This document shows, piece after piece, positions 1-34,795 of a stretch of DNA of 34,795 nt. Position 1 is the stretch's first letter. Each line of letters opens with the position of its first letter. Origin of the DNA: an uncultured bacterium (GTDB lineage: Bacteria; Verrucomicrobiota; Kiritimatiellia; CAIVKH01); the NCBI GenBank assembly GCA_937958885.1, contig CALGMT010000023.1, positions 1 to 34,795 of the forward strand, read 5' to 3'. Position numbers and translations under genes: made by a program. Below the pieces are notes generated by a model. The model saw nothing but the letters and a program-made list of their open reading frames with translations, made no database searches and was not told the DNA's origin.

Positions 1-1
1 G

Positions 2-751
2 GGGCTCTCCAATTTGCTCGCCCAAGTTCCCGCCGTGGCCTCGGGTGTGGAGCGCACCTCGTGGCAGGTGGATGTGAATCTGAACAACAACGCGCAGTAC
101 TGGTGGCGGTGCCGCGCGTCGGACGGCTCCAACACCGGCCCGTGGATGGCGACGGCGACGTTCTACATCAACGAGACGAACACGCCGCCGGCCACGGTGC
201 TGATTGCCGGCCCGCCGAAAGGCGCGACGCTGCGGACGGCGTCGGGGATCCTCTCATGGTATCCGAGCACGGATGCGGATGCCGGCGATGTGGTGGACAC
301 CTACCACATTCAAATTGACGACGACGCGGACTTTGCGTCCCCGTTGGTGGACACGCAGTTTGCCGGGCCGAATCCCGCGCCGACGGGCGAGTATGTCACG
401 ATCTCGCGGCCGCTCTACACGCTCAGCGGCTATGACGCGTTGGGGATGATCAGCAACTACTACTGGCGGATTCGCGCGCGCGACTCGCGGTTTTCGTGGT
501 CCGCGTGGACTGCCGGCGGGCACTGGTTCATCTACGGCGTGCCGCCGCCGAATGCCGCGAGCATGGTCCGCAACGCGAACGGCACGATCACGTTCTCTTG
601 GGATGTCGGAACGGAAAATTGGTACATCCAGTGGACGCCCTCGCTCACCGGCGGCTGGCAGACCGTCGCCGGCCCGCTCGGCGTGAACAACTGGACCTTC
701 ACTCCGAACCCGGCACAGACCTCCGGCTTTTACCGGATCATGGGAGAGTGA
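2..751 (+). CDS. Secreted FN3-like repeat protein, 3' part only
   Basis: The reading frame is open from the window edge, so the N-terminus and any signal peptide lie outside; the stop is TGA at 749-751. Two related beta-sandwich-like units are visible. Each ends in an aromatic motif (YWWRCRASDGSNTGPW near the start, YYWRIRARDSRFSWSAW later), which resembles fibronectin type III modules of extracellular proteins. The last 50 residues have the pattern W-x-PSLTG-x-W...W-x-F...SGFYRIMGE, a terminal domain I associate with secreted proteins of Verrucomicrobiota and relatives. No enzymatic motif is visible in the part present. It lies 67 bp upstream of another exported-protein gene on the same strand. 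The function is probably extracellular binding or structural; the specific role is unknown. Confidence 0.75.
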   Translation, partial: GLSNLLAQVPAVASGVERTSWQVDVNLNNNAQYWWRCRASDGSNTGPWMATATFYINETNTPPATVLIAGPPKGATLRTASGILSWYPSTDADAGDVVDTYHIQIDDDADFASPLVDTQFAGPNPAPTGEYVTISRPLYTLSGYDALGMISNYYWRIRARDSRFSWSAWTAGGHWFIYGVPPPNAASMVRNANGTITFSWDVGTENWYIQWTPSLTGGWQTVAGPLGVNNWTFTPNPAQTSGFYRIMGE

Positions 752-818
752 CCCATTCGAAACGCATCTGCTCGCCATTTGAGAAAAGAGTGTGACGTGT
801 CAGAGGGAAGATCGCGTC

Positions 819-2375
819 ATGAAAAAGAGCATAGGTATGCTGCTTCTGTTCGCATCGACGTTGGCATGCGGCGACGTTCCAAGCCTGATTCATTATCAAG
901 GACGTCTCCTGCTCGGCACCAATCTGGTCAGCGGTGCCGTCGGGCTGTCGCTTCGGCTCTACAGCGCGCCGTCAGGCGGCACATTGCTCTATGAAGATTC
1001 CAACACGGTGACCGTGGTCGATGGTCTTTACGCCACGTGGATCGGCGACAACACGGTGGCGGGCTCGCTCGGCGACGCGCTGACGAACGCGCAGGTGTGG
1101 CTGGAGGTGGGGGTCAACGGAACGCCGCTCTCGCCGCGCGAGCGCGTCGCGGCGGTGGCCTATGCGCTGATCGCAGACGGCGTCCGAACCGGCGGCATTA
1201 CATCCGCGATGATTGCGGCCGGCGCGGTGCAACCGGTGCACCTCGCGACGGGAACCTTTGTGCGGGTGTCCGGCGATGTGATGAGTGGTGCGCTCACCAA
1301 CCAAGAGCATATCGCGGCGCCGCGGTTTGTGAACGTGATGAACAATGCAGCGGGCTACCGATCGGTTGCCCTTGGCGGCGAACTGAACACGATTGGGCCA
1401 TCCGCAAACTACGCCGCGATCGGCGGCGGCAGAGGGAATCAGGCCCTCGGCTTCGGTTCGGTCGTTGCCGGCGGATTCAGCAATATTGCCAGCGGGATAT
1501 CATCGTTCGTGGGCGGCGGCGGCAACAACGGTTTTTGGACATATTTACCAAACATGGCCACAGGAGCATCCTCGGTCGTGGCCGGCGGTCTCGGGAATAC
1601 CGCTGGCGGATGGGCATCAACAGTGCCGGGCGGTTGCCTCAATGAGGCAATGGGTCTCTCGTCTTTGGCTGCGGGATACCGCGGTAAGGCGTTGCATGAA
1701 GGCGCGTTCGTTTGGGCAGATTATCGGGGCTCAGATTTTGCATCCACCCGTTCCAACCAATTTTGCGTGCGCGCCGGCGGAGGTGTTTGGATAGACACCG
1801 GATGGAACAGCCCTGGGATCCTGCTCAATGCCGCCGACCGCGCGCTGATCACGCGCGGCTTCGATCCCTTTACCAGCGGGGTCCACCAAACCGCCGGGCG
1901 ATGGGGCCTCTTCATGGAACCCAGCGCGCTCGTTCTCGGCATGCCGGCGCTGGGCGGCAAAACGATCAACATGGTCAAATACAACCCCGACAGCACCTAC
2001 ACCACGCTGATGACCCTCGATCAAAGCGGCAACATGACCATCGCCGGCACGTATTCGCCACCCAGCGACCGAAACCTCAAGCAAGACTTTGAAAACGTGA
2101 ACGGCGCGGAAGTTCTGGCCAAAATCGCCGAATTGCCGATTCAGACCTGGCGATACGCGCATGAAGAAAACGGGCCCCGCCACATCGGCCCCACCGCGCA
2201 GGACTTTCACGCCGCCTTCGGGCTCGGCGCCGACGACCGACACATCGCCACGGTGGACGCCGATGGCGTGGCGCTGGCAGCGATTCAGGAACTGGCGCGC
2301 CAGAACGCCGCTCTACGAGCTGAAGTCGAGGCCCTCAAGCGGCAAGTCGGAAGCCCTGGCGAATCAAGACCTTGA
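819..2375 (+). CDS. Exported protein with YadA-head-like repeats and S74 chaperone domain
   Basis: 518 residues from ATG 819, chosen because AGAGGGAAG lies about 9 nt upstream and a signal peptide follows (MKKSIGMLLLFASTLACG). An upstream in-frame GTG at 792 is less likely. Residues about 25-125 form an N-terminal domain. Residues 180-290 carry Gly-rich S-x-V-x-GG-x-x-N-x-A-x-G units (SVVAGGFSNIASG, SVVAGGLGNTAGG) like the left-handed beta-roll of trimeric YadA/Hep-Hag heads. Residues 412-490 resemble the peptidase S74 intramolecular chaperone of phage tailspikes: S416-D-R-N-L-K421 has the Ser/Lys spacing of the self-cleaving dyad. A short coiled coil ends the protein (490-510). This suggests a trimeric surface fibre that matures by autocleavage. 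No phage genes surround it. The substrate or receptor is unknown. Confidence 0.8.
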   Translation: MKKSIGMLLLFASTLACGDVPSLIHYQGRLLLGTNLVSGAVGLSLRLYSAPSGGTLLYEDSNTVTVVDGLYATWIGDNTVAGSLGDALTNAQVWLEVGVNGTPLSPRERVAAVAYALIADGVRTGGITSAMIAAGAVQPVHLATGTFVRVSGDVMSGALTNQEHIAAPRFVNVMNNAAGYRSVALGGELNTIGPSANYAAIGGGRGNQALGFGSVVAGGFSNIASGISSFVGGGGNNGFWTYLPNMATGASSVVAGGLGNTAGGWASTVPGGCLNEAMGLSSLAAGYRGKALHEGAFVWADYRGSDFASTRSNQFCVRAGGGVWIDTGWNSPGILLNAADRALITRGFDPFTSGVHQTAGRWGLFMEPSALVLGMPALGGKTINMVKYNPDSTYTTLMTLDQSGNMTIAGTYSPPSDRNLKQDFENVNGAEVLAKIAELPIQTWRYAHEENGPRHIGPTAQDFHAAFGLGADDRHIATVDADGVALAAIQELARQNAALRAEVEALKRQVGSPGESRP

Positions 2376-2384
2376 TGCCTTGCG

Positions 2385-2822
2385 CTAATCGACGACAAAG
2401 GCGAGTGTCGCGCGGTAGCCTTCATCGCGGAGGGTCCATTCCAGCGTGGCGCGCCAGAGGCCTGGCGCCAAATCGTGCGTCGAATAGCGGATGGGTGATC
2501 CTGGAAGAGGTTCGATTGATTCGTTCCGGTCCATCTTCGCATCGGAAGGGCGATACAGCGCAAGCTGGATATCGGACGCGCCCTCCGGCAATTCAATCAT
2601 CAGCGCGCGCTCGGCCGACAAATGGCGCAGTGCATTCATGCCCGCCGCGCGCGCGGTGCGTTCCATCACCCCGGTGTGCAGGACGTCCTGCTCATAATAG
2701 TCGCGGACGACGAGATCCTGCCGATGGCGCAGCGACCAGACGACGAAACTCGTCATCGCGACGGCGAACAGGGCGATGAAGATGCCGATGCCCCACGGCC
2801 ACGGATTGATGCGAGCGCTCAT
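2385..2822 (-). CDS. ccoH: CcoH/FixH-like cbb3 oxidase assembly protein
   Basis: 145 residues. The ATG at 2822 overlaps the ccoG stop by 4 nt (ATGA), which fixes the start and implies translational coupling. The N-terminus PWPWGIGIFIALFAVAMTSFVVW is followed by one membrane span (about 9-30) and the conserved DYYEQD stretch (41-46). A periplasmic beta-rich domain follows, containing LALYRPSD and ending in GLWRATLEW, typical of FixH/CcoH. In characterised bacteria this subunit helps assemble and stabilise the cbb3 oxidase and associates with CcoI and the mature complex. It is the last gene of the minus-strand oxidase cluster. Its stop lies only 9 bp from the end of the convergent S74-protein gene. 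Nothing appears truncated. Confidence 0.88.
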   Translation of the reverse strand: MSARINPWPWGIGIFIALFAVAMTSFVVWSLRHRQDLVVRDYYEQDVLHTGVMERTARAAGMNALRHLSAERALMIELPEGASDIQLALYRPSDAKMDRNESIEPLPGSPIRYSTHDLAPGLWRATLEWTLRDEGYRATLAFVVD

Positions 2823-4246
2823 GTCGTCTGGGGTCCGATGAGATTGACCTTCAATGTGCGGATGCGTTGCCCATCCTGATACACACCGACCGCTATCGGG
2901 AGATTGCCGTGCTTGAACAGCATGCGTGGCGCGGCGAGGACCACAGCCGTTTGGGTGATCCCGTCGCGCGCGGCGCGGATTTCGGGTTCGGAGGTGCGGA
3001 TATGCGCGCCGTCCGGCCACTCGATGCTCAGCGCAAGCGGGATGTCCCGCATGGTTTTGTTTGCAATCTTCACCATATAGATATTGCCGATTTCATTGTC
3101 GGGTAATTCCGTGAACAGCGCGCCAGGCGCGCGGAGCAGTTGGGTCTCCACATTGCTGCGCGTCGCCAGAATAACCACCAACACGCCGCTTAGAAGGAGC
3201 AGGATTGTCGAATAAATCACCATCCGCGCCGTGACGCGAAATCGCAGGCCTTCGCTGATATTGCGCTGGGATGCGTAGCGTATCAGGCCGCGCGGAAATG
3301 AAAGGCGGTCCATGACGCCGTCGCACGCGTCGATGCACGCGGTGCAATTGACGCATTCCATCTGCGTGCCGTTCCGGATGTCGATGCCTGTGGGGCAGAC
3401 CTCGACGCAGAGCCGACAGTTGATGCAGTCGCCGATGCCGGCCGCCTTGCGCGCTTCATAAGGTTGATCTTTGCGGAATCGCTGTTGCGGCTCCCCGCGC
3501 CGATGGTCGTAGGCAACGACGATCGAATCATTGTCGAGGAGGACGGACTGGAATCGTCCATACGGGCAGATAAACGTGCACGCCTGTTCGCGAAAGCGCG
3601 CAAAAATGCCATAAAACAGCAGGGAAAAGCCGATCATCGCGGCGAGGCCCTGCAGATGCCGCATCGGGTTGTCGGTGACCAGCGCCCACCATGCGTCGAT
3701 GCCGATAATGTAGGTGAGCAGCCAATTTCCGATCAGAAAAGAAAGACCGAAGAAGATCGCGTGTTTCGCGCCCTTTTTGATCCATTTCGCGCGCGTCCAA
3801 GGCGCTGCATCCAGCGCGCGCTGTTCGTGCGCATCGCCTTCCAACCCGTATTCGATTTTGCGGAAGACCATCTCCATAAAAATGGTTTGAGGGCAGAGCC
3901 ATCCGCACCACACGCGGCCGAAAACCGCGGTGAACAGCACGATCATCACAAAAATTGTGAGCAGCAGCAGCGCGAAGATATAGAGGTCTTGCGGCCAGAA
4001 CACCTGCCCGAACAACGCGAATTTTCGCGCGGGAATGTTCATCATCAGCAACGGCGCGCCGTTGATTTTGATGAACGGCCCGACGGCGAGAATCGCGAGC
4101 AGGATCCACGCGACCCACGAGCGCCAGCGGTAGAATCGGCCCTGCGGCTGGCGCGGATAGATCCAGATGCGGTCCCCCGTCTTCCGATCGGCCGTCGGAA
4201 TGGCGTCGCGAAAATCAGAGGCGAGCGGTGAAGCGTCTTTGTTCAT
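2819..4246 (-). CDS. ccoG: CcoG/FixG-like membrane ferredoxin, cbb3 copper maturation factor
   Basis: 475 residues from ATG 4246. The frame stays open upstream to 4795, but that extension is antiparallel to nothing conserved and overlaps ccoP, so I reject it. There are membrane spans near 43-60, 87-110, 162-182, 200-216 and 340-362. Motifs: GRVWCGWLCPQ (110-120), ACTFICPYGRFQS (222-234), and two [4Fe-4S] sets C274-x2-C277-x2-C280-x3-C284 and C298-x2-C301-x2-C304-x3-C308. An Ig-like periplasmic C-terminal domain spans about 370-475. The family is reported to reduce Cu(II) to Cu(I) for oxidase assembly. The gene follows ccoP after a 71-bp gap, the only non-overlapping junction of the cluster, and overlaps ccoH by 4 nt. 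The Shine-Dalgarno is weak. Confidence 0.93.
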   Translation of the reverse strand: MNKDASPLASDFRDAIPTADRKTGDRIWIYPRQPQGRFYRWRSWVAWILLAILAVGPFIKINGAPLLMMNIPARKFALFGQVFWPQDLYIFALLLLTIFVMIVLFTAVFGRVWCGWLCPQTIFMEMVFRKIEYGLEGDAHEQRALDAAPWTRAKWIKKGAKHAIFFGLSFLIGNWLLTYIIGIDAWWALVTDNPMRHLQGLAAMIGFSLLFYGIFARFREQACTFICPYGRFQSVLLDNDSIVVAYDHRRGEPQQRFRKDQPYEARKAAGIGDCINCRLCVEVCPTGIDIRNGTQMECVNCTACIDACDGVMDRLSFPRGLIRYASQRNISEGLRFRVTARMVIYSTILLLLSGVLVVILATRSNVETQLLRAPGALFTELPDNEIGNIYMVKIANKTMRDIPLALSIEWPDGAHIRTSEPEIRAARDGITQTAVVLAAPRMLFKHGNLPIAVGVYQDGQRIRTLKVNLIGPQTT

Positions 4247-4317
4247 GAGCGGTGAGCGAATCGAGACTCCGACACGATGAGCGCGGCTTGGAATGACCCT
4301 TCCGCCCCGCCGACTTG

Positions 4318-4872
4318 TCAGCCATCTGCCTTGACGCCTTCCGGCGCCTTTGCCTGCGCGGGAGTCGTGCCGCGGAGGCTGTCGACAAAGCTGGCGACGG
4401 CGTGAATATCGGCGGGCCGCATTTGCGACTTCCACGAAATCATGCCCTTGGCGGGGACGCCCTCCCGGATGACGTGCATCTTGTCGGCAAAGGTCGGTCC
4501 GTGGATGAAGTAATCGTCGGTGAGATTGGGGCCGATCAAGCCGCCGCCGTCGGGGGCGTGGCAGACGGCGCAATTCGACATGTAGAGCGCCCGCCCGCGC
4601 GCGAGTACTTGAGGATCGGTGGACGGCGTGTCGAATTGAGGCGCCGCGGCGACGGCTGACGGGCCGGTGTCGCCGCGCGCGCGCGCCATTTCGCGCTCGT
4701 ACTGCGCGGCCTGCGAATCGCCGATTTTGAGGACATCGAAGTAAAGCAAGTAAAACACCGAAAAGACAATTGTGATATTGAAAAGCCAAACCCACCAGCG
4801 CGGCAGGCGGTTATCGAGTTCCTGAATGCCGTCCACCTCGTGGCCGGCCATCGGGTTTTCGTCGTTACTCAT
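4318..4872 (-). CDS. ccoP: cbb3 oxidase subunit III, short mono-haem CcoP
   Basis: 184 residues. The start ATG 4872 overlaps the ccoQ stop by 8 nt and is preceded by a strong Shine-Dalgarno (AAGGAGA about 8 nt upstream, inside ccoQ). The N-terminal region contains VDGIQELDNRLPRWW (13-27), the typical CcoP signature, then one membrane span (about 28-46) and a linker. A single cytochrome c domain follows, with C101-A-V-C104-H105 and Met candidates at 144 and 151 (KGMISWKSQM). Classical proteobacterial CcoP is about 300 residues with two CxxCH haem sites; here only one exists and the stop is clean. The product should still pass electrons to the CcoO haem and the catalytic subunit. This looks like a lineage variant and not a truncation. 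Confidence 0.93.
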   Translation of the reverse strand: MSNDENPMAGHEVDGIQELDNRLPRWWVWLFNITIVFSVFYLLYFDVLKIGDSQAAQYEREMARARGDTGPSAVAAAPQFDTPSTDPQVLARGRALYMSNCAVCHAPDGGGLIGPNLTDDYFIHGPTFADKMHVIREGVPAKGMISWKSQMRPADIHAVASFVDSLRGTTPAQAKAPEGVKADG

Positions 4873-5056
4873 GGCGGTCGTCTCCTTCGGAAGGTTCTCC
4901 GGACTCCAGCGGCAAACGGCTCGCGTGGTCCACGTGCGCGCGGCTCATCGTGAAGGCCCAGACGGCAAAGCCGATGAAGACCGCCGCGAACAGCACGAGC
5001 GCGATGATCGGGAAAACGGCAATGCCGCCGATGTGTTCGAGGATGCCGCGGATCAC
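4865..5056 (-). CDS. ccoQ: cbb3 oxidase small subunit CcoQ
   Basis: 63 residues. The start is GTG 5056, which overlaps the ccoNO stop by 4 nt (GTGA); no ATG fits. One hydrophobic span (about residues 12-36) is followed by a short acidic/polar tail. This is the layout of CcoQ/FixQ, a non-catalytic subunit that stabilises the oxidase. Sequence conservation in this family is low, so the call rests on size, topology and its position between ccoNO and ccoP. The 3' end overlaps ccoP and contains the ccoP ribosome-binding site, so translation of the two is probably coupled. Confidence 0.82.
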   Translation of the reverse strand: MIRGILEHIGGIAVFPIIALVLFAAVFIGFAVWAFTMSRAHVDHASRLPLESGEPSEGDDRHE

Positions 5057-7188
5057 GGCGCGCCTCCCGCGGCGAGGTCGGTGCGGACGTCGACGCCGAG
5101 CCGCTGCAAATAGGCGATGAGCGCGATGATCTCGCGGTCCGGTTCGACGGGCACGCCGTTCTGTTTCAGGTCGTCGGAAATTTCACGGGCCTGCTGCTTG
5201 AGATCGGCCATCGCCCGATTTTCATAGCCCGGCGGGTAGGGGACGCCGAGGCGGCGCATGAGCTTGATCTTCGCGGCAGTGGTTCGCGTGTCGAGTTTAT
5301 CCTTCAGCAACCACGGATAGGGCGGCATCACGGAGTTCTCCGACGTCGAGCGCGGATCCTGCATGTGGCGCGCGTGCCACGCGTTGGGATATTTGCGGCC
5401 GACGCGGTGCAGGTCGGGTCCGGTGCGCTTCGATCCCCAAAGAAACGGATGGTCGTACACGAATTCGCCCGCCTTCGAATACTCGCCGTAGCGTTCCGTT
5501 TCCGAGCGGAACGGGCGGACGAGCTGCGAGTGGCAGCTTACGCAACCCTCGCGGATGTAGATGTCGCGGCCATGCAGTTCGAGCGGCGTGTAGGGGCGTA
5601 CCGCCGCGATGGTCGGGACATTGGTGCGGATCAGAAACGTCGGCACGGCCTCGACGATCCCGCCGATGAGGATCGCGATCAGCGCGAGCACGGTGAACCA
5701 AAACGGTTTCCGCTCCAGCCATCGATGGCGATAGGGGTGCTCGTCGTGGGCCTTCACCAGCGGCGGCATCGGAGCGACCCGCGCCTCCACGTCAGCCGCG
5801 AACGCGCCCTGCTTCGCGGTGCGATACAGATTGTAGGCCATCAACAGCGCGCCGACGAGATAGAGGCTGCCGCCGATCGCACGCAGGACGTACATCGGAA
5901 TGAGCTGCAGAAGCGTTTCCAAAAAGTTCGGATATTGCAGGAAGCCGTCGGGCGTAAATTGCTTCCACATCAGGCCCTGCGTGACGCCGGTCCAGTAGAT
6001 CGGGACGACGTAAAACATCATGCCGAGCAGGCCGATCCAGAAGTGCCAGGTCGCCAGCTTCACCGACCAAAGCCTCGTGTTGTACATGTTCGGAAACAGC
6101 CAGTAGAGCATGCCGAACGTGAGAAATCCGTTCCATCCGAGCGCGCCGGTGTGCACATGCGCGATGGTCCAGTCGGTGAAATGCGAGAGCGCGTTGACGC
6201 TCTTGATCGAAAGGGTGGGCCCTTCCAGCGTCGCCATGCCGTAGGCCGTGACGGCGACAACCATGAATTTTAATACAGGATCCTGCCGCACCTTGTCCCA
6301 TGCGCCGCGCAGCGTCAGCAGACCGTTGAGCATCCCGCCCCACGACGGCGCGATCAGCATCAGCGAGAACACCATGCCGAGCGATTGCGCCCAATCCGGC
6401 AGCGCCGAGTAGAGCAGGTGATGCGGCCCGGCCCAGATGTAGATAAAAATCAGCGCCCAGAAATGGATGATCGAGAGGCGGTAGGAGAACACCGGGCGGC
6501 CCGACGCCTTCGGGATGAAGTAGTACATGAGGCCGAGGTAGGGCGTCGTCAGGAAGAACGCGACCGCGTTGTGGCCGTACCACCATTGCACGAGCGCGTC
6601 TTGCACGCCCGCATAGATCGAGTAGCTCTTCAGCCAGCTCAGCGGAAGCTCGAACGAATTGACGATGTGCAGGACCGCGACGGTGACCACGGTGGAGATG
6701 TAGAACCAGATCGCGACGTACATGTGCCGCTCGCGCCGCCGGGCGATCGTCCCGAACAAATTGATCGCGAAGACGACCCAGACCAGCGTGATCGCGATGT
6801 CGATCGGCCACTCGAGCTCCGCATATTCCTTGCTCGTGGTGAAGCCGAGCGGCAGCGTGACGGCCGCTGCGACGATGATGAGCTGCCAGCCCCAAAAGTG
6901 GATCCAGCTCAACGCGTCGCTGAACATCCGCGCCTTGCAGAGGCGCTGCAGCGAGTAATACACGCCCGCGAAGATTCCATTGCCCACGAACGCAAAGATC
7001 ACCGCGTTCGTATGCAGCGGGCGCAGGCGGCCGAATGTCGTCCACGGCAGGCCGAGATTCGCCGCCGGGATGAAGATCTGCAGCGCGATAATCAGACCGA
7101 CCAGCATGCCCACCACGCCCCATAAAACGGTGACGAAGGAAAAGGCGCGGACGATCCGGTTGTCGTAGCGGATGGTTTCCATATTCAT
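5053..7188 (-). CDS. ccoNO: Fused CcoN-CcoO catalytic subunit of cbb3 cytochrome c oxidase
   Basis: 711 residues from ATG 7188, which overlaps the ccoS stop (ATGA). Residues 1-460 are CcoN, a haem-copper oxidase with about 12 membrane spans. A histidine for low-spin haem is at 59 (RPLHTN). Cu-site histidines are at 206 (WYGHN) and 256/257 (AGPHHL). The haem-binding AHVHTGALGWN has histidines at 344 and 346. After a linker, a further span near 495-515 leads into CcoO, a mono-haem cytochrome c with C549-V-S-C552-H553 and a Met candidate in SVMPPYP (M621). Separate ccoN and ccoO genes are the textbook arrangement. Here one uninterrupted frame joins them, a fusion known in some non-proteobacterial lineages. 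It reduces O2 to water with proton pumping at the cytoplasmic membrane. Confidence 0.97.
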   Translation of the reverse strand: MNMETIRYDNRIVRAFSFVTVLWGVVGMLVGLIIALQIFIPAANLGLPWTTFGRLRPLHTNAVIFAFVGNGIFAGVYYSLQRLCKARMFSDALSWIHFWGWQLIIVAAAVTLPLGFTTSKEYAELEWPIDIAITLVWVVFAINLFGTIARRRERHMYVAIWFYISTVVTVAVLHIVNSFELPLSWLKSYSIYAGVQDALVQWWYGHNAVAFFLTTPYLGLMYYFIPKASGRPVFSYRLSIIHFWALIFIYIWAGPHHLLYSALPDWAQSLGMVFSLMLIAPSWGGMLNGLLTLRGAWDKVRQDPVLKFMVVAVTAYGMATLEGPTLSIKSVNALSHFTDWTIAHVHTGALGWNGFLTFGMLYWLFPNMYNTRLWSVKLATWHFWIGLLGMMFYVVPIYWTGVTQGLMWKQFTPDGFLQYPNFLETLLQLIPMYVLRAIGGSLYLVGALLMAYNLYRTAKQGAFAADVEARVAPMPPLVKAHDEHPYRHRWLERKPFWFTVLALIAILIGGIVEAVPTFLIRTNVPTIAAVRPYTPLELHGRDIYIREGCVSCHSQLVRPFRSETERYGEYSKAGEFVYDHPFLWGSKRTGPDLHRVGRKYPNAWHARHMQDPRSTSENSVMPPYPWLLKDKLDTRTTAAKIKLMRRLGVPYPPGYENRAMADLKQQAREISDDLKQNGVPVEPDREIIALIAYLQRLGVDVRTDLAAGGAP

Positions 7189-7361
7189 GGCGTTTTTTTC
7201 CGGGTTGGTTCAGGAGTGGTCGATTCGTCATCGGACAATACGCGCATGGGCGGAGTGCCGGTGTCGTCGAATTGGCCGGAGCGGACCGACCACAGAAAAC
7301 CGATCAAAAATACCGTTGCGACGCCGAGGCTGGCCATCATCAATATAAATAGTACGCTCAT
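7185..7361 (-). CDS. ccoS: CcoS cbb3 oxidase maturation protein
   Basis: 58 residues. The ATG at 7361 overlaps the ccoI stop by 4 nt, and the stop overlaps the ccoNO start by 4 nt, so the gene is locked between two coupled junctions. One N-terminal membrane span (MSVLFILMMASLGVATVFLI) is followed by FLWSVRSGQFDDTGTPPMR, where the W-x-V-x-x-GQFDD-x-x-x-P-x-x-R pattern is characteristic of CcoS. In known systems CcoS is needed to obtain an oxidase containing its haem and copper centres. The polar tail after residue 42 is rich in S/T/E/P/K and probably disordered. Confidence 0.92.
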   Translation of the reverse strand: MSVLFILMMASLGVATVFLIGFLWSVRSGQFDDTGTPPMRVLSDDESTTPEPTRKKTP

Positions 7362-9823
7362 CGCTCGATGGCCTCCCCGGGGTCGGACGCGCCCCAGCCC
7401 GTGCGCGCGGCGGCCCACCGCGCGCCGAGCAGCGCAAACGAAATGATCGTGAATGAACTCAACGGCATCAAAATCGCCGAGACGAGCGGCGAGAGACGTC
7501 CGGTCGCCGCAAAGGTCAGGCCCGTCGCGTTGTAGCAGAGGGAGATGACGAAGCTGGCGTAAACCACGCGGAGCATCGCGCGGGAAAAGCGCAGCAAATC
7601 GGGCAGTTGCTTGAGACGATCCGCTTCGAGAATCACATCGCTGGCCGGGGAGAAAGTCGACGCGCGCTCGGTCACCGCGATGCCGACATCCGCCTGCCGG
7701 AGCGCGCCCGCGTCGTTCAGTCCATCGCCGATCATCGCGATGCGTCGGCCCTTCGCCTGCCAGGAGCGGATGGCCTCCAATTTGTCGGCGGGCGATTGGC
7801 GGAAGCGCAGCTCGGCATCGGCGCCGAGCCACTCTGCATAGCGCGTCCGCTCGGCATCGCGGTCGCCGGACAGCAGCGCGAGCCGGAACCGCGCCGCCAG
7901 CGTGCGGGCCAGGGCCGCGACATCCGTGCGCGGACCGGCCACCGCAGAGAATCGGCCTCGATAGACGCCATTGATCGCGAGCGCGGCCGCGCCCGACGGC
8001 GGCGGGGGCGCGCCCGTAATGCCATTCTGCGCGAGCCAGGCGGAGGAGCCGATGACGACCGCGCGGCCGTTTGCGCAGCCGCGCACGCCGAGGCCTTCCA
8101 CTTCTTCAAAGTCGATCACCGGAGAGGTCGGCGGTTTCGCCCCCGCAATCGCGCGGCTGATGGGGTGGGTGGACTGGGCGGCCACGGCGCGCACGGCGGC
8201 TTCATCTGCGTCGCTCAACGGGTTTCCGTCGAATTGCGCAAACGGGCGGGCGTGCGTCAGCGTGCCGGTCTTGTCGAAGACGATGGTATCCGTGCGGGCG
8301 AGCGCCTCGAGCGTGTCGGTATTCTTGACGAAGACGCGGCGGCGGGCCAGCAACCGGAGGGCGGCGCCGAGGGCAAAGGGCGCGGAGAGCGCGAGCGCGC
8401 AGGGGCAGGCGACGATCAGGATCGAAGCGAACACGCGCGGCGCCTCCGCCGGATGATAACCCCACCACCAGACCCCTGCGGCGGCGGCAAACAGCAGCAC
8501 CCCGACCGTGAACCGGCGTCCGGCGCGATTGGTCATGTTGTTCAAACTGGTGTCGCGGGATTTGCGGAACGCCTCGTGGTCCCAGAGCGAGGCGAGATAG
8601 CTGCGCGAAGTCTCTTTGACGATTTCCAGCTCGATCGCGGAGCCGAGTTGACGCGCGCCTGCGTACACGTGATCGCCCGGCGCGCGCGCGACCGGCTCCG
8701 CCTCGCCGGTGACGAACGCGTAGTCCAGGCGCGCCTCGCCCGCGAGGAGGCGCGCGTCCGCCGGGACCAGCTCGCCGTTGCGCACGCGGATGCGATCGCC
8801 GATGCGCAGTTCCGTCAGCGGCGTGTCGCGCACCGCGCCGTTTTCAATTCGCTGCGCGGACAGCGGGAAGTAGGCGCGATAGTCCCGGTCGAACGAGAGC
8901 CAGTCGTAACTCTTCTGCTGAAACCACCGGCCGCAGAGCAGAAAGAACACGAGCCCGGCGAAGGAGTCGAAATAGCCCTCGCTCGCGCCGGTGGCCACGT
9001 CAAACGCGCTCTGCACGAAGAGCGCCGCCAGGCCGATCGCGATGGGAAACTCGATGGTGATCATCCGCCGCCGCAGGCCCAGCCATGCGGCGCGCCAGTA
9101 GGGCGAGGCGCTGAAGAGCAGGACCGGCAGCGACAGTCCGAGGCTCAACCAGCCGAAAAACGGGCGGAAGATTTCGCCCTCCCGGAGGCCGAGGTAGGAG
9201 GGAATGCTCAGCAGCATGATGTTGCCGAACGCGAACCCTGCGACGCCGATCCGCAGCCACAGGCCGCGCTGCCCCGGCGGCCCGCGCTCCTCGCGCTCGC
9301 GCAGCGCGCCCAGATTGATATCCGGCTCGTAGCCCAGCGAGGCCAGCAGATGCGCGAGCCGGCTGAACGGCAACAGCGTGTGGTCGAACGAAACCGTCAG
9401 TTCGCGCCGCGGGAAATTCACGCGCGAGGCGCCGATCGCCGGCTCTAGCCGGAATAGATTTTCCAGCAGCCACACGCACGCCAGACAGTGCATGGACGGG
9501 ACGCGCAAGGTGACCCGCGTTACCCGCTCGTCGGCATAATCGGCGAGTTGGGCGCGCAAATTGCCCGCGTCGAGGAATCCGAATCGATCCGGCGGCGGCG
9601 CCTCGCCGATCCGGACGCCCGGTTGTTTTTCGAGCGCATAGAAACGCTCCAAGCCCGAGTCGTTCAGTATCTGGAACACCGTTCGGCACCCTGTGCAGCA
9701 GAAATGCAGCGCATCGGCCTCGATGGAGGCATCGGGGCAGGGAGCGCCGCAATGGGCGCAGGCGAGCCGAGCGCCCGGTGTCGGTTCGGATGTCGACCGT
9801 GTACTGATGGCCGTTTGGCTCAT
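7358..9823 (-). CDS. ccoI: CcoI-type P1B copper-transporting ATPase for cbb3 assembly
   Basis: 821 residues from ATG 9823. The frame stays open to 9940, but that would overlap the divergent rrf2 start, so I use 9823. The N-terminus has a Cys-rich region (C22-A-H-C25; FCCTGC 41-46), then an HMA-like domain with M111-H-C113-L-A-C116. Membrane spans begin near 188. The actuator TGEAEP is at 372-377, the copper channel motif CPC at 473-475, the phosphorylation loop D517-KTGT, HP at 553-554, and the hinge GDGLND at 699-704. CcoI exports copper across the membrane for insertion into the oxidase. Here it is the first gene of the cluster, whereas ccoI and ccoS usually come last in ccoNOQP-ccoGHIS loci. 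It overlaps ccoS by 4 nt. Confidence 0.95.
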   Translation of the reverse strand: MSQTAISTRSTSEPTPGARLACAHCGAPCPDASIEADALHFCCTGCRTVFQILNDSGLERFYALEKQPGVRIGEAPPPDRFGFLDAGNLRAQLADYADERVTRVTLRVPSMHCLACVWLLENLFRLEPAIGASRVNFPRRELTVSFDHTLLPFSRLAHLLASLGYEPDINLGALREREERGPPGQRGLWLRIGVAGFAFGNIMLLSIPSYLGLREGEIFRPFFGWLSLGLSLPVLLFSASPYWRAAWLGLRRRMITIEFPIAIGLAALFVQSAFDVATGASEGYFDSFAGLVFFLLCGRWFQQKSYDWLSFDRDYRAYFPLSAQRIENGAVRDTPLTELRIGDRIRVRNGELVPADARLLAGEARLDYAFVTGEAEPVARAPGDHVYAGARQLGSAIELEIVKETSRSYLASLWDHEAFRKSRDTSLNNMTNRAGRRFTVGVLLFAAAAGVWWWGYHPAEAPRVFASILIVACPCALALSAPFALGAALRLLARRRVFVKNTDTLEALARTDTIVFDKTGTLTHARPFAQFDGNPLSDADEAAVRAVAAQSTHPISRAIAGAKPPTSPVIDFEEVEGLGVRGCANGRAVVIGSSAWLAQNGITGAPPPPSGAAALAINGVYRGRFSAVAGPRTDVAALARTLAARFRLALLSGDRDAERTRYAEWLGADAELRFRQSPADKLEAIRSWQAKGRRIAMIGDGLNDAGALRQADVGIAVTERASTFSPASDVILEADRLKQLPDLLRFSRAMLRVVYASFVISLCYNATGLTFAATGRLSPLVSAILMPLSSFTIISFALLGARWAAARTGWGASDPGEAIER

Positions 9824-9926
9824 AAATGCCGCGCACACCCTAGCGACTGCGAGGCGGCGCCCGCAATGCAAAAATACAACAAATATAATCTTGAATATCC
9901 GAATTGCAGCCGCGAGACTGTCGCTC
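9824..9926. promoter_or_regulatory. Divergent promoter region between ccoI and the Rrf2 gene
   Basis: This 103-bp stretch separates two divergent transcription units and has a marked AT-rich core at about 9866-9898 in an otherwise GC-rich window. On the plus strand TATAAT occurs at 9884-9889, about 37 nt before the rrf2 start. The -35 region is poor, which would suit an activated or repressed promoter. On the minus strand TATATT lies over the same core. I found no clear FNR box (TTGAT-N4-ATCAA). An imperfect ATAT-N10-ATAT pairing overlaps the plus-strand -10, which is a possible Rrf2 operator but weak evidence. Confidence 0.45.
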
Positions 9927-10397
9927 ATGATCGTGACCAAAACAACCGAGTTGGGATTGCAATGCGTGCTCTACCTCGCCCAGCGGCGAAGGGGCGACTT
10001 GGTCAATCCGCTTGAAATCGCGCAACAATTCGGAGAATCGGCGACGTACATTGCCAAGGTGTTGCGCCAATTGGCGCATAGCGGCATTGTGCGCTCGCAC
10101 CGCGGTGCATCGGGCGGGTTCGAGCTCGCGCGCGACCCGGCGTCAATCACGTTGCTGACCGTCGTCGAAGCCTGCCAGGGCGCCGTGAAGGGGAATTATT
10201 GCCAGGAAACGCCTCCCTCCCGCGTGCCGTCGATGTGCGGCTGGCATCAAGCCATGTGGGAGCTCAAGGAGTCCTGCCGGAGCGTGCTGAGCCGCTGGAC
10301 GATCGCGCGCATCATGGAAAAACCCTACGCCAAGACGCCCACACCCGCGTGTCGGTATCGCCGCGTCCACATTCAAGTCGAGCCGGAGCTCGTGTGA
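9927..10397 (+). CDS. Rrf2-family transcriptional regulator, candidate Fe-S sensor
   Basis: 156 residues from ATG 9927. It has a winged helix typical of Rrf2 proteins: TKTTELGLQCVLYLAQ, then IAQQFGESATYIAKVLRQLAHSGIV (helix-turn-helix about 31-55), then the wing SHRGASGGFELAR. Three downstream cysteines, C92, C104 and C117, plus E8 are the likely ligands for an Fe-S cluster. The spacing C-x11-C-x12-C differs from IscR and NsrR (C-x5-C-x5-C), so the stimulus cannot be assigned from sequence. The gene is divergent from ccoI and overlaps the radical SAM gene by 4 nt (GTGA). It therefore probably controls its own operon and possibly the oxidase cluster in response to oxygen, NO or iron. Confidence 0.88.
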   Translation: MIVTKTTELGLQCVLYLAQRRRGDLVNPLEIAQQFGESATYIAKVLRQLAHSGIVRSHRGASGGFELARDPASITLLTVVEACQGAVKGNYCQETPPSRVPSMCGWHQAMWELKESCRSVLSRWTIARIMEKPYAKTPTPACRYRRVHIQVEPELV

Positions 10398-11443
10398 AAT
10401 TCGACATCGATTACGACCGCGCCCCGCTGCTGACCATCTGGGAGGTCACCCGGGCCTGCGCGCTCGCGTGCCGCCACTGCCGCGCCGCGGCGGAGGACCG
10501 CCGCGACCCGCGCGAGCTGACGACGACGGAGGGACGCCATCTGCTCGATCAGATTCATGCCATGGGCACGCCGCTGATGATCTTCACCGGCGGCGATCCG
10601 CTGCAGCGGGACGACCTGGAGGACTTGATCTCGTACGCCAAGCGCATTGGGCTTCGACCGGCCGCGATTCCCGCGGCGACGGACCGGCTGACGCGCGACC
10701 GGATGATGTCGCTTAAGGCCGCGGGGCTCGAACAGGTGGCGTTGAGTCTCGACGCCTCGACCGCGGAGCGCCACGACGATTTTCGCAAAGTCGAAGGCAC
10801 GTTCGCGAAGGCCATGCAGGGCGTCGAATGGGCGCACGAGGCGGGCATCCCGCTTCAAATCAATACGGTGCTCGGGTCGTGGAACGTCGATGACTTCGAC
10901 GCCATCGCCGATCTCGTTCGGAAACTCGACATTGTCTTCTGGGAGGTCTTCTTTCTCGTGCCGACCGGACGCGGCGCCGAGTTGCAGGGGTGCACGGCCG
11001 AGCAGATGCTGATGCTGTTCGAAAAACTGTATGCGCTGTCGTTGGATGCGCCTTTCGTCATCAAGGTCACTGAGGCCCAGCATTTTCGCTGCTACGTTGC
11101 CCGGCGCTCCAGCGAGATGGCCGACGCGCGAAAACCCCGCCTGATGATGTCCGGTCGCGCGGTCAACGCCGGGTGCGGCATCTGCTTCGTGGATCATATC
11201 GGCAATATCTGCCCGAGCGGCTTCCTTCCGCTGGAGCGCGGCAACAGCCGCGCCCACTCCCTGGCCGCCGTCTATCGCGACGACCCGGTGTTTCGAGATC
11301 TGCGCGATGCGGAAAAATTGGCCGCACGCTGCCCGCATTGCCGCGATCGCGACTGGTGTTCCGGCGGGTCCCGTGCCCGCGCCTACGCGATGACCGGCGA
11401 CTATCTGGCGCCGGACCCCCTCTGTATCTACACGAGCGGATAA
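10394..11443 (+). CDS. Radical SAM enzyme with SPASM-like C-terminal region
   Basis: 349 residues. The start GTG 10394 overlaps the rrf2 stop by 4 nt. The N-terminus FDIDYDRAPLLTIWEVTRAC leads into the SAM-cluster motif C22-ALA-C26-RH-C29. The SAM-binding GGDP is at 66-69. The C-terminal region carries C261, C264, C273, C313-x2-C316-x5-C322 and C344, matching much of the SPASM auxiliary-cluster pattern; the usual fourth Cys after CX2CX5CX3 is replaced by Ser326. It resembles the NirJ/AhbD and BA_1875-like radical SAM/SPASM groups, whose members include haem-modifying enzymes and peptide-modifying enzymes. Next to an Rrf2 regulator and a cbb3 cluster, a haem or respiratory cofactor role is attractive but unproven. 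No precursor peptide gene is visible. Confidence 0.85.
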   Translation: MKFDIDYDRAPLLTIWEVTRACALACRHCRAAAEDRRDPRELTTTEGRHLLDQIHAMGTPLMIFTGGDPLQRDDLEDLISYAKRIGLRPAAIPAATDRLTRDRMMSLKAAGLEQVALSLDASTAERHDDFRKVEGTFAKAMQGVEWAHEAGIPLQINTVLGSWNVDDFDAIADLVRKLDIVFWEVFFLVPTGRGAELQGCTAEQMLMLFEKLYALSLDAPFVIKVTEAQHFRCYVARRSSEMADARKPRLMMSGRAVNAGCGICFVDHIGNICPSGFLPLERGNSRAHSLAAVYRDDPVFRDLRDAEKLAARCPHCRDRDWCSGGSRARAYAMTGDYLAPDPLCIYTSG

Positions 11444-11464
11444 GCGCACCAGTTGCCGTAGCGT

Positions 11465-12772
11465 TCAGTTCGGAACTGGGCGGGCAAGCCGCGCGAGAAC
11501 GCGGTCGCGGCCCAGAACCTCCAGCAGATGGAACAGACTGGGACCGCCCGGCAAGCCCGTGACGGCAACGCGCAGCGGGTGAATCAACTCCGACGCGCCC
11601 ACGCCGCGCGTCTCAGCCGTTGCGCGCAGGGCCGCTTCCGTTGAAGCCGCATCGAAGGCATCCAACGCGCCGAACGCCGCTGCCAACGCCGCGAGATGCC
11701 CGCCCGCACCCTCTTTGTGAAGCCGCTTGCGCACCGCATCAGCATCGAACGGGTAGTGCTCGGTGAAAAAATATCCGGCCTGCATCGGAACTTCGCTCCA
11801 ACTTTTCACGCGTTCGCGCAGGAGCGCGCAGACGCGGTCGAGGTAGTCCTCCGTGTATTCCGGCGACCACAGCCCGTGTTTTTCCAGCTCGCGGCGAAAT
11901 CGCGAGCGATAGTCCGCTGCGGGCATCCGCTTCAGATACTCCGCATTCATCCATTCGAATTTCTTGAAGTCGAATTGCGCGGGCTTCGCCTGCACGCGGT
12001 CCAGCGTGAAGGCGGCGATCAATTCCTCGCGGGACATCACTTCGCGGTCGTCGCCGGGATTCCAGCCGAGCAGCGCGAGATAGTTGAACAGCGCGTCCGC
12101 CTCGTATCCCTTTTCGCGAAAATCGCCGACATACGCCGCGCCATCGCGCTTCGAATACGGTTTGCCCTGCGCATTCACGATCATCGGCAGATGGGCATAT
12201 TGCGGGACCGGCGCCTCGAGCGCTTGGAACAGCGCGATATGGCGGAAGGTGTTCTCGACGTGGTCGTCTCCGCGGATCACGTGCGTGATCCCCATGTGAA
12301 TGTCGTCCGCCACATTCGCCAGATGAAAAACCGGTGTGCCGTCGGACCGGACAATCACGAAGTCGGGCAGGTCGGCGGCAGCCTTCGTGAGGTCGCCCTT
12401 GACCAGATCGTGAAAGGCCATGTCCGTGCCGGGCATCTTGAACAGGATCGCCTCGCCGCGGCCGGTGCCGCCCTTGTCGAGCTTGTAGGCGCGTCCGCTC
12501 TGCAGCAGGCGCTCCGCCGCTGCCAGATGCGCCTCCCGGCGCGTGGACTGATAGAGCGGCTCGCCGTCCGTTGTCAGCCCCAGCCAGTCCATCGCGGCGA
12601 ACACCGCCTGCACCGCCTCGGGCGTCGAGCGCTCGCGGTCGGTGTCCTCGACGCGGAGCAGGAATTGCCCGCCCTCATGCCGGGTGTAGAGCCAGTTGAA
12701 AATGGCGGCGCGCAAGTTGCCGATGTGGACCTGCCCGGTGGGACTGGGCGCGAATCGTGTGCGAAGGGTCAT
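11465..12772 (-). CDS. gltX: Glutamyl-tRNA synthetase
   Basis: 435 residues from ATG 12772, with AGGA about 8 nt upstream; an in-frame upstream ATG at 12832 is rejected because family homology begins at MTLRTRFAPSPTG. This is a class I synthetase that charges tRNA-Glu (and possibly tRNA-Gln in organisms lacking GlnRS). The HIGH-type motif is VHIGN (15-19). LLRVEDTDRERS (38-49) and the KMSKS-type motif GKPYSKRDGA (203-212) are present. The last has Asp where most bacterial GluRS have His (SKRHGA), a form I associate with PVC bacteria. Cysteines for a zinc site are absent from the region around residues 95-125. The stop is 21 bp from the end of the convergent radical SAM gene. Confidence 0.96.
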   Translation of the reverse strand: MTLRTRFAPSPTGQVHIGNLRAAIFNWLYTRHEGGQFLLRVEDTDRERSTPEAVQAVFAAMDWLGLTTDGEPLYQSTRREAHLAAAERLLQSGRAYKLDKGGTGRGEAILFKMPGTDMAFHDLVKGDLTKAAADLPDFVIVRSDGTPVFHLANVADDIHMGITHVIRGDDHVENTFRHIALFQALEAPVPQYAHLPMIVNAQGKPYSKRDGAAYVGDFREKGYEADALFNYLALLGWNPGDDREVMSREELIAAFTLDRVQAKPAQFDFKKFEWMNAEYLKRMPAADYRSRFRRELEKHGLWSPEYTEDYLDRVCALLRERVKSWSEVPMQAGYFFTEHYPFDADAVRKRLHKEGAGGHLAALAAAFGALDAFDAASTEAALRATAETRGVGASELIHPLRVAVTGLPGGPSLFHLLEVLGRDRVLARLARPVPN

Positions 12773-12890
12773 GGGAATTCCTGCTGCTTTTCCCCACAGC
12801 ATGCCGCCCATCGGGCGGCGCAACAATGCCAAATAGCTTGAACGGAGCCTGCATTTTATCTATCGTCACGATGGAAGTGCGGCAGGCAGC
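12773..12890. promoter_or_regulatory. Divergent promoter region between gltX and the FIST-domain gene
   Basis: 118 bp between divergent genes with a locally AT-richer core. Toward the plus-strand gene, TTGAAC at 12838-12843 is followed 17 bp later by TATCGT at 12861-12866, a weak sigma-70-like pair. Toward gltX, TAAAAT reads on the minus strand at 12853-12858. Neither is strong enough to call with confidence. The G/C-rich CCCATCGGGCGG near 12808-12819 could form only a small hairpin. Confidence 0.3.
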
Positions 12891-14033
12891 ATGCGAGTGC
12901 ACCAATCAAGTTGGTCGGTGTCCGACGGCTGGCGCGAGGTCGGCGGGGCGCCGGTGGAGGGCGGCGCACAGTGGGTGTTAGTCTTCGGCGCGCGGCGTCT
13001 CTTCGCGCATGACGGCGGCGCCCCGCTCGCGCAGTTGCGCGCGCGATACCCGGATGCCCTGATGACCGGCTGCTCGACAGCCGGCGAGATCGCCGGCTCC
13101 TCCGTGCGCGACGACAGCCTGGTCGCCACCGCCGTTTCCTTCGCGCATACACACCTTCGCGCCGCGGCTGTGCCGGTATCGCGCGAGGGCAGCCGTGAGT
13201 CGGGCCGCGCGCTGGCGCGTCAGCTCGCGAGCGCCGACCTCGCGCACGTCTTCGTGCTGTCGGAGGGCCTAAACGTCAATGGCAGCGAGCTGGTCGCCGG
13301 ATTGCTCGACGAGCTGCCGCCCGGCGTGCAGGTCACCGGCGGCCTCTCCGCCGACGGCGCCGCATTTATGGAGACGGGCGTTTTGGTCGATGATGCGCTG
13401 CGCCCGCGCGTGGTCGCCGGCGTGGGGTTTTATGGCAGCGCGCTCCGCGTCGGCTACGGTTCGATGGGCGGCTGGGACCCGTTCGGCCCGGATCGCGTCA
13501 TTACCCGATCCACGGGTAACGTGCTCTACGAGCTTGACGGCAAATCCGCGCTCGCGCTTTACAAATCGTATCTTGGCGACTACGCAAAGGATCTACCAGC
13601 CTCCGGCCTTCTCTTTCCGCTGCTCATCCACAAGTCTAACAAGGACCCCGGATTTGTCCGCACGATCCTCTCGGTGGATGAAGCCGCGCAGAGCCTTACC
13701 TTCGCCGGCGATGTCCCGCAAGGTGCGCTCGCGCGGTTGATGAAGGCCAACTTCGACCGTCTGATTGACGGCGCTGGCGGCGCAGCGTCCGTCACCTACG
13801 AGGCGATGGGCCGCCGCCCGGCCGACCTTGCGATCCTGATCAGTTGCGTGGGCCGCAAACTGGTGCTGCAGCAGCGGACAGAGGAGGAAGTGGAGGCCGT
13901 GCGCGACGTGCTCGGCCCGTCCGCCGTCCTGACGGGATTTTACTCCTACGGTGAAATCTCGCCCCTCACGCCCGGCGCACGGTGCGACCTCCACAACCAG
14001 ACGATGACCATCACCACCCTGAGCGAGATATGA
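12891..14033 (+). CDS. FIST domain (FIST_N/FIST_C) sensory protein
   Basis: 380 residues from ATG 12891. No signal peptide or membrane span is visible, so it should be cytosolic. The N-terminal half contains LVFGARRLF, YPDALMTGCSTAGEI (about 54-68), HVFVLSEGLNVNG and VTGGLSADGAAF, the pattern of FIST_N. The C-terminal half has the FIST_C signatures LYELDGKSALALYKSYLG, FPLLI, and ILISCVGRKLVL followed by LTGFYSYGEISPL near the end. FIST domains are proposed small-ligand sensors in signalling proteins; no ligand can be read from the sequence. The stop overlaps the start of the downstream hybrid histidine kinase by 4 nt (ATGA), so the two are probably made together and may act as receptor and kinase. 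Confidence 0.9.
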   Translation: MRVHQSSWSVSDGWREVGGAPVEGGAQWVLVFGARRLFAHDGGAPLAQLRARYPDALMTGCSTAGEIAGSSVRDDSLVATAVSFAHTHLRAAAVPVSREGSRESGRALARQLASADLAHVFVLSEGLNVNGSELVAGLLDELPPGVQVTGGLSADGAAFMETGVLVDDALRPRVVAGVGFYGSALRVGYGSMGGWDPFGPDRVITRSTGNVLYELDGKSALALYKSYLGDYAKDLPASGLLFPLLIHKSNKDPGFVRTILSVDEAAQSLTFAGDVPQGALARLMKANFDRLIDGAGGAASVTYEAMGRRPADLAILISCVGRKLVLQQRTEEEVEAVRDVLGPSAVLTGFYSYGEISPLTPGARCDLHNQTMTITTLSEI

Positions 14034-16075
14034 GCGGGCCCGCCTGGCACAAACTCCTTCAACGCCAGTTGCGCCGTTTGTTGGGCGATGGACCGGTGCC
14101 TGACGAGTGGCGCCCCCTGCTCGATATGGTCAGCCGCGCCTACGAACAATCGGACGCCGACCGGCGAATGCTCGAGCGCTCCCTGGAACTCAGTTCGCAG
14201 GAGCTGCTCCAGGCCAACCGCGATCTCCGCGCGATCTTTTCGCTGCTGCCCGATCTGTTCTTCCGCGTCCGCGGAGATGGCGTCATTCTGGATGCCAATC
14301 TCGGCGAACTCGAAAGCGTGGATCATCAGGCCGACCTGCGCGGGCTGAACTTGCAGGATGCGCCGCCTGTGTGCGGCGGACGCGCGCTCATCGACCTGCT
14401 CACCGTCGCGCGCGAGTCGGGCGAGCGGGTGGTGCGCGACATCGCGCTGCGCATCGGCGGTGCGCACCGCTTTGCGGAAGTCAGCATCGTTCCGCTCCAC
14501 GCGGAGGAGTACGTCATTTTCGTCCGCGACATCAGCGCGCGACGCCGCGCAGAAGAAGAAATCCAGCGCCTGGCCGCCGCGGTCGAACAGGCCGCCGACG
14601 CCGTGGTGATCACCGATACCGCCGGCATCATCCAATACGTCAACCCGGCGTTCGAACACATTCTCGGCTATCCGCGCGCCGAGGTCCTCGGCAAAACGCC
14701 CGCCCTGCTCAAATCGGGCCGACACGACGGCCAATTCTATGACCGGCTCTGGAGCGCCATTTCAACGGGTCGCATCTGGAGGGGCCGCCTCACCGACCGC
14801 CGCAAGGACCAAACCCTCGTCGAGTTGAACACCGCCATTTCGCCGGTGCGCGATGCGTCCGGCAAAATCGTCAACTATGTCGCGGTCTCGCACGACGTCA
14901 CACGCGAGGCCGAATTACAGGACCAATTGCGGCAGGCCCAGAAGATGGAGGCCATCGGCCGGCTCGCCGGCGGCATCGCGCACGACTTCAACAACCTGCT
15001 CACAGCGATCATGGGCAATGCCGATCTCGTCCTGCGCCGCCTCGGGCCGGGCGCGCAGGTGCGCGAGGATGTGGAACAGATCCGCGAAGCCGCCCAGCAG
15101 GCCGCCGGCCTAATCGCGCAACTGCTGACCTTCAGTCGAAAGCAGGTGGTCAACCCGCGCGTCATTCCGTTGAACGATACGGTCTCGAATCTCGCGCGTA
15201 TGCTCGCCCGCCTCATCGGCCGGCAGATACGCTTGAACACCGAACTCCACCCGCAGGCCGGCCTCATCCGGATCGATCCGGTGCAGCTCGAACAGGTCAT
15301 CATGAACCTCGCGCTCAACGCGCGCGACGCGATGCCCGAGGGCGGGACCCTGACGATCCGCACTCGCTTCTCGCGCGTAGACGATCCCGCCGCCCTGAAA
15401 CTGGCGGACATCGAGCCGGGCTTGTACTCGCTCCTGGAAGTGGTCGACACCGGCATCGGCATGGACGCCCAAACGCAGGCGCGCATCTTCGAGCCCTTTT
15501 TCTCCACCAAGGAAGTCGGCCGCGGCACCGGCCTCGGTTTGGCCACCGTGTACGGCATCGTCCGACAGTGCGGCGGTGCCATCCATGTGCAGAGCGCGCC
15601 CGGCCAGGGATCAACCTTCGCCGTGTATTTTCCGCAGGCCCGCGCCGCGCTCGCCACGGCGCCCGGTCTCGCCCCCGCGCCGCCCGCAGGTCCGCGAACG
15701 GTGCTGGTGGTCGATGACGAAGCCCAGATTCGCAAACTGGTGACGCGAATGCTCGTCGAACACGGATTTCGCGTCGCGGAGGCCTTTGACGGACAGGAAG
15801 CGCTCGACTGCCTGCGCAGAGACGGCGCCGGTATCGACTTGCTGCTCACCGATGTCGTGATGCCGCGCCTCGACGGCCGGCGCCTTGCCGCGATCGTCCG
15901 CGCTGAATTCCCTCAACTCCCGGTCATCCTCATGTCGGCCCATCCCGAAACCGCGAGCCTCAAGCCCGAAGACCTCAACGGCATGCTGCACTACGTCCGC
16001 AAACCGTTCCGGACCGAACAGATTCTCGACGCCATCGCACGCGCCTTTCGCGCCGGCGCTGTTACGCCTCAATAA
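14030..16075 (+). CDS. Soluble PAS-containing hybrid sensor histidine kinase
   Basis: 681 residues from ATG 14030, coupled to the FIST gene. No membrane segment is seen. Order: N-terminal helical region (1-65), divergent PAS (about 66-168), coiled linker, canonical PAS with PAC (about 180-295), HisKA with phospho-acceptor H318 in GGIAHDFNN, and HATPase. The HATPase has an N box around N426-N430, D473-TGIGM and GRGTGLGL (497-504). After a proline/alanine linker comes a C-terminal receiver with acidic D562/D563, phospho-acceptor D608 in LLTDVVMP and K658 in RKPF. The HDFNN-type H box is typical of PAS hybrid kinases. No DNA-binding partner or HPt protein is in the window, so the output is unknown. 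The 3' end overlaps the convergent deacetylase gene by 14 bp. Confidence 0.95.
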   Translation: MSGPAWHKLLQRQLRRLLGDGPVPDEWRPLLDMVSRAYEQSDADRRMLERSLELSSQELLQANRDLRAIFSLLPDLFFRVRGDGVILDANLGELESVDHQADLRGLNLQDAPPVCGGRALIDLLTVARESGERVVRDIALRIGGAHRFAEVSIVPLHAEEYVIFVRDISARRRAEEEIQRLAAAVEQAADAVVITDTAGIIQYVNPAFEHILGYPRAEVLGKTPALLKSGRHDGQFYDRLWSAISTGRIWRGRLTDRRKDQTLVELNTAISPVRDASGKIVNYVAVSHDVTREAELQDQLRQAQKMEAIGRLAGGIAHDFNNLLTAIMGNADLVLRRLGPGAQVREDVEQIREAAQQAAGLIAQLLTFSRKQVVNPRVIPLNDTVSNLARMLARLIGRQIRLNTELHPQAGLIRIDPVQLEQVIMNLALNARDAMPEGGTLTIRTRFSRVDDPAALKLADIEPGLYSLLEVVDTGIGMDAQTQARIFEPFFSTKEVGRGTGLGLATVYGIVRQCGGAIHVQSAPGQGSTFAVYFPQARAALATAPGLAPAPPAGPRTVLVVDDEAQIRKLVTRMLVEHGFRVAEAFDGQEALDCLRRDGAGIDLLLTDVVMPRLDGRRLAAIVRAEFPQLPVILMSAHPETASLKPEDLNGMLHYVRKPFRTEQILDAIARAFRAGAVTPQ

Positions 16076-17018
16076 GCCGCCGCACATGCGCGGCGACAGC
16101 GGACGCGAGGCCGCTCAAGTTGTAGCCGCCTTCCAGCACCGACAAAAGCCGCCCGGCGCAACAAGAACGCGCGAGGCTCGCCGCCCAGTCGGTCAAATCC
16201 GCGAAATCCTCATCGGTCAGCGTGAACGCGCCGAGCGGATCATCGATGCGCGAATCGAATCCCGCCGATAGGATCAGAAAGTCCGGGCGGAAGCGATCGA
16301 GCGCCGGCGCCAGCTCATCCTCGAACGCCGTAAAAATCTCCGCGCGGCCCGCGCCCGCGGGCAGCGGCACATTCAGCGTCGCGCCCCGTCCTTCGCCGAC
16401 GCCCCGTTCCTCACGCGCCCCCGTGCCCGGATAAAACGGCGCCTGATGCACGCTGAAATAGAAGACCGACCCGTCGTCGTAAAAAATATCCTGCGTACCA
16501 TTCCCGTGGTGCACATCCCAATCGATGATTGCGATGCGTTCCGCCCCGTGCTCCACCTGCGCGTGGCGCGCCGCGATCGCGGCGTTGTTGAACAGGCAGA
16601 ACCCCATCCCCCGGTCCGCCGATGCGTGGTGGCCCGGCGGGCGGACGAGACAGAACGCATTCTTCACGCGCCCCGCAAAAATCGCATCCGTTGCGTTGAG
16701 CACGCCGCCCACCGCGTAGCGCGCGGCCTGCAGCGAACCCGCGCAGATCTCCGAGTCGCCCGTGCTCAGCGTCGACGCGCCTCCGGCGACCTCGGCCTCG
16801 ACGAGGTCGATATAGGATGCCGTGTGACAAAGTTCCAGTTCCGCGTCGAGCGCCTCGCGGCAGGGAATTTTTTCGAGCAGTTCAATCAGTCCGTGTGTGC
16901 AGAGCGCGCGGTATGCGGCGTCATAGCGCGAGGGACATTCCGGGTGGCCCCACCCGGTTTCGTGGAGCTTGCAGATCGGGTCCGCGACCAGCCCGGTGTG
17001 CAGGAAGCGTTCAGCCAT
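16062..17018 (-). CDS. Histone-deacetylase / acetoin-utilisation family deacetylase
   Basis: 318 residues from ATG 17018. An alternative ATG at 17042 would add 8 residues but lies inside a direct repeat and has no Shine-Dalgarno; TTGGGA sits upstream of 17018. Zinc-dependent arginase-fold deacetylase motifs are complete (numbering from 17018): RPPGHH (126-131), zinc ligands D168 and H170 in IDWDVHHGNG, D255 in SAGFDSR, and catalytic Tyr299 in LEGGYN. Bacterial members remove acetyl groups from lysine side chains or small acetylated amines such as polyamines; the substrate cannot be chosen from sequence. It follows rsmE on the same strand after a 68-bp gap and ends 14 bp inside the convergent kinase gene. 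Confidence 0.93.
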   Translation of the reverse strand: MAERFLHTGLVADPICKLHETGWGHPECPSRYDAAYRALCTHGLIELLEKIPCREALDAELELCHTASYIDLVEAEVAGGASTLSTGDSEICAGSLQAARYAVGGVLNATDAIFAGRVKNAFCLVRPPGHHASADRGMGFCLFNNAAIAARHAQVEHGAERIAIIDWDVHHGNGTQDIFYDDGSVFYFSVHQAPFYPGTGAREERGVGEGRGATLNVPLPAGAGRAEIFTAFEDELAPALDRFRPDFLILSAGFDSRIDDPLGAFTLTDEDFADLTDWAASLARSCCAGRLLSVLEGGYNLSGLASAVAAHVRRLIEA

Positions 17019-17032
17019 CGCCCAATGATCCC

Positions 17033-17085
17033 AAATTTCCATGCTCTGTAAAAACTTTGTTTTAAATTTCCATGCTCTGTAAAAA
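17033..17085. repeat. Two copies of a 22-bp direct repeat, period 31 bp
   Basis: Copies at 17033-17054 and 17064-17085 are identical over 22 bp and contain TTTCCATGCTCTGTAAAAA. They fill the gap between the rsmE stop (17087-17089) and the deacetylase gene and are much more AT-rich than the surroundings. On the minus strand each copy contains ATGGAAATTT, so the downstream copy creates the spurious upstream start codon at 17042. The repeat could be an operator, part of a dispersed repeat family, or the relic of a duplication. Confidence 0.85.
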
Positions 17086-17086
17086 A

Positions 17087-17827
17087 TTATGTTGCGTCCG
17101 GCGCGGCGTTTCTACGCGCGTGCGCGAGGGCCAGCGCGGCGACGCAGGCCGTATCGGTGCGGAGCGTGCGAAGGCCGAGCGACGCGGTGCGGAAACCGTG
17201 CCGCGCGAACAGCTCCAGCTCATACGGCGTCCATCCGCCTTCCGGCCCTACCGCCAGCAACACGCGCGCGCCGCCGGCCGCTTCGAGGAGCGGGTGGGGC
17301 GCGTCGGGATGCAGCGCGACGCGCTCCGGCGCATCCGACAGCCCGCTTAATTCGCGCTCGATCAGCGGCTTGAGCCGCCGGTGCACCGACACGCGCGGCA
17401 GGCGGGTGTCCCGCGCCTGTTGAAGGCCCTCGATCAGCAGCGCGGTGAAGAAGGCGGGATCGATCACATGCGAATCGAAATAGTTGCGTTCCACGCGCGT
17501 CGCGTTGACGAGGAGGATGCGATCGACGCCGAGCGCCGCGAGCTGCGGCCACAACCGTTTCATGACCTTCGGACGCGGCAGCGCCAGCAGCAGGTCCACC
17601 TGCGGGCGCGGCGGCGGTTCCGCGTCGAACGCGCAGGCGAGGTCCACGAAATCGGGGCCGATCGCCGTCACGCGTCCCGAGCCCAGGGGCCCATCGATCA
17701 CGCCGATCCGGATTTCACTTCCCGGCATTGCGCGCAGCACTGTTCGGATATGCGCCGCGCGGCGATCGCGGAGTTGAGCCGTACCATCGGCGGCCAGTTC
17801 ATCGCGAGCAAGCAAGACCACATTCAT
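17087..17827 (-). CDS. rsmE: 16S rRNA (uracil1498-N3)-methyltransferase
   Basis: 246 residues from ATG 17827. SPOUT-family (trefoil knot) methyltransferase that uses SAM to methylate N3 of U1498 in 16S rRNA. Evidence: an N-terminal PUA-like region with HIRTVLRAMPGSEI; LALPRPKVMKRLWPQLAALGVDRI (82-104), where the family usually has K-x-x-K; ERNYFDS; and the knot motifs LLAVGPEGGWTPYE (190-203) and LGLRTLRTDTA (217-227). Length matches the family. The TAA stop abuts the 22-bp direct repeat, and the start lies 35 bp from a large palindrome that separates it from the upstream ABC-exporter gene, so it may have its own promoter in the intervening short gap. Confidence 0.95.
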   Translation of the reverse strand: MNVVLLARDELAADGTAQLRDRRAAHIRTVLRAMPGSEIRIGVIDGPLGSGRVTAIGPDFVDLACAFDAEPPPRPQVDLLLALPRPKVMKRLWPQLAALGVDRILLVNATRVERNYFDSHVIDPAFFTALLIEGLQQARDTRLPRVSVHRRLKPLIERELSGLSDAPERVALHPDAPHPLLEAAGGARVLLAVGPEGGWTPYELELFARHGFRTASLGLRTLRTDTACVAALALAHARRNAAPDAT

Positions 17828-17850
17828 TGGCGATACCCCCTCAAGTTAGA

Positions 17851-17914
17851 GGCTAAAAAGTTAAAGGGGTCAGTCCTTTATTCATGACGTCAAGAATAAA
17901 GGACTGACCCCTTT
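17851..17914 (-). terminator. Large hairpin at the end of the ABC-exporter gene, possible terminator
   Basis: The 52-bp palindrome at 17863-17914 would form a stem of 21 perfect pairs plus inner pairing. On the minus strand it is followed after a few bases by a T-rich run (AACTTTTTAG, 17852-17861). This fits an intrinsic terminator for the exporter operon upstream of rsmE, although the element looks like a repeat and not a dedicated terminator. Confidence 0.45.
17863..17914. repeat. 52-bp REP-like palindrome
   Basis: The left arm 17863-17883 and right arm 17894-17914 are perfect 21-bp inverted repeats beginning AAAGGGGTCAGTCC. The interior is ATGACGTCAA, in which TGACGTCA (17885-17892) is itself palindromic, so the whole 52 bp is symmetrical apart from one A/A pair. 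In both directions the same frame reads KGSVLYS then TGA. The GGGGTCAG-type arms resemble repetitive extragenic palindromes mobilised by REP-associated tyrosine transposases; no such transposase is in the window. Confidence 0.9.
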
Positions 17915-19716
17915 CTGCTTTCTGCCGGCGCGTGGCTCAGGAGTTCGTAGAGGCGCTTGTAGTAGCCGCCGTGCGCGAGCAGGTCGCGATGGGTGCCTTG
18001 CTCCACAAGCCGACCTTGTCGCAACACGAGTATCCGATCGACATGTCGAATTGTGGAAAGTCGGTGCGCGATGATGATGCTGGTCCGGCCTTTCATCAGT
18101 TTCTTGAGCGCGTCCTGGATCAAGAGCTCGGTCTCGGTGTCCACATGGGCGGTGGCTTCGTCCAGGATCAGCAGAATGTCCGGGTTGTGCGCGATGGCGC
18201 GCGCGAGGGCGAGCAGTTGCTTCTGGCCGGTGGACAGGCCCGCGCCGCGTTCCATGATCACGGCGCCGTAGCCGCCTTCGCGCCGCATGATGAAGTCGTG
18301 CGCGTTCACATAACGCGCGGCTTCCTCAATGCGCGCGCGCGGCATCGCGGGGTCGTGCAGCGCGATGTTCTCCGCAATCGTCCCGGCGAAGATGAAGGGG
18401 TCCTGCAGCACAATTCCGATCCGACGCCGCAGATCGGATTGGCGATAGGCGCGCACATCGATGCCGTCCACGCGAACCGCGCCGCGCTGGACATCGTAGA
18501 ATCGCGCGATGAGTCCGGTGAGCGAGGACTTGCCCGCGCCGGTCGCGCCGACGATCGCGATGGAGGATCCGGCGGGAATATGCAGGTCGAGGTCGCGCAG
18601 CACCCAGTTCTCCGCGTCGTACGCGAACCAGACATGGTCGAAGCTGATTTCGCCGCGAAAGGTATCGAGCGGCGCAGGCTGCGGGGGGTCTTCAATCTCC
18701 TCCGGCGTGTCGATCAGCCCGAATACGCGCTCGCCAGAGGCCATCGCCGCCTGCAGCACATTGGATTTTTCGGAGAGGTCGTCGAGCGGACGGAAAAATT
18801 CCCGCACATACGCGAGAAAGGCGAGCAGCTCGCCGATCGTGAGCGCGCCGTCGCCGCGCAGGATGAGCCAGCCGCCGAGTCCCAGCACGAGCACCGCGGC
18901 GAGGGCGCCCATGATTTCCGTGGCGGGAAACGCGTAGCTGAACCAGGCGACGGATCGCAGGAAGGCGTCGCGCAACGGGCCGTTCCGGCGCGCGAAGCCC
19001 GCGTTTGCCTCCGCCTCGCGATTGAACAACTGGACCGTGCCCATGCCGGTGAGGGTCTCCTGCATGAAGGCGTTGAGGGCGGATTGACGCCGCCGCACGT
19101 CGCGATGCGCGGCGCGCACTTTGCTGTTGAGAAACACCAGGATCGCGAGCAGCGGGGGAGAGAGCATCAACATGATCAACGCGAGGCGCGGGTTCACCCA
19201 GAACATGTAGGCGAGCACGCCGGCCAGCATCAGCACGTCCGTCGTGAGGCCGACAATGCCGTCGGTGAGGAGGCGCTGCATGGCCTCGACGTCGGAACCG
19301 ACGCGCGTCATCAGGCGGCCGACGGGATGGCGGTCGAAGTAGCGGAACGGGAGTCGAAGAATCTTGTCGAAGATGTCCGCCCGCATGTCGAACAACATCC
19401 GCTGGCCGAGCCAGGACATCAGGTAGCCCTGTGCGAATCGGACAAGGAACGCCCCGAACGCAATCGCGACATAGAGGGCGCCGATGCGAAGCAGGATGGC
19501 CCATCGCGCGCCGGGATCGACATCCGCGGGAACGAGCGCGTGGTCGGTCGCATCGCGGATCAGGAGGGGCAGGGTGTTCGTCAGCAGCGTCAGCGGCAGG
19601 ACCACGCCGAGCGCGAGCGCCATCCACACTCGATAGGGACGGACATAGCGCAGCATCCGCGCGAGGAGCGCGCGGTCGAACAGCCGGGCCGGGATCTCGG
19701 ATTCTATGTGTTCCAT
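17890..19716 (-). CDS. ABC exporter subunit (MdlB/BmrD-like), catalytic Walker B half
   Basis: 608 residues from ATG 19716, 34 bp after the partner exporter gene. Six membrane spans (about 30-310) form a type IV exporter transmembrane domain, followed by a nucleotide-binding domain: Walker A GATGAGKS (390-397), Q loop LQDPFIF, signature LSTGQ (494-498, degenerate from LSGGQ), Walker B ILLILDE with catalytic E520, and H-loop His551. The intact glutamate with the degenerate signature is the complement of the partner gene, as expected for a heterodimeric exporter. The last codons (KGSVLYS) and the TGA stop are encoded by the palindromic repeat, so the native C-terminus was probably replaced. The substrate (drug, lipid or peptide) is unknown. 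Confidence 0.93.
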   Translation of the reverse strand: MEHIESEIPARLFDRALLARMLRYVRPYRVWMALALGVVLPLTLLTNTLPLLIRDATDHALVPADVDPGARWAILLRIGALYVAIAFGAFLVRFAQGYLMSWLGQRMLFDMRADIFDKILRLPFRYFDRHPVGRLMTRVGSDVEAMQRLLTDGIVGLTTDVLMLAGVLAYMFWVNPRLALIMLMLSPPLLAILVFLNSKVRAAHRDVRRRQSALNAFMQETLTGMGTVQLFNREAEANAGFARRNGPLRDAFLRSVAWFSYAFPATEIMGALAAVLVLGLGGWLILRGDGALTIGELLAFLAYVREFFRPLDDLSEKSNVLQAAMASGERVFGLIDTPEEIEDPPQPAPLDTFRGEISFDHVWFAYDAENWVLRDLDLHIPAGSSIAIVGATGAGKSSLTGLIARFYDVQRGAVRVDGIDVRAYRQSDLRRRIGIVLQDPFIFAGTIAENIALHDPAMPRARIEEAARYVNAHDFIMRREGGYGAVIMERGAGLSTGQKQLLALARAIAHNPDILLILDEATAHVDTETELLIQDALKKLMKGRTSIIIAHRLSTIRHVDRILVLRQGRLVEQGTHRDLLAHGGYYKRLYELLSHAPAESRKGSVLYS

Positions 19717-19750
19717 GCCGCGATGTTTCCAAGGCCGGCGACGGGCCGGT

Positions 19751-21511
19751 TCATGCCGTTTCCTCCAGCCGCGCCTCCAGGCGCTGGATGTCGTCGAGGT
19801 CCCGGTAGTAGCCGGGTCGGGCGATGAGTTCTGCGTGCGATCCGTCCTGCGCGATGCGTCCGCGATCGAGCACGATAATGCGGTCGGCGTGGCGCAGCGT
19901 GGAGACGCGGTGGCTGATCAGCAGCGCCGTGCGGTTGCGCAAGAGCGGGAGCAGGCGCTCGAGAATCCGCGCCTCGGTTTGCGTGTCCACGGCGGAGAAG
20001 ACATCGTCGAGGATCAGGATGTCGGGTTCTCGCGCGAGGGCGCGCGCGATGGCTGCGCGCTGGCGCTGGCCGCCGGAGAGGGTGACGCCCCGTTCGCCGA
20101 GCAGGGTGCGGTATTGCTGCGGAAAGCGCAGAACTTCGTCGCTCAAGCGCGCGATTTCGGCGACGCGGAGGACCTGCGCTTCGTGCGCGCTCATCGCGTC
20201 ATCGACGGGGGCGAGTCCGTACGCGAGGTTGTTGGCGAGCGTGTCGGAGAACAGGAAGGGCTCCTGCGGCGCGAGGCCGATACGGCGGCGGAGATCGGTG
20301 ACCGAAAGGGCGCGCAGCGGGATGCCGCCGATTCGGAGTTCGCCGTCGCTCGGATCGAGGAGGCGCGCCAGGAGCGAGATCAGCATGGTTTTGCCGCTCC
20401 CGGTCGGCCCGGTGATGCCGAGGCACTGGCCGCGCGGAATGCGGAGGTCGATCCGGTCGAGCACGGTGCGTTCGCCGATGCGCAGCGAAACGCCTCGGAA
20501 TTCGATGTCGCCGAGGCCGGGGGGCAGCGCGCGCGGCGCGGGGGCGTCGCGCACCGCGGGCTGGGCATCGAGGATCGTGCGGATGCGCGACCAGCTTGTG
20601 CGGCCGCGCTGGAACAGGTTGATGGTCCAGCCGAGCGCGAGCATGGGCCACTGAAGAAAGAGGAGGTGCTGCTGGAACTGCACGTACATGCCCAGCGAGA
20701 TGCGGCCGTCGATGATCTGCCGACCCGCGAACAGCAGCAGCAGGACGGCGCCGACCCAGTAGAGGAACATCATGAACGGCCAGACGGGTTCTTCCACGCG
20801 GGTCAGCGTCATGTTGCGCCGGATGAATTCGCGGTTCAGCGCGTCAAACTGCGCGCGGCGGCGCGGCTCGATGCCGAATCCTTTGATGGTGCGGATGCCG
20901 GCGAATGTTTCCTGCGCGAAATTCGTGATGGTGGAAAATTGCTCCTGCGAGAGGTCGTAGTATTTGCGGATGAGCCGGATCAGAAAGAAGAAGAGCAGGC
21001 TGATCACCGGCAGCAGGGCGACGACGACGAGCGCGAGTGTGGCATTGGTTGCGAACATGATGCCGAAGGCGAGCGGGAATCCGATCAGCATGCGCGATCC
21101 CTGTAGCAGACCCTGGCCGATCATTTCTCGAACGGCGCCGAGGTCGGATGTCATTTTTGTCATCAGATCGCCCGTGCGTTCGCGCTGGTAATAGGCGAGG
21201 TCGAGCGTTGTCAGGTGTGCAAACACGTCGCGCCGAATGTCGTGTTCGACGCGGTTCGCGAGGCCGAGCAGTTTGCGGCGCATGGCGATCGATACCCCGA
21301 ACACGGACACCGCGAGCGCGAGGAACAACGCGAGCCATTCCGCGAAGCGGCGCGGGTTGTCGCCGGCGTGCAGCGCGTCGATCGCATGGCGCAAGACGAT
21401 CGGGCCGGCGAGGCTGCCGGCAAGATAGGCCGCCACGCACACCGCGCCTAGCGCCGCATGGCCGCGATAGGTCCACACGTAGCGCCAGAGTCGTTGGGGT
21501 GCGGAAGACAT
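19751..21511 (-). CDS. ABC exporter subunit (MdlA/BmrC-like), degenerate ATPase half
   Basis: 586 residues from ATG 21511. An N-terminal six-span transmembrane domain (about 15-300) includes the coupling segment YYQRERTGDLMTKMTSDL (107-124). The nucleotide-binding domain has Walker A GPTGSGKT (368-375), Q loop APQEPFLF, a canonical signature LSGGQ (478-482), and Walker B ILILDDV with D503 where the catalytic Glu is expected. H534 is present. A degenerate Walker B paired with an intact signature identifies the half contributing the non-hydrolytic site in MdlAB/BmrCD/TM287-288 type exporters. It is transcribed just before its partner with a 34-bp gap. No substrate can be inferred. The upstream neighbour is a small membrane protein gene 71 bp away. 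Confidence 0.93.
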   Translation of the reverse strand: MSSAPQRLWRYVWTYRGHAALGAVCVAAYLAGSLAGPIVLRHAIDALHAGDNPRRFAEWLALFLALAVSVFGVSIAMRRKLLGLANRVEHDIRRDVFAHLTTLDLAYYQRERTGDLMTKMTSDLGAVREMIGQGLLQGSRMLIGFPLAFGIMFATNATLALVVVALLPVISLLFFFLIRLIRKYYDLSQEQFSTITNFAQETFAGIRTIKGFGIEPRRRAQFDALNREFIRRNMTLTRVEEPVWPFMMFLYWVGAVLLLLFAGRQIIDGRISLGMYVQFQQHLLFLQWPMLALGWTINLFQRGRTSWSRIRTILDAQPAVRDAPAPRALPPGLGDIEFRGVSLRIGERTVLDRIDLRIPRGQCLGITGPTGSGKTMLISLLARLLDPSDGELRIGGIPLRALSVTDLRRRIGLAPQEPFLFSDTLANNLAYGLAPVDDAMSAHEAQVLRVAEIARLSDEVLRFPQQYRTLLGERGVTLSGGQRQRAAIARALAREPDILILDDVFSAVDTQTEARILERLLPLLRNRTALLISHRVSTLRHADRIIVLDRGRIAQDGSHAELIARPGYYRDLDDIQRLEARLEETA

Positions 21512-21582
21512 AAAAGGAACAGGTTGCCCGATGCCCCTTGACTTCGCAATACGCCATCGACGCCTTACGCGCGGAAGGGGGG

Positions 21583-22119
21583 CTACTGCGTCAGGCGCCA
21601 GCGGGTTTCGGTGTGGCGTCGTTCATGGGCCGCGTAGGGGTGGCCGGGGTGGCGAACCTGCAGCACATAGCCGGTGCCGGAGGAGCGATATGCGCCCGGT
21701 TCGGTCAGCAGCCAGGGCAGCGGCTCGTCGCCCGCGACAGCGGCCAGCGTGTCAGGATAGCGGCCCGTCGTTTCCCGCTGCGCGGCCAGCGCTGGAATCA
21801 AGGATTCCGCGCGCGCGCGCGCGGCCTCGAGGTCGAGGCGATGGCGATGCGCGAGGATCGGGACGGACGGGAGCAGCGCGAAGCAGACGAGGGCCGACGC
21901 AACGCTCATCCGGATCGAGAGCTGGGCGGCGGGGTCGGGTCTGGCTTTCGTGAACGCGTGCAAAATCGCCGCGAGCACGAGCAGCAGGATGCCCAGCAGC
22001 GCGGCGCTGACCCACACGAGCCCGAGCGGCATGAAGGTATGCCGCCCCCAGAGCACGAACAAGGCGTTGCCGACGATTGCGGCGGCGACGACGCCGCCCG
22101 CGAAACGGCGATTCTTCAT
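21583..22119 (-). CDS. Small membrane protein of unknown function
   Basis: 178 residues from ATG 22119. I do not recognise the family. Three hydrophobic segments are visible (about 7-24, 31-56 and 70-90). A C-terminal soluble part follows with an alanine-rich helix and GRYPDTLAAVAGDEPLPWL (119-137), then SSGTGYVLQVRHP. The helix-then-RYP-x-x-L arrangement faintly recalls the post-helix region of pseudopilins, but there is no prepilin cleavage site. It lies on the same strand between mfd (73-bp gap) and the exporter genes (71-bp gap), so it might be cotranscribed with either. GC-rich codon use like its neighbours supports a real gene. Confidence 0.7.
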   Translation of the reverse strand: MKNRRFAGGVVAAAIVGNALFVLWGRHTFMPLGLVWVSAALLGILLLVLAAILHAFTKARPDPAAQLSIRMSVASALVCFALLPSVPILAHRHRLDLEAARARAESLIPALAAQRETTGRYPDTLAAVAGDEPLPWLLTEPGAYRSSGTGYVLQVRHPGHPYAAHERRHTETRWRLTQ

Positions 22120-22192
22120 TCGACGAGTGTACCGGACCTGCGCTCGATCGCAACGAATGACGAACGAAACCGCTGCGATTTCCGATTCGCGT

Positions 22193-25100
22193 TCATTTGG
22201 ACGGGCGTGCGGCGCGGGCGAGCCGGAGCAACTCGTCCAGCTTTGCAGAGGGCGTGCCGGCCTTGAGGCGCGGGAATCGACCGCCCGGCATGAAGTAGCG
22301 GTCGCCGCCGAACGAAAACACGGCCTTGCCGTCCTTCACTTCGATGCGGCGAACGCCGCGCAGCGACGCGGCGATGCGCAGACGCGCGAGTTGGAACAGG
22401 CGCTCGACCGGCGGCGGGAGCGTGCCGTAGCGATCGGACAAGTCGCACCGCACGCGGTCCAGTTCTTCGATCGAAGAGGCCGACGCGATATCGCGGTAGG
22501 CGCGCAGCCGCATCGTCTCGTCCTCCACGAAAAGCGCGGGCAGCACGGCGGCCGCGTCGCTGTCCGACGCATCGGGCGAGAGGTCAATGAAGTCGAGCTT
22601 CAATTCGCAATCGATCAGCGCGGGGAGCGCCTCGCCTTTCAGGGCGGAGACGGTGCGTTTGAGCAACTGGCAGTAGAGATCGAACCCGACAGCGGCGATG
22701 TGTCCGCTTTGCTGCGGGCCGAGCAGATTGCCCGCGCCGCGGATTTCGAGGTCGCGCATCGCGAGGCGGAACCCCGCGCCGAGTTGCGAATAGCGGCGGA
22801 TCGCGGTCAGCCTGCGGCGCGCGTCGTCCAGCAGCCGGCCGTGGCGCGGCAGCAGGAAATAGGCGTAGGCCTTTCGTTTGTAGCGTCCGACGCGCCCGCG
22901 CAATTGGTACAGCTCCGCAAGGCCGAAGCGGTCGGAGCGTTCGATGAGGATGGTATTGACGTTGGGAATGTCGAGACCGCTTTCGATGATGGTCGTGCAG
23001 AGCAGCACGTCGAATTCCGCGCGGACGAACGCGCGCATCACATCGGCCAGTTCGTCTTCCGGCATGCGCCCGTGCGCCATTCGGATACGCGCCTCCGGCA
23101 CGAGTTTTTCGAGCCACTCGAGCACCTTGCGCATGGAGTGCACGCGGTTGTGCAGGTAATACACCTGGCCTTCGCGGTTGAGTTCGCGGAGGATCGCGCC
23201 GCGCACGGTTTCGTCGCTCCATTCCGCCACGATGGTTTCGACGGGCAGCCGCTCTTGCGGCGGCGTTTCGATGATGCTCAAGTCTTTCGCGCCGGTGAGG
23301 CTCATGTAGAGCGTGCGCGGGATGGGGGTTGCGGTGAGCGTGAGCATATCGACCATCGTGTGCGTGCGCTTGAAGAATTCCTTGTGGGCGACGCCGAAGC
23401 GCTGCTCTTCATCGAGGATCACGAGGCCGAGGTCCTTGAAAACAAGATCGCCCTGGAGCAGGCGGTGGGTCCCGATCACGATGTCTGTTGCACCTTCGTT
23501 TGCGCGCTGCACGATCTCGGCCTGTTCCTTTCGGCTCTGAAAGCGCGTGAGCATGTCGATGCGAACGGGGTAGGCGGCCATGCGCGCGGTGAACGTTTCG
23601 AAGTGCTGTTGGGCGAGAATGGTGGTGGGCGCGATCAGCGCAACCTGCTTGCCGCCCATGACCGCCTTGAACGCGGCGCGCATGGCGACCTCGGTTTTGC
23701 CGTAGCCGACATCGCCGCAGACGAGGCGATCCATCGGGCGCGGCGCGGCGAGGTCGCGTTTGACATCGGCGATCGCGCGCTCCTGGTCTTCCGTTTCCTG
23801 ATAGGGGAACGCGGCCTCGAATTCGCGCTGCCAGGGGGTATCTTCGCCGAAGGAGTGTCCGGGCATCGCATCGCGCCGGGCCTGCGTTTCGAGCAACTGC
23901 GCGGCGAGGTCCTGCACGGCTTTTTGCGCGGCCTCTTTTTCGCGCGACCAGCGTTTGCCGCCGAGGGTGTGCAGTTCGGGGCGGAGCCGGCCGGCGCCGA
24001 CGTAGCGGCTCAAGAGATGCGTCTGGCTGACCGGCAGGTAGAGCCGGGCCTTCTCGGCGTATTCGATCGTCAGCACTTCCTGACGCTGTCCGTTGAATTC
24101 GATGTCGAACAACCCGAGATATTTTCCGATGCCGTGATCGACATGGACAACGTAGTCGCCCGGCTGCAGGTCGGACCATGTCGCCACTCGGTCGCCGGCG
24201 TGGCGCGGCCCGCGTTTTTTTGCGTGCGGGTCGTAGCGGCCGCGCAGCTCCTTCCGGCGTCCGTAGAAATCTTCCTCGCCAAGGATCAGCAGGTTTGCCG
24301 AGGGGATTTCGAAGCCCTCGGAGAGCCCCCCTTCGCGCATTTCGAAGCGCTCCCGCGGATCGAGTTGCGGGCCGTAGGATTCAGCGAAGCGCTCGCGCGC
24401 GCCGCGCGTGCTGAAGTGGATGCGGATTCGACCGCCGCCGCGCGCCCGCGCGTTGAGGTCGGCGAGGAGGCGTTGCCGTTCCGCTTCGATGCGGTCGGGC
24501 GGCAGCGCGCCGGACCCCAGATTCGGCGCGCCATCAAACGGCGCAAAATCGAGGGCATCCGCCTCGCCGGTTGTGCGTTCGGCCGTCACCAGTGAAACGG
24601 AGGAGAACGCCCGCGCGCATTCGCGCAGTTCGTCGAAGAGCATCGCGTACGCGCGCGCGTCGCATTCGCGGATGACCTCGTCGTAGAGCGCGGCGTGGTG
24701 TTCGATCGCCTCGCGCTCGTGCCAGACGAGTACGGCGTCCGGCGGGAGGCGGTCGAAAAACGTGGCGGTGAGCTGGTCTGTCGGCTCGCGCGCGGGCGCG
24801 AGGGTCAGCGTGTCGATTCGGTTTCGGGATTTCTGGTCGGACGGATCGAAGGCGCGGATCGATTCGATTGCGTCCCCGAAAAATTCGATGCGCGCCGGCC
24901 ATTCGCTCACGAGCGTCCACACATCCACGATGCCGCCGCGGGCCGCGGCTTCGCCCTTGCGCGCGACTTCTGCGCGAAATTCGAAGCCCTCGCGCTCGAG
25001 ACGGGCAAGGAGCGTTTCCATCGAGATGCGCGTGCCGACAGCGAGCGTGTTTCCGGCGGCGTCCGGAGTCGCGTCGGCGGCGCGCGGGAGCGCGCGTTGC

Positions 25101-25471
25101 ATCAAGGCCTGCACGCACGTGGCGGTGATGGCGGGCGGCGCGCCGGCGTCGAATGCGCGCAGGACGGCGATCCGGTCGCCGAGCAGGTCGGGCGTCGGCG
25201 GCGCGCCGCGGCCGGGCAGCGCCTCCCAGGCCGGGTAGTAGGCGAGGTCGCGCGCGCGCGGGCCGGCCAGCGTTTGCAGGTCGCGATGGATCCGGTCCAG
25301 CGTGCGCGGGCCGTCCGCGATCCAGATCAACGGACGTCCGCCGCGTTCGGCCAGGGCCCATGCCAGCCACGCGGGCGCGGATCCCGGCGGGCACAAGGCG
25401 CAAAAAGCCCCCCCTCGGCGGAAAAAATCCGCCCAGCGCCGGTCATCAGATTCGGATAGGGGGAACTCCAT
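22193..25471 (-). CDS. mfd: Transcription-repair coupling factor Mfd
   Basis: 1092 residues from ATG 25471. It removes RNA polymerase stalled at DNA lesions and recruits UvrA. Order: UvrB-homology region (about 20-300) with YYPAWEALPGRGAPPTPDLLGDR; RNA polymerase interaction/CarD-like domain (about 425-495) with LQPGDYVVHVDHGIGKYLG; RecG-like translocase with Walker A GDVGYGKT (586-593), DEEQ (687-690) and TATPIPRT (713-720). A second helicase lobe contains LRGRVGRYKRKAYAY, and a C-terminal TRCF domain follows. The protein is slightly shorter than the E. coli enzyme (about 1150 residues), mostly in the N-terminal part. It lies downstream of pyk and a small hypothetical gene on the same strand. 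Confidence 0.97.
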   Translation of the reverse strand: MEFPLSESDDRRWADFFRRGGAFCALCPPGSAPAWLAWALAERGGRPLIWIADGPRTLDRIHRDLQTLAGPRARDLAYYPAWEALPGRGAPPTPDLLGDRIAVLRAFDAGAPPAITATCVQALMQRALPRAADATPDAAGNTLAVGTRISMETLLARLEREGFEFRAEVARKGEAAARGGIVDVWTLVSEWPARIEFFGDAIESIRAFDPSDQKSRNRIDTLTLAPAREPTDQLTATFFDRLPPDAVLVWHEREAIEHHAALYDEVIRECDARAYAMLFDELRECARAFSSVSLVTAERTTGEADALDFAPFDGAPNLGSGALPPDRIEAERQRLLADLNARARGGGRIRIHFSTRGARERFAESYGPQLDPRERFEMREGGLSEGFEIPSANLLILGEEDFYGRRKELRGRYDPHAKKRGPRHAGDRVATWSDLQPGDYVVHVDHGIGKYLGLFDIEFNGQRQEVLTIEYAEKARLYLPVSQTHLLSRYVGAGRLRPELHTLGGKRWSREKEAAQKAVQDLAAQLLETQARRDAMPGHSFGEDTPWQREFEAAFPYQETEDQERAIADVKRDLAAPRPMDRLVCGDVGYGKTEVAMRAAFKAVMGGKQVALIAPTTILAQQHFETFTARMAAYPVRIDMLTRFQSRKEQAEIVQRANEGATDIVIGTHRLLQGDLVFKDLGLVILDEEQRFGVAHKEFFKRTHTMVDMLTLTATPIPRTLYMSLTGAKDLSIIETPPQERLPVETIVAEWSDETVRGAILRELNREGQVYYLHNRVHSMRKVLEWLEKLVPEARIRMAHGRMPEDELADVMRAFVRAEFDVLLCTTIIESGLDIPNVNTILIERSDRFGLAELYQLRGRVGRYKRKAYAYFLLPRHGRLLDDARRRLTAIRRYSQLGAGFRLAMRDLEIRGAGNLLGPQQSGHIAAVGFDLYCQLLKRTVSALKGEALPALIDCELKLDFIDLSPDASDSDAAAVLPALFVEDETMRLRAYRDIASASSIEELDRVRCDLSDRYGTLPPPVERLFQLARLRIAASLRGVRRIEVKDGKAVFSFGGDRYFMPGGRFPRLKAGTPSAKLDELLRLARAARPSK

Positions 25472-25548
25472 GGGAGTCCAACCGCGGGCAACGTACGTCA
25501 GAAGGAGAAGGTCAGAAAGCAGAAATCCGCGCGCCGCGCAACGCCGGG

Positions 25549-25743
25549 CTAGAAGCGGCGGCGCGTTTGGGCGAGCGCGGCGGATCGGGTGTGGATCACG
25601 AGTCGGACGAGGCGATTTCCCGCGTCGTATTCGGCCTCAATGCGCTCGGTCGCGGCGCCGGTGACGATCGCGCAAAATTGCGGTTCGCGCAGGCGAATGC
25701 GACGCCGCGCTTTCATCAGCAACTGGTCCGCCCATGCGATCAT
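25549..25743 (-). CDS. Small hypothetical protein between mfd and pyk
   Basis: A 64-residue frame from ATG 25743 (an earlier in-frame ATG is at 25770) to TAG 25549-25551. The 332-bp stretch 25472-25803 holds nothing else I can recognise. Third codon positions on the minus strand are mostly G or C, as in neighbouring genes. The composition is basic with a regular IEAEYDAGNRLVRLVIHTRS stretch, which looks like a beta hairpin. No motif identifies a function. It could be a real small gene cotranscribed with mfd, or chance; conservation would decide. Confidence 0.45.
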   Translation of the reverse strand: MIAWADQLLMKARRRIRLREPQFCAIVTGAATERIEAEYDAGNRLVRLVIHTRSAALAQTRRRF

Positions 25744-25803
25744 GCGGCCAGAATACCCCAATCGCCGCATTCTGCAAACCGCGCGCGCGGGGCGAATCGC
25801 CGG

Positions 25804-27264
25804 CTATTCGACGGTCTCCATCAAGATCGTGTCGATTAACTTGCCGCCGACATCGACCTCGGTGACGGCGACCACGTTGCCGCCGGCATGGACAAGGCCG
25901 CGTTCCTTGAGCTTGCTCACCGCTCGCGCGAAATTGCTCTCCGGATTGTCGCCAAACTCGATCAGGCAGGGCGTGACGCCCCAGTGCAGCGAGAGTTGAG
26001 TGAGCAGGCGCGCGTTGTCGGTGAAGGCATACAAGGGCGAATGCAGCGGGCGCAGCCAGGCGGCGTTGCGCGCCATCGATCCTTTGCGCGTGAAAACGAT
26101 CAGGGCCTCGGCGTTGATTTCCTTCGACAACACATAGGCGGCTTTCACCATCTTCGCGCCGAGGCTGTCCATGCGGGCGGACTCGGCATAGTTCGCGCCG
26201 CCGCTGCGCTCCACGCGCCGCGCGATGCGGTCCATGATTTCGATGCACTTGACGGGGTAGCGCCCGACCGAAGTCTCGCCCGACAGCATGATCGCGTCCG
26301 CCTGCTCGAACACCGCGTTGGAGACGTCGGTGATCTCCGCGCGGGTGGGGGAGGGATTCTCGATCATCGATTCGAGCATGTGCGTCGCGACGATCACAGG
26401 CTTGCCCCGGATGATGCACTGCTTGACGACGCGGCGCTGAATGATCGGGAGTTCCTCGAACGGGCATTCCATCCCGAGATCGCCGCGCGCGACCATGACG
26501 CCGTCGGCGGCCTCGATGATCGACGCGACGTTCCGGATGCCCTCCTGATCCTCCAGCTTCGCGATCACGCGCTGCCCGGCCTTGCGATAGTCGAGGATCG
26601 CCTTCAGGCGCATCACGTCCGCCGCCTCGCGGCAGAACGACATGGCGATGAAATCCACGCCGAGTTCGATGCCGAGCTCGACATCCTTGATGTCTTTTTC
26701 CGTCAGGGCCGGCAAATTGACGCGAACCCCCGGCAGGTTGATGTGGCGGCGGCTGCCGAGCACGCCCTCGGTGAGCACCTCGCAGGTGAGCTGGTTGCGC
26801 CGCTTCTCCAGCACCTTGAGCTGAATCATGCCGTTGTCCACGACGACCACATCGCCGATGCGGATATCGTCCACGAGGTGGTCGTAATTCACGTCCACCG
26901 AGTGCTGCTCCTCCGATTTTTCGCCGCGCACCGTCAGCGCGATGCGCTCGCCGGGTTTCAGGTTCAGCGAAGTCGGCAGGTCGCCGGTCCGAATTGCCGG
27001 TCCCTGCAAGTCCATCAGAACGCCGACATGCCGCCCGCATTTTTGCGCCGCCTCGCGGATGCGCACGACGGTCTGGCGGGTGATTTCCGGGCTGGCGTGG
27101 CTCATGTTGATGCGCGCGACATCCAGCCCCGCGCGGATGAGCTGTTCGATCATCTCCGGGCTATCCGTTGCCGGACCCAGCGTGGCGATAATCTTGGTAC
27201 GGCGGGACGACGGCGCGAGCGCCTGTTGATCGGTCAGTATTTCGGAATTTTCAGACAACGACAT
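25804..27264 (-). CDS. pyk: Pyruvate kinase
   Basis: 486 residues from ATG 27264. It catalyses phosphoenolpyruvate + ADP to pyruvate + ATP in glycolysis. Motifs: TKIIATLGPATDSPEMIEQL, R51 and N53 in VARINMSH, DLQGPAIRTG (85-94), catalytic K236 with metal ligand E238 in VIAKLED, MVARGDLGME (257-266, metal ligand D262), ATHMLESMI (293-301) and IMLSGETSVGRYP. The A in DLQGPAIR and H in ATHMLES deviate from the commonest bacterial forms (GPKIR/GPEIR, ATQMLES), but catalytic residues are present. A short charged N-terminal extension of about 20 residues precedes the barrel. The leader contains a strong sigma-70-like promoter and an 8-G tract at the Shine-Dalgarno position. Confidence 0.96.
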   Translation of the reverse strand: MSLSENSEILTDQQALAPSSRRTKIIATLGPATDSPEMIEQLIRAGLDVARINMSHASPEITRQTVVRIREAAQKCGRHVGVLMDLQGPAIRTGDLPTSLNLKPGERIALTVRGEKSEEQHSVDVNYDHLVDDIRIGDVVVVDNGMIQLKVLEKRRNQLTCEVLTEGVLGSRRHINLPGVRVNLPALTEKDIKDVELGIELGVDFIAMSFCREAADVMRLKAILDYRKAGQRVIAKLEDQEGIRNVASIIEAADGVMVARGDLGMECPFEELPIIQRRVVKQCIIRGKPVIVATHMLESMIENPSPTRAEITDVSNAVFEQADAIMLSGETSVGRYPVKCIEIMDRIARRVERSGGANYAESARMDSLGAKMVKAAYVLSKEINAEALIVFTRKGSMARNAAWLRPLHSPLYAFTDNARLLTQLSLHWGVTPCLIEFGDNPESNFARAVSKLKERGLVHAGGNVVAVTEVDVGGKLIDTILMETVE

Positions 27265-27273
27265 GTTCCACTA

Positions 27274-27281
27274 CCCCCCCC
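27274..27281 (-). repeat. 8-bp G homopolymer in the pyk leader
   Basis: A run of eight C on the plus strand reads as G8 on the pyk transcript, 9 nt before the ATG. It occupies the position of the ribosome-binding site, so length changes by slippage could alter spacing or strength. Confidence 0.8.
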
Positions 27282-27293
27282 GAATGAACTCGG

Positions 27294-27322
27294 ATCATAC
27301 GAGTTGCCCGAGCCCATTTCAA
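27294..27322 (-). promoter_or_regulatory. pyk: Sigma-70-like promoter for pyk
   Basis: On the minus strand TTGAAA (27322-27317) and TATGAT (27299-27294) are separated by exactly 17 bp. Each matches 5 of 6 consensus bases. The predicted start of transcription is near 27287, giving a leader of about 23 nt before ATG 27264. This is the clearest promoter in the window. Confidence 0.7.
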
Positions 27323-27404
27323 TGACCCCTTGTGTAAACCTTTTGTAAGCCGTTGCGGAACAGGCTGTCGCGCGCGAAGATGCGCGGCCGAAAATGCGGG
27401 TTTT

Positions 27405-27433
27405 TTAACGACGCGCGGCCATCCGCATATTAT
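27405..27433 (+). promoter_or_regulatory. Candidate promoter for the beta-propeller gene
   Basis: TTAACG (27405-27410) and TATTAT (27428-27433) are 17 bp apart, placing transcription start near 27440, about 29 nt before ATG 27469. The -10 matches 5 of 6 bases and the -35 matches 4 of 6. The predicted transcript begins almost at an 8-G tract (27442-27449). Confidence 0.5.
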
Positions 27434-27441
27434 TGAGGAAT

Positions 27442-27449
27442 GGGGGGGG
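27442..27449 (+). repeat. 8-bp G homopolymer in the leader of the beta-propeller gene
   Basis: Eight G in a row, 19 nt before ATG 27469 and just downstream of the predicted transcription start. It mirrors the G8 tract in the divergent pyk leader. It is too far from the start codon to be a normal ribosome-binding site. Confidence 0.8.
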
Positions 27450-27468
27450 CGCAGCTCCTTGATCATTT

Positions 27469-29610
27469 ATGAATAAGGTCTTGTTTAATTGGCTGTTGTT
27501 TAGCGCGTGGGCGGGGGCTGCTTTCGCATCTCTGCCGTCGGGCGGCTCGGAATCAACCGAGGCCGCGCCCGCGTTTCGGATGGAAGTCCTCGCGACCGGA
27601 CTGACGGATCCCGACGGCCTGGCCATCCATCCTCAAACCGGCGAGATCTACGTGAGCGAAGAAACGGCAGGCCGGATATCGGTGCTGCGCAATGGGCGCG
27701 CTGAGGTTGTTGTGGGTCCCGATATTCGTGTGGAGGGAACCCTGCCGGATTGGATGATCACCCGCGACAGGCCGGATTCCTACTGGCGGCTGACCCGCCT
27801 GCGAAATCCGGAAGGTATCTGCTTCATGGCCGACGGCACGCTGCTCGTGGCGGAGGATACGCCGGGCGGGCGGTTGCTCGCGTTCTCGCCCGACGCGGCC
27901 GGCCGCTACGGACCGGCCGCAGTCGTGCCGATCCCGCATCTCGGCGATCCCTACGCGTGGGAAAGTGTCAGCGCGACGGATGACGGCCGCATCTACCTCG
28001 CCGGCGCATCGCACGAAGGCGGCGCAGGCCTTGGCGCGAGCTGCGTGATCGCCCGCGACCCCGAGGGAACGTGGTGGATGGTGGATTACAGTCCGCTCGC
28101 CTCTTTCAGCGCCGTCGCAACCGCCCCGCATGAACTCGTCCTTGCGGTGGGCGACGAGTCGGTCGGCGGCGTGACGTGGTGGGATGTCGAACAGCAGCGC
28201 GAAATCGTCACCCTCACCCGCGATCTCGCCTCGATTGAGGGGCTTGCCTTTATGCCGGACGGATCGCTCGTTGTGGCCCAGGAAAACACGCCGACCGGCG
28301 GGCGACTGGTGCGGCTGGACCCCGCCTCGGGCCGGCGCGACCTGTTGGCCGAGGGTCTCGGCACGCTCGAATCGCTGGTATGGGATTCGCGCGGGCATCG
28401 ACTGCTGGCAGTCGAGGATTCCACGGGGCGCATTCTCGTGTTCACGCCGTCCGAGACGATCGGCGCGCAGCATCTTTCACTGTTGGACCTCGCGAAGCGC
28501 AGCGGGAACGCCAAACGCGGCGTGCCGCCGCGCGCGGCGCCCGATTTCCTCAAGCAGTTTTTCAAGGCGGCCGGCGTCCAGATTGTCGACCGATCCGGCG
28601 CATCGGATAAAGACCCACCCCCAACCGCCGCCGCCCCGTCTGCCGTGGCGGCCGGCATTCCCGCGCTCACGCTGGAGGAACTCGGCAGGCGGATTCCGCT
28701 CGTCGCCGGGCGGCTCGCGGTGGACCCCATCGAGGGCGTCGCGGATCCGGTTGTCGAGATCAGCTTCGTGAATCTCTTTCCGAACCAGCTCCTGCGGAAC
28801 GAAAATCGTCCGATGCCCGGCCTCTGCTTCTACGCCGCGCGGCACCGCAGCGGGCGCGTCGAGCGCAGCCGGGTGATCGAGGGCATGCAGGCGCGTCGCG
28901 CGTCGCTCGACGGCGCGCGCGAGTGGATCGGTCACCATGCGCTGCTGATGCTGCCGCTGACGACGTGCACCGCTGTGGAGAGCGACAACGGCGTCACCGT
29001 CAGCATGACCTTCCTCGGCTTGGAGCGGTTCGACGATTCGTTCCTGACGCTGCACTACGGCCGCCACAATTACGCCTATTTTTCGACCGCCGGAGAGGAA
29101 CTGAAGGTCGCGCGCGCCTCCTTCACGGAAACGAAACAGAACGGAGTAGAGATGGTCAACTTTGCGATGGCCGGCGTGCGCCCGCGCCGCGCGGAAGATG
29201 CCGTCTGGCTGCGCTTGAGCACGCGGCCCAACTGGAGTTTGCTCTCGCCCGCAGTGGAACCGTGGATTCCGCGCTGGTCGCTCTCGAATCTGCCCGAACT
29301 GGTCGCGCGCATGCGCCGGTTCAACCAAGACGTGATCGACGGCCTGCTGGCGGACGACGCGCCGCCGGCTCGGGAGAAAATGGCCGGACGCGACGCGGGC
29401 GATGTGAAGGACGAGAAGACCGCACCGGACATCACCGGCTCGCCCGATGTGAAGGATCCGGGTCGCGCGGACGTTCGGCCGATCGAGGTCGAACCGCCGC
29501 TCGCCCGGATTCAGTTTGCGCCACCGCCGCTGAGCGAGGAGGAGCGCCTGCTGACGAACCTGATCCTGAGCCGGGTCGTACAGGCGTGGAACAACGGCGC
29601 CGCGCCGTAA
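27469..29610 (+). CDS. Exported NHL/SMP-30-like beta-propeller protein with unknown C-terminal domain
   Basis: 713 residues from ATG 27469. A signal peptide (about 1-21, ending AGAAFAS) implies export. Residues about 36-330 contain repeating blade motifs such as DPDGLAIHPQTGEIYVSEE, NPEGICFMADGTLLVAED, IEGLAFMPDGSLVVAQE and LESLVWDSRGHRLLAVED, the pattern of NHL/SMP-30-type six-bladed propellers. A linker rich in D, P and A (about 360-400) separates a second domain (about 400-640), with VEISFVNLFPNQLLRNENRPMPGLCFYAARH and LTLHYGRHNYAYF, that I do not recognise. The tail 640-690 is acidic and low-complexity. No catalytic residues are evident. The stop is 4 bp from the end of the convergent glyS gene. 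Confidence 0.85.
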   Translation: MNKVLFNWLLFSAWAGAAFASLPSGGSESTEAAPAFRMEVLATGLTDPDGLAIHPQTGEIYVSEETAGRISVLRNGRAEVVVGPDIRVEGTLPDWMITRDRPDSYWRLTRLRNPEGICFMADGTLLVAEDTPGGRLLAFSPDAAGRYGPAAVVPIPHLGDPYAWESVSATDDGRIYLAGASHEGGAGLGASCVIARDPEGTWWMVDYSPLASFSAVATAPHELVLAVGDESVGGVTWWDVEQQREIVTLTRDLASIEGLAFMPDGSLVVAQENTPTGGRLVRLDPASGRRDLLAEGLGTLESLVWDSRGHRLLAVEDSTGRILVFTPSETIGAQHLSLLDLAKRSGNAKRGVPPRAAPDFLKQFFKAAGVQIVDRSGASDKDPPPTAAAPSAVAAGIPALTLEELGRRIPLVAGRLAVDPIEGVADPVVEISFVNLFPNQLLRNENRPMPGLCFYAARHRSGRVERSRVIEGMQARRASLDGAREWIGHHALLMLPLTTCTAVESDNGVTVSMTFLGLERFDDSFLTLHYGRHNYAYFSTAGEELKVARASFTETKQNGVEMVNFAMAGVRPRRAEDAVWLRLSTRPNWSLLSPAVEPWIPRWSLSNLPELVARMRRFNQDVIDGLLADDAPPAREKMAGRDAGDVKDEKTAPDITGSPDVKDPGRADVRPIEVEPPLARIQFAPPPLSEEERLLTNLILSRVVQAWNNGAAP

Positions 29611-29614
29611 GCGG

Positions 29615-31177
29615 CTACAGCGCCGCCTCGAGCCGCGCGGCGATTTCGGAGTTCGGGATTCGCGTCTGCGCCATCGAGTCGCGATCGCGCCAGGTGACGG
29701 TGTCGTCCTCCAGCGTCTGGAAATCGACCGTGATTCCGAATGGCGTCCCGATCTCGTCCTGCCGCCGATAGCGGCGTCCGATCGCGCCGGACTCGTCATA
29801 GAAGACATTCCATCTACCGCGCAACCCGGCGTAAATGGCGCGCGCCTTCGCGACGAGTTCGGGCCGGTTCTTCAGCAGCGGGAACACCGCCAGTTTCACC
29901 GGCGCGACTTTCGGGTCGAAGCGGAGCAGCGTGCGCGTCTCCTCGCGGCCCTTGTCGTCCGGCGCCTTGTCCTCCGCATACGCGTTGCACAGCAGCGCGA
30001 GCACGAGCCGGTCCACGCCGGCGGACGGCTCGATCACATGCGGGATATAGCGGCCCTCGAAGAGCTTCGCGCAAAACGCGCGCGCGGCATCGGCGCTCTT
30101 GCCCGACGCCTGCCAGCGAGCGGCCATCCGGTCGGCAAACGCGGCGCGCGCGGCGGCGTCCAGCTTCGCCGCGGCGGCCTTGAGTTCGTCGTCGAACACT
30201 TCCTGCGATTTGCCGCTGTGCTGCTGGTGCTGCGACAGGTCGAAATCGCTGCGCGCCGCGACGCCCTCCAGTTCCTGAATGCCGAACGGGAACGCGAATT
30301 GGATGTCCACACACGCGCGCGCGTAATGCGCGAGTTCTTCCTTCGGCTGCCAGTATTCGACCAGCGACGCCTTCGGCAGGCCGATCGAGCGGTACCACGC
30401 GAGGCGCTGCTCGACCCAGTACTTGTGCCAGACCTCCCACCCCCAGTCGGGCTGCGGCGCGGCGGACCAGTCGGCGATCTCGCCGACGCTCGCCACGCGG
30501 CCGCAGATCAGTTCGACGGCCTCGTCGGGCCGGATGAAAAACTCCAGCTCCATCTGCTCGAACTCGCGCGAGCGGAAGGTGTAATTGCGCGGGGTCACCT
30601 CGTTGCGGAACGCCTTGCCGATCTGGCCGATGCCGAACGGGATTTTCTGGCGCGCGGTGTCGAGCACATTCTTGAATTGCGCGAAAATGGCTTGCGCCGT
30701 CTCGGGTCGCAGATAGGCGATGTTTTCCGCGGTTTCGATCGGGCCGACTGTTGTTTTGAACATCAGGTTGAACGCGCGCGGCTCGGTCTTCTCGCCGTGG
30801 CAGTCGCGGACGCACTTGCTCGGCTTCTGCGGGCAGGGAATTTCGTCGATCTGATCCGCGCGGAAGCGGCCTTTGCACGTTTTGCAGTCGATCATGGGAT
30901 CGGTGAACGTGTCCACATGCCCCGACGCCTTCCAGATCTTCGGGTGCATGATGATCGTGGCATCGAGGCCGACCACGTCCTCGCGCTCGCGCATCATCGA
31001 GCGCCACCACAGGTCGCGCACGTTGCGCTTCAATTCCGCGCCGAGCGGGCCGTAGTCCCAGAACCCGTTGATGCCGCCGTATATTTCCGAGGATTGAAAA
31101 ATGAAACCGCGCCGCTTGCACAGCGCGGTGAGGATTTCCATGAAGGCCGCCCGTTGCTTCGAGTCGTTTTCGCTCAT
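29615..31177 (-). CDS. glyS: Glycyl-tRNA synthetase, homodimeric (alpha2) type
   Basis: 520 residues from ATG 31177 (MSENDSKQ); the frame is open upstream to 31252, but family homology begins after this Met. This is a class II synthetase that charges tRNA-Gly. Evidence: [29 protein letters not shown] (24-52) characteristic of the single-chain bacterial/archaeal/eukaryal type and not the alpha2beta2 type; [10 protein letters not shown] (156-165); motif 2 FRNEVTPRN[16 protein letters not shown] (190-214); motif 3 [14 protein letters not shown]; and a C-terminal anticodon-binding domain ending with [17 protein letters not shown] Cys-rich insertion has C98-x2-C101 and C115, C122, C126, which may bind zinc. 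The Shine-Dalgarno is poor. Confidence 0.96.
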
Positions 31178-31314
31178 AATCGGCGCAGCATGCGGAAGGG
31201 CGCATACGGCGTCAAGGCGTCTGCATGCCATTGCCCGAACTGTCTCCCGCACGGCGGGAGAGGAGGATGCTGTAGGCGCGGGCGATGACCGCGCCGGATT
31301 AGGATTAGCCGCGC
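31178..31314 (-). promoter_or_regulatory. Gap between the Kelch-thioredoxin gene and glyS
   Basis: 137 bp upstream of glyS. A TTGACG on the minus strand (31215-31210) is followed at 17 bp by CATGCT, a weak promoter candidate for glyS. A small hairpin at 31243-31261 (8-bp stem with CTCCCGC/GCGGGAG, 3-nt loop) lies 54 nt after the upstream gene's stop but lacks a T run, so it is at best a weak terminator. I see no T-box features. Confidence 0.3.
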
Positions 31315-34119
31315 TCAGCGCAGGCGGTATGCGCCGACGCGCGAACCGATGAGCAGGAAATCCACGGCGCCATCGTCGTCGATATCGGTCACGATCACGC
31401 GATCGCCGAATTCAATGCGCTGCATCGCGCGGCGTTCACCATCGGCGTTGTACAGCACAAGCGTGGTGTAATCCGTCACCGCGAGCAGATCCTCGCGCTC
31501 GCCGAAGGGGATCGAGTTGATAGCAGTAATGGAGCTCCTCTGCTTGGTTTGGAATTGCATATTTCCCTCCGTGTCATACATGGCGATCTCGGCCCCGAGA
31601 TGCTGGTTGATGACGCGGCCACCCACCTCCCTGCGCTCGATCAGATTGAGTCCGCGCACCAAGACCGGATCGCCGCCCGCACGGCGAAGCGCCGCCCAGT
31701 GAATGACTTCGTGCTTGGTGTCCGATTGAGGCGGCGCGGGTTTTTTGAACGAAGCCATCACCGTTCCGGTGCGCGGATCCAAGGCAAGGATGGCGTCCTC
31801 GCGTTCGATGGCGATCAACGCAGGCCGCACGCGGACTTCCAGTATTTCGTTCATGGATCTGATCTGTTGCGTGCGACGGGCTTGATTGGTTTCCCAAATG
31901 GGTTCAAAAAAACGAGGGTTCATGCGCGTGATCTGCGCGGGAGCCTCGGATTCTTCTTCTATCTCGTCTGGAGGCGCGGCGCTGGGGAGCGACTCGCCGG
32001 CGAGCATCTTTTCAGTCTGCTCGCGCAGCGTGCGCTTCAGGTCGGAGGAGAATCCGACATGGCGGCCCTGGACGATGCCGTTGCGATCGATGAGGACGAT
32101 GCAGGGGATGCCGCGCACGGCGTACGCTTTATTGATCCGGTCCCGGTCAATGCCGACGGGGTACGTCAATTTTTCGCGCGCCGCCATTTTCTGAACGGCG
32201 TCTTCATTCTCGGGATCGTCCGTGCTGATGCCGACGACCACGACGTCTTGCGTGCGGACATCGTCCCAAAACTTCTGCACTTCAGGCAGGGCCTTCACGC
32301 ACGGGCCGCACCAGGTGGCCCAGAAATCGAGGATCACAACCTTGCCGGTATGGGCGGAAAGCGTAAAGGTCTCGCCGTCGAGCAGTTTCACGCTGAAATC
32401 CGGCGCGGGTTTGCCGGACAGTTCAAAGCGGCCGTCGCTGCCGGGCTGTTGCCAGAGCTCGCGCAGACTCTCGACGCGCTTCCAGTTTTCCGGCGGCGCG
32501 AAGAGGAAGGTCTCCGCCGGGATGGGCTCGTCGCGCTGGGTCGCGGTGCGCTCCGTGCGAAGGCGCATCCTTGTGATTTTCTCGTTTGTCTCACCGGCGT
32601 TCGAAACGAACGTCATATGGATCGTGTGTTCTCGGATGAGTCCGGTTTCCGGGTCGATTGAGGTCCGCACGATATTGGTACTATTTCCGGAGATGATCTC
32701 GCCGGTCAGCAGCCAGTCGCCTTTGGCGTCCCCGTTGTCCTGCTCGGGCAAACGCCAGCGAAACTGACGCGCCTGTGCTTTGAGCGCTTGGATCGGTTCT
32801 GCTGAAATGAGCGCGTAAAGCTCGGGCGTTAGCATGCTGCGAGCCACATGGTTTAATTCGCGATTAAGGTCGAGGAGGGTTTGCCGATCCATTTGGACAT
32901 AGCGCCGCCGCCGCTCCAGCGCGAGGGTGGCGTTTGTCCGGTCCAGCACGAGGAGGCCCGAGGGCGCATCGACGCGAAGGCGGGGGCCGTCTCGATCATA
33001 CTGAATCGAGGTCGAATGCGAGGGAGCATCCATCTGTTCGTTCCACTCGTGATATTGCTCCACTTCGATGCCAAGGGTGCGGTGCGCCGCGAGGCGATCG
33101 GCCCATTGTGCGATAAAGGCTTCCATCTCCGGCGCAAGCGGAGCGGGGGGCGGTGCGCTGGTTGTACCGCGCTGAGCGGCGGCCTTTTCCTCTTCCAGCG
33201 CGGCGGCGAGTTCCTTGCGCGGCGCGCCGGCGAGTTGTTCGGGAGTGAATCGCTGTATGCGGTCGGTGGTCGGATAGTTGCCGCCGGTGACGTACACCGC
33301 GCGTCCGTCGAATGCGACGGCGGTGTGGCGGACGGGATGATACGGCAAATCAATGATCGCCCATTCCGCGGTCGTAAAATCGTATGCCGCAACGCGGCCG
33401 AGCGCGGGGTAGTGGCCGAAGGAATACAGCGCATCATTCACGACGGCGACGCGGTGCGCGCTCAACTCGAACGGCAGATCGGGCAGTTTCATCCAGGCGT
33501 CCGCTATCGGGTCGTATACCTCGAAGGCCTCGACGGCTTTCTTCCCATTGTATCCGCCGACGGCGTAGATACGGCCCTTGTAAATCGCGATGGCGGTCTC
33601 GCGCGCGGTCGGCATGTCCGCGCCGCGCGACCACGTGTCCGCCGCCGAATCGTAAATGAAAACGGTGGACGCGCGCTTGTCGTTCGGGCCTACGCCGCCG
33701 ATCGCGTAAAGGCGTCCCTCGTGGAAGACAACGCCGGGGTTGGCGCGCGGCTCGGGCAGCGGCGCGAGTGTTTTCCACTCGCCTGAGGAGGGCGTCCAGC
33801 GCTCCACGAGAGAAAGCTTGGCGCGGTCGATCATGCCGGTTGAACCGCCGACCACATAAATATGTGTGCCGTCGGAGGCGGCTTGGAGCCAGGAGCGCGG
33901 CATGGAAAGCCGCGCGATTTCGCGCGACTCGCCGCGTTCAAGATCGACGGCCTCCACGCTGTCCAATATCCCTCTTGTTCCATTCCCGCCGAATACGTAG
34001 AGGGCGTTTCCAACGGATGCCACAGCATGGCCGAACCGCGCTTCGACGAGGGTGGGATCACTTTCGGCGCGGGCAAAGGCCGCGCAAGACAATACGAGGA
34101 TCAGATAGAGGCGTTGCAT
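31315..34119 (-). CDS. Exported Kelch / DUF2092-like / TlpA-thioredoxin fusion protein
   Basis: 934 residues from ATG 34119, chosen for GGGAGAG about 7 nt upstream and a signal peptide ([18 protein letters not shown]). Residues 25-290 hold about six Kelch repeats ([38 protein letters not shown]). Residues 330-550 resemble the LolA-like DUF2092 fold of exported proteins. Residues 568-705 are a TlpA/ResA-type thioredoxin with W603-C604-G-P-C607, [14 protein letters not shown] and cis-Pro672 in GIPCIVLID. The C-terminal 190 residues resemble a further propeller fragment, ending in a calcium-like [14 protein letters not shown] (912-925). This suggests a periplasmic thiol reductase or resistance factor on a large binding scaffold. 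The partner is unknown. It is divergent from a beta-barrel gene. Confidence 0.88.
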
Positions 34120-34284
34120 GTGGACTCTCCCGGCGCGGGGTTGATGTGTGGCAGCGTAGAGCGCATGTGGAGCATAGAATAATCCCGGAGGCTTACAAGC
34201 CCGAGCTTGACGGCGCGAATCCCCACACACATCCTGATGACGATCAAAGGCGCTAACCGCGCTCGATCACATGGAGGACATGCA
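34120..34284. promoter_or_regulatory. Divergent region between the Kelch-thioredoxin and beta-barrel genes
   Basis: 165 bp. On the minus strand TTGTAA (34198-34193) and TATGCT (34176-34171) are 16 bp apart and could drive the Kelch fusion gene. On the plus strand TTGACG at 34207-34212 is a good -35, but no convincing -10 follows at the right distance. The barrel gene has a strong ribosome-binding site, GGAGGA at 34273-34278. Confidence 0.35.
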
Positions 34285-34794
34285 ATGAAAAGTTGGATGG
34301 CGGTCATTCTCGCGGGCGCGATGCTCGCATTCGGGACGCAGGCGTGGAGCGAGGGCGCGCATCGGATCGGCGCCGGCGCGCATTATTGGAAGACGGTCGA
34401 CAACCTCGACGACGACTTTGATGAGGACGGCCTCTCCTGGGTCGCGACCTACCAGTATCGCCCCGGCATGCTGGGTCTCGGTATTGATGTGGGGTGGAAA
34501 GAGAAGGGGTTCGCGGGCTCTGCGAAGGATGTCTATGAGCCGCAGGCGTACTTGATTTTGGGGACCGGCCTCTATGGCGCGGCGGGCATCGGCGGGTATT
34601 ATAGCGATGGCGATTTTGCGGATGATCCGTTCTACTTTTTCCGCGCGGGCTTCGATATCGAGTTGTTGCCGTCTATCCATCTCGACATTCACGCGATGTA
34701 TCGATTTGAGAAGTGGGGCAACTTGAGCGAGAGCGGGACGGATATCGATAGCGACACGATTACCCTCGGCGCGGCCGTCCGCATCGCGTTGTAA
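34285..34794 (+). CDS. Small outer-membrane beta-barrel protein candidate
   Basis: 169 residues from ATG 34285, preceded by GGAGGA at a normal distance; the stop TAA lies one base before the window end. A signal peptide (MKSWMAVILAGAMLAFGTQAWS) is followed by alternating aromatic/hydrophobic strands: HRIGAGAHYWKTVDN, LSWVATYQYRP, LGLGIDVGWKEKG, YEPQAYLILGTGLYGAAGIGGYYS, FYFFRAGFDIELLPSIHLDIHAMYRF and a final TITLGAAVRIAL. Eight strands would fit an OmpW/OmpX-sized barrel. The C-terminal residue is Leu instead of Phe. Acidic loops (DDDFDEDG, DSDT) could face the exterior. Function is unknown; a small porin or structural protein is likely. Confidence 0.8.
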   Translation: MKSWMAVILAGAMLAFGTQAWSEGAHRIGAGAHYWKTVDNLDDDFDEDGLSWVATYQYRPGMLGLGIDVGWKEKGFAGSAKDVYEPQAYLILGTGLYGAAGIGGYYSDGDFADDPFYFFRAGFDIELLPSIHLDIHAMYRFEKWGNLSESGTDIDSDTITLGAAVRIAL

Positions 34795-34795
34795 A

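Follow-up and report, generated by a model that had tools for sequence, protein, structure and literature searches.

A single reading frame on the reverse strand of the window, by which we mean the whole analysed stretch of 34,795 nt, encodes a 934-aa protein in which a Kelch propeller is joined to a LolA/DUF2092-like domain of divergent sequence, a thioredoxin domain of TlpA/ResA type and a C-terminal beta domain (Ct). Relatives possess subsets of these modules, so that the novelty lies in their arrangement and not in the kinds of parts; we consider it on balance probable that the product is a client-specific thiol-disulfide exchanger of the envelope, belonging to the TlpA/ResA branch, soluble and periplasmic, in which the extra modules dock a putative client. 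Computation established which modules are present, that the active site is intact, that modules are shuffled among relatives, and a rule regarding a third cysteine; as to the client, a secreted or outer-membrane protein appears likelier than an apocytochrome c. The parts of the gene are located as follows.

31315..34119, minus strand: whole coding sequence, 934 aa plus stop (stop-free translation)
34125..34130, minus strand: Shine-Dalgarno-like GGAGAG, 5 nt ahead of the ATG
34066..34119, minus strand: signal-like N-terminus, residues 1-18, AxA and then ES (sequence inspection)
33211..34053, minus strand: Kelch module, residues 23-303, complete six-bladed propeller (Pfam, AlphaFold, Foldseek)
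33130..33210, minus strand: Ala/Pro/Glu-rich linker, residues 304-330, GC 0.75
32425..33129, minus strand: LolA/DUF2092-like domain, residues 331-565, divergent (relatives, profile comparison, AlphaFold)
32002..32424, minus strand: TlpA/ResA-type thioredoxin domain, residues 566-706 (Pfam AhpC-TSA/Redoxin, PDB ResA and related structures, pLDDT mostly >90)
32299..32313, minus strand: WCGPC active site, residues 603-607 (sequence)
32101..32109, minus strand: Ile-cisPro-Cys, residues 671-673, with the third cysteine (alignment)
31924..32001, minus strand: linker, residues 707-732, with low pLDDT inside the stretch (AlphaFold)
31318..31923, minus strand: Ct, residues 733-934, beta domain of 16 strands that weakly resembles PQQ/BamB propellers and belongs to no Pfam family (AlphaFold, Foldseek)

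The frame is uninterrupted, as the sequence-only reading had claimed, with 31315-34119 (-) translated free of stops. GC and GC3 are even across its modules and the domain borders lie in frame; a chimeric join is therefore unlikely. Judging from inspection of the N-terminus, the protein is presumably periplasmic. Besides a single cysteine within the signal-like N-terminus, only residues 604, 607 and 673 are cysteines. Pfam applied to the full protein gave nothing reliable at residues 330-565 or 735-934, and the AlphaFold model of the full chain (20 sequences) reached a mean pLDDT of 78.8 with a pTM of 0.45, because of which the modules are believable but their mutual arrangement is not. Among the four modules initially described as readable, Kelch, TlpA and, by way of relatives, the LolA-like one were confirmed, whereas the C-terminal “repeat” was not. 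The accompanying idea of an exported-looking multi-domain oxidoreductase of TlpA type mounted on a scaffold is supported.

The thioredoxin domain combines a fold scoring above Pfam cut-offs (AhpC-TSA E 7e-25; AhpC-TSA and Redoxin 87.8 and 81.5 bits against 26 and 26.6) with WCxxC and cis-proline P672, that is, with the broad features of the TlpA/ResA type, and the WCGPC motif earlier noted at residues 603-607 is indeed intact, both Cys 604 and Cys 607 being present. Cysteine directly follows the cis-proline in 10 of 10 TlpA domains of the Ct-linked lineage and in none of the 16 others in the alignment; in 15 TlpA domains devoid of Ct this position is occupied by Q, T, H or R, and in the separate N-terminal thioredoxin of one Ct protein (G082) by S. 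This third cysteine is diagnostic of the Ct-linked TlpA lineage, and since the Ct label clusters strongly on the TlpA tree, it may represent one inherited change rather than many. The proposed exchanger would employ redox chemistry of the usual kind and be unusual in how it is targeted. C604 would attack a client disulfide (or donate one) and C607 would resolve the intermediate, cis P672 would shape the binding groove, while C673 probably tunes client binding or supplies a second thiol. The Kelch propeller, the hydrophobic-pocket domain of LolA/DUF2092 kind and Ct would dock one or few envelope clients, and the TlpA domain would be re-reduced by the CcdA-like membrane protein present in the same genome. 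No TlpA-type WCxxC domain other than that of the 934-aa protein was found in this genome, which is 88% complete; the further thioredoxin-type matches inspected comprise classical thioredoxins, a BCP-type peroxiredoxin and a redoxin that lacks WCxxC.

The same inventory bears on another possible role, that of a reductant for cytochrome c maturation (as ResA or CcmG), acting on apocytochrome CXXCH, for example that of cbb3 subunits, in a CcsA-type system. This role keeps some weight because CcsA- and CcdA-type proteins are encoded and another TlpA/ResA-type domain was not seen in the genome; moreover, the thioredoxin domain has ResA structures among its best matches in the PDB, and a cbb3 cluster resides on the same contig:

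5056-7188, minus strand: 711-aa frame with CcoN and CcoO domains (COX1 and FixO)
2822-4795 and 7361-9940, minus strand: its neighbours, a CcoG-like ferredoxin protein and a CcoI-like P-type ATPase

A common operon with cbb3 is ruled out, as the cco genes lie at 2.8-9.9 kb, more than 21 kb away and separated by unrelated genes, and linkage to either cco or ccs genes is absent. At the position of ResA E80, three residues after CXXC, the protein has Ala610, and none of the 24 aligned domains linked to LolA or Kelch has Glu there, whereas it is present in all characterised dedicated CcmGs and required in ResA and StoA (PMC5909903). The CcmG fingerprint GVxGxPETF is replaced by AVRGIPCIV, although ResA itself is also devoid of this fingerprint; NCBIfam scores fall far under their cut-offs (ResA 90.4 of 170, DsbE 38.7 of 123 and TlpA 51.7 of 230 bits), and a CIPC thioredoxin adjoining ccdA could serve instead. 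Because the E80-position Glu and the CcmG fingerprint are missing and the cco genes are distant, the maturation of haem proteins for cbb3 offered by the sequence-only reading is weakened and looks rather improbable. Other genes of the window include 27469-29610 (+), coding for an exported-looking protein of 713 aa with a propeller part (NHL/SMP-30, ScyE-like) and an unassigned C-terminal half, and 792-2375 (+), a 527-aa frame ending with a Peptidase_S74 endosialidase-type chaperone domain.

Assignment of the segment between Kelch and TlpA depends on relatives and profiles. Neither LolA nor DUF2092 of Pfam matches the 934-aa protein; at the same position relatives P0007 and P0008 match DUF2092 with 5.7e-30 and 5.8e-37, relative P0003 exceeds the curated cut-off (8.7e-6), and profile-profile comparison by hhalign against the DUF2092-positive set gives E 2.7e-5 (probability 74%) for the segment alone and E 6e-26 for the segment together with its nearest relatives. 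The AlphaFold model displays the helix-plus-sheet order with an incomplete sheet, solved LolA proteins are weak matches, and the RPN and DGT signatures, which relatives conserve, are degenerate in this protein. TlpA-DUF2092 joins, earlier judged plausible for related bacteria, are indeed widespread, LolA-TlpA being the common core among relatives. Given this core, the hydrophobic pocket of the LolA fold known for DUF2092 (PMC4520260) and the lack of LolA Pfam matches elsewhere in the genome, one might think, as the sequence-only reading did of envelope lipoproteins, of lipoprotein or lipid handling: the LolA-like domain would carry a lipidated peptide or an acyl chain, while the thioredoxin would keep the lipidated cysteine or client reduced. 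Such a function is nonetheless unlikely in our estimation: the signature positions are degenerate in this very protein, two genomes (G029 and G077) have dropped the LolA-like domain and kept Kelch-TlpA-Ct, and conserved neighbours pointing to lipoprotein transport were not found.

The Kelch module is recognized by Kelch_1 with E 1.6e-42 (143 bits against a cut-off of 20.1), and Foldseek aligns it with complete solved six-blade propellers of KLHL, KEAP1 and SAKe6, TM-scores by target being mostly 0.7-0.8. Structure prediction had been suggested as a check on whether the N- and C-terminal repeats close a single propeller; they do not, as Kelch is already complete and Ct folds alone. The Kelch lineage is sharply delimited: seven members reach 439-506 bits against the family profile, and every Kelch domain above 430 bits resides within a thioredoxin-bearing frame. 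At 310 bits there is a protein of G083 (L085:6449-8323 (-)), of the same Kelch lineage, with an N-terminal thioredoxin-like part that has lost CXXC (FLSSRAPGHPG), while matches of 260 bits or less are seen without thioredoxin or in short frames. Below 310 bits are also two Kelch lipoprotein-like chains of G088 and G092, and elsewhere in the phylum such matches fall in frames of Kelch-only size. The two chains of G088 and G092, separate Kelch proteins whose N-terminus is lipobox-like, are encoded at L086:5928-7586 (+) in G092 and L087:4082-5959 (+) in G088, genomes that also have a LolA-TlpA-Ct protein elsewhere. One scan of genome contigs returned only a distant Kelch protein.

Ct was sought in 346 genomes from the class and in a phylum sample of 388, and turned up only within the same class; 14 Ct proteins, including one more obtained via the Kelch search, were read. 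The full order Kelch-LolA-TlpA-Ct was seen only in the genome of the 934-aa protein. Its subsets are represented by Kelch-TlpA-Ct in G029 and G077, both from family f21, LolA-TlpA-Ct in seven genomes (G078, G041, G304, G305, G088, G091 and G092) and LolA-Ct in G017, and a further arrangement, Trx-TPR-Kelch-Ct with the TPR tail present or absent, in G089, G082 and G081. A thioredoxin fold accompanies Ct in 13 of the 14 proteins and in all six that combine Kelch with Ct, the latter drawing on two distinct lineages of thioredoxin, placed at two positions. LolA-TlpA without Ct occurs in many genomes of the class, including the same-genus G001, where it is followed by a long tail (L027:6193-9636 (-); ~700 residues with TPR matches and a further, unassigned C-terminal part). 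In family f26 long exported-looking proteins of Trx-TPR-Kelch-(Ct)-TPR type were noticed (L083, L084, L071 and L072), with Ct absent between Kelch and TPR in G090 (L083). Gene neighbours conserved across families were not found among the loci compared, and the literature search on Kelch combined with TlpA/DUF2092 yielded nothing relevant.

Since the full four-module order was found once, and the same-genus G001 and G002 possess neither Ct nor the Kelch lineage of the 934-aa protein, the domains might have fused by chance in one species, in which case the function would be that of a LolA-TlpA protein with nothing added. We hold this to be highly improbable: Kelch, a thioredoxin fold and Ct are joined in one chain in three arrangements in three families, which chance fusion does not predict. 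Independent domains with no architecture conserved in other genomes had been named as the outcome that would speak against the sequence-only reading; the domains are independent, yet sub-architectures recur. The order of module gain is left undecided by both the TlpA and the Ct trees. Support of 96/97 unites as a clade the Kelch-bearing Ct domains other than that of the 934-aa protein, whose inclusion is not rejected (p-AU 0.32).

Modelled alone (C-terminal 205 residues), Ct gives pLDDT 89.1, pTM 0.85 and 16 strands. The top Foldseek match is BamB (E 3.6e-4), and the best solved structures, BamB and other propellers, stand at E about 4e-4 with TM-scores <0.5; PQQ_2 is weakly touched by 6 of 14 members, the best at 1.7e-4. 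With 12.3 of 27.6 bits the domain of the 934-aa protein scores below the Pfam cut-off, and its 16 strands fall short of the eight blades of PQQ/BamB-type propellers. A calcium-like terminal repeat, as initially proposed, is not borne out. Neither internal sequence repeat nor blade-to-blade similarity was detected in Ct, conserved repeated DxDxDG of FG-GAP/VCBS/RTX type and Pfam repeat families are missing there, and the single acidic segment has a counterpart only in G017, being absent from the other 12 members (n=14); a calcium-binding repeat was rejected accordingly. Because the resemblance to BamB and PQQ_2 is weak, TM-scores stay <0.5 and a repeat is absent, the model is read as a divergent, perhaps PQQ-like, beta domain. 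A bolder version, doubtful to us, takes Ct as a hitherto undescribed family of small, beta-propeller-like domains, whose 16 strands might make up four blades. It unites Kelch, the LolA-like domain, Ct and three-cysteine TlpA into a lineage-specific envelope toolkit for redox delivery, reassembled in varied orders and with C673 participating in catalysis.

If the client-specific exchanger is the right reading, the protein exemplifies a plain periplasmic thioredoxin aimed at its clients via bolted-on binding domains, and cysteine-trap mutants could fish the clients of LolA-TlpA proteins. Ct would then define a family of C-terminal domains that has no entry in Pfam, and Cys after the cis-proline would become a simple marker for a TlpA lineage lacking the residue needed in cytochrome c maturation.

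Compared to known systems, the 934-aa protein shares six Kelch blades with KLHL/KEAP1-type propellers and bacterial NanM/YjhT, but unlike them looks exported and is fused to a redox domain, and its score falls below the NanM cut-off. With the TlpA/ResA/CcmG family it has in common the AhpC-TSA/Redoxin fold, WCxxC and cis-proline, as well as PDB matches to ResA and TlpA, while Cys after cis-Pro and the four-module context set it apart. As in the DUF2092 (PF09865)-TlpA fusions of the same class, its LolA-like domain directly precedes TlpA, although Kelch additionally precedes this pair and a beta domain follows it, and the LolA signature residues are degenerate. Ct bears weak sequence and fold resemblance to BamB/PQQ-type propellers, differing in about half the size, 16 strands, TM-scores <0.5 and scores below Pfam cut-offs. 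The Kelch-TlpA-Ct proteins of G029 and G077 have Kelch of the same lineage (43% identity) with the IQRF..LA.APR tail, TlpA with IPC and Ct, and differ in that a charged low-complexity linker replaces the LolA-like domain.
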